DNA of 64,000 bases from Ramlibacter cellulosilyticus. GTDB lineage: Bacteria > Pseudomonadota > Gammaproteobacteria > Burkholderiales > Burkholderiaceae_C. The DNA is taken from NCBI RefSeq assembly GCF_014297465.1, contig NZ_JACORT010000008.1, positions 62,001-126,000 of the forward strand, read 5' to 3'. Below are positions 1-64,000 of the stretch, piece after piece. A program made the position numbers and the translations under genes. Under the pieces are notes generated by a model that was given only the letters and a program-made list of their open reading frames with translations, was not told the DNA's origin and made no database searches. The first letter of the stretch is position 1. The number at the start of each line of letters is the position of its first letter.

Positions 1-431
1 TAGCCGGTGAGCGCGAGCTTCACGCTCTCGCCGCCGTAGGTGGCCGTGATCTCGTTGGCGCCCGGCTGCAGGTTGCCGACCTTGCCGACCAGCTTGCCGT
101 CGGCGTCGGCGGTGAAGGCCGACGTCACGTCGGTGCCGTTCGCCAGCACGGTGACGGAGGCATCCGGCGTGCTGCGCACGATCTCCACCTGCACCAGCGC
201 GTCGGGGCCGGTGACCTTGTCGGCCTGCGAGGACAGCACGGCCAGCTTGAGGGCGGCGCCGCCGGGTTGCTGCGGCGTCTCGGCGGGCGGTGCTTCGGGC
301 GGCGTGACGGCCGCGTCGCCGCCGCCACCGCCGCCTCCGCCTCCGCATGCTGCGACCAGCAGTGCGGCACCGGCGGCCACGCTGGCCTGCGCGAAACGCG
401 CGCGCCATGCGCGAGTAGGTCTTGCTTTCAT
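1..431 (-). CDS. Secreted lipoprotein, N-terminal part (possibly DUF6351-like)
   Basis: The gene runs off the left edge, so only the first 143 codons are visible. The start is the ATG at 431. The N-terminus is a lipoprotein signal: basic residues, a hydrophobic stretch, then VAAC with the lipidated cysteine at residue 29, followed by a run of eight glycines and a Pro/Ala/Glu-rich linker. From about residue 60 the sequence (LAVLSSQADKVTGPDALVQV) followed by a short beta-rich, Ig-like stretch resembles the beginning of large secreted DUF6351 proteins of Burkholderiales. That family link is from memory of the pattern and is not certain. The visible part has no catalytic motif. The protein is probably anchored in the outer membrane or periplasm. 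Confidence 0.6.
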   Translation of the reverse strand, partial: MKARPTRAWRARFAQASVAAGAALLVAACGGGGGGGGGDAAVTPPEAPPAETPQQPGGAALKLAVLSSQADKVTGPDALVQVEIVRSTPDASVTVLANGTDVTSAFTADADGKLVGKVGNLQPGANEITATYGGESVKLALTG

Positions 432-661
432 CGTGCTTGTCTCCTTGTTCGTGTGCGGGTGAAGGGCGCGGCCCAAATAGCAACGCCCGTGCCATTGGCA
501 CGGGCGAGCGCAAGTGCTTGATGTGTAAGGAGCGGGAAACGGGGCGTGCGGGTTAACCCGGGCGCTGCGGGATGGGAATCCGCACGCCGCGTAAGGCGTC
601 GCGGACGGAAACCTGCACGCGGTGGCAGATCGGGTCAGGAGCGGTGGAACGCGTGCGCCAT

Positions 662-687
662 GGAAAAAGGGCCGCTGCGCGGCCCTT
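662..687 (-). terminator. Rho-independent terminator of dctP
   Basis: A perfect 9-bp stem (AAGGGCCGC, arms 667-675 and 679-687) with a 3-nt loop is followed, on the minus strand, by a run of five T. It lies about 40 bp past the dctP stop. Confidence 0.8.
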
Positions 688-700
688 CCCGTGGAAGCCC

Positions 701-726
701 GGTCCCCGCTCCGCGGGGGATGACGG
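701..726. repeat. Short palindromic repeat, family E copy 1
   Basis: GGTCCCCGC...GCGGGGGATGACGG forms a short hairpin between the dctP stop and its terminator. It belongs to the same GTCATCCCCGC...GCGGGG type as copies at 31879 and 33384. Confidence 0.5.
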
Positions 727-728
727 AT

Positions 729-1697
729 CTAGAGCTTCCGATACGCGTCCACCAGCTGCTGCCCTTCCGGCCCGGCCTTCTCCAGCCACTCCTTCAGCAT
801 CTGGTCGCCGACTTTCTTCATGTCGGCCTTCAGCTGCGCGGACGGCTGCAGGATCTGCATGCCGTTGGCCTTCAGCTTCTCCAGCACTTCGCCGTTGGCC
901 TTCCTGCTGTTCGCCCAGCCACGCGTCTCGGCCTCCGCGGCGGCCTTGAGCAGTGCGTCCTGCGTCGGCTTGTCCAGGGCCTGGAAGGCGGCGCGGTTCA
1001 CGATCACCGCGTTCTTCGGCAGCCAGGCCTGCGTGTCGTACCAGTTCTTGATGTGCTCGTAGGTCTTGGTGTCGTAGCCGGTCGCGCCGGAAGACATGTA
1101 CGAGTCGATCACGCCCGTGGCCATGGCCTGCGACAGTTCCGCGGCCTGCACCGTCACCGGCTGCGCGCCCACGAGTTCGGCGATGCGCGCCGTCGCGGGG
1201 CTGTAGGCGCGCCACTTGAGGCCCTTCATGTCGGCGGCCGAGTTCAGCTGGCGCTTCGTGTAGATGCCTTGCGGCGGCCAGGCCACCGCGTACAGCACCA
1301 TCATGCCCTGCTCGTTGAGCTTCTTCTCCAGCATCGGCTTCTGCGCGCGCCACAGCTTCGCGGCCGTGTCGTAGCTGTCCGCGAGGAAGGGGATGCCGTC
1401 GGCGCCGAAGAGCGGCCACTCGTTCTGGAAGTTCACCAGCAGGATCTCGCCGATCTGCGCCTGGCCGCCCTGCACGGCGCGCTTGATCTCCGGCGCCTTG
1501 AACAGCGACGCGTTCGCGTGGACCTGGATCTTCAGCTTGCCGTTGGTGGCCTTCTCGACGTCCTTCGCGAACAACTCGAGGTTCTCCGTGTGGAAGTTGC
1601 CGGCAGGGTAGGCGGCAGGCAGGTCCCACTTGGTCTGCGCGGAAGCGGAGCCGGCCAGCGCCAGCGCGGCCGCGGCCAGGGCGAACTTGAATTTCAT
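729..1697 (-). CDS. dctP: TRAP transporter substrate-binding protein DctP
   Basis: This is a periplasmic solute-binding subunit of a tripartite ATP-independent periplasmic transporter, which delivers organic acids to the DctQM membrane pair. The 322-residue product has a Sec signal peptide (residues 1-20, cleavage after SASA). It then shows the typical DctP fold signatures: an early WDLPAAYP segment, EIKRAVQGGQAQIGEI, and the central block around KGLKWRAYSPATARIAELVGA that holds the conserved carboxylate-binding arginine. The length matches the family. It is not next to dctQM: an alpha/beta hydrolase on the other strand lies between, although the transporter genes all read leftward. The ligand cannot be told from sequence; a neighbouring 5-oxoprolinase makes a cyclic amide or organic acid plausible. 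Confidence 0.93.
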   Translation of the reverse strand: MKFKFALAAAALALAGSASAQTKWDLPAAYPAGNFHTENLELFAKDVEKATNGKLKIQVHANASLFKAPEIKRAVQGGQAQIGEILLVNFQNEWPLFGADGIPFLADSYDTAAKLWRAQKPMLEKKLNEQGMMVLYAVAWPPQGIYTKRQLNSAADMKGLKWRAYSPATARIAELVGAQPVTVQAAELSQAMATGVIDSYMSSGATGYDTKTYEHIKNWYDTQAWLPKNAVIVNRAAFQALDKPTQDALLKAAAEAETRGWANSRKANGEVLEKLKANGMQILQPSAQLKADMKKVGDQMLKEWLEKAGPEGQQLVDAYRKL

Positions 1698-1844
1698 GGA
1701 AAAAACTCCGGAAGGATGAGTTTGCTTGGCGAGGCGAGCGTACCTGCAATTCCCGGACCAGCCGATGCGGTCTTACCCGGGGCGCACGCGGGCAAGCTGC
1801 CTTGTCCGACGCACCGCGGGCGCGCGCCTTGCTACAGTGGACCG

Positions 1845-2714
1845 ATGCCTGAACAGGTGCTCGAACTACCCACCGCCTGGGGCCGCCTGGCCGGCAGCCT
1901 GCTGCTGCCGGAAGGCGCCGGGCCGTGGCCGGCCGTGCTCCTGATCGCGGGCTCGGGGCCGACGGACCGCGACGGCAACACGCCGCTGCTGCCGGCGCCC
2001 CTGGACAACCTCAAGCGGCTGGCGCAGGGCCTCGCTGCGCGCGGGATCGCGAGCCTGCGCTACGACAAGCGCGGGGTGGGCGGGAGCATCTGCCCCGGCC
2101 TCAGCGAGAAGGCGCTGCGCTTCGAGCACCTCGTGGACGATGCCGGGCTGGCGGCGCGGTGGCTCGCACAGCACGAGCGCGTCGGCCGCGTGAGCCTCGT
2201 CGGCCACAGCGAAGGCGCGTTGATTGCCGCGCTGGCCGCCGGCGCAGCCGATGCGCAGGCCGTGGTCTCGATCGCGGGCGCGGGTTGCCGCGCTTCCACG
2301 CTGATGCGACGGCAGATCGAAGGCAACCTGCCGCCCGACCTGGCCGCTCCGGCGGTGGAGGCCTTGTCCTCGCTCGAAGCGGGGCAGCCGGTCGAGGACG
2401 TGCCGGATGCCCTGTTCCTGCTGTTCCGCCCCAGCGTGCAGCCTTACCTGATCTCCTGGTTCCGGCACGATCCGGCGGAGGTCTTGAGCGAGCTGGAAGT
2501 ACCCGTGCTGCTGGTGCACGGCGCCGCGGACCCGCAGGTGGGGCCAGAGCATGCGCTCGCGCTGCATGCGGCGCGGCCGGATGCGCGCCTGAAGATCGTG
2601 GAAGGGATGGACCACCTGTTGTCCCTCAAGGGGGACATCCCGGCGGGGACCCACGTGGTCGCGGGGGAGGTGGCTGCGTGGTTGCAGGGACTGGATGTGA
2701 GGCTGGCGGCGTAG
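1845..2714 (+). CDS. Alpha/beta hydrolase
   Basis: A 289-residue serine hydrolase with the canonical order of elements. An oxyanion strand (VLLIAGSGPTDRDGN) is followed by the nucleophile elbow GHSEG, an acid region near VLLVHGAADPQV, and a C-terminal histidine in GMDHLL. The GSGPTDRDGNTPL segment and YDKRGVG are typical of a BAAT/DLH-like acyl hydrolase group often annotated as serine aminopeptidase or alpha/beta fold hydrolase. The reading frame is open for 1.3 kb upstream, but that part is antisense to dctP. The ATG at 1845 is where homology begins. It sits between dctP and dctM on the opposite strand, so it is not in their operon. The substrate is unknown. Confidence 0.85.
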   Translation: MPEQVLELPTAWGRLAGSLLLPEGAGPWPAVLLIAGSGPTDRDGNTPLLPAPLDNLKRLAQGLAARGIASLRYDKRGVGGSICPGLSEKALRFEHLVDDAGLAARWLAQHERVGRVSLVGHSEGALIAALAAGAADAQAVVSIAGAGCRASTLMRRQIEGNLPPDLAAPAVEALSSLEAGQPVEDVPDALFLLFRPSVQPYLISWFRHDPAEVLSELEVPVLLVHGAADPQVGPEHALALHAARPDARLKIVEGMDHLLSLKGDIPAGTHVVAGEVAAWLQGLDVRLAA

Positions 2715-2728
2715 CGCTTGCGCGCATC

Positions 2729-2830
2729 GGTGGGGTTCGCTTCGCTCACCTTCCGCGGCTTGCGCCGCGCCACCCTACATCATGCGCCGATGTAGGGTGG
2801 TGGTGAGCCAGCGAAGCGGCGAACCCCACC
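2729..2830. repeat. Dispersed palindromic repeat, family A copy 1
   Basis: The outer arms are GGTGGGGTTCGC (2729) and GCGAACCCCACC (ending 2830). Inner arms carry CCACCCTACAT and ATGTAGGGTGG. It fills the gap between the convergent hydrolase and dctM genes. Related copies are at 10411, 23726 and 26140. Confidence 0.85.
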
Positions 2831-2839
2831 GAAGGGCGC

Positions 2840-4135
2840 TCACATCCTCGCCGGCAACCACGTCGCGATCTGCGGCACGAACCACAGCAGCAGCACCATC
2901 GCGCACATCAGGAAGAAGAAGGGCGCCGTCACCCGCGCGATCCAGGTGATCTCCTTGCCCGTCATCCCCTGCAGCACGAAGAGGTTGAAGCCCACCGGCG
3001 GCGTGATCTGCGCCATCTCCACGACGATCACGATGAAGATGCCGAACCACACGAGGTCGAAGCCCGCGGCCTGCACGGTGGGCAGGATCACGCCCATCGT
3101 GAGCACCACCATCGAGATGCCGTCCAGGAAGCATCCGAGGATGATGTAGAAGATCGACAGCGCGATCATCAGCATGAACGGCGACAGCCCCAGGCCCCGC
3201 ACGAACTCCGCCAGGTGCCGCGGCAGGCCGATGTAGCCCATGGCCAGCGTCAGGAAGGCGGCGCCCGCGAGGATCAGCGCGATCATGCAGTACAGGCGCG
3301 TGGCGCCCATCAGCGATTCGCGGAAGGTGCCCCAGTTCAGGGAGCCTTGCAGCGCCGAGAGCACCAGCGCGCCCACGACGCCCACTGCCGCGGCCTCGGT
3401 CGCCGTCGCGACGCCGGTGTAGATCGAGCCGAGCACCGCGCCGATCAGCAGCACCACGGGAATGAGGTGCCGCGACTCGTGCAGCTTCTGCGTGAAGGTG
3501 AGCACCTGGTCCGGCACCGGCACGCGCTGCTTGTTCACCGCCGCCCAGACGGCGAGGTAGCCGGAGAAGAGCGCTGCCAGCAGGATGCCCGGGATGATGC
3601 CCGCCACGAACAGCTTGGCGATGGACACGTCCGCCGTCACGCCGTAGACGATCATGATGATCGAGGGCGGGATCAGCAGGCCCAGCGTGCCGGCGCCCGC
3701 GAGCGAGCCGATGGTGATGTCTTCCGGGTAGCCGCGCTTGCCCAGTTCCGGCAGCGTCATCTTGCCGATGGTGGCGCAGGTGGCGGCGGACGATCCGGAG
3801 ACCGCCGCGAAGATGGTGCAGCCGATCACGTTGGTGTGCAGCAGCCGCCCCGGCAGGCGAGAGACCCACGGCGCCAGGCCGCGGAACATGCTCTCGCTCA
3901 GCTTCGTCCGGAACAGGATCTCCCCCATCCAGATGAAGAGCGGCAGCGCGGTGAGCGTCCAGCTCGAGGCCGAGCCCCAGACGGTGACCGCCATCGCGTC
4001 GCCCGCGGGGCGCGAGGAGAAGAGCTGCATGCCGATCCAGGCGACGCCGGCGAGCGTGAGGCCGATCCAGACGCCGCTGCCCAGGAGCAGGAACAGCGAG
4101 ACGATCAGCAGCGTGGTGACGGCGATGTCATTCAT
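2840..4135 (-). CDS. dctM: TRAP transporter large permease DctM
   Basis: The 431-residue large membrane subunit of a TRAP transporter catalyses sodium-driven uptake of the substrate handed over by DctP. The protein is a string of hydrophobic segments typical of DctM (about 12). It contains the conserved family stretches FAAVSGSSAATCATIGKM and LLIPPSIIMIVYG, and ends with ITPPVGFNLFVLQGMTGKEI. The length is normal. It starts 8 nt inside dctQ, so the two are translationally coupled. Downstream it runs into the palindromic repeat at 2729. Its periplasmic partner dctP is 1.1 kb further along, beyond the hydrolase. Confidence 0.95.
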   Translation of the reverse strand: MNDIAVTTLLIVSLFLLLGSGVWIGLTLAGVAWIGMQLFSSRPAGDAMAVTVWGSASSWTLTALPLFIWMGEILFRTKLSESMFRGLAPWVSRLPGRLLHTNVIGCTIFAAVSGSSAATCATIGKMTLPELGKRGYPEDITIGSLAGAGTLGLLIPPSIIMIVYGVTADVSIAKLFVAGIIPGILLAALFSGYLAVWAAVNKQRVPVPDQVLTFTQKLHESRHLIPVVLLIGAVLGSIYTGVATATEAAAVGVVGALVLSALQGSLNWGTFRESLMGATRLYCMIALILAGAAFLTLAMGYIGLPRHLAEFVRGLGLSPFMLMIALSIFYIILGCFLDGISMVVLTMGVILPTVQAAGFDLVWFGIFIVIVVEMAQITPPVGFNLFVLQGMTGKEITWIARVTAPFFFLMCAMVLLLWFVPQIATWLPARM

Positions 4136-4637
4136 TGTGCAGGGCCTCTTCGCTTTCGACCGACTTGCGCTGGCCCCGCAGTTCCAGCACCCATTCGTCG
4201 ACGAGCGCGACGAGCAGCACCAGCGTGCCGACCGCCATCGCGAGCTGCGGGATCCACAGCGGCGTGGCGTCGTTGCTGGTGGAGATGTCGTTGATGGAGC
4301 GCGAGACCCAGGCCAGGCGCACGGAGTAGAAGGCGAACAGCGCCGCGAGCAGCACGCCCGCGCTCAGCGCCCAGATCTCGAGGCCGCGCCGCGCGCCGCC
4401 CTTGAGGCGCCCCAGCAGCAGCGTCACCCGGATGTGCTCGTTGCGCTTCAGGGTGTGCGCCAGCGCGAGGAAGCCGGCGGCCGCCATGGCGTAGCCCGCG
4501 TAGGCATCGGTGCCCGGCACGTGGAAGCCGACCTGCCGGCTCACGATGGACAGCAGCACCATCGCCAGCACACCGACCATGGCCAGCGCCGCCAGCCAGG
4601 CGGCGCCGTCATACAGGAAGTCCAGCAAGCGTCGCAT
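4128..4637 (-). CDS. dctQ: TRAP transporter small permease DctQ
   Basis: The 169-residue small membrane subunit has four predicted transmembrane helices: residues about 10-33, 45-65, 86-108 and 130-152. It includes the DctQ-type segment VPGTDAYAGYAMAAAGFLAL and a following ALAHTLKRNEHIRVTLLLGR, where RNEHIRV corresponds to the family's conserved basic loop. It pairs with DctM to form the membrane part of the TRAP carrier. The stop overlaps the dctM start by 8 nt. Its promoter must lie in the 134-bp divergent gap shared with the 5-oxoprolinase gene, which is almost entirely a TAGGG-type inverted repeat. Confidence 0.93.
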   Translation of the reverse strand: MRRLLDFLYDGAAWLAALAMVGVLAMVLLSIVSRQVGFHVPGTDAYAGYAMAAAGFLALAHTLKRNEHIRVTLLLGRLKGGARRGLEIWALSAGVLLAALFAFYSVRLAWVSRSINDISTSNDATPLWIPQLAMAVGTLVLLVALVDEWVLELRGQRKSVESEEALHNE

Positions 4638-4665
4638 TGTTCGTCAGGTTGTTGTCCAGCCGAGT

Positions 4666-4760
4666 TTAGGGGCTAGGGATTAGGGACTAGGGGTTAGGGA
4701 GGCACGGCCATGCCCGAGTTATCCCTAGCCCCTAACCCCTACTCCCTAGCCCCTATCCCC
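4666..4760. repeat. TAGGG-type inverted repeat, family C copy 1
   Basis: The left arm (4666-4700) is built of iterated TAGGG/TTAGGG/CTAGGG units and the right arm (4719-4760) of the complementary CCCTAGCCCCTAACCCC units, around a GGCCATGCCCG loop. It ends 12 bp before the 5-oxoprolinase ATG, so it occupies the divergent promoter region. A second copy is at 20070. Confidence 0.8.
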
Positions 4761-4771
4761 ATAATCACTCC

Positions 4772-7700
4772 ATGAGTTCCCAACCCAAATGGCAGTTCTG
4801 GATCGATCGTGGCGGCACCTTCACGGACGTCGTGGGGCGGCGGCCGGACGGCACGCTGGTGACGCACAAGCTGCTCTCCGAGAACCCGGAGCAGTACCGC
4901 GACGCGGCCGTCGCGGGCATCCGCCACCTCCTGGGCCTCGCGCCCGGACAGCCGATCACCGCGGACGTGGTCGAAGCCGTGAAGATGGGGACCACGGTCG
5001 CCACCAACGCGCTGCTCGAACGCAAGGGCGAACCCACGCTGCTGGTGACGACGAAAGGCTTCAGGGACGCGCTGCGCATCGCGTACCAGAACCGCCCGCG
5101 CCTGTTCGACCGCCACATCGTGCTGCCGGAGCTCCTGTACCGGGAAGTGATCGAGGCGAAGGAGCGGGTCGGCGCGCACGGCGACGTCGTGCAAGAACTG
5201 GACCAGCAGCACCTGCGCGAGGCGCTGCAGGCCGCGCACGCCCGCGGGCTGCGCAGCGTGGCGATCGTCTTCGTGCACGGCTATCGCTACACGGCGCATG
5301 AACAGGCGGCGCGCGACATCGCGCGCGAGGTCGGTTTCGCGCAGGTGAGCGCCTCGCACGAGACCAGCCCGATGATGAAGCTGGTGAGCCGCGGCGACAC
5401 GACGGTCGTCGACGCCTACCTCTCGCCCATCCTGCGCCGCTACGTGGAGCAGGTCGCCGGCGAGATGCCGGGCGTGAAGGTCTTCTTCATGCAGTCTTCG
5501 GGCGGCCTCACCGACGCCCACACCTTCCAGGGCAAGGACGCGATCCTGTCCGGTCCGGCCGGCGGCATCGTCGGCATGGCGCGGACCGCGCAGCTCGGTG
5601 GGCACGACAAGGTGATCGGCTTCGACATGGGCGGCACGTCGACGGACGTCTCGCACTTCGCCGGCGAGTTCGAGCGCGAGTTCGAGACGCAGGTGGCGGG
5701 CGTGCGCATGCGCGCACCGATGATGAGCATCCACACCGTCGCGGCCGGCGGCGGCTCCATCCTCGAGTTCGATGGTGCGCGCTTCCGCGTCGGGCCCCAG
5801 AGCGCCGGCGCGAACCCCGGGCCCGCGAGCTACCGGCGCGGCGGGCCGCTCGCCGTGACCGATGCGAACGTGATGGTCGGCAAGATCCAGCCCAAGTACT
5901 TCCCCAAGGTCTTCGGTCCCCGCGCGGACGAAGCCCTGAGCCAGGAGGCGGTGGCCGGCAAGTTCGGCGAGCTCGCCGCGCGAACGGGGCGCAGCGCGGA
6001 AGAAGTGGCCGAGGGTTTCATCGCGATCGCCGTGCAGCAGATGGCCAACGCGATCAAGAAGATCTCGGTGGCGCGCGGCTACGACGTGACGCGCTACACG
6101 CTGCAATGCTTCGGCGGCGCGGGCGGCCAGCACGCATGCCTGGTGGCCGATGCGCTGGGCATGTCGCGCGTCTTCATCCACCCGCTGGCCGGCGTGCTCT
6201 CCGCCTACGGCATGGGGCTGGCGGACCAGAACGTGATCCGCGAACGGGCGGTGGAGGCGCTGCTGTCGCCGGAACAGCTGCCCGCGATCGCGGCGCAGCT
6301 CGACGAACTCGCGGCTGCCGCGCAAGGCGAGCTGCAGCGCCAGCAAGTGAGCGCGGGCGCGGTGCAGGTGCGCCGGCGCGTGCACGTGCGCTACCAGGGC
6401 AGCGACTCGGCGCTGGTGGTGCCTTTCGGCACGCAGCAGGAGATCGTCGACGGTTTCGAGGCGGCCTACCGCCAGCGCTTCTCGTTCCTGATGCCGGGCA
6501 AGCCGATGATCGTGGAAGCCGTGTCGGTGGAAGCGATCGTCGCGGGCGACGCGCCGGCGGAGCCGACGCTCACGGAACACCCGCAGCGCGAGGTGCCCCG
6601 CCGCGAGACCGTCCGCATGTACTCGGGCGCGCAATGGCATGAGGCGGCTCTTTGCGTGCGAGAGGACCTGCGCGCGGGCGACGTCGTCGACGGGCCGGCG
6701 ATCATCGCGGAGAAGAACGCGACCACGGTCGTCGAGCCCGGCTGGCGCGCACGCATCACCGCGCTGGACCACATCGTGCTGGATCGCACCTCGCCGCGCG
6801 CGGTGAAGTTCGCCGCGGGCACGCAGGTGGACCCGGTGCTGCTGGAGGTGTTCAACAACCTGTTCATGAACATCGCCGAGCAGATGGGGCTGCAGCTGCA
6901 GAACACGGCCTACTCGGTGAACATCAAGGAGCGGCTGGACTTCTCCTGCGCGCTCTTCGATGCCGAAGGCAACCTCATCGCCAACGCGCCGCACATGCCC
7001 GTGCACCTGGGCAGCATGGGCGAGAGCATCAAGACGGTCATCCACGAGAACCGCGACACGATGCAGCCCGGCGACGTGTACGTGCTGAACGACCCGTACC
7101 ACGGCGGCACGCACCTGCCGGACATCACGGTGATCACGCCGGTGTACCTGCGCGGGCATGCGAAGCCGCTTTTTTACGTCGGCTCCCGCGGCCACCACGC
7201 GGACGTGGGCGGCATCACCCCCGGCTCCATGCCGCCTTTCTCGACGCGCATCGAGGAAGAAGGCGTGGAGATCAACAACTTCAAGCTGGTCGACCGCGGC
7301 GTGCTGCGGGAGGCCGAGATGGTGGCGCTGCTGAAGGGGGCGAAACATCCGTCGCGCAATCCCGAGCAGAACATGGGCGACCTCAAGGCGCAGATCGCCG
7401 CCAACGAGAAGGGCGTGCAGGAACTGCGCAAGATGGTCGACCAGTTCGGCCTGGACGTCGTGCAGGCGTACATGCGCCACGTGCAGGACAACGCCGAGGA
7501 GTCGGTGCGCCGCGTGATCACGCGCCTGAAGGACGGCCAGTTCACGCTGCCGCTGGACAACGGGGCGCAGATCCACGTGGCGATCCGCGTCGATGCCGCC
7601 TCACGCTCGGCGGAGATCGACTTCACCGGCACGTCGCCGCAGCAGGTGAACAACTTCAACGCGCCGAAGGCCGTGTGCATGGCGGCGGTGCTGTACGTGT

Positions 7701-8386
7701 TCCGCACGCTGGTGAGCGACGAGATCCCGCTCAACGCGGGCTGCCTGAAGCCGCTGAAGGTGATCGTTCCCGAAGGCTGCATGCTCAACCCGGACCCGCC
7801 GGCCTCGGTGGTGGCGGGCAACGTGGAGACCTCCACGTGCATCACGAATACGCTCTACGGGGCGCTCGGCGTCATGGCGGCGGGGCAGTGCACGATGAAC
7901 AACTTCACCTTCGGCAACGCGCGCTACCAGTACTACGAGACGATCTCCGGCGGCAGCGGCGCGGGCGGGCTGTACGACGAGCAGGGCGCCTTGTGCGGCG
8001 GCTTCGACGGCACGAGCGTCGTGCAGACGCACATGACAAATTCGCGGCTGACGGACCCGGAGGTGCTGGAGTTCCGCTTCCCGGTGCGCCTGGAGAGCTA
8101 CGAGATCCGCGAAGGCTCGGGTGGCGCCGGTCGCTGGAAGGGGGGCAACGGCGGCGTGCGGCGCGTGCGCTTCCTGGAAGACATGACGGCCAGCATCCTG
8201 TCGAACGGCCGCAAGGTGCCGTCGTTCGGCATGGCAGGCGGGCAGCCAGGCCAGGTGGGCATCAACCGCGTGGTGCGGGGAGATGGAAGCGTGCAGGAGC
8301 TGGGGCACATCGGGTCGGCGGAGATGAAGCCGGGGGATGTGTTCGAGATCCATACGCCGGGCGGCGGAGGGTTCGGCACCCCATGA
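4772..8386 (+). CDS. Hydantoinase/5-oxoprolinase, HyuA-HyuB fusion
   Basis: A 1204-residue cytoplasmic enzyme of the ATP-dependent 5-oxoprolinase family, which hydrolyses a cyclic amide (5-oxoproline to glutamate, or a hydantoin). Residues 1 to about 680 are the HyuA half, with the N-terminal phosphate-binding stretch [18 protein letters not shown] and the second nucleotide-binding stretch [15 protein letters not shown]. From about residue 686 ([20 protein letters not shown]) the HyuB half begins and carries [16 protein letters not shown] and a glycine-rich SGGSGAGG. The length is close to that of single-chain 5-oxoprolinases. The start at 4772 gives the usual short lead before [10 protein letters not shown]. 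It is divergent from dctQM, which suggests that the TRAP system may import its substrate. The choice between 5-oxoproline and hydantoin is not settled by sequence. Confidence 0.92.
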
Positions 8387-8412
8387 AAAAGCGCCGCGAT
8401 GCGGCGCTTTTT
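8386..8412. terminator. Bidirectional Rho-independent terminator
   Basis: A perfect 12-bp stem, AAAAAGCGCCGC with GCGGCGCTTTTT around a GAT loop, lies between two convergent genes. It begins on the last base of the 5-oxoprolinase stop. Both strands end in a T run, so it can serve both genes. Confidence 0.9.
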
Positions 8413-8429
8413 CGTGGGCACGGGGGCGC

Positions 8430-8867
8430 TTACTTCTTCGCGCTCGCCGCCGCCGCCGGCTTCGCAGCGGCCGCGGTCTTGTCGTCCTTCTTCGCGTCCT
8501 TCGCGGCCGTCTTCTCTTCCTTCTTCTCCGCCTTCGCGTCGGCCTTGGCTTCCTTCTTCTCGTCCTTCTTGGAGGCCTTCGCGTCCTTGGCCGCCGCCTT
8601 CTTGTACTCGGCGCCGCCGACCGTCAGGCCTTCCTTGGACAGGGCCGCGGCCTTGCTTTCGCCGATGCCCTTGGTGCGGGAGATGAAGTCTTCCCAGCTC
8701 TTGAACTCGCCGTGCTTCTTGCGCTCGTCGATGATCGCCTTCGAGGTGGTGGGGCCGATGCCCTTCACGCCATCGAGCTCGGCGGCCGTGGCCTTGTTGA
8801 CGTCGACGGCCGCCCAGGAAGCGGCGGCGTAGAGCAGGGCCAGGACGGCCAGGATCTTCTTCAGCAT
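8430..8867 (-). CDS. ComEA-like helix-hairpin-helix protein with Lys/Ala tail
   Basis: The 145-residue product has an N-terminal signal peptide (residues 1-19, ending AAASWA). A ComEA-type DNA-binding domain follows at about residues 20-82, built of two helix-hairpin-helix motifs: VDVNKATAAELDGVKGIGP and the later TKGIGESKAAALSKEGL. From about residue 88 the protein is a low-complexity Lys/Ala/Asp tail, rich in KKDEKKEAKADAK-type units, which is unusual for ComEA and may be extended and DNA- or surface-binding. ComEA proteins bind incoming double-stranded DNA in the periplasm during natural transformation. No other competence gene is next to it, so that role is inferred from the domain alone. 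Confidence 0.85.
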   Translation of the reverse strand: MLKKILAVLALLYAAASWAAVDVNKATAAELDGVKGIGPTTSKAIIDERKKHGEFKSWEDFISRTKGIGESKAAALSKEGLTVGGAEYKKAAAKDAKASKKDEKKEAKADAKAEKKEEKTAAKDAKKDDKTAAAAKPAAAASAKK

Positions 8868-9032
8868 GTGCGTTTCTCTCCAGTGGACAGGCCCGGCGGG
8901 CCGGCCTGCTTCTAACGGCAGAGCGGGCGGGCGCGTTGACTTTGCGCCTAGGGGCGAACCCTGACCGGACGCTCACCCCTCGCAACGGGGGCCGCTCCTA
9001 GAATCCTGCTCCCCGATCCCCGTGGAGCGCGC

Positions 9033-10403
9033 ATGCAGCTGAGCCCGAGCCTGTTCAAGGCCTACGACCTGCGGGGCATCGTCCCCACCACGCTGACCGG
9101 GGAAGTGGCCGAGGCGTTGGGCCGCGCCTTCGCCGTGCAGGCGCTCGCCGAGGGCGAGAGGACGGTCGCTGTCGGACGCGACGGGCGCGTGAGCGGGCCC
9201 GCGCTTTCCGCGGCCCTGGTGAAAGGGCTCGTCGCCGGCGGCGTCGACGTGATCGACGTCGGCCGTGTGACGACGCCGATGCTCTGGTTCGCGGCCACGA
9301 CGCTGTGCCGCACCGGCATCCAGGTGACGGCCAGCCACAACCCGAAGGACCACAACGGCTTCAAGATCATGCTGGCCGGCCGCTCGCTGTACGGCGAGGA
9401 TCTGCAGGCCTTGCGGCGCGCGATGGAGCAGGGCACGCCGGCCGCCGCCACGCCCGGCAGCGTGCGCGAGGCGAACGTCTTTCCCGACTACCTCCAGCGG
9501 ATCGTGGGGCACATCCACCTCGCGCGGCCGCTGAAGATCGTGCTCGACTCCGGCAACGGCATCGGGGGCGCCTACGCGCCGCAGGTCTTCCGCTCCATCG
9601 GCTGCCACGTGGTGGAGCTGTTCAGCGAGGTCGACGGCGCGTTCCCCAACCACCATCCCGACCCGAGCAAGCCCGAGAACCTGCGGGACCTGGTCGCGAA
9701 GGTGAAGGAGACCGGAGCGGACGTGGGGCTCGCGCTCGATGGCGACGGCGACCGGCTGGGCGTGGTCACGCGTTCCGGGCAGATCGTGTTCCCGGACCGG
9801 CAGCTGATGCTCTTCGCGCAGGACGTGCTCTCGCGCGTGCCGGGCGCGCCCATCCTCTACGACGTGAAGTGCACGCAGAGGCTCGGGCCGGTGATCCGCG
9901 CAGCGGGGGGCCAGCCCGTCATGGGCAGCACCGGCTACCCGATCATGAAGGCGCGCATGTTCGCGCTGGACGCGCCCCTCGCCGGCGAGATGAGCGGCCA
10001 CGTCGTCTTCCGCGAGCGCTGGCTCGGGTTCGACGACGGCACGTATGCGGGGTGCCGTCTGGTGGAGATCCTGTCGCGGCATCCGGATGCGAGCGCGGTG
10101 CTCGAGGCGTTGCCCGCGAGCTATTCGACACCGGAGCTGAACATCCGCTGCGCCGAAGGCGAGCCGCACCGCATCGCGGAGGAGCTCGTGAAGCGCGCGC
10201 GGTTTCCGGGAGCCGAGGTGTGCACGATGGATGGACTGCGCGTGGACTGGGAAGACGGGTTCGGGCTGGTGCGGGCGTCGAACACGACGCCGGTGCTGGT
10301 GCTGCGGTTCGAGGGGCATACGCGGGAGGCGATGCGGAGGATCGAGGGGGAGATGATGGATCTGCTGCGCAGCGTGAAGCCCGACGCGCAACTGCCTGCG
10401 TGA
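9033..10403 (+). CDS. Phosphomannomutase/phosphoglucomutase
   Basis: The 456-residue cytoplasmic enzyme interconverts hexose 6-phosphate and 1-phosphate (mannose and/or glucose) and so feeds GDP-mannose or UDP-glucose for surface polysaccharides. Domain 1 opens with FKAYDLRGIVP. The phosphoserine loop is TASHNPKDHNG, at about residues 97-107. The magnesium loop is LDGDGDRLGVV at about residue 235, and the sugar-specificity loop is GEMSGHVVF. The C-terminal phosphate-binding stretch is VRASNTTPVLVLRFEG. The length fits the AlgC/ManB group. It stands alone on this strand and is followed by a family-A palindrome. ManB and AlgC specificity cannot be separated here. Confidence 0.92.
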   Translation: MQLSPSLFKAYDLRGIVPTTLTGEVAEALGRAFAVQALAEGERTVAVGRDGRVSGPALSAALVKGLVAGGVDVIDVGRVTTPMLWFAATTLCRTGIQVTASHNPKDHNGFKIMLAGRSLYGEDLQALRRAMEQGTPAAATPGSVREANVFPDYLQRIVGHIHLARPLKIVLDSGNGIGGAYAPQVFRSIGCHVVELFSEVDGAFPNHHPDPSKPENLRDLVAKVKETGADVGLALDGDGDRLGVVTRSGQIVFPDRQLMLFAQDVLSRVPGAPILYDVKCTQRLGPVIRAAGGQPVMGSTGYPIMKARMFALDAPLAGEMSGHVVFRERWLGFDDGTYAGCRLVEILSRHPDASAVLEALPASYSTPELNIRCAEGEPHRIAEELVKRARFPGAEVCTMDGLRVDWEDGFGLVRASNTTPVLVLRFEGHTREAMRRIEGEMMDLLRSVKPDAQLPA

Positions 10404-10410
10404 AATCCCC

Positions 10411-10559
10411 GGTGGGGTTCGCTGACGCTCACCTCCCGGCGCTGTCGCGCCGCCACCCTACGAGCAGCCGGCGCGCGCCGGATTGGGGGGGCGACGATGC
10501 GGCTGTTCGTAGGGTGGCGCGGCGACAGCCGCGGAAGGTGAGCGTCAGCGAAGCCCACC
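10411..10559. repeat. Dispersed palindromic repeat, family A copy 2
   Basis: Outer arms are GGTGGGGTTCGCTGACGCTC and its near-complement ending GCCCACC at 10559. Inner arms are CCACCCTACGA and TCGTAGGGTGG around a GC-rich centre. It lies between two convergent genes and overlaps the last codons of the acyltransferase gene that ends at 10545. Confidence 0.85.
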
Positions 10560-11525
10560 GCGCACGCGAAGCGTGAACATCGGCTGATCCAGGGCCCCCC
10601 ACCGATACTTGTACGCCTCCGCGCCGCGCAGGAAATCAAAGACCTTCGCGCCCTCGCGCGCCGCTTCCCCGATCGCATGCGCGAGCAGCAGGCTTCCCGG
10701 GCTGAACGCCGCATGCCGGGGATCGAAGCCGCCGATGTAGTAGTAGCAACGACGACGGTGCATCAGCACATGCAGCACCGCGACCAGCTCCCCGTCCAGC
10801 CGCAAGCCATGCAGCCGCAACACGCCCGCCGCATGCAGTCGCGGCGCCGCCTCGGCATGCGATGCACGCACCGCCTCGTCGGCCAGCACGCCGGGCAGTC
10901 CGCGTTCCTTCCACCGGCTCGCATGCAGGCGCGCGAGCGCATCGAGGTACGCGGGAATGGTGCCTGCGTCCGCCAGTTCGTACGTGATCGTGCCGGCACG
11001 GGCCGCGCGATTGCGGCACGTGCGCAGGTTCGCGAGCGTCGACTTCGGGATGGCCGCCGGCGGCTGCAAGGCGAGGACCGGATTCGGCTCGCCCGCGATC
11101 ACCTCCACGCCCGGCAGCGAGAGCAGCGCGCTCGTCCCCTGCAACTGCGGCCATTCCAGGACGTCCCAGTCGCGCCAGTGCATGACGCGCTCCAGCACGG
11201 CTTCCGCCACGGCCTTCTCCCATCCCTGGCGCGCGAGCAGCCCGAGGTAGTCGGTCGTGCCGATCCCGACGGGGAACAGGTGCCGCCGTCCGCCTGCATC
11301 CGTGTAGACGTAGAGCGGCGCCAAGCCCATGAGCCGGCCATCGTCGTCGCGCACCGCCAGGGCCCGTTCCTCACCCTTGCCCACATGCCTCCACCACGGC
11401 AGCAGCCAGTGCGGCGACTGGAAGGGCGTCGCGCTCGCATCTTCGCGCCAGAGCGCCTCCCACTCCGCTTCCAGCGCTTCGAGCGACTCGACGTCAGCGT
11501 GTGCCCGCGAGGCGGTGGTAGGCAT
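10545..11525 (-). CDS. CelD/BcsL-type GNAT acyltransferase
   Basis: The 326-residue protein starts at the ATG at 11525, where homology to the CelD family begins (EAEWEALWREDASATPFQSP, then WLLPWWRHVG). The C-terminal half has the GNAT acyltransferase pattern, including ARLHASRWKERGLPG and the acyl-CoA-site-like YYYIGGFDPRHAAFSPGSLL, and ends KVFDFLRGAEAYKYRWG. Proteins of this type N- or O-acylate sugars or peptides in polysaccharide clusters. It overlaps the upstream glycosyltransferase gene by 32 nt and is last in a four-gene cassette. The final few codons lie inside a family-A palindrome, so the extreme C-terminus (RVRGGLR) is partly repeat-derived. Confidence 0.85.
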   Translation of the reverse strand: MPTTASRAHADVESLEALEAEWEALWREDASATPFQSPHWLLPWWRHVGKGEERALAVRDDDGRLMGLAPLYVYTDAGGRRHLFPVGIGTTDYLGLLARQGWEKAVAEAVLERVMHWRDWDVLEWPQLQGTSALLSLPGVEVIAGEPNPVLALQPPAAIPKSTLANLRTCRNRAARAGTITYELADAGTIPAYLDALARLHASRWKERGLPGVLADEAVRASHAEAAPRLHAAGVLRLHGLRLDGELVAVLHVLMHRRRCYYYIGGFDPRHAAFSPGSLLLAHAIGEAAREGAKVFDFLRGAEAYKYRWGALDQPMFTLRVRGGLR

Positions 11526-12534
11526 CGAAGTAGTCCCTCGCCATGCGCTCCACGGAGAAGCGCTCGCGCGCCACCGCGCGGCAGTGCGCCGACGGGATCC
11601 GCCCGCATTCGCCGATCGCCGCAGCCATGCCGATCGCGTCGTGCACCAGGAAGCCGGTCTCGCCGTGCTGCACGATCTCCGGCAGCGCGCCGCTCGCGTA
11701 CGCCACCACCGGCGTGCCGCAGGCGAGCGCTTCCATGGCCACCAGCGAGCCGGTCTCGGGCGCCAGCGTCGGCACCAGCAGGCAGTGCGCGGCCGTGAGC
11801 AGCCGGCGCTTGCGCGTGAAGCCCACGGGGCCGAGGAAGCGGCGCATGCCGTCCAGGCGCGGCACGATCTTCTCGCGGAAGTAGCGCTCGTGCGCGTCGT
11901 ACGGGAAGACCTCGCCGCCGAGCAGCACGGGCATGCCCGCCCCGAGGCCCGCATCCAGCGCCTCGTGCAGGTTCTTCTCCGGGCAGATGCGTCCGAGCGC
12001 CAGCGCGAAGCGGCGCTTGCGGACACGGCTTTGCAGCGCATCGGCGGGCACGCCATTCAGGATGGGCGGCAGCAGCCGCATGCCCGTGGGCCAGGTGCGG
12101 TGCTGCGTGTGCGAGACGCAATGCAGGTGCACGTCGTCGCGCAAGGCCACGAAGGCGTCCGGCGCGTACCAGGCCGGCGGCAGGTGCAGCGTGACGAGGA
12201 TGGGCACGCGCGAAGGCGGCGGCAGGTACGCGTGGAAGTCGAGGCCGTGCATGTGCACGACGTCCACGGGCCGGGAAACGAGTACCTGCTCGATCGCCGC
12301 CCGATGCGCCGCCCACGCGCGCGCGCGCTGTGCATCGTCGAACGGACGGGGCGGCGCCTGGGTCGCGACCAGTTCGCCCGCAACCCGCGAACCCGCGGTC
12401 GCCACCACGATCGAGCGATGCCCCGCCGCGACCAGCGCAGCATCGAGGTGCCCCAGCACCTGCTCGGCCCCGCCCACCGCGTCCGGCCCCACCGGCGCGA
12501 ACGGATAGGCGACGCTGAGCACCGTGAGGCTCAT
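11494..12534 (-). CDS. Glycosyltransferase family 4 protein
   Basis: The 346-residue GT-B fold enzyme probably transfers a nucleotide-activated sugar in the cytoplasm. The start is the ATG at 12534, giving MSLTVLSVAYPFAPVGPDAVGGAEQVL. The donor-binding half carries ALALGRICPEKNLHEALDAG and the GT4 signature ETGSLVAMEALACGTPVVA, where the EX7E-like glutamates sit. Its start overlaps the stop of the PIG-L deacetylase by 4 nt, and its end overlaps the acyltransferase start by 32 nt, so all three are coupled. A GT4 next to a PIG-L deacetylase recalls pathways that make and then deacetylate a GlcNAc-containing product; that is an inference. Confidence 0.9.
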   Translation of the reverse strand: MSLTVLSVAYPFAPVGPDAVGGAEQVLGHLDAALVAAGHRSIVVATAGSRVAGELVATQAPPRPFDDAQRARAWAAHRAAIEQVLVSRPVDVVHMHGLDFHAYLPPPSRVPILVTLHLPPAWYAPDAFVALRDDVHLHCVSHTQHRTWPTGMRLLPPILNGVPADALQSRVRKRRFALALGRICPEKNLHEALDAGLGAGMPVLLGGEVFPYDAHERYFREKIVPRLDGMRRFLGPVGFTRKRRLLTAAHCLLVPTLAPETGSLVAMEALACGTPVVAYASGALPEIVQHGETGFLVHDAIGMAAAIGECGRIPSAHCRAVARERFSVERMARDYFDAYHRLAGTR

Positions 12535-13376
12535 AGGAGGCCTGCGAGCCCCAGTTCCGACATCGCCTCCGCGACCAGGGCACGGAAGTGATCGCCGCTC
12601 ATGCCCCAGGGGTAGTGCTCGTAGTGCAGCTTGCCGGCATGCGGCGGCTGGCGGAAGTCGTAGCGCGGCGCGGGACGGAAGCCTTCGCGGTCCACGGGAA
12701 AGCTCTCCAGCGTCTGCCGCTGCGTCGCGAAGCTGGCGATGAGGTCGGCCTTGAAGCGCTGCTCCTCCGGCGTGAGCGCGACCGTCACGGCGTGGTCCTC
12801 CTCGCCGTCCGCCCGCGGCAGGAAGCCGAAGGTGCGCACGCCATCCGGCGCGCGGTGGTACGAAGCCATTTCCACGATCCCGGGGAAGCGCTCTCTGCGC
12901 GCGCGCAGCAGCGCCACGGCCGCGTGCACGATGAACGCGGTGGCGTCGTGGTCGGGATGGCCGCCTTCGTACGCGTGCGTGAGGATCACTTCGGTGCCTT
13001 CTTCCGCGAGGCGGTCGGCGAGGGTGCGCGCCAGCGGCGCCAGCAGCAGCGGCGCCTGCTGGTCCGGCGCCTCCAGCGAAGCCAGCCGGCTCGGCGCGAT
13101 GCCGCAGCGCACGAGCACCGTCTGCAATTCGAGCCGCCGCGCCCGCGCGTACTCCTCGGGCGTGAAGCCGTGCCGGCTCGCGTCCTCGCCGTTGCGGGGC
13201 GCACCATCGGTGACGCACAGGAAGCGCGCGGCCGCCAGGCGCGGCAGGCGCGAACCTGCGCCCACCGTCTCATCGTCGGGATGGGCGCCGACCACCATCG
13301 TGGCCGGCAGCGGCCGCAGGCGCTCGCCCGCGGGCGCGCCCAGGACGGACAGCAGCGCAGCCTCCGCCGGCAGCAC
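12531..13376 (-). CDS. PIG-L family deacetylase
   Basis: A 281-residue zinc-dependent N-deacetylase of the LmbE/PIG-L family. The metal-binding motif AHPDDE is at about residues 31-36 (VVGAHPDDETVGAG), and the second metal histidine lies in THAYEGGHPDHDATAF. Family members remove acetyl from GlcNAc-containing glycans or small molecules (PIG-L, MshB, BshB). The start is a GTG at 13376, immediately after the stop of the upstream gene, and the 3' end overlaps the glycosyltransferase gene by 4 nt. The substrate is presumably made by one of the two cassette glycosyltransferases. Confidence 0.88.
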   Translation of the reverse strand: MLPAEAALLSVLGAPAGERLRPLPATMVVGAHPDDETVGAGSRLPRLAAARFLCVTDGAPRNGEDASRHGFTPEEYARARRLELQTVLVRCGIAPSRLASLEAPDQQAPLLLAPLARTLADRLAEEGTEVILTHAYEGGHPDHDATAFIVHAAVALLRARRERFPGIVEMASYHRAPDGVRTFGFLPRADGEEDHAVTVALTPEEQRFKADLIASFATQRQTLESFPVDREGFRPAPRYDFRQPPHAGKLHYEHYPWGMSGDHFRALVAEAMSELGLAGLL

Positions 13377-16139
13377 TCAGCGGCTCTCTTTGTCGGCGCG
13401 TGAGGGGTACACGGCGCGCGGACCGTCCGGGCCGGGGGGCACCTCGACGCGCTTGCACAGGAAGACTTCTTCCTCCGGATGCGCGATGACGCGGAAGCCG
13501 GCGCTGCGCAGCATCGCCGCGCTGCAGGCCGCGTTGGGCACCCACCAGTTCGTCTCGTCGTGCGAGTACTTCTTCTCCACGAAGTGCAGCTTCGGGTAGC
13601 CGGGGCGGTGGAAGACCTCGGTCTCCCAGAAGTCGTAGTCGTCCTGCAGCGGCTCGATCTCGGGGCTGCCGCGCTGCAGCGACTGGAACACCAGCAGGTC
13701 CTTCGCGACGTGCTCGTGGATCAGGTCCAGCGCCAGCAGCGGATGCCGCAGGTGGTAGACGAGGCCCATGAACAGCACGAGGTCGAAACGCTCCCGCAGC
13801 GCGCCCACGTCGTACACCGTGAGCCGGCGGAACTCGATGTCGGCGAAGCCCTGCACCTCCGCGGCGAAGCGGGCCTGGTCCAGGTAGTGGTCGCTGAAGT
13901 CGATGCCCACGACGCGGCTCGCGCCGCGCTTCTTCATCTCGAAGGAGTAGAAGCCTGCGTTGCAGCCGATGTCCAGCACCGACTTGCCGGTGAGGTCCTG
14001 CGGGATCACGTCGGCGAAGCGCTTCCACTTGGTCGTGGGGAAGTCGCCGAGGAAGTGCGCCGGCGCGGTGCGCACGCCATACAGGTCGAGGTTCTGGAAC
14101 CAGTCGCCGCGCTCGCGCACGCCTTGCTCGATCTCGGCGCGGGTGTAGCTTCGGCGCTCGCGCGGCGTGCTGGCGCGGCGTTCCGTGGCCGGCGCCTCGG
14201 CGAGCGCAGGGGACCACGGGGAGGAGCCCGGCTCGCTGGATTCCATGGTGAAAGGCGTGCCGGCGCCGCTGCAGACCGTGGTGGGGCGCGGCGCCGCTTC
14301 TTCCGGCTTGGCGACGCGGGAGCTCAGGAGGTTCAGCGCCTCGCGGTAGCCGTGCACGGTGCCGACGTCGACATACGCTTCGCCGCGCCGCACGCCGACC
14401 GCGCGGCCGCCTTTCCGGATCCACGCGTTCACCAGCGTGCCCATGTATTCGTCGCGGCGCTCGCGTTCCTGCCACAGCGCCTGCAGCTCGTGCAGCACGC
14501 GGCCCGGCATCTTGAAGGCGCCCCAGATCCAGTTGGAGCGCGCGTCCGGATGCTTGACCTGGATTTCCTGCACGTAGCCGTCCGCATCGGTCACGACGGC
14601 GTCGAAAGCCTGCGGCCGGTCCACCGGGAAGAGCAGGAAGGACAGCACACCGTCGGGCAAGTGCGCGAGGCCGTCGTCGGGGAACCAGATCGTGTCGGGC
14701 AATCCGATGACGACGTGCTCGTCGCCGGGGATCAGCGGGCAGGCGCGGAAGATGGCGTCGCAGAGGCCACCCGCCTTGGGCTGCACCACGTAGCAGATGT
14801 CCGCCTGGCCCGCGTTCGTGCCGTAGTACTGGACGATGTCGGACTTGCCCGGCCCGACCACGAAGCAGATCTTGCCGGTTCCGGCCTTGATCATGCGCTC
14901 GACGAGGAACTCGCTCACGGCGCGCGGACGCTCCACGTCGCCGATGACGCTGCTGCCCACGGGCAGCAGTTCCTTGGAAAAGCCGAGGGGCTGGATGCGC
15001 GTGCCCATGCCGGCCGCCGGGATGATGCCCCACATGGTCGCCGTTCTCCCTGTGCTGTTCTTCGTCGCTGCCGGTGCGCTGTGCGCGCCTTCGACGAGCC
15101 GTTCGAGTTCCTCCACGCGGCGTTCGGACGTGTGTTCCGCCATCGTGCGTTCGAACGCGTTCTTCGCGATGTTCGCCACTTCCGCGTCCGACAGTTCCAG
15201 AGCGGCGAGCACGTCGTCGGTCGTGCGCGCGACGAGGATCTCGCGTCCCGGCGTGTAGAAGGCGTCGAGGCCTTCCCACCAGTCGCTCACGACGGGCGTA
15301 CCGCAGGCGGAAGCTTCGAAGAGCCGCCCCGAGGGGCACCAGCCGTTCTCCGCCATCGCGCGGCGCGTGACGCTCAACGTGAGGCGCGAGGAGGAGAAGA
15401 AGGCGGGATGCTCCGGCGGCGGCATGTGGCGCACGAAGCGGATGTTGCCGGTCCAGGGAAAGTCGGACGGGTACTGCGCGCCGCCGATGAGGAAGCTGCG
15501 CGCCGGCATGCGGCGTGCCGGTTCGATGAAGAGGCTCTCCAGCGCGGCCTGCCGGTCGGCGGCGTAGGTGCCGAGATAGGAGAGGTCGCAGGCGTACGGG
15601 GGCGCACTGGCCGTGCGGTGGTGCTGTTGCGGATCGACGTGGCCGTAGAGCGTGGCGACCTTGCGCGCGCCGAGCAGCGTGCGCAGGACGTCGAGCACCG
15701 GCCCGCCCGTGTAGCTGAGGACGAGGTCGAAGTCGCGCAGCCCGCGTTCGCCGAGGTACGCCACTTCCTTGCCGGCACGCAGGTTCTCGACCGTGACGGG
15801 CGTGTCCATGTCGTAGAAGACCTTCACCGCGTGGCTGTCCGCGACGAGCGCCGTCGCGGGCACGCCGTCGGGGCAGTAGGAGGTGACCATCGCCACGTCG
15901 GCGCAACGCAGTTCCTCTTGGGCGCGCTGCCGGATCTCGTCCCAGCTGCGGTACAGCACGAGCTCCCCGCCCGGCAGTTCGCGCACGTCGCGGTGGTCCG
16001 CGTAGTAGGGGACGTCGCGTTCGAAGAACACGATGGAATGGCCCCGGCGGGCGAGGGCACGCCAGAGGCCGCGCCAGAGCGTGGCGTGGCCGTTGCCCCA
16101 GGAGGAGCTGACGGTCAGGCCGAAGATCACGAGCCGCAT
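13377..16139 (-). CDS. Fused CgeB-like glycosyltransferase / nucleotidyltransferase / methyltransferase (Rta_06860 type)
   Basis: One uninterrupted frame of 920 residues joins three activities that are normally separate. Residues 1-365 resemble CgeB-type glycosyltransferases (MRLVIFGLTVSSSWGNGHAT, later GRLFEASACGTPVVSDWWEG). Residues 369-610 are a sugar-phosphate nucleotidyltransferase (WGIIPAAGMGTRIQPLGFSK, GLPDTIWFPDD, YVDVGTVHGYREALN). Residues about 660-920 are a class I SAM methyltransferase of the TIGR04290 (Rta_06860) type, with SAM motif VLDIGCNAGFYSFEM. The methionine at residue 369 (nt 15035) is preceded by AGGGAGA at Shine-Dalgarno distance, so internal initiation is possible. The ATG at 16139 is chosen because homology begins there; the frame is open further upstream to 16244. 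It is the first gene of a leftward cassette and its product is unknown. Confidence 0.85.
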   Translation of the reverse strand: MRLVIFGLTVSSSWGNGHATLWRGLWRALARRGHSIVFFERDVPYYADHRDVRELPGGELVLYRSWDEIRQRAQEELRCADVAMVTSYCPDGVPATALVADSHAVKVFYDMDTPVTVENLRAGKEVAYLGERGLRDFDLVLSYTGGPVLDVLRTLLGARKVATLYGHVDPQQHHRTASAPPYACDLSYLGTYAADRQAALESLFIEPARRMPARSFLIGGAQYPSDFPWTGNIRFVRHMPPPEHPAFFSSSRLTLSVTRRAMAENGWCPSGRLFEASACGTPVVSDWWEGLDAFYTPGREILVARTTDDVLAALELSDAEVANIAKNAFERTMAEHTSERRVEELERLVEGAHSAPAATKNSTGRTATMWGIIPAAGMGTRIQPLGFSKELLPVGSSVIGDVERPRAVSEFLVERMIKAGTGKICFVVGPGKSDIVQYYGTNAGQADICYVVQPKAGGLCDAIFRACPLIPGDEHVVIGLPDTIWFPDDGLAHLPDGVLSFLLFPVDRPQAFDAVVTDADGYVQEIQVKHPDARSNWIWGAFKMPGRVLHELQALWQERERRDEYMGTLVNAWIRKGGRAVGVRRGEAYVDVGTVHGYREALNLLSSRVAKPEEAAPRPTTVCSGAGTPFTMESSEPGSSPWSPALAEAPATERRASTPRERRSYTRAEIEQGVRERGDWFQNLDLYGVRTAPAHFLGDFPTTKWKRFADVIPQDLTGKSVLDIGCNAGFYSFEMKKRGASRVVGIDFSDHYLDQARFAAEVQGFADIEFRRLTVYDVGALRERFDLVLFMGLVYHLRHPLLALDLIHEHVAKDLLVFQSLQRGSPEIEPLQDDYDFWETEVFHRPGYPKLHFVEKKYSHDETNWWVPNAACSAAMLRSAGFRVIAHPEEEVFLCKRVEVPPGPDGPRAVYPSRADKESR

Positions 16140-16217
16140 TGCCGTGATTAGGCCAACGGCGAAGCTCAGCCGCTTGTAGGCGGGGGACGACAATCCGTCG
16201 CTGGGCCGGGTTTCGCT

Positions 16218-16376
16218 CGTAGGCTGGGTTGCGCGTATGCGCACCCCAGCGATGCGCGGAAGCGCTGGGGTGCGCTACGCGCAACCCAGCCTACGGCAAC
16301 TGCGCGCAACCCAGCCTACGGTCGCGCGCAACCCGGAGCGAAGCAGGCTGGGTTTCGCGTCAGCGAACCCCAGCGT
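16218..16376. repeat. Dispersed palindromic repeat, family B copy 1
   Basis: CGTAGGCTGGGTTGCGC (16218) is answered by GCGCAACCCAGCCTACG (ending 16295), and a second complementary arm follows immediately (ending 16320). A degenerate partial copy (CAGGCTGGGTTTCGCG) runs on to about 16376. It fills the gap between the fused gene and rfaD. Confidence 0.8.
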
Positions 16377-16387
16377 TTCGAGCGCAG

Positions 16388-17380
16388 CTACGCGGCGGAG
16401 GAGAGCACCTTCATGTACTTCCCCACCCCCGTCGCCACGTCCGCGAACTGGTGCTCGCATCCCGCCTCGCGCAACGCCGTGAGGTCCGCCTGCGTGAAGC
16501 ACTGGTACTTGCCGCGCAGCGCGTCGGGGAAGGGGATGTACTCCAGCAGGCCCTGCTCCACGGCGGCTTGCGCCGTCGGCACGCCGCCCTTCAGCGTGTT
16601 CACCACCGCCACCGCCACGTCGTTGAACGGCTGCGCGCGGCCCGAGCCCAGGTTGAAGATGCCGGACTTCTCCGGGTGGTCGAAGAACCACAGGTTGACG
16701 GCGACGACGTCGTCCACGAACACGAAGTCCCGCGTCTGCTCGCCGGGGCCGTAGCCACCGTACTCGCCGAACAGCTTCACCTTGCCCTGGTCTCGGAACT
16801 GGTTGAACTGGTGGAAAGCCACGCTCGCCATGCGGCCCTTGTGCTGCTCGCGCGGGCCGTAGACATTGAAGTAGCGGAAGCCGACGACCTGCTTCTTCAT
16901 GCGCTGGAAGTCCCCGCACTCGCGGCGCATGCGCTGGTCGAACAGCAGCTTGCTGTAGCCGTAGACGTTGAGCGGCCGCTCGAACTCCGGCGTCTCGCGG
17001 AAGGTGCTGGAGCCGCCGTACACCGCGGCGGAGGACGCGTACAGCAGCCGCGTGCCGCGCTCCTGGCAGGACTCGAACAGCGAGCAGGACACGCCGTAGT
17101 TGTTGTCCATCATGTACTTGCCGTCCTGCTCCATCGTGTCGCTGCAGGCGCCCTCGTGGAACACGGCCTCCACCTTGCCGAAGCCGCCTTCGGCGAACAC
17201 GGCGTAGAAGTCGTCCGCGTCGATGTAGTCGGCGATCTTCAGGTCGGCGAGGTTCCTGAATTTGTCGCCGTGGGTCAGGTCGTCGACGACGATGATGTCG
17301 TCGATGCCGCGGGCGTTGAGGCCCTGGACGATGTTGGATCCTATGAAGCCGGCTCCGCCGGTGACGACGACGCGGGTCAT
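16388..17380 (-). CDS. rfaD: ADP-L-glycero-D-manno-heptose 6-epimerase
   Basis: The product (HldD) inverts C6 of ADP-D-glycero-D-manno-heptose, the last step to the heptose donor of the LPS inner core. The 330-residue short-chain dehydrogenase-type protein starts at the ATG at 17380. It has the NAD(P) loop [11 protein letters not shown] at residues 6-16, the catalytic YGYSK, and the HldD-specific stretches [20 protein letters not shown] and [12 protein letters not shown]. The length matches HldD. It overlaps the rfaE1 stop by 4 nt, so the kinase and the epimerase of the same pathway are coupled. Confidence 0.97.
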
Positions 17381-18306
17381 GCGAAAAGCTCCTCGTAGGT
17401 GACGGTGGCGGTGCCGAACTTGCCCACCACGATACCCCCGGCGCGGTTGGCGATGGGGACGGCGTCGCGCAGGCTCATCCCTGCGGCGACCATCGCGGCG
17501 AGCGTGGCGATCACGGTGTCGCCGGCGCCGGTGACGTCGAACACCTCGCGGGCCTGCGCCTTGACGGTGATCTCGCCTTGCGCATCGAACAAGGTCATGC
17601 CTTCCTCGCTGCGCGTGAGCAGCAGCGCGTCGAGGCCGAGATCCCTGCGCAGTTCGTGCGCGCGCTGGATCAGCATCGCCTCGCTGCTCCAGCGGCCGAT
17701 CACGTCCTGCAGTTCGGCGCGGTTGGGCGTGATGACGGTGGCGCCGCGGTAGCGCGCGTAGTCCTCGCCCTTGGGGTCGATCAGCACGGGCTTGTTCGCC
17801 GCGCGCGCCGCCGCGATCATGCGCGGGATGTGGGCGAGCCCGCCCTTGCCGTAGTCGGAGAAAAGGATGGCCTGCTGCCGCGGCAGCAGCGCGTCGAAGC
17901 TGGTGCTCTGCAGGGCCAGCACTTCGTGGTCCGGCTCGTTCTCGAAGTCCATGCGCAGCAGCTGCTGCTGCCGGCCGATGACGCGCAGCTTGACGGTGGT
18001 GCGCAGGCCGGCGTCGCGCTTGAGGTGCGCCTCCACGCCGGTCTGCGTGAGCAGCGATTCCAGCTTGTGCCCGGGCTCGTCGTCGCCGACCACGCCGAGG
18101 AAGCTGGCCTTCGCGCCCAGCGTGCTGATGTTGTACGCGACGTTGGCCGCGGCGCCCACGCGCTCTTCCTCGCGCGAGACTTTCACGACGGGCACCGGCG
18201 CCTCGGGCGAGATGCGCTCGACGGCACCGTGCCAGTAGCGGTCCAGCATCGCGTCGCCGACGACGAGGACGTGGGCCTGCGCCAGTTGTTGCTTGGTGGG
18301 GTTCAT
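17377..18306 (-). CDS. rfaE1: D-glycero-beta-D-manno-heptose-7-phosphate kinase
   Basis: This PfkB-family kinase (HldE N-terminal domain or HldA role) phosphorylates heptose 7-phosphate at C1 in ADP-heptose synthesis. The 309-residue protein has the substrate-side signature [15 protein letters not shown], an internal [20 protein letters not shown], and the catalytic anion-hole motif DVTGAGDTV near the C-terminus. It lacks the C-terminal adenylyltransferase domain of bifunctional HldE, so that function (rfaE2) must be encoded elsewhere. It follows lapB by 2 nt and overlaps rfaD by 4 nt. Confidence 0.95.
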
Positions 18307-18308
18307 GG

Positions 18309-19442
18309 TCAGAGCTCTTCCACGCGGCGAGGGGGATACGAGTCCCAGGCCTGGCAACCCGGACATTGCCAGAAATGCTGCTTGGACTCGAAGCCGCAGG
18401 CCGCGCAGCGGTAACGGGTGAGGGGTTTGACGGCGTGCTCCAGGGCGCGTTGCACGTCGGGGTGGAACTGCTCGTGCTCCAGCTTCTCGCCGGCGATCCA
18501 CTTCGCCGCCGCCACGAGCGAGGGCTCGCGCTGCAGGTGCTGCACGTACCACTGGCGGGCGGCGTCCGGCTCGTCCTCCAGCGACGTGATGGCGTCCAGC
18601 ACGTCGAGCGAGTGGGTCTGCTCGTAGTTGGCGCGCAGCAGCGCCGCGACCTCGTCCCGGCGGCCACAGGCGATGGCCGCATCGGCCAGCGGTGCGGCGA
18701 GCAGCGGGATGGAGGTGGGCACCGTGCGAGCGGTTTCCGCCAGCAGGTCGTACGCGGCCTGCGCGTCGCCGGCGCGGCGGCGCAATGCGGCCAGGTCCAT
18801 GCGGGGGCGCGGCGAGCGCGGCGCGGCCTTGATGGCTTTTTCCAGCAGCTGTTCGGCCGCCTCGGGCGAGGCCTTGGTGGCCTGCTCGCACAGGTAGTGC
18901 GCCTGGCGGCCGGCGAACTGGCCGGGGCTGCCGGCGTCGAGCTTGCGGGCGATCTCGGAGGCCTGGGCCCAGTCGCGCGAACGCTCGTAGATGGCGAGCA
19001 GCGCCAGCAGGGCCTGTTCCTCGTAGGCGGTGCCTTCCAGCTTGCGCAGCGCCTCCTCGGCGCGATCGAGCAGGCCGGCCTTGAGGAAATCGAGCGCCAG
19101 GGCGTGCTGCGCGCGGTGCCGGTCGGCACGGGAGAGGTCGGCACGCGAGAGCAGGTGTTCGTGCACGCGCACCGCGCGCTCGTACTCGCCGCGGCGGCGG
19201 AACAGGTTGCCCAGCGCGAAGTGCAGCTCGGAGGTGTCCGGGTCGTTCTGCACCGCCTCGATGAAGGCGTCGATCGCCTGGTCCTGCTGCTCGTTCAGGA
19301 GGAAGTTGAGGCCGCGGAAGTAGGCCTTGGGCGCCAGCCGGTTCTCGATGCGCAGCTGCCGCAGGTCCAGCCGGGACGCCAGCCAGCCCAGGCCGAAGGC
19401 GATGGGCAGGCCCCAGAGCAGCCAGGTCAGGTCAAAGTCCAT
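18309..19442 (-). CDS. lapB: LPS assembly/biogenesis regulator LapB (YciM)
   Basis: A 377-residue inner-membrane-anchored TPR protein. The N-terminal helix ([18 protein letters not shown]) anchors it, followed by tandem TPR units from about residue 40. The C-terminus is a rubredoxin-type metal site with paired cysteines: [20 protein letters not shown]. In enterobacteria LapB helps FtsH degrade LpxC and so balances LPS with phospholipid. It overlaps lapA by 11 nt and leads directly into the heptose genes, a context that fits LPS homeostasis. Confidence 0.95.
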
Positions 19443-19725
19443 GCGTCGGGGGCGTGCCCTGTCCGATCAGCGTGCTCGGCGCGGCCAGGGTGTCCTGGGC
19501 GGCCGGGTGGCGCGAGGCCTTGCGGTGCTTCCACCAGCGCGGGACCATGCCCAGCGCGCCGACCACCAGGCCGGCCGCGAACACGGCCAGCACCACCAGC
19601 ACCAGCGGCGCCGTCCAGGACGTGCCGAAGAAGAAGTGCACGGTGACGTCCTGCTGGTTGTTCAGCGCGAAGGCGAACAGGGTAAAAAAAATGGCTGCCT
19701 TGAGCAGCCATGCGAGATATTTCAT
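19432..19725 (-). CDS. lapA: LapA family inner-membrane protein
   Basis: A 97-residue protein with two transmembrane helices: WLLKAAIFFTLFAFALN and LVLVVLAVFAAGLVVGALGM. The conserved NNQQDVTVHFFFG turn between them is typical of the LapA (DUF1049) domain. The cytoplasmic tail is short and basic. It is co-translated with lapB (11-nt overlap) and lies 31 nt downstream of ihfB. Confidence 0.93.
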   Translation of the reverse strand: MKYLAWLLKAAIFFTLFAFALNNQQDVTVHFFFGTSWTAPLVLVVLAVFAAGLVVGALGMVPRWWKHRKASRHPAAQDTLAAPSTLIGQGTPPTHGL

Positions 19726-19756
19726 TGGGCTCCTCGGTCGCGAGGAATTGTACGGT

Positions 19757-20059
19757 TCAGCCCGCTTCGAGTTCCTTGGTCCGCTGGTCCACCGCTTCGC
19801 GCAGGGCCTTGCCCGGCTTGAAGTGCGGGACCCGCTTTTCCGGGATGTGCACGCTTTCGCCCGAACGGGGATTGCGGCCCATGCGGGGAGGGCGCCGGTT
19901 GATCGAGAAGCTGCCGAAGCCGCGGATCTCGATGCGGTGCCCGCGCACGAGCGCGTCGCTCATCGCGTCCAGGATGGTCTTGACGGCGTACTCCGCGTCG
20001 CGGTGCGTCAGCTGGCCGAAACGCGAGGCGAGTTCTTCGACGAGGTCGGAGCGGGTCAT
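19757..20059 (-). CDS. ihfB: Integration host factor subunit beta
   Basis: A 100-residue DNA-bending protein of the HU/IHF family. It has the dimerisation helices ([20 protein letters not shown]), the conserved [15 protein letters not shown] arm segment and [10 protein letters not shown] at the end. IHF-beta pairs with IHF-alpha to bend DNA in replication, recombination and sigma-54 transcription. It follows rpsA at a distance of 93 bp that is taken up by a TAGGG-type inverted repeat. Confidence 0.96.
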
Positions 20060-20069
20060 TGGGTGCAGA

Positions 20070-20149
20070 GGGGTTAGGGTCTAGGGCTTAGGGACTAGGG
20101 AAACAGCCATGCCGCTCCCTAGCCCCTAGCCCCTAACCCCTAGTCCCTG
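20070..20149. repeat. TAGGG-type inverted repeat, family C copy 2
   Basis: The left arm (20070-20100) reads GGGGTTAGGGTCTAGGGC and onward; the right arm (20117-20149) is its complement, CCCTAGCCCCTAGCCCC and onward. They flank a loop containing AGCCATGCCG, which is also found in the copy at 4666. It fills the rpsA-ihfB gap. Confidence 0.8.
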
Positions 20150-20152
20150 GAC

Positions 20153-21841
20153 TTATTGCTTGTCAGCGTTGTCCAGCTTCGCACGCAGCAGCGCGCCCAG
20201 GCTGGTGGTGCCGGCCTGCTCGCGGGAGGACTGCTGCGACAGCTGGGCCATCGCGCCCTGCTCGTCGATCATGTCCTTCTGCTTGATGGACAGCTGGATG
20301 TTGCGGGTCTTGCGGTCGATGTTCACGACCACGGCCGTGACTTCGTCGCCTTCCTTCAGCACGTTGCGCGCGTCTTCCACGCGGTCGCGGCTGATTTCGG
20401 AGGCACGCAGGTAGCCCACGATGTCGTTGCCCAGGTCGATCTCGGCGCCCTTCGGGTCGACGGTCTTGACCTTGCCCGTCACCGCGGAGCCCTTGTCGTG
20501 CACCGAGGTGAAGGTGGCGAACGGGTCGCCATCGAGCTGCTTGATGCCCAGGGAGATGCGCTCGCGGTCGACGTCCACGCCCAGCACGATCGCCTCGACT
20601 TCCTGGCCCTTCTTGTAGTTGCGCACGGCCTGCTCGCCGGGCTCGTTCCAGGACAGGTCGGACAGGTGCACCAGGCCGTCGATGCCGGCAGCCAGGCCCA
20701 CGAACACGCCGAAGTCGGTGATCGACTTGATCGGGCCCTTGACGCGGTCGCCGCGCTTGGTGTTCTGCGCGAATTCCTGCCAGGGGTTGGCCTTGCACTG
20801 CTTCATGCCCAGGGAGATGCGGCGCTTGTCTTCGTCGATCTCGAGGACCATGACTTCCACTTCGTCACCCAGGGAGACGACCTTGGAGGGAGCCACGTTC
20901 TTGTTGGTCCAGTCCATTTCGGAGACGTGCACCAGGCCTTCGATGCCGGGCTCGAGCTCGACGAACGCGCCGTAGTCGGCGATGTTCGTGACCTTGCCGA
21001 ACATGCGGGTGCCCGGGGGGTAGCGGCGGGACACGCCCAGCCACGGGTCGTCGCCCATCTGCTTGAGACCCAGGGACACGCGGTTCTTCTCGGTGTCGAA
21101 CTTGAGGATCTTGGCGGTGATTTCCTGGCCGGCGGTGACCACTTCGCTCGGGTGGCGGACACGGCGCCAGGCCATGTCGGTGATGTGCAGCAGGCCGTCG
21201 ATGCCGCCGAGGTCCACGAACGCACCGTACTCGGTGATGTTCTTGACCACGCCGCGGACGATGGAGCCTTCCTTGAGGGTTTCCATCAGCTTGGCGCGCT
21301 CTTCGCCCATGGACGCTTCGACCACGGCGCGGCGCGACAGCACCACGTTGTTGCGCTTGCGGTCCAGCTTGATGACCTTGAACTCCATCGTCTTGTTTTC
21401 GAACGGAGACAGGTCCTTGATGGGACGGGTGTCGATCAGCGAACCGGGCAGGAAGGCGCGGATGCCGTTCACCAGCACGGTGAGGCCGCCCTTGACCTTG
21501 CCGGTCGTGGTGCCGGTGACGAATTCGCCGGACTCGAGCGCCTTCTCCAGGGACATCCAGGAGGCGAGGCGCTTGGCCTTGTCGCGCGACAGGATGGTGT
21601 CGCCGTAGCCGTTTTCGATGGCGTCGATGGCAACGGAGACGAAGTCCCCGGCTTGCACTTCGACTTCGCCCTGGTCGTTCTTGAATTCGTCGATCGGAAT
21701 GTAGGCTTCCGACTTCAGGCCGGCGTTGACCACGACGTGGTTGTGCTCCACGCGGACGACTTCGGCGGTGATGACTTCGCCGGCGCGCATTTCGGCGCGT
21801 TGCAGCGATTCCTCGAACAGGGCGGCAAAGGATTCAGACAT
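20153..21841 (-). CDS. rpsA: 30S ribosomal protein S1
   Basis: The 562-residue mRNA-binding ribosomal protein holds six S1 (OB-fold) repeats. Clear ones begin near [80 protein letters not shown] and [20 protein letters not shown]. It recruits mRNAs with structured or weak leaders to the 30S subunit. The length is normal for proteobacteria. It lies between cmk and ihfB as in most gamma- and betaproteobacteria. Confidence 0.98.
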
Positions 21842-21934
21842 TGGGTTTGCGGTCTTGGGAACCGCGGGGGTTAGGGTTGACGATCCCCGACACCGGTGCG
21901 CTGCTGCGCGGAGGGAGTGGCGGGGGCCTTCTTG

Positions 21935-21971
21935 CTACGCTGGGGTGCGCTGCGCGCAACCCAGCCTACGG
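21935..21971. repeat. Family B repeat, partial copy
   Basis: TACGCTGGGGTGCGCTGCGC followed by GCGCAACCCAGCCTACGGG matches the right half of the element at 16218. It lies in the gap between aroA-cmk and rpsA. Confidence 0.6.
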
Positions 21972-21979
21972 GCAGACGA

Positions 21980-24067
21980 TCATCCGGAGACGAAGGGCTG
22001 CTTCTCTTCCCACCAGCCGAGGACCTGTGCCACCGATTCTTCAACCGTCTGGCCCGAGTTATCGAGGAGGAGGGCGTCTTCGGCAGGCTTGAGGGGCGCG
22101 ACGGCGCGACCGGAGTCGCGGGCATCGCGGGCCTCGAGGTCCGCGCGAAGGTCGGCCAGTGTAGCCGAAATGCCTTTTGAAATCAATTGCTTATGGCGCC
22201 GGTCGGCGCGCTGGGCGGCGCTGGCCGTGAGGTAGACCTTCAGCGGGGCGTCCGGGAAGATCACCGTGCCCATGTCGCGGCCGTCCGCCACCAGGCCCGG
22301 CAGCTTGCGGAAGCCTTGCTGCAGGGCCACCAGCGCAGTGCGCACCGCCGGCAGGGCGGAGACCTTGGAGGCGTTCATGCCGGCGGTCTCGGTGCGGATC
22401 GCGTCCGTCACGTCCTCGCCAGCGAGGATCACCCGGCCGTCCGTGAAGACGATGGGCAGCGTCTCGGCCATCCGGGCGATGGTGTGTTCGTGGGCGACGT
22501 CCAGCTCCAGGCCCGCGCGCGTGGCCGCCAGGCCGGCAATGCGGTACAGGGCGCCCGAGTCGAGGTAGTGGTAGCCCAGGCGGCGGGCGACTTCGGAGGC
22601 CAGGGTGCCCTTGCCGGAGGCCGTGGGGCCGTCGACGCAGATCACCGGGATGTGCGGCGGGTCGGTCCAGGTCACGGAAAACAGGGTCTCGAAGTAGTCG
22701 GGGAAGGTCTTGCCGACGCACGTCGGGTCCAGGATGCGGACGTGCGCCCCGGCCGGGTTGAACGCGGCCAGCGAGAAGCACATCGCCATCCGGTGGTCGT
22801 CGTACGTGCGGATGGTGGCCGGGAACCAGTTGGAGTCGCCGGGCGGGGTGACCTTCAGGAAGTCCGCGCCTTCTTCCACCGTGGCGCCCAGCTTGCGCAG
22901 TTCCTGCGCCATGGCGGTCAGGCGGTCGGTTTCCTTGACGCGCCAGCTCGCGATGTTGCGCAAGGTGGTGGGGCGGTCCGCGTAGAGTGCCATCACCGCC
23001 AGGGTCATGGCGGCGTCGGGGATGTGGTTGCAGTCCAGCTCGATGCCCTTGAGCGGCCAGGCGCCGCGGCGCACCTCGATCCAGTTCGGCCCGCTGGCGA
23101 TCGCGGCGCCCATCTGGCGGGCGGCGTCGACGAAGCGGATGTCGCCCTGGATGGAGCTGGCGCCCACGCCTTCGATGCGCACGGGAGCGTCCACGCCGGC
23201 GATCGCGCCCAGGGCGACGAAGTAGCTGGCGGACGAGGCATCCGCCTCGACGTGGATCTCGCCCGGGGACTGGTAGCGGCTGCCAGCGGGGATCGTGAAG
23301 CGCTCCCAGCCATCGCGGCGCACGGCGATGCCGAAGCGCTGCAGCATGTTGAGCGTGATCTCGATGTAGGGCTTGGAGATCAGCTCGCCGACGACCTCGA
23401 TGACGATGTCCTTGGTCGCCACCAGCGGCAGGGCCATCAGCAGCGCCGTGAGGAACTGGCTGGAGACGTCGCCGCGGACGGGGATGGGCGCGTCGAGGTT
23501 CAGCGACTGCGCGGGGTGGATGCGCAGCGGCGGGTAGCCCGCGCTGCCCAGGTAGTCGATGCGGCAACCGAGCTGGCGCAGGGCGTCGACGAGGTCGCCG
23601 ATGGGTCGCTCGTGCATGCGGGCGACGCCGGAGACCTCGAAGTCGCCGCCGAGGAGGGCCAGCGCCGCGGTGAGGGGGCGCATGGCGGTGCCGGCGTTGC
23701 CGAGGAAGAGGCGCTTCGCGCCGGCGGTGGGGTTCGCTTCGCTCACCTCCCGGCCGCTCGCGGCCGCCACCCTACGAATACCATCGGTTTCGGTCCCTGT
23801 AGGGTGGTGGTGAGCGAAGCGAACCCCACCGAGCCCGCTCACCTCCAGCACGGCGCCACTATGCACCACGCTGCACCCCAACGCCCGCAACGCATCCAGC
23901 ATCACCCGCGTGTCATCCGAATCCAGCAAGTCATGAATGCGCGTCGTGCCTTCGCTCAGCGCTGCGAGCAGGAGAACGCGGTTCGAAATGCTCTTCGACC
24001 CCGGCAAGACGACCGTGCCGGCAGCTTCTTCGAGGGGAGGGAGGTCGAGGAATGCGGTGGCGAACAT
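21980..24067 (-). CDS. aroA: Bifunctional EPSP synthase (AroA) / cytidylate kinase (Cmk) with repeat-derived insertion
   Basis: The 695-residue fusion has two domains. Residues 1 to about 465 are 3-phosphoshikimate 1-carboxyvinyltransferase (shikimate pathway), with [29 protein letters not shown] and the conserved RVKETDRL. Residues about 470-695 are cytidylate kinase, with P-loop [13 protein letters not shown] and the DGRDMGT motif. The fusion is known in Burkholderiales. Odd feature: codons 80-114 (nt 23830-23726) are exactly a 105-bp family-A palindrome. It adds 35 residues (GGVRFAHH...SEANPT) between a peripheral strand ending VLEVSGL and the phosphoenolpyruvate/glyphosate loop LFLGNAGTA. 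The frame is preserved, so the enzyme is probably still made. It lies 28 nt downstream of tyrA. Confidence 0.95.
23726..23830. repeat. Family A palindromic repeat inside aroA-cmk (in frame)
   Basis: GGTGGGGTTCGCTTCGCTCA at 23726 pairs with GAGCGAAGCGAACCCCACC ending 23830. Inner arms are CCACCCTAC and GTAGGGTGG. The length of 105 bp is a multiple of three, there are no stop codons in the host frame, and both ends coincide with codon boundaries. Confidence 0.9.
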
Positions 24068-24095
24068 GCTGGCGGGCCCGGCGGGCCGGTCCCCC

Positions 24096-24977
24096 TTACT
24101 TCGCCTTCTGGCCCATGCGCCAGTGCGAGCGCACCAGGCTCGCCTCGGCGATCATCTCTTCCAGCTTCTCGCCGTTGCCTTCTTCCGCCATCTGCAGCAT
24201 GTTCATCATGCTGCGCTGGAAGATCTTGGCCTGCTCCACCAGCTCGAGCCGGTTGGCCAGCAGGATGTCGCGCCACATCTTCGGGTCGCTCGCCGCGATG
24301 CGGGTGAAGTCCTTGAAGCCCGGACCGCCGAGCCCCAGGATCTCCTTGCCGTTCTGCTGGTGGATGATCCCGTGCATCAGCGCGAAGGCGAGCAGGTGCG
24401 GCAGGTGGCTCACGGCGGCGAAGGCGGCGTCGTGCGTGTCCGGTGCCATCTGCTGCACGCGGCAGCCGAGGCCTTCCCAGAGGTCCTGCGCCTTCTTCAG
24501 GTGCCCCGGCTGGGTCTTGTCGATCGGGGTCAGGATCACCTGCTGGCCCGTGTACAGGTCCGGGTCGGCGTGCTCCACGCCGGAAACTTCCTTGCCCGCG
24601 ATCGGGTGCGCCGGCACGAAGGAGCCGACGTGGTCGCGCAGCACGCGCCGGGCGGCATCCACCACGTCGCGCTTGGTCGAGCCGACGTCCATCACCAGCA
24701 TGTTCGCGGTGACCAGGTGGCGGATCGCCTTGAAGGTGGACTCCGTCGCGGCCACGGGCACGGCGAGCAGCACGACGTCCGCGCCCGACACGGCCAGCAG
24801 CGCCGAGGGCGCCTCGACGTCGATCACGCCCATCTGGCGTGCGCGCTCGGTGGTGGAGGGCGACTTGCTGTAGCCCACCACGCGCTTGACGAGGCCGGCG
24901 CGCTTCATGGCCATGGCGAACGAGCCGCCCATCAGGCCGCACCCGATCAACCCCAGTTGTTCAAACATGGCCGCCAT
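24096..24977 (-). CDS. tyrA: Prephenate dehydrogenase
   Basis: The 293-residue NAD(P)-dependent enzyme converts prephenate to 4-hydroxyphenylpyruvate for tyrosine. The Rossmann loop is [20 protein letters not shown] at residues 8-27. The catalytic region includes [15 protein letters not shown] and [16 protein letters not shown], where the conserved histidine lies, and [14 protein letters not shown] follows. An in-frame ATG three codons later (24968) is an alternative start. It lies 12 nt downstream of pheA and 28 nt upstream of aroA-cmk in one aromatic operon. Confidence 0.95.
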
Positions 24978-24989
24978 CTTGTTCTTCGC

Positions 24990-26072
24990 TTATTCGCCCA
25001 ACGGATAGGTGCCCAGCACCTTGTAGAAAGCACACAGCCCCTGCAGGTCCTTCAGCGCCGCCGCCACGTTCGGCTGGGAAGGATGCCCTTGCAGGTCGAT
25101 GTAGAAGTAGTACTCCCACTGGCCCGAGCGTGCCGGGCGCGACTCGAACCGCGTCATCGACACCCCGTGCTGCTTCAGCGGGACGAGCAGATCATGCACC
25201 GCGCCGGGCTTGTTGGGAACCGAAACGATCAGGCTCACGCAATCCTTGCCGGAGGCCTCGGGCGCGGCCAGCGTCTGCGGCAGGCAGACCACGGCGAAGC
25301 GGGTGCGGTTGAAGGCGTCGTCCTGGATCGCGTGGGCCACCGTGTGCAGGCCGAACTCGGCCCCGGCCCGCTCGCCGGCGATGGCCGCCCAGGCGGGGTT
25401 GGTGGACGCCAGGCGGGCGCCTTCGGCGTTGCTGGAAACGGCGCGTCGCTCCACGTCCGGCAGGTGGTTGTTGAGCCAGCCATGGCACTGCGCCAGGGCC
25501 TGGGGATGGGCCAGCACCGCCTCGATCGCCGCCAGCGAGTTGTCCTTGCGCAGGAGGTTGTGGCGCACCAGCAGGCTGGTTTCGCCCACGATGTGCAGGG
25601 GCGAGCCGAGGAACAAGTCCAGCGAGCGGGCGACCACGCCTTCCGTGGAGTTCTCCACGGGCACGACGCCATATTCGGCCGTGCCGGCCGCCGTGGCGCG
25701 AAAGACCTCGTCGATGCTGACGCAGGGCACGCGCTCGATGCTGGAGCCGAAGAACTGCACCGCGGCCTGCTCGCTGAAGGTGCCGGCGGGGCCGAGGTAG
25801 GCCACGCGCTGCGGCGCCTCGAGGGCGCGGCAGGCGGACATGATCTCGCGCCAGATGTGGGCGAGGCTCTCGCCCTTGAGCGGGCCGGCGTTCGCGGCCT
25901 GCAGGCCGTTGATCACCTGCGCCTCGCGCTCGGGCCGGAACACCGGCGAGCCTTCGGCGCGCTTGAGCTCGCCCACCTCGTTGGCGAGGGCGGCACGCTG
26001 GTTGAGCAGGGCCAGGAGTTCGCGGTCGACCTGGTCGATGCCGGTGCGGAGTTCGAGGAGGGACTTGGGCAT
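24990..26072 (-). CDS. pheA: Chorismate mutase / prephenate dehydratase
   Basis: The 360-residue bifunctional P-protein makes phenylpyruvate from chorismate. The N-terminal chorismate mutase helical domain (LLELRTGIDQVDRELLALLN) covers residues 1-85. The prephenate dehydratase domain starts at RVAYLGPAGTFSEQAA and carries GVVPVENSTEGVV. The C-terminal ACT domain contains KDCVSLIVSVPNKPGAVHDL, then the SMTRFESRPAR phenylalanine-binding stretch. The ACT domain implies feedback inhibition by phenylalanine. In many relatives serC lies just upstream between gyrA and pheA; here that place holds only a family-A palindrome. Confidence 0.96.
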   Translation of the reverse strand: MPKSLLELRTGIDQVDRELLALLNQRAALANEVGELKRAEGSPVFRPEREAQVINGLQAANAGPLKGESLAHIWREIMSACRALEAPQRVAYLGPAGTFSEQAAVQFFGSSIERVPCVSIDEVFRATAAGTAEYGVVPVENSTEGVVARSLDLFLGSPLHIVGETSLLVRHNLLRKDNSLAAIEAVLAHPQALAQCHGWLNNHLPDVERRAVSSNAEGARLASTNPAWAAIAGERAGAEFGLHTVAHAIQDDAFNRTRFAVVCLPQTLAAPEASGKDCVSLIVSVPNKPGAVHDLLVPLKQHGVSMTRFESRPARSGQWEYYFYIDLQGHPSQPNVAAALKDLQGLCAFYKVLGTYPLGE

Positions 26073-26139
26073 GCGGAAGCGTGAACTATACCGGGAGGGG
26101 TGGGCGGAAGAGCGGTGGGGTGAGGCGGGAAAGGAGAGC

Positions 26140-26314
26140 GGTGGGGTTCGCTGGCGCTCACCTGCCCCGGCGGTCGCCGGGCCACCCTACAGGGAGCGGC
26201 CGTGGCGATTTCGGGCAAGACGATCGCGCGGCGATTCGAAATGAAACGATGGCGCCTCGGAGTTGTAGGGTGGCGCGGCGAAGCCGCGGACGGTGAGCGT
26301 CAGCGAACCCCACC
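26140..26314. repeat. Dispersed palindromic repeat, family A copy 4
   Basis: GGTGGGGTTCGCTGGCGCTC (26140) pairs with GAGCGTCAGCGAACCCCACC (ending 26314). Inner arms are GCCACCCTAC and GTAGGGTGGC around a longer, less symmetrical centre. It is nearly the whole gap between gyrA and pheA. Confidence 0.85.
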
Positions 26315-26328
26315 GCCCGCGCCAGCGG

Positions 26329-28947
<2,619 letters not shown>

Positions 28948-29064
28948 GGGCTACGGCTGGAGGCAGGAAACCGAAGATTTTACGTTTTCGCCGGGCTGTG
29001 GCCTCATGGCAACAAAGGGCCCCGAATTGGGCTTTCGTCCTACGAACTCCTTGCGGCAGAGTCG

Positions 29065-29092
29065 TTGATTGCGTAAGTCGCTATGGCACAAT
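29065..29092 (+). promoter_or_regulatory. Probable sigma-70 promoter of ompA
   Basis: TTGATT (29065-29070) and CACAAT (29087-29092) are separated by 16 bp. They lie 85 bp upstream of the ompA ATG, which itself has a strong AAGAGGAGA ribosome-binding site. Confidence 0.45.
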
Positions 29093-29177
29093 GACCCGAA
29101 CGTAACTGGTGAATAGGTCACGCAGGACGTAGTGTTGGCGCAGCGCAGCTGCGAATCTTTTCCCCAAGAGGAGAACC

Positions 29178-29867
29178 ATGAAGAAACTGAACAAAGTGGC
29201 GCTGCTGATTGCCACCGCTGCGCTGGCAACCACTGCCGGTGCGCAAGGCCGTGTGACCGCCGCAAACGGCGGCACGCAGGTCGACAACTGGCAAAACGGC
29301 ACGGGCGAATACGTCTGGCGCAACGGCACCAATGAACTGTGCTGGCGCGACGCCAACTGGACGCCCGCCACCGCCGCCGTCGGCTGCGACGGCGCCCTGG
29401 TGCGTGCTGCCGCTCCGGCCCCGGCTCCGGCCCCCCGCGCCGCCGTCCCGGCCCCGGCTCCCGCCCCGGCCGCCCGTCCGCCCGCGCCCGCGCCCCAGCC
29501 GCCCGCCGCGACCAAGGTGACGTACGCCGCCGACGCGTTCTTCGACTTCGACAAGGCCGTGCTGAAGCCGGAAGGCCGCGCGAAGCTGGATGACCTGGTC
29601 TCCAAGATCCAGGGCATCAACCTCGAAGTGATCATCGCCGTGGGCCACACCGACTCCGTCGGTACCGACACGTACAACCAGCGCCTGTCGGTGCGCCGCG
29701 CCGAAGCCGTGAAGGCCTACCTGGTCACCAAGGGCATCGAGAAGAACCGCGTGTACACCGAAGGCAAGGGCGAGAAGCAGCCCGTGGCCGACAACAAGAC
29801 CGCCGAAGGCCGCGCGAAGAACCGCCGCGTGGAAATCGAAGTGGTCGGCACGCGCGCCAACCGCTGA
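29178..29867 (+). CDS. ompA: OmpA family outer-membrane protein
   Basis: The 229-residue protein starts after an excellent ribosome-binding site (AAGAGGAGAACC). A signal peptide (residues 1-22, ending TTAGA) is followed by a short domain with two cysteines (ELCWRDANW and AVGCDG) that could form a disulphide. A Pro/Ala hinge follows at about residues 75-113, then the OmpA peptidoglycan-binding domain. That domain has FFDFDKAVLKPEGRAKLDDL and the NRRVEIEVVG end, which bind diaminopimelate. It lacks the eight-stranded barrel of E. coli OmpA, as is common in Burkholderiales. It is followed by a strong terminator. Confidence 0.93.
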   Translation: MKKLNKVALLIATAALATTAGAQGRVTAANGGTQVDNWQNGTGEYVWRNGTNELCWRDANWTPATAAVGCDGALVRAAAPAPAPAPRAAVPAPAPAPAARPPAPAPQPPAATKVTYAADAFFDFDKAVLKPEGRAKLDDLVSKIQGINLEVIIAVGHTDSVGTDTYNQRLSVRRAEAVKAYLVTKGIEKNRVYTEGKGEKQPVADNKTAEGRAKNRRVEIEVVGTRANR

Positions 29868-29890
29868 TACGGCAGCGAGAAAAGCTGCAC

Positions 29891-29917
29891 AAAGGGCCCG
29901 CGCTGCGGGCCCTTTTT
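29891..29917 (+). terminator. Rho-independent terminator of ompA
   Basis: An 11-bp perfect stem (AAAGGGCCCGC and GCGGGCCCTTT) with a GCT loop is followed by TTC, 24 bp past the ompA stop. Confidence 0.9.
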
Positions 29918-29960
29918 CATTTACTCACGAGCCAGCCGTTCCACAATCGCAGCCATTGCC

Positions 29961-30668
29961 ATGAACGAAACCCTGAACGCCGACCCCCTGGAACTGGCCA
30001 AGTTCTCGGAGCAGGCCCACCGCTGGTGGGACCCGGACAGCGAGTTCGGGCCGCTGCATGCCATCAACCCCCTGCGCCTGGCCTGGATCGACGGCCTGGC
30101 GGGCCTGAGCGGCAAGAAGGTGGTGGACATCGGCTGCGGCGGCGGCATCCTGGCGGACAGCATGGCCCGCAAGGGCGCCAACGTGCTGGGCATCGACCTC
30201 TCCACCAAGGCGCTGCGCGTGGCGCAGCTGCATGCGCTGGAGGCGGGCACGCCCAACGTCGAATACCGCGAGGTGAGCGCCGAGGCCCTGGCCGCGGAAC
30301 AGGCCGGCCAGTACGACGTGGTGACCTGCATGGAGATGCTGGAACACGTGCCGAGGCCGGAATCGGTGGTCGCCGCGGCGGCGACGCTGGTGAAGCCGGG
30401 CGGCTGGGTCTTCTTCTCCACGATCAACCGCAACCCCAAGGCCTTCCTCTTCGCCATCGTCGGCGCGGAGTACGTGCTGAACATGCTGCCGCGGGGCACG
30501 CACGAATACCTGAAATTCATCAAGCCGAGCGAGCTGGGGCGCTGGTGCCGCGACGCGCGGCTGGAGCTGCTGCAGACGCAGGGCATGGAATACAACCCGA
30601 TGACGCGCCGCTACTCGCTCAGTGGCGACACCAGCGTCAACTACCTGGCCGTGGCCCGGAAAACATGA
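29961..30668 (+). CDS. ubiG: Bifunctional ubiquinone O-methyltransferase UbiG
   Basis: The 235-residue class I SAM methyltransferase performs both O-methylations in ubiquinone synthesis. The SAM motif I is [16 protein letters not shown], and motif II/III regions include [20 protein letters not shown]. The N-terminus ([20 protein letters not shown]) and the [14 protein letters not shown] region are characteristic of UbiG. The stop overlaps the gph start (ATGA), so the two are coupled. Confidence 0.97.
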
Positions 30669-31339
30669 TCACGCAAGACGTGAAGGCCGTCCTCTTCGAC
30701 CTGGACGGCACCCTGATCGACAGCGCGCCGGACCTGGGAGCCGCGGCCGACAAGATGCGCACGGACCGCGGGATGCCGTCGCTGCCCCTGGAGTCCTACC
30801 GCCACATGGCCGGCGCCGGCGCGCGCGGCATGCTGGGCATCGCCTTCGGCATCGGCCCGGACCACCCCGAGTTCGCGGACATGCGCGAGGAGTTCTTCCG
30901 CAACTATGAGAGCTGCATGACGCAGCGGACCTACGTGTTCGAAGGCGTGAAGCAGCTGATCGACTCGCTGGTGGAGCGCGACGTGGCGTGGGGGGTGGTG
31001 ACGAACAAGTCGATGCGCTTCGCGGGTCCCTTGACCAAGGGGATGCCGCTGTTTTCGACGGCGCGGACCGTTGTCGGTGGCGATACGACCCCGCACCCGA
31101 AGCCGCACCCGGCGCCGTTGCTGGAGGCGGCGCGGCAGTTGAATGTGAAGCCGATCGAGTGTGTGTATGTAGGCGACGACTTGCGGGACATGTTGGCGGG
31201 CAAGGCCGCTGGCATGGGCACGGTCGCGGCTACTTACGGCTACCTGGGTACCACGGACGTGAAAGAGTGGGGCGCCGATATCCATATCGAGACGCCGCTG
31301 GCCCTTCTGCCCCTCCTCCGCTTCCGCGTCCCCGCCTGA
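30665..31339 (+). CDS. gph: HAD family phosphoglycolate phosphatase
   Basis: The 224-residue HAD-superfamily phosphatase removes the 2-phosphoglycolate formed during DNA repair, or acts on a related small substrate. Motif I is [16 protein letters not shown] with both aspartates, motif II lies in GVVTNKS, and motifs III/IV are KPHPAPLL and [17 protein letters not shown]. The start ATG overlaps the ubiG stop. The frame is open for about 640 bp upstream, but that part is a shadow of ubiG. Substrate specificity is by analogy with the ubiG-gph order in relatives. Confidence 0.92.
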
Positions 31340-31351
31340 CCGTCGGTATTT

Positions 31352-31390
31352 CTCCCTCTCCCTCTGGGAGAGGGCTGGGGTGAGGGCACG
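31352..31390. repeat. 39-bp hairpin repeat, family D copy 1
   Basis: CTCTCCCTCTGGGAGAG forms a compact hairpin followed by GGCTGGGGTGAGGGCACG. An identical 39-bp copy is at 33842. It sits between the gph stop and the end of the convergent VanZ-like gene and lacks a T run. Confidence 0.85.
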
Positions 31391-31391
31391 C

Positions 31392-31814
31392 TCAGCGCCC
31401 GCCAGCGCGCTCCATCCTCCTCGACACCCCCGCCGCCAGCACCCACCCCACCGCATACCCCAGCGTCCCCCCGACGACATCCATCGCCGCATCCGCCAAC
31501 TGCGGCGACCTTGTCGGCAACAGCAGCTGCGCGAACTCCGTGAGCACCGCCGCGGCCACGAAGCAGGCGAGGGCCAGGCCGAATCCGCCTTTCAGCCGCG
31601 ACAAGGCCATGAAGAATCCCACGGCGGCAAACGCCACCAAGTGGTCCAGGTCGAAACCCGGCACGCGGCTGTCGAGCCAGCGCACGGTGTGGCCGAGCCA
31701 GGGGACGTCCGTCTGGATGTGGACCAAGGCGGGGTAGGGGACGAGGAGGGCGACGGCGACGAGGGCGATGGCCAGCGCGAGGCCGAACCGGAAGAGAGGG
31801 AGTGCGCGCTTCAC
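31392..31814 (-). CDS. VanZ family protein
   Basis: A 140-residue integral membrane protein with four predicted transmembrane helices. It has the VanZ-like pattern DLDHLVAFAAVGFFMALSRL and later TEFAQLLLPTRSPQLADAAM followed by DVVGGTLGYAVGW, the conserved polar residues of the family. Relatives include VanZ (teicoplanin resistance) and many proteins of unknown role. I place the start at the GTG at 31814. The frame continues upstream to an ATG at 31883, but that extension is encoded partly by a palindromic repeat and looks non-native. It is the end of a leftward set galE - elyC-like - vanZ. Confidence 0.75.
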   Translation of the reverse strand: MKRALPLFRFGLALAIALVAVALLVPYPALVHIQTDVPWLGHTVRWLDSRVPGFDLDHLVAFAAVGFFMALSRLKGGFGLALACFVAAAVLTEFAQLLLPTRSPQLADAAMDVVGGTLGYAVGWVLAAGVSRRMERAGGR

Positions 31815-31878
31815 GCCGAGCAGGCTAGCAAGCTGCTCGGCAGGGGGATGTCGGACGGGTGCGCGTCCAGCCTCCGTT

Positions 31879-31905
31879 GTCATCCCGGCGGAGGCCGGGA
31901 TCCAT
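31879..31905. repeat. Palindromic repeat, family E copy 2
   Basis: GTCATCCCGGCGGAGGCCGGGATCC forms a short stem with a GGCGGAGG centre. It resembles a repeat type common between proteobacterial genes and lies between the VanZ-like and ElyC-like genes. Confidence 0.65.
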
Positions 31906-31925
31906 GAACTCGTCCTGGAGGCAGC

Positions 31926-32678
31926 TCAGCGTGTCACCAGCGCTCGCCCCACCAGTTCCTTCATCGTCCGGCTTGCCGTATCCAGGGCACCCGTATCGGG
32001 CACCCAGAGCCGCGCCCCGCCCACGGTGCGCTGCGAATGATCCGTCGGAGCCGGAATCACCTGCACGCCCGCGCGCTCGAACTCCGCCACCGCCCGGTGC
32101 ATGTGCAGCGCCGACGTCACCAGCAGCACGCGCTGCACGCGGTAGTCCCGCAGCAGGGGCGCCGTGAACTCCGCGTTCTCGCGGGTATTGCGGCTGCGCT
32201 CTTCCAGCACGATGCGGGCGGGTGGCACGCCGAGGTCGACGAGCAGGGCGCGCATGGCCTTGGCTTCGGACATCGCGCTGATCTCAGGATCGCTGCCGCC
32301 ACTCAGAAAGATCAGTGATGCCTTGCCGGCGCGGAACAGGCGGGCGGCGTGCCAGACGCGGTCGGACGCCTGGTTGAGGTCGGGGTAGCGATTCGCTTCC
32401 GTCGGCGGCACGACCCCGCCGCCAAGAACCACGATGGCCGGTGCGAACGGCACCTCCTCGACGCGCTGCGGCGGGAAGGCGGCTTCGGTGCGCTGCTCCA
32501 GCCACTCACTCGCTGCTGGCGTGGACCAGAGCCAGAGCCATGCGAGCGCCAGGAAGGCCAGCAGAGTGCCGATGCGCCGAGCCCATCGCGTCAGCCCCAA
32601 TCCCAGCAGGGCCAGGACGAGCGCCGTACCGAGCGGAGAGATCAGCGCGATCGCGAGCTTGGAAACCAGGTAAGGCAC
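31926..32678 (-). CDS. ElyC/SanA/YdcF family protein
   Basis: A 250-residue protein of the DUF218 fold. Two N-terminal transmembrane helices (LAIALISPLGTALVLALLGL and LLAFLALAWLWLW) precede a soluble domain beginning PAIVVLGGGVVPP. That domain has the conserved LIFLSGGSDPEISAMSEA and NTRENAEF. E. coli ElyC acts in cell-envelope integrity and peptidoglycan or enterobacterial common antigen metabolism. The start is taken as the GTG at 32678, 10 nt after the galE stop. The longer open frame upstream is antisense-like shadow of galE. Confidence 0.85.
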   Translation of the reverse strand: MPYLVSKLAIALISPLGTALVLALLGLGLTRWARRIGTLLAFLALAWLWLWSTPAASEWLEQRTEAAFPPQRVEEVPFAPAIVVLGGGVVPPTEANRYPDLNQASDRVWHAARLFRAGKASLIFLSGGSDPEISAMSEAKAMRALLVDLGVPPARIVLEERSRNTRENAEFTAPLLRDYRVQRVLLVTSALHMHRAVAEFERAGVQVIPAPTDHSQRTVGGARLWVPDTGALDTASRTMKELVGRALVTR

Positions 32679-32688
32679 GAACCCGATC

Positions 32689-33804
32689 TCAGCCCGCGTA
32701 GCCCTGCGGGTTGGCGCTCTGCCAGCGCCACGCGTCGGCGCACATGTCCTGCAACGTGTGCTTGGCCTCCCAGCCCAGCAGGCGCTTGGCCAGCGACGGA
32801 TCCGCGTAGCACTGGGCCACGTCGCCCGGCCGGCGGTCGACCAGCTGGTAAGCAACCTTGCGGCCGCTGGCCTGCTCGAAGGCGCGCACGACCTCCAGCA
32901 CGGTGTAGCCGCGGCCGGTGCCCAGGTTGACGGTGAAGTTCTCCGGCCGCGCGAGCAGGGTGCGCACGGCCGCGACATGGCCGGCGGCGAGGTCCGTCAC
33001 GTGGATGTAGTCACGGACCCCCGTGCCGTCCGGCGTGGGGTAGTCGCTGCCGAAGACGTTGAGATAGGGGCGCATGCCGACGGCGACCTGGGTCACGTAC
33101 GGCATGAGGTTGTTGGGGATGCCGCTCGGGTCTTCGCCGATGAGCCCACTGGGGTGCGCGCCGACGGGGTTGAAGTAGCGGAGGATGCCGATGCGCCAGG
33201 CAGGCTGCGCCTTGGCGACGGCCTGGAGCATGTCCTCGATGACCAGCTTGGTGTGGCCATAGGGGTTGGTGTGGCTGCGGGGGAAGTCTTCGGTGATCGG
33301 GACGGTGGCGGGATCGCCGTAGACGGTGGCGCTGCTCGAAAACACGAGGGTCGGCCCGACCGCCACATCCCCCGCTCCCCCTCCGTCATCTCCGCGAAAG
33401 CGGGGAACCAGGGCACCCTTGTCCCCGCCTGCACCCAGATACACCGCCTCCATCGCCTTCAGCAGGCTGATCGCCCCACCCAGGTTGTTCTCGAAGTACT
33501 TCAGCGGCTGGGCCACGCTTTCCCCCACCGCCTTGTCCCCCGCGAAGTGGATCACTCCCGCCGGCCGGTGCCGCCGCAGCACGTCTTCGACGAACGCGGC
33601 ATCGCCCACATCCCCTTCCTCCAGCAGCGGCCGGGAGCCGAGGATCCGCTCCAGCCGGTCCAGCACGACCCGGTTGCTGTTGCGGAAGTTGTCCAGGATC
33701 ACCGGCCGGAACCCGGCCTCCTGCAGCGCGACGACCGTGTGGCTGCCGATATACCCGGCGCCGCCGGTGCAAAGGATGGAAACGGAAGGCTGCGCCTGGC
33801 TCAT
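32689..33804 (-). CDS. galE: UDP-glucose 4-epimerase with repeat-bearing insertion
   Basis: The 371-residue enzyme interconverts UDP-glucose and UDP-galactose. The NAD loop is CTGGAGYIGSH at residues 12-22. The catalytic serine and tyrosine are in VFSSSATVYG and TNPYGHTK, followed by GILRYFNPVGAHPSG. It is about 30 residues longer than E. coli GalE (338). The excess is at residues 121-150 (nt 33444-33355), between LLKAMEA and TLVFSSSA, and includes LVPRFRGDD encoded by a family-E palindrome at 33384. The insert precedes the catalytic-serine strand and keeps the frame. Activity is likely but not certain. Confidence 0.93.
   Translation of the reverse strand: MSQAQPSVSILCTGGAGYIGSHTVVALQEAGFRPVILDNFRNSNRVVLDRLERILGSRPLLEEGDVGDAAFVEDVLRRHRPAGVIHFAGDKAVGESVAQPLKYFENNLGGAISLLKAMEAVYLGAGGDKGALVPRFRGDDGGGAGDVAVGPTLVFSSSATVYGDPATVPITEDFPRSHTNPYGHTKLVIEDMLQAVAKAQPAWRIGILRYFNPVGAHPSGLIGEDPSGIPNNLMPYVTQVAVGMRPYLNVFGSDYPTPDGTGVRDYIHVTDLAAGHVAAVRTLLARPENFTVNLGTGRGYTVLEVVRAFEQASGRKVAYQLVDRRPGDVAQCYADPSLAKRLLGWEAKHTLQDMCADAWRWQSANPQGYAG
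33384..33413. repeat. Palindromic repeat, family E copy 3, inside galE
   Basis: GTCATCTCCGCGAAAGCGGG followed by GAACCAGGG is a recognisable copy of the common GTCATTCCCGCGAAAGCGGG-type repeat. It is read through in frame as part of galE. Confidence 0.8.
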
Positions 33805-33841
33805 GGCCCGCGACTATACCGACCCCGCTCCCCCGGATTTG

Positions 33842-33880
33842 CTCCCTCTCCCTCTGGGAGAGGGCTGGGGTGAGGGCACG
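33842..33880. repeat. 39-bp hairpin repeat, family D copy 2
   Basis: This copy is identical over 39 bp to the copy at 31352. It lies between the galE start and the ssrA promoter. Confidence 0.85.
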
Positions 33881-33904
33881 CAAGGCCTTTGCCCAGCCAC
33901 CCTC

Positions 33905-33933
33905 TTGAAATCTCCCCCCATGCCTTAAACTAC
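33905..33933 (+). promoter_or_regulatory. Probable ssrA promoter
   Basis: A good -35 box, TTGAAA (33905-33910), lies 17 bp before AACTAC (33928-33933), within TTAAACTAC. This is 8 bp before the predicted first base of tmRNA. Confidence 0.5.
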
Positions 33934-33941
33934 GCACTCCT

Positions 33942-34316
33942 GGGGCTGCACTGGTTTCGACGTGGGTTCGGACACGCAGCAGGGCATGTCGAGGATCAGT
34001 TTCCCTCGTTAATCCAGCTGAAACAAACTAACTGCGAACGACGAACGTTTCGCCCTCGCCGCTTAATTGCCGGTGAGCCTTGCAACAGTTGGCCGATGGG
34101 CTGGGTTAGGGTCGCAAGGTCCTAGCTGCAAGGGTACTTACATTGGCTGGCTTCTGTCCGGGTGCCTTGGGCGGGAGCGAGAAAATAGGGCACTGGCTGC
34201 TTGCGTAGCGTGCGACTGCGCGACGCGAGTGGCGAGATCCAAAACAGACCGCTAAACATGTAGAACTGCTCGGAGAAGGCTTGCGGACGCGGGTTCAATT
34301 CCCGCCAGCTCCACCA
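33942..34316 (+). ncRNA. ssrA: Transfer-messenger RNA (tmRNA)
   Basis: The RNA (375 nt) rescues ribosomes stalled on broken mRNA. The tRNA-like ends are visible. The 5' GGGGCTG pairs with the 3' AGCTCC before the discriminator A and an encoded CCA. The T-arm region GCGGGTTCAATTCCCGC is at the 3' end, and the D-like CTGGTTTCGACG is near the 5' end. The tag reading frame runs from the resume codon GCG at 34034 to TAA at 34066 and encodes ANDERFALAA, the tag typical of Burkholderiales. Its 3' end also marks the left border of the accessory polysaccharide region. Confidence 0.97.
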
Positions 34317-34366
34317 TCTTTCACGGGTCGCGGGACCGTCTCCGCCTCGCTACGCGGTCCGAGGGC

Positions 34367-35056
34367 TCAGCTCGCCGGGCGCAGCAGGCGGCGGAAGCGC
34401 TTCCTGATCTGCCAAATCATCGGCGACATGTCTTCCGGCACGTCGTTGTAGTTGCGGAAGCCGTCCTGCTCCGCCACCTTCCCGTTGGTGAAGTCCTTCA
34501 GGACATCGAGCATCCGCTGCGAGGGCAGCCGCTGCGGGTCGTCGTCCTTGGCGAACACGGCGATGAAGTCGTTCCAGTCCGCGTTCTTCTGCTTGCCCAC
34601 GAATGACTCGAGGAGAGTCACCGGGTAGCCGTTCCGGCGTCCCCAGTTCTGCAGGGCGGTACCACTGTCCGGGTAAAAGCGCCAGCAGTCGACGGGGTAG
34701 CGGTGGAAGTAGCCGTTGGAGGGCACATTCAAGTAGAACAGGCCGCCCGGCTTGAGGATGCGCATGTTCTCCAGGAATGCGAGCCAGAAGAACTCGGAAT
34801 GCTCGTAGCAGGAGGAGGACACGCATACGTCGGCGTACCCGGTCTCCAGGGGCAGGTTGTACGGATCCGTGATGCGGACGTCGACGCCCTTGCCCTCGAC
34901 GAAATCCAGGCCGATGTACTCGCAATCTGCCGGGGCCACAGAGCGCAGCGACCCGTTCACGTCCTGGGAGCCGATGTCCACGACCCGCTTGGGGCCAGTG
35001 CCGCCGACGTACGTCCGAAAAAAGACCTCCGCGTAGTGGAGTGCGGTGTCGTGCAT
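34367..35056 (-). CDS. Class I SAM-dependent methyltransferase
   Basis: A 229-residue methyltransferase-like protein. The SAM motif I is RVVDIGSQDVNGSLR, with an acidic residue ending the second strand (YIGLDFVEGKGVDV). Motif IV-like VCVSSSCYEHSEFFWLAF follows, then MRILKPGGLFYLNVP. The substrate is unknown; genes of this kind are common in O-antigen and capsule clusters, where they methylate sugars. It is the first gene after ssrA and reads towards it, separate from the main leftward cluster. Confidence 0.8.
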   Translation of the reverse strand: MHDTALHYAEVFFRTYVGGTGPKRVVDIGSQDVNGSLRSVAPADCEYIGLDFVEGKGVDVRITDPYNLPLETGYADVCVSSSCYEHSEFFWLAFLENMRILKPGGLFYLNVPSNGYFHRYPVDCWRFYPDSGTALQNWGRRNGYPVTLLESFVGKQKNADWNDFIAVFAKDDDPQRLPSQRMLDVLKDFTNGKVAEQDGFRNYNDVPEDMSPMIWQIRKRFRRLLRPAS

Positions 35057-35839
35057 ACCCTCTGATCCTCGTCCAGCAACCTGAGGGTGGAGGATACATG
35101 GGGAGGAGCGGCTCTACCGTAGCCCGCAGACGAGACGTGGGCCAAGCGAGACAGGGGGCGGCACCGTCGGCGTGAAGCTTTGGGGGGCTCCTCAAGCCCT
35201 GAGTTCCGTCCCGGTTCCTTGAGTGCAGCTTCCTGAGGCTGTTGCCGCAACTGGGCCGTCGCTCGGGACTGGGAGTCCAACATTCACCAAGCAAGGTCAG
35301 CGATGGCCACGCGCACCAACACGCGCTTGAGAACGTTGTGTTCGTGGCTGGGTAGTCGGCTGACACACGGATATCGACGCGCCGGACCCGCTGGCGGTGC
35401 TGCGGAAGGTCGAGGCGCGTGGCGCGACCGCCGCGCACCCGGTGAAGGGCGGTTGTGGCCAAGTCGTCCGCTTCGGCATCGCTGCAGGACGGCGTGGAAG
35501 GTGGGCGCCGCAAACCTGGAAGCTGGTGGGCTGCATTCAAGTTGCCGCAGTTTGCCAGGCGGACCATCAGCATCGCCGACAACCTCAACGTAGCCGCGTT
35601 AAGGGGTGGCCCGGCGTACTCAAGCATGTCCTGCAGCGGCCCACCTTCGCGTGGCGTGGTGGGTGTTGGGGCCGGTTGCACGCCTCGCGCAGATCTGCCG
35701 CCGGATTGCGGGCGCAATGTCTGTCGGAGAGGGTCCCCGATCAGCTTCTCGCGGCTGTTCCAGGTGATCGGCGTCGTAAGCCTTGCCGAGTGTCTCTCAT
35801 CAGGTACCATTCCGCGCCAGAAGATTCGACGAGGCGTCT
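35057..35839. other. 783-bp region without a convincing gene
   Basis: Only short overlapping open frames on both strands occur here, none with a recognisable motif, and codon use does not favour one frame. It may be decayed insertion-sequence or island-junction DNA. No integrase, tRNA or clear inverted repeat was seen. Confidence 0.5.
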
Positions 35840-37777
35840 ATGGTCGGCAAGAGGTTTGACATCCAGTTCTTGCGCGGCGTCGCGGTGCTGTCGGTGGTAC
35901 TGTTCCACGCGTTTAAGGAGACTTTTGTCGCTGGATACCTCGGCGTCGACGTCTTTTTCGTCATCTCCGGATTCTTAATCACGGGCATGATCCTGCGGGA
36001 CCTGGAACGCAGTACCTTTAGCTTCCATAATTTTTACAGACGCCGCGCTCGCCGTTTGCTTCCTGCGACAATATCGACTCTGTCGGTGACCACCGTTTTA
36101 GCGGTGTTCCTGCTCACTCCAGCGGAATTCGGAGACTACGCCAAGCAACTCATTGGCGCTCTGACGTTTACCGCCAATTTCTTCCTCGCGCAGCAGACAG
36201 GTTACTTTGCCGGGGAAGCAGAGACAAAAGTGCTTCTGCACATCTGGTCCCTTTCGCTCGAGGAGCAGTTCTACTTCATCGCGCCGGCAATCTTATGGTT
36301 CACCCCAATGCGCGGTCGGCCTTGGCTGCTGGTGGGGGCCGCAGGGCTAAGTGCAGCTCTGTGCTATCTCCTTATGCGAGGCGAAGTTCCCCATCTTTCG
36401 ACTAAGGCAGCCGCGAAGGCGGCATTCTTCATGTTGCCCGCTCGTGCGTGGGAACTGCTAATCGGCGGTTTTGCAGCTTGGGTCATGCTGCGGCGGCCCC
36501 AGTTGCAGGTTCCATATCCGATAAAGCTTGTCGCGCTCGCACTGACGGCTGTCGTACTTGTCAGGTGGCGAGGTGCACAGCATCCGGGTATTGGTGCTGC
36601 GCTCATTTGCCTGACCACGAGCGTAATGCTGCTTGGCTCAAGCGTTTGGCTGCGCGAGAACCTTATAACGAAGGCGGTGGCGCGGCTGGGAGACTGGTCG
36701 TACTCTGTCTACCTCGTCCATTGGCCGCTTTTCGCCTTCGCCTTTATTGTGTATCTCGGAGAGCCCCCTGTGTGGCTGTGCGCAGCTCTCGTCTTGGTTT
36801 CATTGGTGCTAGGTTACCTACAATACAAATTTGTGGAGCAGCCACTCCTCAATGGCTGGCTTCAGCCTGAAAAGCGCATGTGGGTTGGCCTCGGGCTCGG
36901 CGCTGGCGGCCTGGCAGTCTGTGCCGCAGCAATTGCACATGTTTCGACTCCCATGCCAGGAATGGGCCCACAAATTGGCCTTTCCCAAGCCTGCGACCAA
37001 CAAGGTGGCAAGTACAAACAACTGGCAGTATGTCGAACGGGGAATGATCCCGAGATGGTTTTGTGGGGCGACAGCTTTGCAATGCATCTTGTGCCTGGAT
37101 TCACAAAGGTGATGGGTCCACAGTGGCCGTTTGTTCAGGCAACGAAATCGGCGTGCAGCCCGCTGGTTGGTCTGGCACACACCAGTGGAGGCTACAACGA
37201 GAGTTGGGCAAGGGACTGCATCGCATTCAATCGTGGCGTAGTCGAGTCGTTGCGCGACATGCCGTCGGTGCGTTTCGTGGTGCTCGCCAGTTCCTGGGTT
37301 CAAGTCCTCAATTCAGGCGGTCAGCAACTCTTTGATGTGGACCACCAGCGCCCTTGGTCGGCGGAAGTGACTAGGTCGCATCTTCTCAGCACCATTCGCG
37401 AATTGCAGGCGCTCGGTAAGCAGGTCGTCCTCGTGGGGCCGACAGCAATGGCCAAATATGATGTCGGCGCGTGCAACGCGCGGGCATTAACTGGACGCGT
37501 TCTGGCCGGGCTGGATAACTGTGATCCTCTTCGCGATGAGATTCAAGGCAGGCTGGGCAACGTGCTCGATGAGCTCCGAACAGCCTCATTGAGCACTGGT
37601 GCCGTCTTGCTGCTCCCCACGTCAGCCATGTGCACTGAACTGAAGTGCCATAGCGTTGTTGAAGGCAAGAGCGTTTATCGCGATCGCGGGCACCTGACGC
37701 CGCACGGCTCCGAGTACGTTGTTCGTTCGATGGGATTCGCCCAAGTACTCGGCCGCTCGAGCATATCCATTCCCTAG
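35840..37777 (+). CDS. Acyltransferase (OafA/YrhL type) with C-terminal SGNH domain
   Basis: A 645-residue inner-membrane protein. Residues 1 to about 350 are an acyltransferase-3 domain with about ten helices. It opens RFDIQFLRGVAVLSVVLFHA with the conserved arginine and histidine, followed by GVDVFFVISGFLITGM and RRARRLLPA. After a further helix, the periplasmic C-terminal SGNH domain carries the nucleophile block MVLWGDSFAMHLVPG and the final histidine in RGHLTPHGSEYV. Proteins of this architecture O-acetylate O-antigen or capsule sugars. The start at 35840 gives the usual lead to QFLRG. The gene has clearly lower GC than the flanking core genes, a sign of transfer with the polysaccharide region. 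Confidence 0.92.
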   Translation: MVGKRFDIQFLRGVAVLSVVLFHAFKETFVAGYLGVDVFFVISGFLITGMILRDLERSTFSFHNFYRRRARRLLPATISTLSVTTVLAVFLLTPAEFGDYAKQLIGALTFTANFFLAQQTGYFAGEAETKVLLHIWSLSLEEQFYFIAPAILWFTPMRGRPWLLVGAAGLSAALCYLLMRGEVPHLSTKAAAKAAFFMLPARAWELLIGGFAAWVMLRRPQLQVPYPIKLVALALTAVVLVRWRGAQHPGIGAALICLTTSVMLLGSSVWLRENLITKAVARLGDWSYSVYLVHWPLFAFAFIVYLGEPPVWLCAALVLVSLVLGYLQYKFVEQPLLNGWLQPEKRMWVGLGLGAGGLAVCAAAIAHVSTPMPGMGPQIGLSQACDQQGGKYKQLAVCRTGNDPEMVLWGDSFAMHLVPGFTKVMGPQWPFVQATKSACSPLVGLAHTSGGYNESWARDCIAFNRGVVESLRDMPSVRFVVLASSWVQVLNSGGQQLFDVDHQRPWSAEVTRSHLLSTIRELQALGKQVVLVGPTAMAKYDVGACNARALTGRVLAGLDNCDPLRDEIQGRLGNVLDELRTASLSTGAVLLLPTSAMCTELKCHSVVEGKSVYRDRGHLTPHGSEYVVRSMGFAQVLGRSSISIP

Positions 37778-37870
37778 GTACAGGCCCCCTTTGTATCCGG
37801 TCAAACTCAGCGCTCTGGAGGTTCTGTAGCGTTGCGCTAGCATGCCGGACGGTAGCACCGAGTGTGCTCC

Positions 37871-38244
37871 GTAAGCGTCCGGTGGCGCCGTCTTGACCGC
37901 CCCGAATCTGGGAGTACTTTGGTATCTCAAGCTGCCAGCGATGCGGCAGCAGCTCGCCGATGCGGTTGGCTGGCTGTGTGGGCAGCCGCTCAGGACATCA
38001 CGCAAGTAGGCGTACGGGTCGTGCTCGTTCATGCGGATCGAGTGGATCAGGCTCATGATCGCTGCAGCGCGCTTTCCAGCCCGCAGCCTGCCCGCAAAGA
38101 GCCAGTTGGAGCGGCCGATCGCAATGGGCCGGATCTGTTCACGACCTAGTTGTTGTCGGCGGGCAGGTCGCCATCGTATGTACCGGGTAAGTGCCGGCCA
38201 TCGCCGCCGGCTGAGGGAATACTCAATCGCGCGGTACTTGGGCC
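37871..38244 (-). pseudogene. Decayed 3' part of an older IS66-family tnpC with terminal repeat
   Basis: The minus strand encodes a damaged C-terminus of an IS66 transposase. QIRPIAIGRSNWLFAGRLRA and KRAAAIMSLIHS match the intact tnpC nearby, but an in-frame stop and frameshifts break it. It ends at 37871 with GTAAGCGTCCGG, the same terminal repeat as the intact element. The intact IS66 copy inserted right at its other end. Confidence 0.8.
38237..38244. repeat. Target-site duplication of IS66 element (left)
   Basis: CTTGGGCC directly precedes the left terminal repeat and is repeated exactly at 41228-41235. Eight base pairs is the duplication length typical of IS66. Confidence 0.9.
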
Positions 38245-38282
38245 GTAAGCGTCCGGCGATCGCATGTTGACCTGCAAGCTGG

Positions 38283-38876
38283 TCAGCGCAGGCGGCGTAG
38301 CGCCAGGTTCGCCGCATTGAGATCGAAGCCGTTCGGGTCAAACGGGCCGCCCCACCATAGCCACATGGCTCCGTGTTCCACGTGCGCAGGGTCACGCATG
38401 GCCTGCAGGAAGTCCATGTAGCCGGGCGTGCCGCCGACATCCTCCGGGGGGCACGCATTGGCGCCGGCGAGACACATTGGCCATGTGTTGACGTCCTCCA
38501 GCGGCTGCAGAACTTGCTCGATCTTTATCAGGTGCCGCCAGTCATCCCCGAAGTCGTAGACGTACTCGAATTCCTGAATGGCACTGCCAAGGACGTCGTC
38601 AAGTCGGAATCGCTTGTCTTCAAGCAGGTCACCGTCCAGGCCCCACTCGTCATTGCGCACTCCATAGCGTCGGTCTGCGATTTGAAATGCGTGCAGGTGG
38701 CTGTTGGTCCAGCCCATGGCGGCCTGGATCACGCGATCGAGCTTGGCGAGAGTCAGGGTGCCCGGTACCCACAGGCGCCTCCAGATCGCCGGCTCGATGT
38801 CGGCGAGGCGAACCAGCAGTTGGTAAACGTGCTGCGGGGCGATGCGGCGATCGGGGCCGGTCTTGCGGGTAACCAT
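38283..38876 (-). CDS. Plasmid pRiA4b ORF-3-like protein, IS66 passenger
   Basis: The 197-residue protein matches the PRiA4_ORF3 (IS1096 TnpR-like passenger) family. It begins with the typical VYQLLVRLADIEPAIWRRLW and then shows AMGWTNSHLHAFQI and FEYVYDFGDDWRHLIKIE. The GDDW and HLH residues are family hallmarks. The biochemical role is unknown; it is often carried by transposable elements. Here it lies inside the IS66 boundaries, 10 nt downstream of tnpC, and so moves with the element. It is not needed for IS66 transposition as generally understood. Confidence 0.88.
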   Translation of the reverse strand: MVTRKTGPDRRIAPQHVYQLLVRLADIEPAIWRRLWVPGTLTLAKLDRVIQAAMGWTNSHLHAFQIADRRYGVRNDEWGLDGDLLEDKRFRLDDVLGSAIQEFEYVYDFGDDWRHLIKIEQVLQPLEDVNTWPMCLAGANACPPEDVGGTPGYMDFLQAMRDPAHVEHGAMWLWWGGPFDPNGFDLNAANLALRRLR

Positions 38877-38886
38877 CCCGCCAAGG

Positions 38887-40416
38887 TTAGCAGCCGGGCT
38901 GAGGAGTCCAGCGATGCGGCAACAACTCGCCGATGCGGCTGGCCGGCTGCGTCGGCAGGCGCTGCATGACGTCTTTCAGATAGGCATGCGGTTCATGCGC
39001 ATTGAGCTTGGCCGAGTGCACGAGACTCATGATCGCGGCGGCCCGCTTGCCCGCGCGCAGCGAGCCGGCAAACAGCCAGTTGTTGCGCCCTATGGCGATC
39101 GGTCGGATTTGGTTCTCCACCCAGTTGTTGTCCGCCGGCAGATCACCGTCGTCGATATAGCGCACCAACGCTGACCAGCGTGCGATGCTGTAATCCATCG
39201 CCTTGGCGGTGGCCGACCCCGGCGGCACCTTCTGCCGCTGCGCGAGCAGCCAGGCATGTAGCGCATCGGCCGCAGGCCTGGCCTTGAGCTGCCGTAACCG
39301 CAGGCGCTCGTCCGCCGGCAAGTCGGCGATCTCCCGTTCGACCTCATATAGCCTGGCAAACAGCGCCAGCGCCTGCTCTGCCAGCGTGCTCTTGTGGTTG
39401 GCCCACAGCTCGTGGAACTTGCGCCGCGCGTGCGCCAGGCAGCCGGCCTCGGTAATGCCCTGGGCAAACAGCGCCTTGTATCCGGCGTAGTCGTCGCACA
39501 CCAGCGCACCGCGCCAGGCCTGCTCGCCAGGGTGGCCCAGGAACTCCATCGCATGCCGTCCCGCCCGGCCCTCGGCGAAGTCGAACACGACCAACCTATC
39601 CCGATCGAAGCTGGTGCTGCAGTAGCTCCAAAGGTAGGCACGCTTGGTCTTGCCTGCGCCGGGATCGAGCATTGCCACCGGCGTCTCGTCGGCGTGCAGC
39701 ACTCGCCGCCTGAGGAGGTCGTCCCGCATGGCATCCACCAGCGGCTGCAATTGCACGCCTGCGGAGCCAACCCACTGTGCCAGCGTGGAGCGGGGAATCG
39801 CGAAGCCGGCGCGGCCAAAGATCGTTTCCTGGCGGTACAGCGGCAGGTGGTCGGCATACTTGGCCACCAGCACCTGGGCGAGCAATCCCGCGGTGGGGAT
39901 GCCCTTGTCGATGATGTGCGCGGCCACCGGCGCCTGCACCAGGCGCTCGCATTCGGCGCAGGCCCATTTGCCGCGCACGTGGCGCTCCACCGTAAAGACG
40001 CCGGGCTGGTAATCGAGCTTCTCGGCGACGTCCTCGCCGATGCGCTTCATCTGGCAGCCGCACGCACAGGTGGTGCTCGCAGGTTCGTGGCGCACTTCGC
40101 GGCGTGGCAAGCTCACCGGCAGCGGCTGGCGCTTGGCTTGCTGTCGCTCGCGCGGCGCGGCCGCCCGCGGCGCGAGATGTTCAGTCTCCTCAGCGACCGC
40201 CTGCAGGTCGGCATCCAGGGTTTCGTCCAGCAGGCTTTTCTGTTCGGCGTTGAAGCGCTCCGACTGCGCAGCGAACTTCAGCCGCTTCAGGACCGCGTTC
40301 TCGTGGGTGAGCTTCTCGATCACCGCGTCCTTGTGCTTCGCTTCAGTCAGCAGGCGCGCAGTGAGCTCGCGCAGCTGCGCGGCATCCATGGCGTCGATGT
40401 GCTGTTCGGCGATCAC
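38887..40416 (-). CDS. tnpC: IS66 family transposase TnpC
   Basis: The 509-residue DDE transposase of the element. The N-terminal coiled-coil (residues about 12-60, RELTARLLTEAKHKDAVIEK) is followed by a zinc-finger region (TTCACGCQMKRIGEDVAEKL and CAECERLVQ). The catalytic core has DETPVAMLDPGAGKTKRAYL, and a late acidic residue precedes the conserved WVENQIRPIAIGRNNWLFAG. The start is a GTG at 40416. It appears full length and undamaged. Confidence 0.95.
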   Translation of the reverse strand: MIAEQHIDAMDAAQLRELTARLLTEAKHKDAVIEKLTHENAVLKRLKFAAQSERFNAEQKSLLDETLDADLQAVAEETEHLAPRAAAPRERQQAKRQPLPVSLPRREVRHEPASTTCACGCQMKRIGEDVAEKLDYQPGVFTVERHVRGKWACAECERLVQAPVAAHIIDKGIPTAGLLAQVLVAKYADHLPLYRQETIFGRAGFAIPRSTLAQWVGSAGVQLQPLVDAMRDDLLRRRVLHADETPVAMLDPGAGKTKRAYLWSYCSTSFDRDRLVVFDFAEGRAGRHAMEFLGHPGEQAWRGALVCDDYAGYKALFAQGITEAGCLAHARRKFHELWANHKSTLAEQALALFARLYEVEREIADLPADERLRLRQLKARPAADALHAWLLAQRQKVPPGSATAKAMDYSIARWSALVRYIDDGDLPADNNWVENQIRPIAIGRNNWLFAGSLRAGKRAAAIMSLVHSAKLNAHEPHAYLKDVMQRLPTQPASRIGELLPHRWTPQPGC

Positions 40417-40478
40417 GGGGCGTGATCTTGCCGCACGCGGCCGCTGTGCGCATCGGCGTTATCGGCAATTGCCTGCGA

Positions 40479-40811
40479 CTACAGCACGGTGATGATTCCG
40501 CCATCGCCCAGCCGCTGCCACGGCAGGCCCAGCACCAGCGCTTCGAGCTGGGCTGTCGTGAGCGATGCCGTGCCGCCGATGTCTGCAGGCCAGACGAACC
40601 TGCCTTGGTTGAGACGCCGAGCCGCAAGCCACACGCCGATGCCATCGTGCACCAGCACCTTCATGCGGCTGGCCCGCCGGTTGGCAAACAGGTAGGCATG
40701 GTGCGGCCGGGCGGCGCCAAAGACATCGACCACCCGTGCGAGGGCAGTCTCCGTGCCGGCGCGCATGTCCAGCGGTTGCACGGCCAGCCAGACCGCGTCC
40801 ACCCGAATCAC
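40479..40811 (-). CDS. tnpB: IS66 family accessory protein TnpB
   Basis: The 110-residue IS66 Orf2 protein. The start is the GTG at 40811, giving (V)IRVDAVWLAVQPLDMRAGT, which is the standard N-terminus (compare MRVWLAVGPTDMRKG in relatives). It carries HHAYLFANRRASRMKVLVHD, typical of the family, and ends in a QLEALVLGLPWQRLG helix. It is required with TnpA for transposition in the family. The start overlaps the tnpA stop by 4 nt. Confidence 0.93.
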   Translation of the reverse strand: MIRVDAVWLAVQPLDMRAGTETALARVVDVFGAARPHHAYLFANRRASRMKVLVHDGIGVWLAARRLNQGRFVWPADIGGTASLTTAQLEALVLGLPWQRLGDGGIITVL

Positions 40812-41155
40812 TTGAGCAGCTCGCGCATCCACGCCGCGCACTCGACCGCGGCAGCCACCGGCCAGGTCACGGCCACGCTCGCTGCACCGCGGCGCAACTC
40901 GATGTGGATGTCTGGCACCGCGCTCGCGGCGGGGGCCGGCAACGACAGCGGGACAAAGGCAGCCGGCGTAGCGACAGTCTCCTCACCGCCGGCCAGGCGC
41001 CGCCACTTGTGGACCACATTGGCGTTGATCCCGTGCGACAGCGCCACGCTCGCCACCGAGGCGCCAGGCTGAGCGCACTCGGCCAGTACCTGCTGTTTGA
41101 GTTCGGCGCTGTGGCGCCGCCGAGAGATCTTCTTGGAGTCGTTCATGGTGTCCAC
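40808..41155 (-). CDS. tnpA: IS66 family protein TnpA (helix-turn-helix)
   Basis: The 115-residue IS66 Orf1 protein. A helix-turn-helix covers about residues 12-55: RRRHSAELKQQVLAECAQPG, then VASVALSHGINANVVHKWRR. This resembles the IS3/IS66 OrfA DNA-binding module. The frame opens with a GTG at 41155; an ATG three codons on (41146) is an equally good start. A short palindrome, GGTGTCCACC...GGTGGACACC, at 41148-41174 overlaps the start and could be an operator. Confidence 0.9.
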   Translation of the reverse strand: MDTMNDSKKISRRRHSAELKQQVLAECAQPGASVASVALSHGINANVVHKWRRLAGGEETVATPAAFVPLSLPAPAASAVPDIHIELRRGAASVAVTWPVAAAVECAAWMRELLK

Positions 41156-41227
41156 CTAAATTCTTGGTGGACACCATCCTTGCCGCTTAACCAGCTGCGC
41201 TCAAGGGTGGGTTCGCCGGACGCTTAC

Positions 41228-41235
41228 CTTGGGCC
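41228..41235. repeat. Target-site duplication of IS66 element (right)
   Basis: CTTGGGCC directly follows the right terminal repeat and matches 38237-38244 exactly. Confidence 0.9.
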
Positions 41236-41449
41236 GAAGCTATTGTTGGCGGAGGAGATCGGCTACTTGCAGATCGGACGCGACGAGGTCACGCTATTCT
41301 TCAACTTGGCCAAACGGTATGAGCGCGGATCCATGGTGCATACCAGCCATCTGCCATTCACGCAATATGCCAACGACCAGACGCTCACGGGAGCCATGCT
41401 TGATCGTCGGCTGCTCCACGCGCACATCGTGCAGGTCAACGGCGAGCTT
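41231..41449 (+). pseudogene. istB fragment (IS21-family helper ATPase)
   Basis: The plus strand encodes a C-terminal piece of IstB: GPKLLLAEEIGYLQIGRDEV, LAKRYERGSMVHTSHLPFTQ and NDQTLTGAMLDRRLLHAHIV. The Walker A half is missing, the Walker B aspartate is replaced (AEE instead of the usual DE), and the end is lost. No istA is nearby. It is the right-hand neighbour of the IS66 insertion. Confidence 0.85.
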
Positions 41450-41477
41450 TCAAACTGCCCGCCCACCGCTGCGCGAC

Positions 41478-42200
41478 CTAGTTCCGCGCGATCAGAAGGT
41501 AGCTGTCGCGACTCTTGCGCCGAATGAGAAGCGCACGCCGAGGCAGTGGTAGCGGCTCAACGTCACCACGCGTCGATTTCGCGACTTCAAACCCCGCACT
41601 TCTGAAGAGGTCGATCCAACTCGCCTCGCTCCGGAAGCGCACTCCTACGCCGAAAGTGTTTGCCCGCAAGGAGGGAACGATCTTTCCGATCTGGCGGGCA
41701 ACGGCGGAGAGTGCCTTGCTGCTGGTGATCGCATAAATGATCTTGCCGCTCAGATCTCCGAGAAATGAGTCGTAGACGTACTCGTGCACGAAGAGGTACT
41801 TCACTCGGCCTCGCCAGGCGGTAAGGGCCTGCATCTGCATGCGTGTGGTCAGATTCCCGTTGTCCGCCACCAAGTGGTGCAGCATGAGGTTGAAACACGC
41901 CACGGCCTCATCCCCGGCAGACAAAGGTGCAAGCGCGTCACCCACAACCGCTTCGATTCCAACCGCGCGACATGCTTCAACGGACTTGGGGTCCGTGTCG
42001 ATCACGCGGACAGGCTTGCCCGTTTTCCGTTGAGCCAGTCGAGCGAAATGTCCGCACCCCCCTCCGACGTCAACTACATGTCCGTCGATGTCGAGACCGC
42101 TGGTGAGATCCACGAAGTGCTGCACCTGATCGGCCGTCAACCGGTCGGAATAGAAAGCCTCGAGTTGCTCGGCGGCAAGTTGTCTCTGGCGTGCGGTCAT
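41478..42200 (-). CDS. Class I SAM-dependent methyltransferase
   Basis: A 240-residue methyltransferase. The start is the ATG at 42200, where TARQRQLAAEQLEAFYSDRL begins. The SAM motif I is GHVVDVGGGCGHFARLA, followed by VRVIDTDPKSVEACR and the motif IV region DEAVACFNLMLHHLV. The C-terminal region includes GVGVRFRSEASWIDLFRSAGF. It resembles small-molecule or sugar methyltransferases of polysaccharide loci; the substrate is unknown. It is the last gene of the leftward cluster before the mobile-element patch. Confidence 0.8.
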   Translation of the reverse strand: MTARQRQLAAEQLEAFYSDRLTADQVQHFVDLTSGLDIDGHVVDVGGGCGHFARLAQRKTGKPVRVIDTDPKSVEACRAVGIEAVVGDALAPLSAGDEAVACFNLMLHHLVADNGNLTTRMQMQALTAWRGRVKYLFVHEYVYDSFLGDLSGKIIYAITSSKALSAVARQIGKIVPSLRANTFGVGVRFRSEASWIDLFRSAGFEVAKSTRGDVEPLPLPRRALLIRRKSRDSYLLIARN

Positions 42201-42517
42201 AGGGGGCTCAGTGGAGCGGACAGAGACTGGATTATTGCAGCCGAATGCCGCAACGCGGCTGTCCAGCGTTACGCGCGCTCGTCTAGCGTCGCGCTGGCCG
42301 CCACAGAAGAAGGTGCTTGTTCCCGGACGCGACGCGCTGGCGGACAAGCGACAGCATGAGACCTATCGGGATAACCAGGGTCAGAAGCCACGGCGCTCTT
42401 GGTCCGAGATGCTCAGGAAGCCTTGCTCCATGCGCTTCCGTAACCCACAAGAGTCACCGCGCCCGCCTCCCCGTAGGCGGGCGAGCGAGGGCGCCCCAAT
42501 GGAACTGTGCCACCGCT
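42201..42517. other. 317-bp gap without a recognisable gene
   Basis: This lies between the methyltransferase start and the beta-helix gene end. It has only short open frames on both strands and no clear hairpin with a T run or promoter. Confidence 0.5.
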
Positions 42518-44302
42518 CTAGCGCGCCGGAGACCGCGGTGCACTCGACGCAGCGGCTGGCTTAACAACGTTCCGTTCCACACGGAAAGGGTTCGCAACCA
42601 CCCCTGAACCGCGCAGGAGGATGTCTTGGAAGATCGAGTCCGTGACTTCTGTCGTCACGACTGCAAGTCCGGCGGGAGGCGGCGCAATCTGCGCACCGAT
42701 GATGTTAACGGCACGCGAGAAGTGCAGGTGCATGGCTGTGTTGGCGGCAATGCCGCAGTCAGCGACATCGTCCTGCTCCATGACAGCGCCTGAGATCCCT
42801 ACGGCGACAATGCCCCCTCCGGGAAAGCCCCGAATGACGTTGCGCATCGTTCGCAACTGGATTGCGGACAATGCAAGCAGCCCTGCGTTCTTGCCAGTCG
42901 AACCGCGCGACTCGATTGTGTTGGCCTCTACCAGCACATTCCTCGAAAAGCTTATGTGCACTGCCTGCTGGCTGCCGCCGTGCATGACATAGTTGCTTCG
43001 GACCACAGCGTTGACGGCCGCGCCGATCGTGATCCCGCGCCGAGCGTTGTCCATTACAAGATTCGAGGAGACATCAAGGTTGGAGCTCTGCCCTTCAACA
43101 TAACAGACGAGACGGACGTCGGATCTGCCAGGGTCTTCGTCAAGGCGACCCGCGCCCGCGTCCGAGAGGTTCGTCTTGATTTCGTGTTGCCAGTACTGTC
43201 CGAGCCGGATCCTCAGCACACTGCCGGGCTGCTTCTCGCAGACCACCCATCGGACCTGGCTGCTGAACGTAGTCGGCACCCGTCCGTTCCCGCTCGTGTG
43301 AAACAGGACCACCGTCCCTAAGGGCAGGGAAGCGGCGTCCCCTCCCAACGTTAGCCAGCCGGACGCCGGATCGAAGGCAGAGATCCCGCGGATGTCCACA
43401 TTGGGCCGATAGACCCCCTTCTCGAACACGGCCCCTCCGACCGCCGTGGCGATCCCGTCGATCCCGTTGCGATGGACGGTGTTGTGATGGATGCTCACGC
43501 CGTCGGCAAACACAACGACAATGCCGTACTTTTCGTTATCGTGAATATTGCAGTGGCGGATCTCCGTGCTCGTCGCGCGATCGAACTGATTCGATTCAAC
43601 GTCGATGCCGGCTCCAGGCGCACCGGCCGCCCCGAAGATCTCTACGTTGTGGATGAGAGTGCGGCGACCCGAGACGACTGAGATTCCATTCCTGCGCGCG
43701 TTGGCGCAAGAACCGCCCACGATCACGACGTCTTCTGAGGGACCTTGGCTTCCCTCTCCCACATAGATGCAGTCCCCCTTGGGGCCCGATCCCAGGACTT
43801 GAGCGTCGCGGATACTGCACCTTCGCGCCGATTCGAAGTAAACAGTGTGGGAGGGGCGGGACTCCGCGGCGCTCCCATCCAGTGTGGCACCACCACAAAG
43901 GATGTGGGTATTCTCTACATGGGTGAGCCGCAGCAAACCCTGGCCGTTCGGCCTCTTCCGGAGTGTCACTCCTTTGTCCATCAGCAGAACGGTCTGTGAC
44001 CTGACAAATACCCGACCCATCAGGTAAGTCCCCGCCGGGAATCGTACCGTGCGCCCCCTGATCGCAGAAGAATCGAGGCAAGCTTGGATGGCGTCCGTGA
44101 CATCGATGAGGTCCCGCCCGGAGCGTACAGCCGTCGACTGAGCCACCGTCAGGAAGTCAAACACGCTGACTTGGTTCGCCATCTGCAATAGTACTTCGCG
44201 CGGGAGCGGCGGTGCTTCGGGGCTCGCGGCAGACGATATCGAAGCTACGTTCGGCAGACCGGCCGCTGCAAGTGCGAGGGTTTGCCGGCGAGTGATGATC
44301 AT
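42518..44302 (-). CDS. Exported right-handed beta-helix (pectate-lyase-like) protein
   Basis: A 594-residue protein with a twin-arginine-type signal (MIITRRQTLALAAAG, then cleavage near SISSAAS). The first domain, at about residues 40-110 (VFDFLTVAQSTAVRSGRDLI, then TVRFPAGTYLMGRVFVRSQT), resembles the pectate-lyase superfamily entry strand. From about residue 120 a repetitive beta-helix pattern follows (HCNIHDNEKYGIVVVFADGV, VVRSNYVMHGG, GNTI/VEANTIESRG-like rungs). Such proteins in exopolysaccharide clusters act as lyases, epimerases or tailspike-like depolymerases. No catalytic residues can be assigned with confidence. Its place between the methyltransferase and fnlA suggests that it trims or modifies the polymer. 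Confidence 0.8.
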   Translation of the reverse strand: MIITRRQTLALAAAGLPNVASISSAASPEAPPLPREVLLQMANQVSVFDFLTVAQSTAVRSGRDLIDVTDAIQACLDSSAIRGRTVRFPAGTYLMGRVFVRSQTVLLMDKGVTLRKRPNGQGLLRLTHVENTHILCGGATLDGSAAESRPSHTVYFESARRCSIRDAQVLGSGPKGDCIYVGEGSQGPSEDVVIVGGSCANARRNGISVVSGRRTLIHNVEIFGAAGAPGAGIDVESNQFDRATSTEIRHCNIHDNEKYGIVVVFADGVSIHHNTVHRNGIDGIATAVGGAVFEKGVYRPNVDIRGISAFDPASGWLTLGGDAASLPLGTVVLFHTSGNGRVPTTFSSQVRWVVCEKQPGSVLRIRLGQYWQHEIKTNLSDAGAGRLDEDPGRSDVRLVCYVEGQSSNLDVSSNLVMDNARRGITIGAAVNAVVRSNYVMHGGSQQAVHISFSRNVLVEANTIESRGSTGKNAGLLALSAIQLRTMRNVIRGFPGGGIVAVGISGAVMEQDDVADCGIAANTAMHLHFSRAVNIIGAQIAPPPAGLAVVTTEVTDSIFQDILLRGSGVVANPFRVERNVVKPAAASSAPRSPAR

Positions 44303-44639
44303 GGGGTTTCTGACTGCAATCGGAATTCCGCGGCGGCGCTGCGCGCGGGGACTGGCGCAGTTCGTCCCCGAAGTATGCGGCAGACGGCGCCAGGATGTGA
44401 ACATCGCCGGGCAACGACGTTAGCATTTCTGTCGCCGGCCGCGCTACGGACGGCAAGAGCGTGTATTGTGACAACGGGCTCCGGATCCCGTATGAATCCA
44501 CGCTCTTCCTGCGTGCCATCGAATTCCGCGAAGCCGCGGATGCCGCCGCGCAGCCGTCACTATGGCGCCGCGCCACGAACTCTGACGCCAAGTGGCAGTT
44601 CGTCCCCGGACAAAGGGCGTGAGCGCGCTAGTTTAAGAG
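44303..44639. other. 337-bp gap between fnlA and the beta-helix gene
   Basis: No gene is supported. CAGTTCGTCCCCG occurs twice (near 44359 and 44596), about 240 bp apart, which may be chance or a decayed duplication. A promoter for the beta-helix gene may lie here but no clear boxes were found. Confidence 0.4.
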
Positions 44640-45674
44640 CTAGCCTTCGGGCAACGCGGGTTCGCCGCGTGTAATGCGCTGCATGAAGTCAAGCTTCAAG
44701 AGAAGCCTTTTCATTCCCTGGACGTCGAGCCGCTCGGTGTTGTGGGACGTGTACTCCTGTGCTTCGCTGATGCGAGGTTCGCCCCGCTCGACGAACTTTT
44801 CGTAGTTCAGGTCCCGCCCGTCTGCCGGTACCCGGAAGTAGCCTGGCAGATCCTGGGCCGAAGCCCGTTCTTCCCGGCTGAGCAGCGCCTCGTAAAGCTT
44901 CTCGCCGTGCCTCGTTCCAATTACCCGGACCTCGTGGTTCGGCCGGTCCATTAGCTGGAGAATAGCGGCGGCGAGGGTTTCCACCGTCGCGGCCGGCGCT
45001 TTCTGGACGAAGATGTCTCCATTGGTCCCGTTCTCGAACGCGTAGAGCACCAGATCCACGGCGTCGTCCAACGTCATCATGAACCGGGTCATGGCGGGAT
45101 CAGTGATGGTAATGGGCTTGCCGCCAAGCACCTGCTCCACGAAGAGCGGAATCACGGAGCCGCGAGAGGCCATCACGTTGCCGTAGCGGGTGCCGCAGAT
45201 TGTCGTGCGCGTGCCCTCCAGGTTCCGACTGGCCGCGACCATGACCTTCTCCATCATCGCCTTGGAGATCCCCATTGCGTTGATGGGATAGACCGCCTTG
45301 TCGGTACTAAGGCAGACCACCCGCGCGACCTCAGAGGCAATAGCCGCATTGAGAACGTTCTCGGTGCCGAGGACATTAGTGCGAACTGCCTCCATGGGGT
45401 GGAACTCGCAAGAAGGGACCTGTTTCAGCGCAGCGGCGTGAAACACATAGTCAACGCCACGCATGGCTGCGTCGACACTGGGGCGGCTTCGGACATCCCC
45501 GATATAGAACTTCAGCTTTGGGTTCTGGTAGCCCTTCCGCATATCGTCTTGCTTTTTCTCGTCGCGACTGAAGATGCGGATCTCCGCGATGTCGGTGTGC
45601 AGGAAGCGCTTCAGGACAGCGTTCCCGAAGGATCCAGTTCCACCGGTGATGAGAAGACTCTTGTTCTTGAACAA
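44640..45674 (-). CDS. fnlA: UDP-GlcNAc 4,6-dehydratase/5-epimerase FnlA (CapE/WbjB type)
   Basis: This is the first enzyme of UDP-N-acetyl-L-fucosamine synthesis: it dehydrates and epimerises UDP-GlcNAc. It has the NAD loop LLITGGTGSFGNAVLKRFL, then RIFSRDEKKQDDMRKGYQNP and AALKQVPSCEFHPMEAVRTN. The active-site region is STDKAVYPINAMGISKAMME, where a methionine replaces the usual Tyr of the YxxxK motif as in this subfamily. The TTG at 45674 is chosen as start: it is preceded by AAAGG at 7 nt and gives 344 residues, the length of E. coli FnlA. The frame extends upstream to 45791 but that part is not conserved. Its partners fnlB and fnlC are 12 kb away on the other strand. Confidence 0.93.
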   Translation of the reverse strand: MFKNKSLLITGGTGSFGNAVLKRFLHTDIAEIRIFSRDEKKQDDMRKGYQNPKLKFYIGDVRSRPSVDAAMRGVDYVFHAAALKQVPSCEFHPMEAVRTNVLGTENVLNAAIASEVARVVCLSTDKAVYPINAMGISKAMMEKVMVAASRNLEGTRTTICGTRYGNVMASRGSVIPLFVEQVLGGKPITITDPAMTRFMMTLDDAVDLVLYAFENGTNGDIFVQKAPAATVETLAAAILQLMDRPNHEVRVIGTRHGEKLYEALLSREERASAQDLPGYFRVPADGRDLNYEKFVERGEPRISEAQEYTSHNTERLDVQGMKRLLLKLDFMQRITRGEPALPEG

Positions 45675-45717
45675 AGGCGTACCTTTCGAATGGGTTGTCG
45701 ATCTCGGAACCGCAGCC

Positions 45718-47058
45718 TCAGCGCACAAAAGGTTCAATTCCAGCTTGTCGAGTCGCGGTAAGACTGTAGGGTTTGCGCGCGGCAGGGGCACCGCTCCGCT
45801 GCAGTACGGCGGTACAAGCTACGGGGAACATGATGTAGAGAGCGACGCCAAAGCTGAGAAACACGTTGTTTAGGGCCGGAAAGACCAAGACGACTGCGAA
45901 CACGGCGAAAGCCATCCCGAAACCGGTCCGCATCTGCTTCATGAGCCGGACCGGCAGGTAGAGCATCAGATACACGAACATGCCGCCAACCAAGAAGCCG
46001 TAGCGCGCGAAGCGGTCAAGGTAGGCGGAGTGCTTGCCGACGTCTCTGAACTCCAAAACGCCGAGGAAAGGATTCTCTGCAAAAAGACTGAGGCTTCTCA
46101 GATAGCGCTCCGTCCGGTCGCTCAATGTGCCAACCGCTTCGTCCGCGCGGAGGCTGTCGAGGATATCCTGGAACTTCTTCGCGAGATTGCTGCCGCTGGT
46201 GAGAGAGGCCAGCCAGTCCAGCAGGCTGAAGAGAATGTTCTGTTCGATCAACAGCATGAGACCGACAAGCAGCATGGCCACCAGCAGGAGGGCGCGCTTC
46301 CTAGAAGCCATGAGAGCCAAGGTCGAGAGGGCTGCCAAGTAGACGGCGATGCTGTACTGTGCCCGCAAGATGAAGATGACGCCTAGGAGAGCGGTGAGCG
46401 CCGTCAAGATTGGAACGCGCCTCTCCAGGAAGCCAAAGATCTTCGGGGTTCCGGGAATCATTCGACCGGAGCGGGTTGCGGCCAGGTACACCATGACAGG
46501 TAACAAGGTCACCATGAGATAGACCAAGCCGTAGCCGCCGATGCCTTGTTCCGCAAGCTCCATGGCCTCCTCTGACGACCGGACCAAGATGCGCGCGGCG
46601 TTATCGTATTCACTTAGGCCCATCAGACTTAATGCAAGCCAGAGGGGAAGGGAAGCGAGGGTCACCCAGAACACGGGTGCCAGCGTTTCGATCTGGCGCC
46701 TCCTGCTTTCATGAACGATCAGGAAGAACAGCAGGATTGTCGGCTGAATATGCCAATCGAACTCCGCTTCCGGGCCCAGTATCACCTCTATGCTCAAGGT
46801 GTAGATCACGTACGCCCCGGCAACCAGTACCGGCGTGGTGGGACGCGCGAAGATGTTTCCCCGTCGCGCGATCTCCAGAACGAACCAGACGAGCACGGCT
46901 GCCAAGGCGGCCACGCGGTACTCCGTGCGGTAGCCCAACGGAGGTGAAACCGCCCAGAGGCATACGTAGGCGATGGCGATGTTCTGAACCTTGAGATTCG
47001 TTCCTATGCCTCTACGATCGCGAAGCGGACGCCCGGTGGAGAGTTCATTTGGATTCAT
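45718..47058 (-). CDS. O-antigen/exopolysaccharide polymerase (Wzy-like)
   Basis: A 446-residue multi-spanning membrane protein with about 11-12 hydrophobic helices and one long periplasmic loop. That loop includes LASLTSGSNLAKKFQDILDS and FAENPFLGVLEFRDVGKHSA, which fits the O-antigen ligase/polymerase pattern (ENPFLG followed by a histidine). Wzy joins repeat units on the periplasmic side. The start is the ATG at 47058, with GGAG seven bases before it; it overlaps the upstream glycosyltransferase by 14 nt. Sequence divergence of this class makes function dependent on context, but there is no other polymerase candidate here. Confidence 0.8.
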   Translation of the reverse strand: MNPNELSTGRPLRDRRGIGTNLKVQNIAIAYVCLWAVSPPLGYRTEYRVAALAAVLVWFVLEIARRGNIFARPTTPVLVAGAYVIYTLSIEVILGPEAEFDWHIQPTILLFFLIVHESRRRQIETLAPVFWVTLASLPLWLALSLMGLSEYDNAARILVRSSEEAMELAEQGIGGYGLVYLMVTLLPVMVYLAATRSGRMIPGTPKIFGFLERRVPILTALTALLGVIFILRAQYSIAVYLAALSTLALMASRKRALLLVAMLLVGLMLLIEQNILFSLLDWLASLTSGSNLAKKFQDILDSLRADEAVGTLSDRTERYLRSLSLFAENPFLGVLEFRDVGKHSAYLDRFARYGFLVGGMFVYLMLYLPVRLMKQMRTGFGMAFAVFAVVLVFPALNNVFLSFGVALYIMFPVACTAVLQRSGAPAARKPYSLTATRQAGIEPFVR

Positions 47059-48211
47059 GGGCATACTCCGTCGGCGCGGGTTGAAGCAGTTCAGCATAGA
47101 CGCCCATGGTCTTCTCCACGACGATCCGCTCGTCGAACTCTTCAAGGACTTTCTTCCTCGCGGCTGCGCCCAGCTTCTCGCGTAGTTCCCTGTCTTCGAT
47201 CAATTGCTTCACGGCTTGCGCCAAGGCCCGCGCGTCGCGGGCCGGAATCAGCAGGCCGTCGACAATATGAGTGACGACCGTGCGACAGCCAGGTACGTCG
47301 GTAGTAATTACGGGGAGGGCGCAGGCGGCGGCCTCAATGAGCCCCTTCGGAAGTCCTTCCCGGTAACTTGGCAGCACTGCAACGTGTACCGATTGGAAGA
47401 GGGCAGGCATGTCTTCCACGTGGCCGAGCCATTGCAGGACGCCCTCCTCGACCCAACCCTGAATCGCGGGAAGAGGAACGGATGCGGGGTTCCCCACGTC
47501 AGGGGCACCTGCGAGCAGGAACTCCACTGGGAGGCCTTCCGCCCGCAGGAGTCGGGCTGCCTGGACATACTCCGCGATGCCCTTGTCCCAAAGGAGTCGG
47601 GCAGGTAGAACCACCCTGAACGGACCGCTATCGATGTCACAGCGCGTGGCAGCGGAGGGAACGAATCGGCTGCAGTCGACCCCCGAGCCTGGAATGAGGC
47701 GGACGCGGCCCGGCTGAATGAGCCGAGCTTGTTCGAACAGCGAGACATCGTCCGGGTTCTGGAGAATTAATCTCGCGTCTTCTCCGTCCAGAGCCAACCG
47801 CATGAGAAGTCGAACGATCGGCCGCAGCAGCCTCGCCAGCGGCTGCTGGCTCGTGAACACATAGCCCATCCCGGCGACTGCATTCACGCGGGCCGGAACG
47901 CGCGCCAAGCGAGCCGCCAACGAACCGTAGATGGCGCACTTGATCGTGAAACCGTGGACCAAGTCGACGTTTTCCTTCCGGACCAGCCGCCACAGCCACA
48001 ACAGCAACGCAGTCTCACGGAGCGGATTAAGGCTGCGTCGGTCCATCGGCGCTGGTAGCCAGCGGAACCCCAGGTCCTGAAGACGTTCTCCATAGGGCCC
48101 CGAAGGCGAAATCAACAAGATCTCGTGACCCGCGCTGCGCAGGGCCTCCGCCAGCGACCGGCGGAAGTTGAAGAGGTACCAGTCGGTGTTCGCGAACAGA
48201 AGAATTTTCAT
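47045..48211 (-). CDS. Glycosyltransferase family 4 protein
   Basis: The 388-residue GT-B enzyme starts MKILLFANTDWYLFNFRRSL (ATG at 48211). The acceptor half includes DLVHGFTIKCAIYGSLAARL and the NAVAGMGYVFTS loop seen in PglA/CapM-like enzymes. The donor half has RVVLPARLLWDKGIAEYVQA, VLPSYREGLPKGLIEAAACA and PVITTDVPGCRTVV. It probably adds a HexNAc residue to the undecaprenyl-linked repeat unit. It overlaps the next gene upstream by 4 nt and wzy by 14 nt, so it is part of one leftward operon. Confidence 0.9.
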   Translation of the reverse strand: MKILLFANTDWYLFNFRRSLAEALRSAGHEILLISPSGPYGERLQDLGFRWLPAPMDRRSLNPLRETALLLWLWRLVRKENVDLVHGFTIKCAIYGSLAARLARVPARVNAVAGMGYVFTSQQPLARLLRPIVRLLMRLALDGEDARLILQNPDDVSLFEQARLIQPGRVRLIPGSGVDCSRFVPSAATRCDIDSGPFRVVLPARLLWDKGIAEYVQAARLLRAEGLPVEFLLAGAPDVGNPASVPLPAIQGWVEEGVLQWLGHVEDMPALFQSVHVAVLPSYREGLPKGLIEAAACALPVITTDVPGCRTVVTHIVDGLLIPARDARALAQAVKQLIEDRELREKLGAAARKKVLEEFDERIVVEKTMGVYAELLQPAPTEYAHESK

Positions 48212-49428
48212 GGGATCAGCCGACGTGACGTCTGAAAGGAACCGATGAACATTCCTAAGGAATCTGCGTGCGTGCGGTAGTCGAAAAAGGTGGCCGCCAC
48301 CTCGCGACATCTGCTGCGCATGGACCTCCTTTGGGCCGGTGGAAGTTGAAGAGCCCGCTGCAACGCCATTGTGAACTGGCGAGTGGTCGGGCCTTCGCAG
48401 ATCAAGCCGGTTTCGCCGTCGCGCAGGTAGTCTCCGAGATCGCCCGAGAGGTTAGCTATCACCGGCGTCCCCACGGCGAAGCTCTCGACGAACTTCGTCG
48501 AGAAGCCGGCACGGGACACTCTGTTGTCCGGCCGGATCAGTACGGAGAAATCACATTCCCGTACCAAAGCCATGGCTTGTGCCTGGGGGAGAGTGCCGTG
48601 CGAGCGTATGGAGGGCGGGATGTATGAAAGATTGCGCCGGCGAAGGCTTGGCAATGCCAGAAGTTCGCTTTCGCTTATGCCGGCAATGTGCATGAGCACT
48701 TTCCGCCCTTCCAAATCCGCGGTGAGCACGGCCTCGATGGCAACGTCAACCAAGTCCTTCTTTGCCCCCGGCGTTCCCGTATAGCAGAGCTGAAGCGGTT
48801 CGCCCCCCGTCTCGACCGGTGGCTCGGGCACAGCGTCCGTGTCCAGCGTGGGCGGGACCATCACGACAGGGCAGCACGCCTTCTCGTAGTAGCGAGCGAG
48901 GTAACTGCTGATCGCAATGACACCGTCCACCTGTTTAACGAGGTAGCGCATAGCGAGCTCGATGTTCCACTGGTACGGAGAAACGAGACTCAGAAGCGGA
49001 TGAGACGACTGGTACCACTCAACGGCGTCGAATATCAGGGGGATACCCCGACGCCGGCTCCAGGGCGTGAGGCGCAGAAGGTACGGCGTATATCCGCTAT
49101 ACAGAATGACGGCCACGGGAGGAATCCCGTGCGAGTCTAACCACGCGACCGTTGCTCGCCCCATAGCGGCGTAGCGGAATCGACGCAGCGGCCGTGGCCA
49201 GTGTTCGGCGCTTCTCTCGCCAAGCGATACGACTTCGATGCCGGGCAGATACTCGGTCCTTTCGCGTGAGTCGGTCTTCTGGCCACTCGCCACGACGACC
49301 CGAAAGCCGGCTTTAAGCAGCGACTGGGCGTTTCCGAGAACCCGCCGCGCGGCGGCCCCGCCGTTCGGGAAGCCAAACGGCCCCACGTAGGCGATCCACG
49401 GTCTATCTTGGCTAAGCTTAGCGCCCAT
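48208..49428 (-). CDS. Glycosyltransferase family 4 protein
   Basis: A 406-residue GT-B-type glycosyltransferase. The N-terminal half opens WIAYVGPFGFPNGGAAARRV and contains IFDAVEWYQSSHPLL. The donor-binding half includes QLCYTGTPGAKKDLVDVAIE and the acidic segment GFSTKFVESFAVGTPVIANL. The ATG at 49428 with AGGA upstream is the start, overlapping the flippase gene by 11 nt. Its closest look-alike in the window is the protein at 50979-52193, with the same YVGPFxxPxGxAxARR-type start and STKFVES/PTKYAEA motif, so the two may be paralogues. Confidence 0.88.
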   Translation of the reverse strand: MGAKLSQDRPWIAYVGPFGFPNGGAAARRVLGNAQSLLKAGFRVVVASGQKTDSRERTEYLPGIEVVSLGERSAEHWPRPLRRFRYAAMGRATVAWLDSHGIPPVAVILYSGYTPYLLRLTPWSRRRGIPLIFDAVEWYQSSHPLLSLVSPYQWNIELAMRYLVKQVDGVIAISSYLARYYEKACCPVVMVPPTLDTDAVPEPPVETGGEPLQLCYTGTPGAKKDLVDVAIEAVLTADLEGRKVLMHIAGISESELLALPSLRRRNLSYIPPSIRSHGTLPQAQAMALVRECDFSVLIRPDNRVSRAGFSTKFVESFAVGTPVIANLSGDLGDYLRDGETGLICEGPTTRQFTMALQRALQLPPAQRRSMRSRCREVAATFFDYRTHADSLGMFIGSFQTSRRLIP

Positions 49429-50935
49429 CGAGCTTTTTCCTGAATGCAAAGGCTACCGCCCGCAACGACTCGCGCTCGCCTGGCTGCATTCCGTACTGCC
49501 ACAGAACCGCCATGTACAGGATCGTGTATGCAGAGCCTTTGGCGATCAATCCCGACCATCCTCCCGGGAGGACTGAGTCAAGCAACCAGCCCAAGAGGAA
49601 GCAAGCCGCGATAGCCAGAGCAAGTCCGCGGCAAAGTCCCTCATAGTAGTCGAGCATGCGCACCCCGGTCTGCCTTTGCAGGATGAGAAGAATCAGGAAG
49701 TGGCCAAGCAGGATGCATATGCCCGTTGCCGCAGCGGCCCCCACCACGCCATATACGTTCAGGAGGACAATCGTGAGCGGGATGTTAATAAGCGCCATTG
49801 CGGCGAAGACGGAGACCCGATACCAGTACAGGCCCTTGACCTGAAGCAGAATGTTGCGCAGGTTGCCCATGAGCTCCAAGGCATAGGGGCAAAGTGCCAG
49901 CAGCATCACGTAGTACGAGTGCGAGTACTCGGGGCCGAGCCAAAGAACGATGAACTCATCGCCAAAGATGACCAACCCCGTCAGAATGAGCATCAGGACC
50001 GTGGCTTGCGTTCGCGCCACGCGGACCAGGAGTTCCGTAAGTTCCGACGCATGGGCCCCGGCGTCCACACGACGTATGAGCTCCGGAACCATGACGCGCG
50101 AGATGGCCGTCGCGAAGCTCATGAAGTACTTGTTGAACATGACGCCAATGGCGTACATGGCCACAGCTGAAGTCCCGAGAAACGCGCCGATCAGGATGTT
50201 GTCGAGGCGCCAGTAGATCTGCTCCACCAGCATGGCCACGAAGATGGGGGCCGCGTACCGCAGAACAGGTGCTATTGCGTCACGGGAGAACCATGCGTAC
50301 CGGATTTTTTCCTTCAGAACGAATTGGGCGTAGAGAAATTTGATCAGAACTGCTGTGAGCAAGGCGCCGTACGAAACCGCCACCGCCATGAGCGCTCCCA
50401 TGCCTCGGCGCAGCAGGATCAGAACGATCAAGGTCGAAGCCACAGTGACGGCCATCTCGAGCAAACGGAGAAAGACGAACCTCTCACGTGCCGAAATCAA
50501 GGCGCCTACGGGATTGAACGCAACGGTGAAGGCTGTCGTTCCCGCAGCAATCGCAAACATGACCTTCAGGAGGTCCAGTTCCTGCGGCGACACCTTCGCC
50601 GAAAAAATGTGGGGCACGGCGAAGAAGAAGCCGCTAGCGACTACCACGACACCCACGCCGACCAGGCTGTAGGTAGAGAGCATCGACCCGAGGAACCTGC
50701 TTGCCGCTTCATTGTCCCCCGCGCTCCAGAAGCGCAGCAAGTGTCGAATGACTGCATCGTTCATTCCCAGGTCGAGAATAACGAGGTACGCGACGAACGA
50801 GCCCACTATGATATAGAGACCGTAGCCGCTGCTCCCCAGCGCCTTGACGAGGACGGGCGTAAACCCCAACGCAATGCAGATGTTCAGCAGGATTTGCGCA
50901 TAGGCGAGGATGGCACCCAACTGGCGCTGACTCAT
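49418..50935 (-). CDS. Oligosaccharide flippase (Wzx-like)
   Basis: A 505-residue membrane protein with about 14 predicted helices of the polysaccharide-transporter (MOP) fold. It opens ILLNICIALGFTPVLVKALG, with the conserved GSSGYGLYIIVGSFVAYLVI of the family. Wzx moves undecaprenyl-diphosphate-linked repeat units across the inner membrane. I use the ATG at 50935 (MSQRQLG). It is followed by the glycosyltransferase gene with an 11-nt overlap. Together with the Wzy-like protein this indicates a Wzx/Wzy-dependent pathway. Confidence 0.88.
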   Translation of the reverse strand: MSQRQLGAILAYAQILLNICIALGFTPVLVKALGSSGYGLYIIVGSFVAYLVILDLGMNDAVIRHLLRFWSAGDNEAASRFLGSMLSTYSLVGVGVVVVASGFFFAVPHIFSAKVSPQELDLLKVMFAIAAGTTAFTVAFNPVGALISARERFVFLRLLEMAVTVASTLIVLILLRRGMGALMAVAVSYGALLTAVLIKFLYAQFVLKEKIRYAWFSRDAIAPVLRYAAPIFVAMLVEQIYWRLDNILIGAFLGTSAVAMYAIGVMFNKYFMSFATAISRVMVPELIRRVDAGAHASELTELLVRVARTQATVLMLILTGLVIFGDEFIVLWLGPEYSHSYYVMLLALCPYALELMGNLRNILLQVKGLYWYRVSVFAAMALINIPLTIVLLNVYGVVGAAAATGICILLGHFLILLILQRQTGVRMLDYYEGLCRGLALAIAACFLLGWLLDSVLPGGWSGLIAKGSAYTILYMAVLWQYGMQPGERESLRAVAFAFRKKLDGR

Positions 50936-50978
50936 AGGGAGCCGCCATGACAAACGCGGAAATGGTCGGGCCGCGAGT

Positions 50979-52193
50979 TCATGAAGCCTCGCATGCCTCC
51001 ATGAAGCGTGCCGCCTGGACTTGCCAGCGTTCGTAGTGGAAAGGGTTGTCCGCGGCTACCGCGCTCTTCATGTTCTGGAGATCCTGTGGCGACATTCTCA
51101 GGGCACGTTCCAGGACGTGGATGATGTCTGCTTCGTCGTGTCCACGTGCCAGCAAGCCGTTGCGCCCGTCCTGTATGAAGATCGGCAGGTCGCTGGTGGG
51201 ATTAGTGATAGTAGGTACGCCGCACGACACCGCTTCCGCATACTTCGTGGGGAACCCGACACTCGCCACCCGGTTCGGGTCACGGAAGAAAACGGAAAAG
51301 TCCGCCGAACGCAGCAGCGCCAGCGCATCCGTGTGGCTGACACGCCCGTGGAAGGTGATGACCGACGCGAGCTCGCGCAGGAGCGATCGGTCCTGAGGCC
51401 TCGCCGAGAGATACTGTTGTTCCGTTATACCGACGATCTCAAGCGCGAAGTCATATCCTTCCCGCTTATGACACGCGAACGCCTGGACGGCGTAGTTGAT
51501 TTTGTCCTTGCTGAGGCCGGCGCCGGGACTTCCGGCGTAAACGAAGCGCACGCGCGTCCGACCTAGAGCCCGCGCTGGGGTCAGCCACTTGGGATCGGAT
51601 CCATTCACGACGAAGGGCAATACGAGGACGTTTGCAGCGGGGTACGCTTTCACCAGATAGCGGCTGGTGAGGATGATGTTTCCAGCCTTGGGCGCCAAGA
51701 CCATGGCGCGCCAGTAAGCAGCCGTCATTCTCTGGAGGTTGCGAATGGGATTGAGGCCCTCCCATCCGTACCACTCGGTACATTCGGCGACTGGCGCGAT
51801 GTCGTGCCGACGGCAGATGCGCAGCAGTTTCGCCAGTGCGCGCGCCGGATAGTTGTACGCGATGATCGAATGAACTCGATGCGCCCCAATGTGCTCCAGC
51901 ACGTCCTCCAGGGAGTGCGACGAGTGGACGTAGCTGCCGTACGACTTTCCCCAGAAGGGTTGCCGGATGTCATAGCACTGGAAAGCCTGGATGACCGTCT
52001 GGCAAGTCCCTCCCTTGGAGGGCGGCTGGGGCGAGAGTTTGCCGAGCATGACGACCTCGAAGCCCAGTGATCGCATGAGGGTGGCAACACCGAGGCAACG
52101 CTGCGCCGAGGCCGTCCCGTCGGGCAGAATGAATCCGCCTACGTAAAGGACGATCTTGCGCCCTTCGCGCACAAAAGGTGCCATCTCACTCAC
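50979..52193 (-). CDS. Glycosyltransferase (GT4-like) with a repeat-like insert
   Basis: The 404-residue GT-B-like enzyme starts at the GTG at 52193, with AAGGA eight bases upstream. It opens KIVLYVGGFILPDGTASAQR. The donor half contains VRFVYAGSPGAGLSKDKINY, FRDPNRVASVGFPTKYAEAV and GVPTITNPTSDLPIF. Residues 53-63 (LSPQPPSKGGT) are encoded by a short palindromic element (nt 52006-52035). They interrupt the expected short loop after EVVMLGK, so this may be another in-frame repeat insertion. The start overlaps the upstream glycosyltransferase stop by 8 nt. Donor and acceptor are unknown. Confidence 0.88.
   Translation of the reverse strand: MSEMAPFVREGRKIVLYVGGFILPDGTASAQRCLGVATLMRSLGFEVVMLGKLSPQPPSKGGTCQTVIQAFQCYDIRQPFWGKSYGSYVHSSHSLEDVLEHIGAHRVHSIIAYNYPARALAKLLRICRRHDIAPVAECTEWYGWEGLNPIRNLQRMTAAYWRAMVLAPKAGNIILTSRYLVKAYPAANVLVLPFVVNGSDPKWLTPARALGRTRVRFVYAGSPGAGLSKDKINYAVQAFACHKREGYDFALEIVGITEQQYLSARPQDRSLLRELASVITFHGRVSHTDALALLRSADFSVFFRDPNRVASVGFPTKYAEAVSCGVPTITNPTSDLPIFIQDGRNGLLARGHDEADIIHVLERALRMSPQDLQNMKSAVAADNPFHYERWQVQAARFMEACEAS
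52006..52035. repeat. Short hairpin element in a glycosyltransferase gene
   Basis: CCCTCCCTTGGAGGG forms a 6-bp stem and is followed by CGGCTGGGGCGAGAG. The arrangement parallels family D (a stem followed by GGCTGGGGTGAGGG). It is read in frame. Confidence 0.5.
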
Positions 52194-53358
52194 AGGTATC
52201 GTCCTTGCCCGCCAGCATTTCTTCGAGTCGCTGGACTTTCGCAGCGTCATCGCAGAGTGCCGGCGGAAGATGGCTGTTGGCCAGTGCCTCCCGGAGCGAC
52301 CGGTCCGAGAGGATCAGACGCATGCCTTCCACGATCGCGTCCTCGTCGTTGGCGACGATCAGCCCCGTGCGGTGGTCGACGAGTTGCTCCTCGATGCCTG
52401 AAACACGAGTGGCCACGACCGGGCGCCCAACCACCTTGGCTTCGTTCACGACGCCGCACAGGCCTTCGTATTGCGAGAGCATGGCGACGATGTCTGCGTT
52501 CATATAGGCCGGAAAGGGATTGGCCATTCGCCCCATGAGAATCATCGAGTTTCTCAGACCCAAGTCGTCGATCTCCCTCTCCAAAAGAGACTGATCGGGG
52601 CCATCACCTACGACGAACCATCGAAAATTGAATCCGTGATCGCGAAGCCGGGCACATACTCTCGCCATCCGCCTGAGCCCTTTCGCGGACTCGAACAGCC
52701 GGCACACCGTCAGGATGCGCAACTCGCCATCGGCTCGCGGCGGAAAGGGATCGGTTCCCTCTCGGGCCCTCACGAGCATGTCATTCGCGTTCAGGACGTT
52801 ATAAATAACGCAAGCCTTGTGTGCGGCCTCCGGGACCGCGGCGGCAAACGATGCGCGCGTTACTTCGGACACGCAGACGAAGTGGTCGATCTCGAATGCC
52901 GAACGGCGGAGTCTCGCCGCGAGGTGCCCTTTCTTGTCGGCGCCTTGGAGATCACTTCGAATCCAGTGAACGCGTACCTTCGCACGGACCATACGTCGAC
53001 AGAACCACGAGGACGTGCCCTGCAGCAGGGTGGCGGCCATGTCATAGCGTTGGAAGAGAAACGGAAGCATCCGAATGCACCCAATAACTCTCGCGAGGCA
53101 GTAGGCTGCAAGATCCGGGATGGCGAAGAGGCGGCCCAATGGCCCTTTGGCGGCCATGAACCGGAGGCCGTAGGCGCCTGGCCGAAGACGCACGAGCCGG
53201 ATGCGCGGGTCCACCTCATGCTCCAGGGCGCCGCCTCCGGTCGTCAGCACCAAGGTAATGTCCCAGCCTCGCTCCACGAGAGCCTGCAGCAGGCGGAGCG
53301 ACGACTTCTCGGCGCCACCAACGTGAAGCAACGAATAGTGAAACAGGGCCCGTGTCAT
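52186..53358 (-). CDS. Glycosyltransferase family 4 protein
   Basis: A 390-residue GT-B enzyme starting at the ATG at 53358 (MTRALFHYSLLHVGGAEKSS), with the typical GGAEK donor-side glycine loop. The second half has ILTVCRLFESAKGLRRMARV, FVVGDGPDQSLLEREI and ADIVAMLSQYEGLCGVVNEA, with the EX7E region at EGLCGVVNEAKVVGRPVVAT. It overlaps its upstream family-2 neighbour by 4 nt and its downstream neighbour by 8 nt. Confidence 0.92.
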   Translation of the reverse strand: MTRALFHYSLLHVGGAEKSSLRLLQALVERGWDITLVLTTGGGALEHEVDPRIRLVRLRPGAYGLRFMAAKGPLGRLFAIPDLAAYCLARVIGCIRMLPFLFQRYDMAATLLQGTSSWFCRRMVRAKVRVHWIRSDLQGADKKGHLAARLRRSAFEIDHFVCVSEVTRASFAAAVPEAAHKACVIYNVLNANDMLVRAREGTDPFPPRADGELRILTVCRLFESAKGLRRMARVCARLRDHGFNFRWFVVGDGPDQSLLEREIDDLGLRNSMILMGRMANPFPAYMNADIVAMLSQYEGLCGVVNEAKVVGRPVVATRVSGIEEQLVDHRTGLIVANDEDAIVEGMRLILSDRSLREALANSHLPPALCDDAAKVQRLEEMLAGKDDTCE

Positions 53359-54272
53359 GGAAGCCGCGGCGCAGAAAGATTCACCGCCCACCGCTTGATG
53401 CGGCCAAGCCGCCCGCCTGAGTAGGTTCGTCTGAACTCGGTAATGACCGCGGGATCTACGCCGGGCCACGTGAGGGAGAACGGTTCGGTGCTTTCGACGA
53501 GGGTCTGGTTCTTCGCCTCCCCGGCCCTCGTATGAACGCCGCTGCCGTCGTACCCGATATTGTGAATGCGGTTGTGAACCGGATAGATGGTGAGCCGGTT
53601 CGTCATGGTCTGCCACAGGCAAAAGAGGATGCCCCAAGAGTTGATCTTTCCTTGGAGTTGCCTTCGAAGCCGATAAAGTTGATCCGAGCCGACGGAGTTC
53701 AGCCTTGCCTTGAGGGCGGGGTTGTTCCAGACATCGAGTCCGCATTGGGGTCTCCAGTCGACTTGGCTCCAGCGGTCTGACCAGATTCCCCAACCGCATG
53801 TGCTTGCCCGGGGGACCGCCAGCACATCATGACCGTATCCTTGGGGTATTCGGGTCAACGGGCAGAAACCGGTCACCGAGGCAACCCGCTCATCGTCGCG
53901 GTAGTAATCCAGTGCGGCATTCATGAAGACCAGGAAGTCATTGGAAACGAGCAGATCGTCTTCCAGAACGATGACCGTTCCATGCCGCTCCAGCATCTTG
54001 GAGACGCCAGCACGGATGGCGCTCGCAAGCCCCTGGTTGGCCGAACTCTCTTCAACGGTGAAACGGGCAAAGGCCTGCTGCCAACTGCGCTCACGCAGCA
54101 TTCCTCTGACCGCGTGAACCGATGGGCGCACAGTGTCGGTGCGCGGCCCATCCGAGAAGACGACGACTTCACTTTCGTTGGCTAGCCTTGCTGATGCTAG
54201 AGTGGTCAACACCCTCCGCAGGTGCTCTGGACGGTTGTAGGCGAATACGGCGATTGGGACGGGGCGGGGCAT
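53355..54272 (-). CDS. Glycosyltransferase family 2-like protein (GNT-I type fold)
   Basis: A 305-residue GT-A fold enzyme. It opens VPIAVFAYNRPEHLRRVLTT, shows the metal-binding acidic motif in GTVIVLEDDLLVSNDFLVFM (EDD as the DxD equivalent), and continues TCGWGIWSDRWSQVDWRPQC. This pattern resembles GNT-I/POMGNT-like bacterial glycosyltransferases. It probably adds one residue of the repeat unit. It overlaps the next gene by 4 nt and is 4 nt downstream of the previous one. Confidence 0.88.
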   Translation of the reverse strand: MPRPVPIAVFAYNRPEHLRRVLTTLASARLANESEVVVFSDGPRTDTVRPSVHAVRGMLRERSWQQAFARFTVEESSANQGLASAIRAGVSKMLERHGTVIVLEDDLLVSNDFLVFMNAALDYYRDDERVASVTGFCPLTRIPQGYGHDVLAVPRASTCGWGIWSDRWSQVDWRPQCGLDVWNNPALKARLNSVGSDQLYRLRRQLQGKINSWGILFCLWQTMTNRLTIYPVHNRIHNIGYDGSGVHTRAGEAKNQTLVESTEPFSLTWPGVDPAVITEFRRTYSGGRLGRIKRWAVNLSAPRLP

Positions 54273-54276
54273 CGGC

Positions 54277-55551
54277 CTAACCTTCGCTGCGCGCGATCAT
54301 CTTGCGGTAAATCGCAGCTTGAGTTTCCAGGCTCAAGCTCGCGTCGTTGCTGCTCCTGGCCCGCTTCTTGGCAGCCGACGACAGCCTGCCTGCGAGACTC
54401 GGATCGTCGAGCAAGCGCTTCAACTGAAAGGCCAGCATTGCCGGGTCGTCGGCCCGATACAACAGCGCGTCTTCTTCGTCTGCTGCCATGGACGCGACGC
54501 CACCTGCGTATGCCGAGACGCACGGAACGCCGAGCATCATGGCCTCTGCCAGGGTGTTGGGGCTGTTCTCTATGATGGACGGGAGCAGGAAGATGTGGCT
54601 CCGGCACATCCGCTCTGCCATCTCCTGCTCCCCCAGCAGGCCTGTAAAGATGACATTCTCTTCCAGACCCAGCTTAGCCACCAGATCCAGCAGATAGGAC
54701 GGGTAGCCCACATTGCGGCGAAGTGACCAACGAGGAGACTTTCGTGGATCATCGCCCGCGATGTAGAGGCGCGCATGCGGGTAGTGCACACGGAGAATGG
54801 CGAGGCCCTGAACGGCTATGTGGGCCCCCTTGCGAGGGCTGGCACCGTTGCCGACGAAAATGGACGCAGCCTCGCACTCCGATGCGTTCCAGTTGCGTTG
54901 TCCGAAGGCTTCCCGCAGGATGTGGGTGCAATGGAAGTACTTGGCGGTGGGGTTGATCGCGGCTACCTGGGCCTGGTCCCAGACCGTTCGGCCGACGATG
55001 CAGTTGGCGAGCGCGATCGTTTCCCGTTCGAGGGCGAGCCGGGGATTGAACCGGAGAAGCTTGTTGGCAACCAGTGCGGCGGCCGTGAGGAACTGCCGGG
55101 GACGCAATGGATTCATCATGGAAGCGAGCGGCAGCCGCCCCAGCTCGTAGCGGGCGAAGCCGTTGATGACGCCCTGCAGTGAGAGCAGGCGAGATCCGGG
55201 CCATGTGGCGAAGAAGCGGCGAGAGTGGGCCATCTCCGAGCCTTCCGACTGCACGATATCGGGCTCAAAGTCCTTGAGGACCCAGTCGCAGTCGCGTTGC
55301 GAAACATCGAGTCGATTGAACCTTGCTTGCGGTATCGCGTAATAGGTGATGCCGTCTTTTTCGATTCTGGTCAGCTTGGACACGGGAGCACGCATGGCGA
55401 CTCCGATGCGCAGATCAGGGATCGTGGAGAGATGCTGAGTCATGGTCGAAAGCCAACTGCCGAACGGAGTCTTCTTCAACCTCAGGTCCTCAGCCACGGC
55501 GGGCAGCACGATGTTGACCACCCACAGAACTCTGATAGGAGTACCGTTCAT
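54277..55551 (-). CDS. Glycosyltransferase family 4 protein
   Basis: The 424-residue GT-B enzyme starts at the ATG at 55551 (MNGTPIRVLWVVNIVLPAVA), just after a purine-rich AAGAAAGAAAG. The donor half contains ASIFVGNGASPRKGAHIAVQ, ARLYIAGDDPRK, NVIFTGLLGEQEMAERMCRS and LLPSIIENSPNTLAEAMMLG, with the EX7E-type pair in ENSPNTLAEAM. It is the first glycosyltransferase after tviB in the leftward cluster, separated from it by a 244-bp gap with no clear gene. Confidence 0.9.
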   Translation of the reverse strand: MNGTPIRVLWVVNIVLPAVAEDLRLKKTPFGSWLSTMTQHLSTIPDLRIGVAMRAPVSKLTRIEKDGITYYAIPQARFNRLDVSQRDCDWVLKDFEPDIVQSEGSEMAHSRRFFATWPGSRLLSLQGVINGFARYELGRLPLASMMNPLRPRQFLTAAALVANKLLRFNPRLALERETIALANCIVGRTVWDQAQVAAINPTAKYFHCTHILREAFGQRNWNASECEAASIFVGNGASPRKGAHIAVQGLAILRVHYPHARLYIAGDDPRKSPRWSLRRNVGYPSYLLDLVAKLGLEENVIFTGLLGEQEMAERMCRSHIFLLPSIIENSPNTLAEAMMLGVPCVSAYAGGVASMAADEEDALLYRADDPAMLAFQLKRLLDDPSLAGRLSSAAKKRARSSNDASLSLETQAAIYRKMIARSEG

Positions 55552-55795
55552 CTTTCTTTCTTCTTCTCTTCTCAGTAGTGAGTGTTCGATTCGGACGGGA
55601 GCCGGGTCCAATCGGCCGCTCGGCGATGTGCAAGGTGCTCGCCCGCGAACACGCATGTATGGTGCGTCAGCTCGGCGCTGACGCACCACTCCATGCCCGA
55701 AGATCGGAAATGAAAAGCTTCTGCACTGGCCCGCAGGTCCTTAAAGCCCTGGAGCAACGCTGAGGGCCGGCCCATCGGGCCACGTAGGCGTGCTC

Positions 55796-57073
<1,278 letters not shown>

Positions 57074-57093
57074 GCTTTACCTTGTTCGTTTAT

Positions 57094-57459
57094 TCATCGA
57101 GTCGGGCGGGCGCCGTGTAGCTTGTTGTCCAATTCCGCCTTGAGGGAGGCGATCTCCGCCTGCAGTGCCTCATACTCGGCAAGTTTCCTCTGCAAGAAGC
57201 GACTTGCCATCGCCGCCTTACGCGTCAGCCCCTTGGGTGTCAGGAGGTAGGCGTAGCCGAGATGGTGCTTGGAAGCGGCGAAGTTCCCCAGCTTCACCAA
57301 ACCTTTCTCCATTAGCGCCTTCATGCAGTAGTGCAGTTTGCCGTTGCTCACGCCCAGCCTTTTCGCAAGCTCGCGTTGCGACATGTCCGGATGGTCCTGA
57401 AGGATCTTCAGGACGCGAAAGTGCAAGTCCTCGACTTGATCCAGATGCTTACTGGCCAC
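57094..57459 (-). CDS. MarR family EPS-associated transcriptional regulator
   Basis: The 121-residue winged-helix protein matches the EPS-associated MarR-type family (TIGR04176). The DNA-binding part reads HFRVLKILQDHPDMSQRELA, then KRLGVSNGKLHYCMKALMEK and GLVKLGNF. The C-terminal helix (KLAEYEALQAEIASLKAELD) is a coiled coil, probably for dimerisation. The start is the GTG at 57459; the open frame continues upstream without conservation. It lies 20 nt upstream of tviB on the same strand and is divergent from fnlBC, so it probably controls the cluster. Confidence 0.88.
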   Translation of the reverse strand: MASKHLDQVEDLHFRVLKILQDHPDMSQRELAKRLGVSNGKLHYCMKALMEKGLVKLGNFAASKHHLGYAYLLTPKGLTRKAAMASRFLQRKLAEYEALQAEIASLKAELDNKLHGARPTR

Positions 57460-57711
57460 GGGCGTCTCTCTTGTCCTCGGCGAAGTATGCGCGCGACTGT
57501 CCAAAGTTGAGCAATGTAGCAGGTGACGGTCACACCGGCAACGCGCCGCCGACATTCGAGGCGTAGCGTCCTCCTTCGGACGGAGAGGCGGCTGCATGTC
57601 AAGCTCGCGGCCGTCAAAGTGGGGCTCCCTTCGCATCAGCGATAATCCGCGGCGGCTTGTAGCCGTCGGTGAGCGACAGCTCCGGATCGGCCGCCGTATT
57701 CAGGAGTCAGT

Positions 57712-58827
57712 GTGAAAGTCTTGATCACCGGCGCCGATGGTTTCATCGGCCACAACCTGCGTGCGCACCTAGCGGAACGGAAGGAGGTCGAGGTGATCTG
57801 CCTCGGGCGCCGCTCCACTGCAGCGGACTGGGAGGCAGGCATACGACAGACGGATGCCATCTTCCATTTGGCCGGCGTGAATCGTCCACAGGACCCGGCC
57901 GAGTTCGCGGTGGGCAATCGCGATCTCACCCGGAACCTTTGCGAGCTGGTCCGCACGACGGGGCGTGCCATTCCCATCCTCTATACGTCCTCCATTCAGG
58001 TGGAGGGAGGTGGCGCGCATGGCCCTTACGGTGCCAGCAAGCTCGAAGCGGAGCAGGCACTGCTTGACTACCACGCCGCGACTGGGGCGCGTGTCCGTAT
58101 TTACCGGCTGCCGAATGTGTTTGGGAAATGGTGCCGGCCGAACTACAACTCGGCGGTTGCAACGTTCTGCCACAACATCGCTCGCGACCTGCCCATCCAG
58201 ATCAACGATCCCGCTGCCGTAGTTCGGCTTGTCTACGTGGACGACGTGATGGGGGCCTTTCTCACATTTCTTGACGCGGAGGTGTCGGACGAACCGTATC
58301 GGCACGTCGAGCCTGAGTACCGGACCACCGTTGGCGATCTTGCGTCGCAGATACGAAGTTTCCACGAGGCACGTGCTAACTTGCTCCCCGGGCGGGTGGG
58401 GACGGGATTGGCGCGTGCCCTCTACGCGACGTACGTGAGCTACTTGCCGAAGGAGCAGTTCGCCTACGCCGTGCCTAGGTACGGCGACCCCCGGGGTGTC
58501 TTCGTGGAAATGCTCAAGACGCCGGACAGCGGCCAGTTCTCATTTTTCACGGCTCACCCTGGCATCACTCGCGGCGGCCACTATCACCATACAAAGACCG
58601 AGAAGTTCCTTGTGATCAAGGGCCGGGCCCGCTTTGGGTTCCGGCATCTGATGACGGGCGAACGCTTCGAGTTGTTCATAGAGGGCGGAGAGTCACAGAT
58701 TGTGGATACAGTGCCGGGCTGGACCCACGACATCACGAATGTCGGTGAGGACGAACTCATCGTCATGCTGTGGGCGAACGAGGTGTTCGATCGCTCCCGT
58801 CCGGACACCTTTGCCCAGCCCGTATGA
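57712..58827 (+). CDS. fnlB: UDP-2-acetamido-2,6-dideoxy-hexulose reductase/3-epimerase FnlB (CapF/WbjC type)
   Basis: The 371-residue second enzyme of UDP-L-FucNAc synthesis. The start is a GTG at 57712 with AGGAG five bases upstream. Residues 1 to about 245 are a short-chain dehydrogenase domain (VLITGADGFIGHNLRAHLAE) with the active-site-like GPYGASKLEAEQAL. Residues about 250-371 are a cupin domain with metal-binding histidines (THAHPG-like FTAHPGITRGGHYHHTKTEK). CapF uses the cupin for C3 epimerisation and the dehydrogenase for C4 reduction. The stop overlaps the fnlC start (ATGA). Confidence 0.93.
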   Translation: MKVLITGADGFIGHNLRAHLAERKEVEVICLGRRSTAADWEAGIRQTDAIFHLAGVNRPQDPAEFAVGNRDLTRNLCELVRTTGRAIPILYTSSIQVEGGGAHGPYGASKLEAEQALLDYHAATGARVRIYRLPNVFGKWCRPNYNSAVATFCHNIARDLPIQINDPAAVVRLVYVDDVMGAFLTFLDAEVSDEPYRHVEPEYRTTVGDLASQIRSFHEARANLLPGRVGTGLARALYATYVSYLPKEQFAYAVPRYGDPRGVFVEMLKTPDSGQFSFFTAHPGITRGGHYHHTKTEKFLVIKGRARFGFRHLMTGERFELFIEGGESQIVDTVPGWTHDITNVGEDELIVMLWANEVFDRSRPDTFAQPV

Positions 58828-59969
58828 CCAGCATGATCAAGAAACTGAAAGTGATGACCGTCGTCGGAACGCGACCCGAGATCATCCGCCTGTCCCGAGT
58901 GATCGCCAAGCTAGATCACTACTGTGATCACGTCCTCGTGCACACGGGCCAGAACTACGACTACGAGCTGAACGAGATTTTTTTTCGGGACCTGGAAGTG
59001 CGACGGCCGGACCATTTCCTCAGCGCCGCTGGATTGACCGGCGCGGAGACCGTAGGAAAGGTAATCATCGCCGTTGACCAGGTACTGGCGGAAGTGAATC
59101 CCGAGGCCCTGCTGATTCTCGGTGACACGAACAGCTGCATGGCGGCGCTGCCGGCGAAGCGCCGCAAGATCCCGGTATTCCACATGGAAGCAGGGAACCG
59201 TTGCTTCGACTTGCGAGTGCCCGAGGAGGTGAACCGCCGAATTGTCGACCACACCGCAGACGTGAACCTTACCTACAGCTCTATCGCTCGGGAGTACCTG
59301 TTGCGCGAAGGGTTGCGGCCGGAGCTGGTGATCAAGACGGGCAGCCCCATGTTCGAGGTACTGTATCACTACCGTGCGCGAATCGATGCATCCGACGTGC
59401 TCCAGCGCTTGAACCTTGCTAGGCACGGATATTTCGTGGTTAGCGCGCACCGCGAGGAGAACGTGGATTCCGATCGGAATTTCGGCAAGCTGGTCGATAC
59501 TCTCAATGGCATTGCGGAGAAGTACGCGCTGCCCGTCATCGTGTCCACCCATCCTCGCACCCGCAAGCGTATCGATGCCATGCGGGCGCAGTTCCACCCG
59601 GCGATCCAGCTGCACAAGCCTTTGGGTTTCCACGATTACGTGAAGCTGCAGATCGAGTCGTGCGCGGTCCTGTCGGACAGCGGCACCATTTCGGAGGAGT
59701 CCTCGATTCTCAATTTCCCCGCCCTTAATATTCGGGAGGCGCATGAGCGGCCGGAGGGAATGGAGGAGGCGGCGGTGATGATGGTCGGACTGGGCCGCGA
59801 GCGGGTGCTCCAGGGACTCTCGCTCCTGGCAGACCAGCCGCGCGCCGGGACGCGTCTGCTGCGCGAGGTGGCGGACTACGCAGTGCCCAACGTCTCGGAC
59901 AAGGTCGTGCGCCTCGTCCACAGCTATACGGATTACGTGAATCGGGTCGTGTGGCGCAAGGATGTGTGA
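58824..59969 (+). CDS. fnlC: UDP-N-acetyl-L-talosamine 2-epimerase FnlC (CapG/WbjD type)
   Basis: A 381-residue enzyme of the WecB/NeuC 2-epimerase fold, last in the route to UDP-N-acetyl-L-fucosamine. It has KVMTVVGTRPEIIRLSRVIA, the VLVHTGQNYDYELNEIFF block, FHMEAGNRCFDLRVPEEVNR with the catalytic glutamates, and SDSGTISEESSILNFPALN. These match CapG/WbjD more than WecB (NRCFDLRVPEE). It is translationally coupled to fnlB. After its stop a 246-bp stretch (59970-60215) separates it from the convergent epimerase gene and shows no gene. Confidence 0.93.
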   Translation: MTSMIKKLKVMTVVGTRPEIIRLSRVIAKLDHYCDHVLVHTGQNYDYELNEIFFRDLEVRRPDHFLSAAGLTGAETVGKVIIAVDQVLAEVNPEALLILGDTNSCMAALPAKRRKIPVFHMEAGNRCFDLRVPEEVNRRIVDHTADVNLTYSSIAREYLLREGLRPELVIKTGSPMFEVLYHYRARIDASDVLQRLNLARHGYFVVSAHREENVDSDRNFGKLVDTLNGIAEKYALPVIVSTHPRTRKRIDAMRAQFHPAIQLHKPLGFHDYVKLQIESCAVLSDSGTISEESSILNFPALNIREAHERPEGMEEAAVMMVGLGRERVLQGLSLLADQPRAGTRLLREVADYAVPNVSDKVVRLVHSYTDYVNRVVWRKDV

Positions 59970-60215
59970 TGACCCGGAGTTCGTCGCCGCGCGGGGGCGG
60001 AACGCGTTTGCGGTGGCGCATGAAACTCCAGTACGTCGTGTTTGGGCAGGGCTTCTGGGCGGGCCGCTTATGCGGGCCTGATTCAGAACGGCCATAGTAA
60101 GGTCGGGGCCAGGCCGTTACTGATCCGCGCGCCGACTTGGACCTCGTGGGAGGCCTTGGTCGGCGGTTCGCCGGACCCCGGCACTGGGCAAATTGCGTAC
60201 TGGCGTTGTTTGGGC

Positions 60216-61253
60216 CTACCCGGCGGCGGCTGTCAGCGACCGCACGTACCAAGGCATGGCTTTCGCAATTCCCTGACGTACGCTGAACCGGGGTGCATAG
60301 CCAAGCAGGCGCGCCGCCTTCCCGATATCGGCTTGCGAGTGGCGGACGTCGCCGGCACGGAACTCCCGATATCTCGGCGATCGCTCTCGTACGATCCCGT
60401 TCGTCGCCAGCTCGGCGCGGAGCATGGCGAAGAGCTCATTCAACGTCGTCCGATCGCCCACGGCAACGTTGTAGACCTGGTTGCGCGCTTCCGCCTCCGT
60501 CTGCACCGCCGCAAGCAGGTTCGCCTGCACCACGTTGTCGATGAAGCAGAAATCCCGGCTCGTCTCACCGTCGCCGTTGATGAAGATTTCGTCGTCGCGG
60601 ATCATGGACGCGATCCACTTGGGGATGACGGCAGCGTAGGCGCCTTCGGGGTCTTGCCGCGGCCCGAACACGTTGAAGTAGCGCAGCCCGATGGTGCTGA
60701 AGTCATAGCTGCGGGCGAACACGTCCGCATACAGCTCGTTCACGTACTTCGTCACGGCGTACGGCGACAGGGGCTTGCCGATCCGGTCTTCCACTTTCGG
60801 CAAGGCCGGGTGGTCGCCGTAGGTGGAGCTGCTGGCCGCATAGGTGAAGCTCTTGACTCCCGCGTCCCGCGCGGCAACCAACATGTTCAGGAAACCGTCG
60901 ATGTTGGCGCCGTTGGTGGTGATCGGATCCTTCAGGGAGCGGGGCACGGAGCCCAAGGCAGCCTCGTGCAGCACGTAGTCGACGCCTTGGCAGGCCCGAT
61001 GGCAAGCGTCCAGGTCGCGGATGTCGCCCTCCACGAAGGAGAACCCCTCCCATTGCTGCGGGGTGACGATACGCTGCACTTCCTCCAGGTTGCGCCGGTG
61101 GCCGGTCGCAAAGTTGTCCAGGCCGACGACGCGCTGGTCGAGGCGCAGCAACGCCTCCAGGAGGTTCGAGCCGATAAAGCCGGCGGCCCCGGTCACGAGC
61201 CAGGTGTGGGGCTCCCGGGACAGGGTGGCGAGGAGTTGTTCGTAACGCGACAT
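60216..61253 (-). CDS. UDP-HexNAc(A) 4-epimerase (WbpP/TviC type)
   Basis: A 345-residue extended short-chain dehydrogenase that inverts C4 of UDP-GlcNAc or its uronic acid. The NAD loop is [20 protein letters not shown]. The following block, [20 protein letters not shown], and the [20 protein letters not shown] signature are diagnostic of WbpP/TviC/Gne. The catalytic SSSTYG and [16 protein letters not shown] lie further on. The start is the ATG at 61253; the frame also opens at a TTG at 61262. With TviB it should yield UDP-GalNAcA. Confidence 0.92.
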
Positions 61254-61307
61254 CAGTGGCAAGTTTGCGTGAAGCCCACCATGGTAGCTTGCCTCCGCTA
61301 TGCAGTT

Positions 61308-62321
61308 TCAGGCGATGGGAGCTTCTGCAGTCCCCGGGTGTGTCGCCCTACGGTACCGCCCGCAGAAACCAGCCGCGAGCGTCGCCAGCGACATCGGATG
61401 CGACAGGATCCACAGCCCCGCCAGGGGAAACCTCCTCGCAACGGTCGCTACGAACACTGCAAGCGCGCCGTTCCCCGCTCGTGACACGGCCGGAAATGCC
61501 TGCCGGGCAAGGAACGCGACCACCCGTGCGCGGGACACGCGCGCACGCAACGGCGGCATTCCACAGTCCACCGCGTCGCCGTACACGACATCCCAGATGG
61601 CCAGGTTGGCCATCAGCTTGTCCTGGTCCCGGGTGCCCGTCTCGTTCTCGCCGTGCAGCCGCCACACGCCCACCGTCCGCCGCAGGTACTTCACGGTACC
61701 CCGCAACGCCAGCCGGTACAGGGACTCCCAATCGGAGCTGATGGCGGCCGAGCGGTAGAAGTCCAGTGCCAATGCCGGCTGGCGCGCATACATCACGCCC
61801 AGGTGCATCAGCAGGTACGGCCGTCCAGGCAGGCGCCGCAGGATCTCCAGGCCGGTGAGCTGGTCCTCCGGCGGCAGGTCGGAGTCGTGCGCGTCCCGCT
61901 CGGATTTCGTGGTGACCCTGGCGGCCACCATCACGACCTCCGGATGCCCTTCCACGCACTGGACCGCTTGCGCAATGAAGTCGGAATCGATGAAGTAGTC
62001 GTCCCCGTCCAGGTTCACCACCCATTCGCCGGTGGCGTGCTCGTAGAGGAGGGCGCGGTAGTTGCCGGTGCGCCCCAGGTTGGCCGGGTGCCGCACATAG
62101 CGAAGCCGTGGGTCGGAGAAGCCAGCCACCACTGCGGCCGTGTCGTCGGTGGACGCGTCGTCGCCGACGATCACCTCCAGGTTCTCATACGTCTGCGCCA
62201 GCGCGGATGCGATGGCCTCCCGGATGAATCCCGCCTGGTTGTAGGTCGGGATCATCACGGAGACCTTGATCGCGCGCGGCTCCATGGCGACGTCTTCAGG
62301 AGGGATAGGGCTCGGGTTCAT
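61308..62321 (-). CDS. Glycosyltransferase family 2 protein
   Basis: A 337-residue GT-A fold enzyme. It opens KVSVMIPTYNQAGFIREAIA, then VIVGDDASTDDTAAVVAGFS and the DxD-type NLDGDDYFIDSDFIAQA. The catalytic-base region could be SDWESLYRLALRG. The C-terminal 90 residues are hydrophobic and probably associate with the membrane. The gene overlaps the flippase gene by 26 nt. An internal ATG (codon 13) is an alternative start. Confidence 0.9.
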   Translation of the reverse strand: MNPSPIPPEDVAMEPRAIKVSVMIPTYNQAGFIREAIASALAQTYENLEVIVGDDASTDDTAAVVAGFSDPRLRYVRHPANLGRTGNYRALLYEHATGEWVVNLDGDDYFIDSDFIAQAVQCVEGHPEVVMVAARVTTKSERDAHDSDLPPEDQLTGLEILRRLPGRPYLLMHLGVMYARQPALALDFYRSAAISSDWESLYRLALRGTVKYLRRTVGVWRLHGENETGTRDQDKLMANLAIWDVVYGDAVDCGMPPLRARVSRARVVAFLARQAFPAVSRAGNGALAVFVATVARRFPLAGLWILSHPMSLATLAAGFCGRYRRATHPGTAEAPIA

Positions 62322-63573
62322 CCACCGGAATCCTCTGGAGCAGCACCATCTGCAGGACCAGGTTGACCAGCGAGAACAGGCTGGTCATGAGCGCCAGGCC
62401 CATGACGCCATAGGCGAAGAAGGCGGCGATCTTGGCGGGGATGTAGAAGGTGTACGTGATGACCCCCAGCCGGGTGGGCGTGCGGGTGTCGCCGAGGGCG
62501 TAGAAGGTGCCGGCGGAGATCTGGCCACCGATGCCGCCCACGAACACGCCGCCCAGCCAGAGGAGGATCCACCACAGGGTCTCGACGTCGCTCGCGGTGA
62601 TGTTGCGCCAGCCGAACACCAGGTCCAGCAAGGGGCGTCCCACCACGCCCAGCACCAGCAGCCCGCCCAGGCTGAGCGCGCACACCAGCAGCAGGTGCTG
62701 GTGGTACGCGCGCCGGAACTCCTGCCGCTGGCCCCTCTTGTGCAGCGTGCTGAGCCGCGGCACCAGCGGGGAGGCGATGGCCTTGTCCATCACCTCGTTG
62801 GCGGCGGCATACAGCTGCTGCGCCAGGTAGTAGAGGGATAGGCTGCCGCTCGCCGCCGTGGAGAGCAGGAAGCGGTCGACCAGCGGGTCCGTCTTGTAGT
62901 AGGTGGTGCCCACCAGCAGCGGCTTCACCCGCTGCCATGCGAGCCGGATGGCGGGCGCATGCAGGTCGGGGCGCACGGGCCTACCCATCCCGGGCAGGAG
63001 CACTGCCGTCTGCAGCGCCATGCGGCCCACCGTGATCCAGGCAACGGCGGCGACCCCGAAGCGGGGCAGCAGCCAGACGATGGCCGCGAAGCCGGCAAGG
63101 CTGGAGAGCGCAAGCCCGATTTCGGGCCAGACGAAGCGGTGCCGCGCGTGGTAGGCCGCGAGCTGCACGCCGTTGATGGCGGCGAACACCATTCCCACGA
63201 GCTGGATGCGCGTGAGCTCGGTGGTCAGGGCCTGGGCGGCAGGGCTGAACCCCGGCACGAGCAGGGGCGTCCACCAGGAGGCGGTCGCGAACAGGACGAG
63301 GGCGATGGCGGTGAACGTTGCGCCGACCAGGACGAGCATCGCCCACGCATCGTGATGCAGTTGTTGCTTGTTTTCGCCGGCGAGCAGGGGCACCAGCACG
63401 CTCACCAGCGATCCGCTGATCACCGACAGGATGAGTTGCGGCAGTGTCATGCCGGCGAAGAGGGCGTCCGTCTCGCTGCCGGCGCCCAGGTGCGTCAGCA
63501 CGTACCACTGCGACACGAAGCCCAGGCCGATGTTGGCGGCGGCCAGGAGTCCGAGGGAAAGCGTCCGCCGCAT
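62296..63573 (-). CDS. MviN/MurJ-like lipid flippase
   Basis: The 425-residue membrane protein starts at the ATG at 63573 (MRRTLSLGLLAAANIGLGFV). It has about 12 helices and the MurJ-like pattern of an early GAGSETDALFAGMTLPQLIL and later TFYALGDTRTPTRLGVITYT, a hallmark of the MviN family. MurJ flips lipid II; shorter members in polysaccharide clusters flip other lipid-linked sugars. It is shorter than typical MurJ (about 510). Being next to a glycosyltransferase and an epimerase, it is more likely a second polysaccharide flippase. Confidence 0.85.
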   Translation of the reverse strand: MRRTLSLGLLAAANIGLGFVSQWYVLTHLGAGSETDALFAGMTLPQLILSVISGSLVSVLVPLLAGENKQQLHHDAWAMLVLVGATFTAIALVLFATASWWTPLLVPGFSPAAQALTTELTRIQLVGMVFAAINGVQLAAYHARHRFVWPEIGLALSSLAGFAAIVWLLPRFGVAAVAWITVGRMALQTAVLLPGMGRPVRPDLHAPAIRLAWQRVKPLLVGTTYYKTDPLVDRFLLSTAASGSLSLYYLAQQLYAAANEVMDKAIASPLVPRLSTLHKRGQRQEFRRAYHQHLLLVCALSLGGLLVLGVVGRPLLDLVFGWRNITASDVETLWWILLWLGGVFVGGIGGQISAGTFYALGDTRTPTRLGVITYTFYIPAKIAAFFAYGVMGLALMTSLFSLVNLVLQMVLLQRIPVDEPEPYPS

Positions 63574-63705
63574 GTCTGGGTGCTGGGTGGTGTCGGCTAC
63601 GAGGATACCCGCAACGGACGAGCTGGCAGGCCGCCGGCCGCCCGTGGCGCGATAAAGAAGCGGCGGGCCCGGAACATTCCTGCGACATGGTAGCCTCGCC
63701 GCCCC

Positions 63706-64000
63706 ATGGAGCTGCAGGAGATCCTCTATTCGCAAGGTTTCGGTGCCCGCCGCACCTGCCTCGGCCTCGTCCAACAGGGGCTGGTCACGGTAGGCGGCGC
63801 GCTGGTGACGGACCCGCACGAGGAGTTCGAGCCCGAGGGACTGCGGTTCACGGTGGAGGGCAGGCCCTGGAGATACCACGCGAAGGCGTACCTGATGCTG
63901 CACAAGCCCGCGGGCTACGAGTGCTCGCAGAAGCCGTCGGCCTGGCCGAGCATCTACACGCTGTTGCCGGCGCCGTTGCGCCAGCGGCCGGTGAAGGGCG
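63706..64000 (+). CDS. rsuA: Ribosomal small subunit pseudouridine synthase RsuA (partial)
   Basis: The gene runs off the right edge; 98 codons are visible. The start is the ATG at 63706. The N-terminal S4-like RNA-binding domain (ILYSQGFGARRTCLGLVQQG) is followed by the catalytic-domain entry MLHKPAGYECSQKPSAWPSI and YTLLPAPLRQRPVKG. RsuA makes pseudouridine at position 516 of 16S rRNA. The catalytic aspartate would lie just beyond the window. It marks the right boundary of the polysaccharide region. Confidence 0.9.
   Translation, partial: MELQEILYSQGFGARRTCLGLVQQGLVTVGGALVTDPHEEFEPEGLRFTVEGRPWRYHAKAYLMLHKPAGYECSQKPSAWPSIYTLLPAPLRQRPVKG

Follow-up and report, generated by a model that had tools for sequence, protein, structure and literature searches.

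We analyzed a window of 64,000 nucleotides (the whole stretch of DNA considered here) from the soil bacterium Ramlibacter cellulosilyticus, in which the gene aroA-cmk carries a palindromic repeat within the part encoding EPSP synthase, a key enzyme of amino-acid synthesis (Table 1). The product of this gene scored above the cut-offs of the NCBIfam models NF008816 (1158.7 bits), TIGR01356 (422.3 bits), and TIGR00017 (217.8 bits), and aroA-cmk was the sole EPSP synthase gene found in the genome. The second PF00275 protein of the genome is MurA (TIGR01072, 565.6 bits against a cut-off of 392.7).

Table 1. Positions in the window of aroA-cmk, the parts of its repeat element, and further copies of the same repeat family.
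Feature	Position	Strand	Details
aroA-cmk, bifunctional EPSP synthase/(d)CMP kinase	21980..24067	-	695 aa, no internal stop; ORF and NCBIfam
Family-A (GTAG-type REP) head-to-head dimer	23726..23830	-	in frame, codons 80-114, 35-residue peptide
REP unit 1	23726..23775	-	50 bp, GGTGGGGTTCGC...CCACCCTAC on + strand; GTAG end toward the middle; fold and sequence
Spacer between both GTAG ends	23776..23798	.	23 bp; read from sequence
REP unit 2	23799..23830	+	32 bp, GTAGGGTGGTGGTGAGCGAAGCGAACCCCACC; read from sequence
Family-A copy	2729..2830	+	G000:C32:64729-64830; 74% identity to the aroA copy
Family-A copy	10410..10567	+	matching right part 10527-10567; window repeat groups D4 and D7
Family-A copy between pheA and gyrA	26139..26322	+	matching right part 26282-26322; window repeat groups D4 and D7

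The open reading frame and the coordinates agree with the preliminary description, which had the element filling a run of whole codons in frame and without a stop: codon 80 of this minus-strand gene begins at position 23830 and codon 114 ends at position 23726. Although 35 codons are filled, as had been claimed, the loop gains 30 residues net, since the SDDT and LFLGNAG motifs are 70 residues apart in this protein, against 40 in each of the 62 orthologues without an insert among the best 120. The outer GG codons of the element overlap the usual GLGG of the loop. In an alignment to solved EPSP synthases the insert lies directly ahead of the LFLGNAGTA segment, and in 7tm4_A the flanks of the insert site are bridged by three residues; this alignment and the natural variation in length suggest that the loop is exposed. 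The uninserted orthologues lack the inserted residues in the alignment, which bears out the proposal that a complete repeat has created new protein sequence in AroA. We also looked for orthologues carrying the same residues in the absence of a repeat and for signs that the insert is removed or the gene inactive and replaced by another aroA, and found neither.

The features of a GTAG-type REP were recognizable in the element. A GTAG tetranucleotide at 23799-23802 on the plus strand and its complement CTAC at 23772-23775 face each other and lie outside the stem. Unit 1 contains an internal GGCCGC/GCGGCC hairpin and unit 2 has none, and the palindromic stem was evident for the dimer taken whole: the 105 bases fold as DNA into one near-complete hairpin (-48.1 kcal/mol, z -11.3), with none of 200 shuffles as good. 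Apart from this element, the window holds another repeat family, CGCTGGGGTGCGCTNCGCGCAACCCAGCCTACGG, at 16214-16375 and 21938-21971, one copy lying between aroA-cmk and rpsA. In one orthologue (P0008) the Cmk C-terminus ends in a family-A peptide tail, so that a repeat supplies the 3' end of the gene.

Family A across the genome and in other genes

Family A is a high-copy, dispersed repeat. The 5.53-Mb genome contains 205 matches (102 + 103) to its strict core, GTGGGGTTCGCN{0,6}GCTCACC, and none to the reversed pattern used as a control; the matches listed occupy 100 places on nine contigs. The aroA copy is a head-to-head dimer, and many of the strict cores listed stand as close opposite pairs. 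The three further window copies reported earlier (2729, 10411, and 26140) were recovered by a repeat search of the window. The accompanying claim that family A is otherwise intergenic had been made for the window; genome-wide, two more in-frame copies were found, in mutL and in a gene for a LysE-type transporter, among 46 elements (the window plus 40 fetched stretches, the first 40 in list order and hence a non-random set). With aroA, three of the 46 are thus in frame in genes and 43 are not in frame in any recognized gene, the mostly intergenic distribution of a REP; status was judged by eye from GC content by codon position, and elements less than 50 codons from an ORF end were left unjudged.

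One Y1_Tnp gene was detected in the genome and assigned as a REP-type tyrosine transposase, with an NF047646 score (74.7 bits) below the cut-off of 80. A search of the 3.3 kb surrounding it revealed no family-A motif. The movement of REP units is attributed to RAYT transposases, and the 2013 catalogue of intragenic GTAG REPs sees no clear link of transposase genes with REP families (PMC3733652), so the missing RAYT pairing does not exclude family A from the REPs. The transposase of this genome scores slightly under its cut-off and has no family-A units nearby, and we therefore do not credit it with moving the element, although a REP-associated transposase may have done so.

The in-frame copy in mutL (L141, G000:C1:1089067-1093067, core 1991-2011, minus strand) is a REP monomer, GTAG end included, in the MutL linker, a region in which many orthologues carry REP-like words in several frames. 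The copy in the LysE-type transporter (L146, G000:C3:31811-35811, core 1990-2013, minus strand) is a REP monomer, RWGSPGGSPSAAGAAPPYE, in a loop; many orthologues have related words, WGSPxGSPPPYE for example, which would fit an ancient REP insertion that became fixed. Repeat-like words were matched in 66 of 120 MutL linkers (residues 301-480) and REP-like words in 32 of 120 LysE-type transporters, or 75 of 120 by a looser word list, figures that are not insertion frequencies because the scans are loose (ANP[TS] can arise by chance). By eye, no palindromic-repeat insert was recognized in seven genes of the neighbourhood, ihfB, rpsA, tyrA, pheA, gyrA, ompA, or ubiG (24-31 relatives each); rpsA, gyrA, ompA, and ubiG had short inserts of 5-15 residues, and ompA one Pro/Ala stretch of 52 residues. 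The idea that aroA is the only affected gene was rejected, as the MutL linker and the LysE-type loop also have REP-derived segments. AroA is one of a few recurrent sites seen, and it stands out by the number of unrelated families and by the speed of their exchange.

Repeat-derived loops in AroA of Ramlibacter and relatives

We compared the loop in the best 120 of 8000 scored AroA-Cmk sequences. The distance from SDDT to LFLGNAG was exactly 40 residues in 62 of them and longer in 58, reaching 46 or more in 54; because these are the best matches to this query, the inserted share leans toward its relatives. Repeat words were matched in 55 of the 58 longer loops by a peptide-word scan. Cassette labels, assigned by regular expressions on peptide words and in several cases soft, were A (21 loops), B (13), C (9), D (5), E (4), B+D (2), A+E (1), and other (3). 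Family A was present as single units and as dimers, and in opposite orders (P0001 versus P0012, P0005, and P0031); family B units likewise were differently arranged (P0024 versus P0103, P0034, and P0078), and composite cassettes were seen in P0028, P0103, and P0042. The big inserts of the 120-row alignment fall at this loop, except for length gains after residue 186 in five orthologues, a 12-residue insert after residue 379 in one, and end tails. The insertion in R. cellulosilyticus is real, as had been described. It had been treated as a single event, but throughout the genus many loops of repeat origin occupy this position. With regard to the second site, segments of the PPEGAAPPRGG type (27-28 residues) lie after residue 186-191 in L183, L184, and L189 (genomes G029, G007, and G002).

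Within the genus, 37 genomes including that of R. cellulosilyticus (G000) were searched and the loop was read in 33, three being without a match and one match unread. Seven or more extra residues were found in nine of these loops, one to four in four, and none in 20. The cassettes comprised family A in G000, an A variant in G001, and a half-A peptide in G022; family B (PPPSGGRLGGG...PHPNPPPEGEGA) in G020, G025, and G027 and a half-B in G021; family E (FGLSLSKP...ALRQAQGERE) in G004; and family C (HVIPAQAGTQ) in G029. A set of 80 named loci, mostly from other genera, yielded 67 printed loops (that of L080 partial), the complete ones 30-39 residues long; R. paludis (C) and R. montanisoli, the latter with no more than a short relic, were the only ones in which a repeat was recognized.

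Cassette DNA was compared by pairwise local alignment on both strands, with 200 letter shuffles for each of 21 pairs and uncorrected for multiple comparisons. Family A aligned with its variant, and the two B cassettes with one another, better than any of the 200 shuffles, while no likeness above the shuffles was detected among families A, B, C, and E, whose closest pairs, such as one B cassette and the A variant, were reached by at least nine of the 200 shuffles. Both B cassettes also aligned with a window repeat at 31344-31391 (0 of 200), whose reading frames include the D words SPQPSP. D cassettes are known as protein only, and this alignment indicates that B and D probably form one superfamily; five unrelated families were accordingly rejected, and we count four (A, B/D, C, and E). 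The repeat in question belongs to the palindromic CTCCCTCTGGGAGAGGG type, of which the window contains two 48-nt copies, 94% identical, at 31344-31391 and 33834-33881.

In all six genomes tested (G000, G020, G025, G027, G004, and G029), the family of the cassette was also a dispersed repeat of the same genome. The counts that follow cover both strands and include the aroA copy, and those of B were made with at most 40 candidates scored per genome. The strict A core, so abundant in G000, had eight copies in G036 and none in 15 other relatives, G001 and G022 among them. Matches to B numbered at least 55 in G020, 48 in G027, 60 in G025, 57 in G013, 30 in G000, 18 in G022, and 12 in G036, with two each in G004 and G029 and none in G015. 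Family E had 78 matches in G004 and none in the other five genomes searched, and the strict C core was found 46 times in G029, 19 times in G000, nine times each in G013 and G036, and not at all in three of the seven genomes searched. The resident repeat does not dictate the cassette, however. The B-rich G013 has no B cassette, just a short C-like loop one residue above the baseline, and G022 has a half-A peptide in its loop and no strict A core in its genome; both break the simple rule. B and C repeats are also resident beside A in G000.

Origin and turnover of the cassettes

Alleles that are nearly identical elsewhere carry different cassettes. Outside the loop, P0007 (A) and P0047 (D), both metagenomic, match at 635 of 636 residues and P0010 (A) and P0028 (B+D) at 625 of 635; identity over this part was 98-99.8% in the close pairs compared. 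When trees were built with the loop left out, 34-35 changes of cassette label were required and 10 between the inserted and uninserted states. If the starred branches (41 of 116) are counted alone, the label must still change 8 times for A, 4 for B, 3 for C, 4 for D, and 2 for E, by gain or loss. Tree support is modest, and merging B and D would lower these totals. Uninserted alleles (P0009, P0017, P0032, and P0040) are nested in the cassette clade.

We consider it probable that the AroA loop tolerates extra length and takes up, exchanges, and sheds palindromic elements of the local genome, with selection keeping the reading frame open. The loop between the end of the TG[IL]G strand and LFLGNAGTA would accept extra length and act as a recurrent capture site in a Ramlibacter clade, its tolerance being the likely cause of the hotspot. 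An element from the repeat pool of the genome itself, here a GTAG-type REP dimer, would insert in or beside the loop, and the survivors would be only the in-frame, stop-free products of a single-copy, presumably essential enzyme, on which the effect may be close to neutral. Cassettes would later be shortened, combined, exchanged for unrelated families, or lost; short-tract allele exchange is the probable means, with recombination the presumed route of swapping.

A related account has one early insertion that remodelled the loop, with later variety mainly due to replacement within it and to short-tract recombination between species; it overlaps the capture-and-turnover explanation, competes with it just over the share of fresh captures, and seems to us plausible at somewhat less than even chance. 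The flanks of the cassettes speak for it. A KR-type right flank was found in 34 of the 58 inserted loops, across families, while the HAR type was almost confined to uninserted ones (57 of 62, against one of 58 inserted). Over the 10-11 columns of the left flank, the seven close pairs with different cassettes differed by 0.41, against 0.036 elsewhere, though the close pairs are not independent of each other. The composite cassettes also fit replacement within an existing insert. However, the left flank evolved faster in the 11 same-family pairs (0.091 versus 0.017 elsewhere) and in the 35 uninserted pairs (0.074 versus 0.025) as well, so ordinary variability accounts for some of the excess; the three inserted-versus-uninserted pairs gave 0.13 versus 0.044. 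Moreover, loop length changed beside an identical left flank in P0033 versus P0032 and P0040 (0 of 10 differences), one family occurs in both orders and as singles, and the families match resident repeats in each genome tested. The right flank differs by state, which is not expected if elements had simply inserted again and again into a loop that stayed the same. Together, these patterns suggest that the loop was remodelled early and that its cassettes then turned over, with short-tract allele exchange, atop fresh captures. If so, the label changes on the trees overcount insertions.

The cassettes might instead be functional, the longer loop or an mRNA or DNA hairpin tuning EPSP synthase activity or aroA-cmk expression, with selection for some cassette, whichever one. 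Unrelated families do bring a hairpin, and of four real cassettes that were folded, three gave a better fold than any of 200 shuffles; the loop lies directly ahead of LFLGNAGTA and cassettes are frequent in one clade. Yet for a single C unit 21 of 200 shuffles folded equally well, which is within chance, size, family, and order vary freely, and the MutL linker behaves similarly. The nested uninserted alleles, in addition, mean that a cassette is dispensable in that clade, and we regard selection for the cassettes as quite unlikely. A combined reading, in which the AroA loop is an evolving cassette site whose peptides are swapped by short-tract recombination and the long loop is actively maintained through effects of loop length or hairpin on enzyme or expression, we likewise hold to be unlikely.

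Site-specific integration, with the elements drawn to a target sequence or hairpin in aroA, would account for cassettes all lying in the same short loop, but their left boundaries shift by a few residues with the family (TGL|APPPSGG, TGLG|GVRF, TGLG|TPWVPA, TGIQG|HVIPA) and no shared recognition is expected of families unrelated in sequence, which makes it very improbable. An assembly or annotation artefact is scarcely credible: metagenome assemblies do break at repeats, and many of the 120 orthologues, including both P0007 and P0047, are metagenomic, but the contig of R. cellulosilyticus is 281 kb long, cassettes occur in the named isolates R. pallidus (P0057), 'Ramlibacter ginsen...' (P0024), and R. 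paludis (L044), and the same-genus aroA matches have no internal stop, the single row with stops being a 58-residue match to another repeat copy in the R. cellulosilyticus genome.

Relation to known elements and significance

REPINs and BIMEs are terms for paired inverted REP units with RAYT transposases. The elements described here resemble them in their paired inverted units, high copy number, and the one REP-type tyrosine transposase gene in the genome, and differ from the typical REP-RAYT pairing in that family-A motifs were not found in the 3.3 kb around that gene. The preliminary description had likened the aroA element to the in-frame palindromic peptides of Rickettsia, in another family and host. 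This comparison was reasonable, but elements of the same kind had already been described, according to the text of PMC3733652, in the 2013 catalogue, in which more than half of the intragenic GTAG REPs were dimers or groups encoding 20-30 amino acids. Like the aroA case, the intragenic GTAG/CGTC REPs reported there are GTAG palindromes, head-to-head dimers, and in frame in conserved genes. The RPEs, as described in PMC10969869 and PMC3733652, are short palindromic elements in frame in many Rickettsia genes, and in-frame insertion in coding genes is common to both. Unlike the RPEs as described, the elements studied here have a different host, several families make use of a single site, and 43 of the 46 family-A copies inspected are not in frame in a recognized gene.

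PMC3733652 describes a precedent in recB, where two Xanthomonas species carry different REPs at roughly one position, and proposes loops and linkers as neutral sites. That case concerns the REPs of two species, whereas here four unrelated families share one loop genus-wide, and near-identical alleles with different cassettes are a feature of Ramlibacter AroA absent from the recB case as reported. The main text of that paper mentions neither Ramlibacter nor aroA, phosphoshikimate, EPSP, or mutL, and the titles and abstracts listed by searches of the open-licence PMC literature included no report of repeat cassettes in AroA or of palindromic repeats in Ramlibacter. In-frame REP insertion is thus known, and AroA of Ramlibacter adds to it a site at which such insertion recurs with several families and rapid turnover.

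The AroA loop allows repeat capture, turnover, and loss to be watched at one site over very short divergence. Its naturally occurring alleles, which belong to one well-assayed enzyme and differ in a single loop of repeat origin, make it possible to test whether palindromic elements within proteins are neutral passengers or useful raw material. Should the long loop prove to be actively maintained, selfish palindromes would be serving as interchangeable parts.
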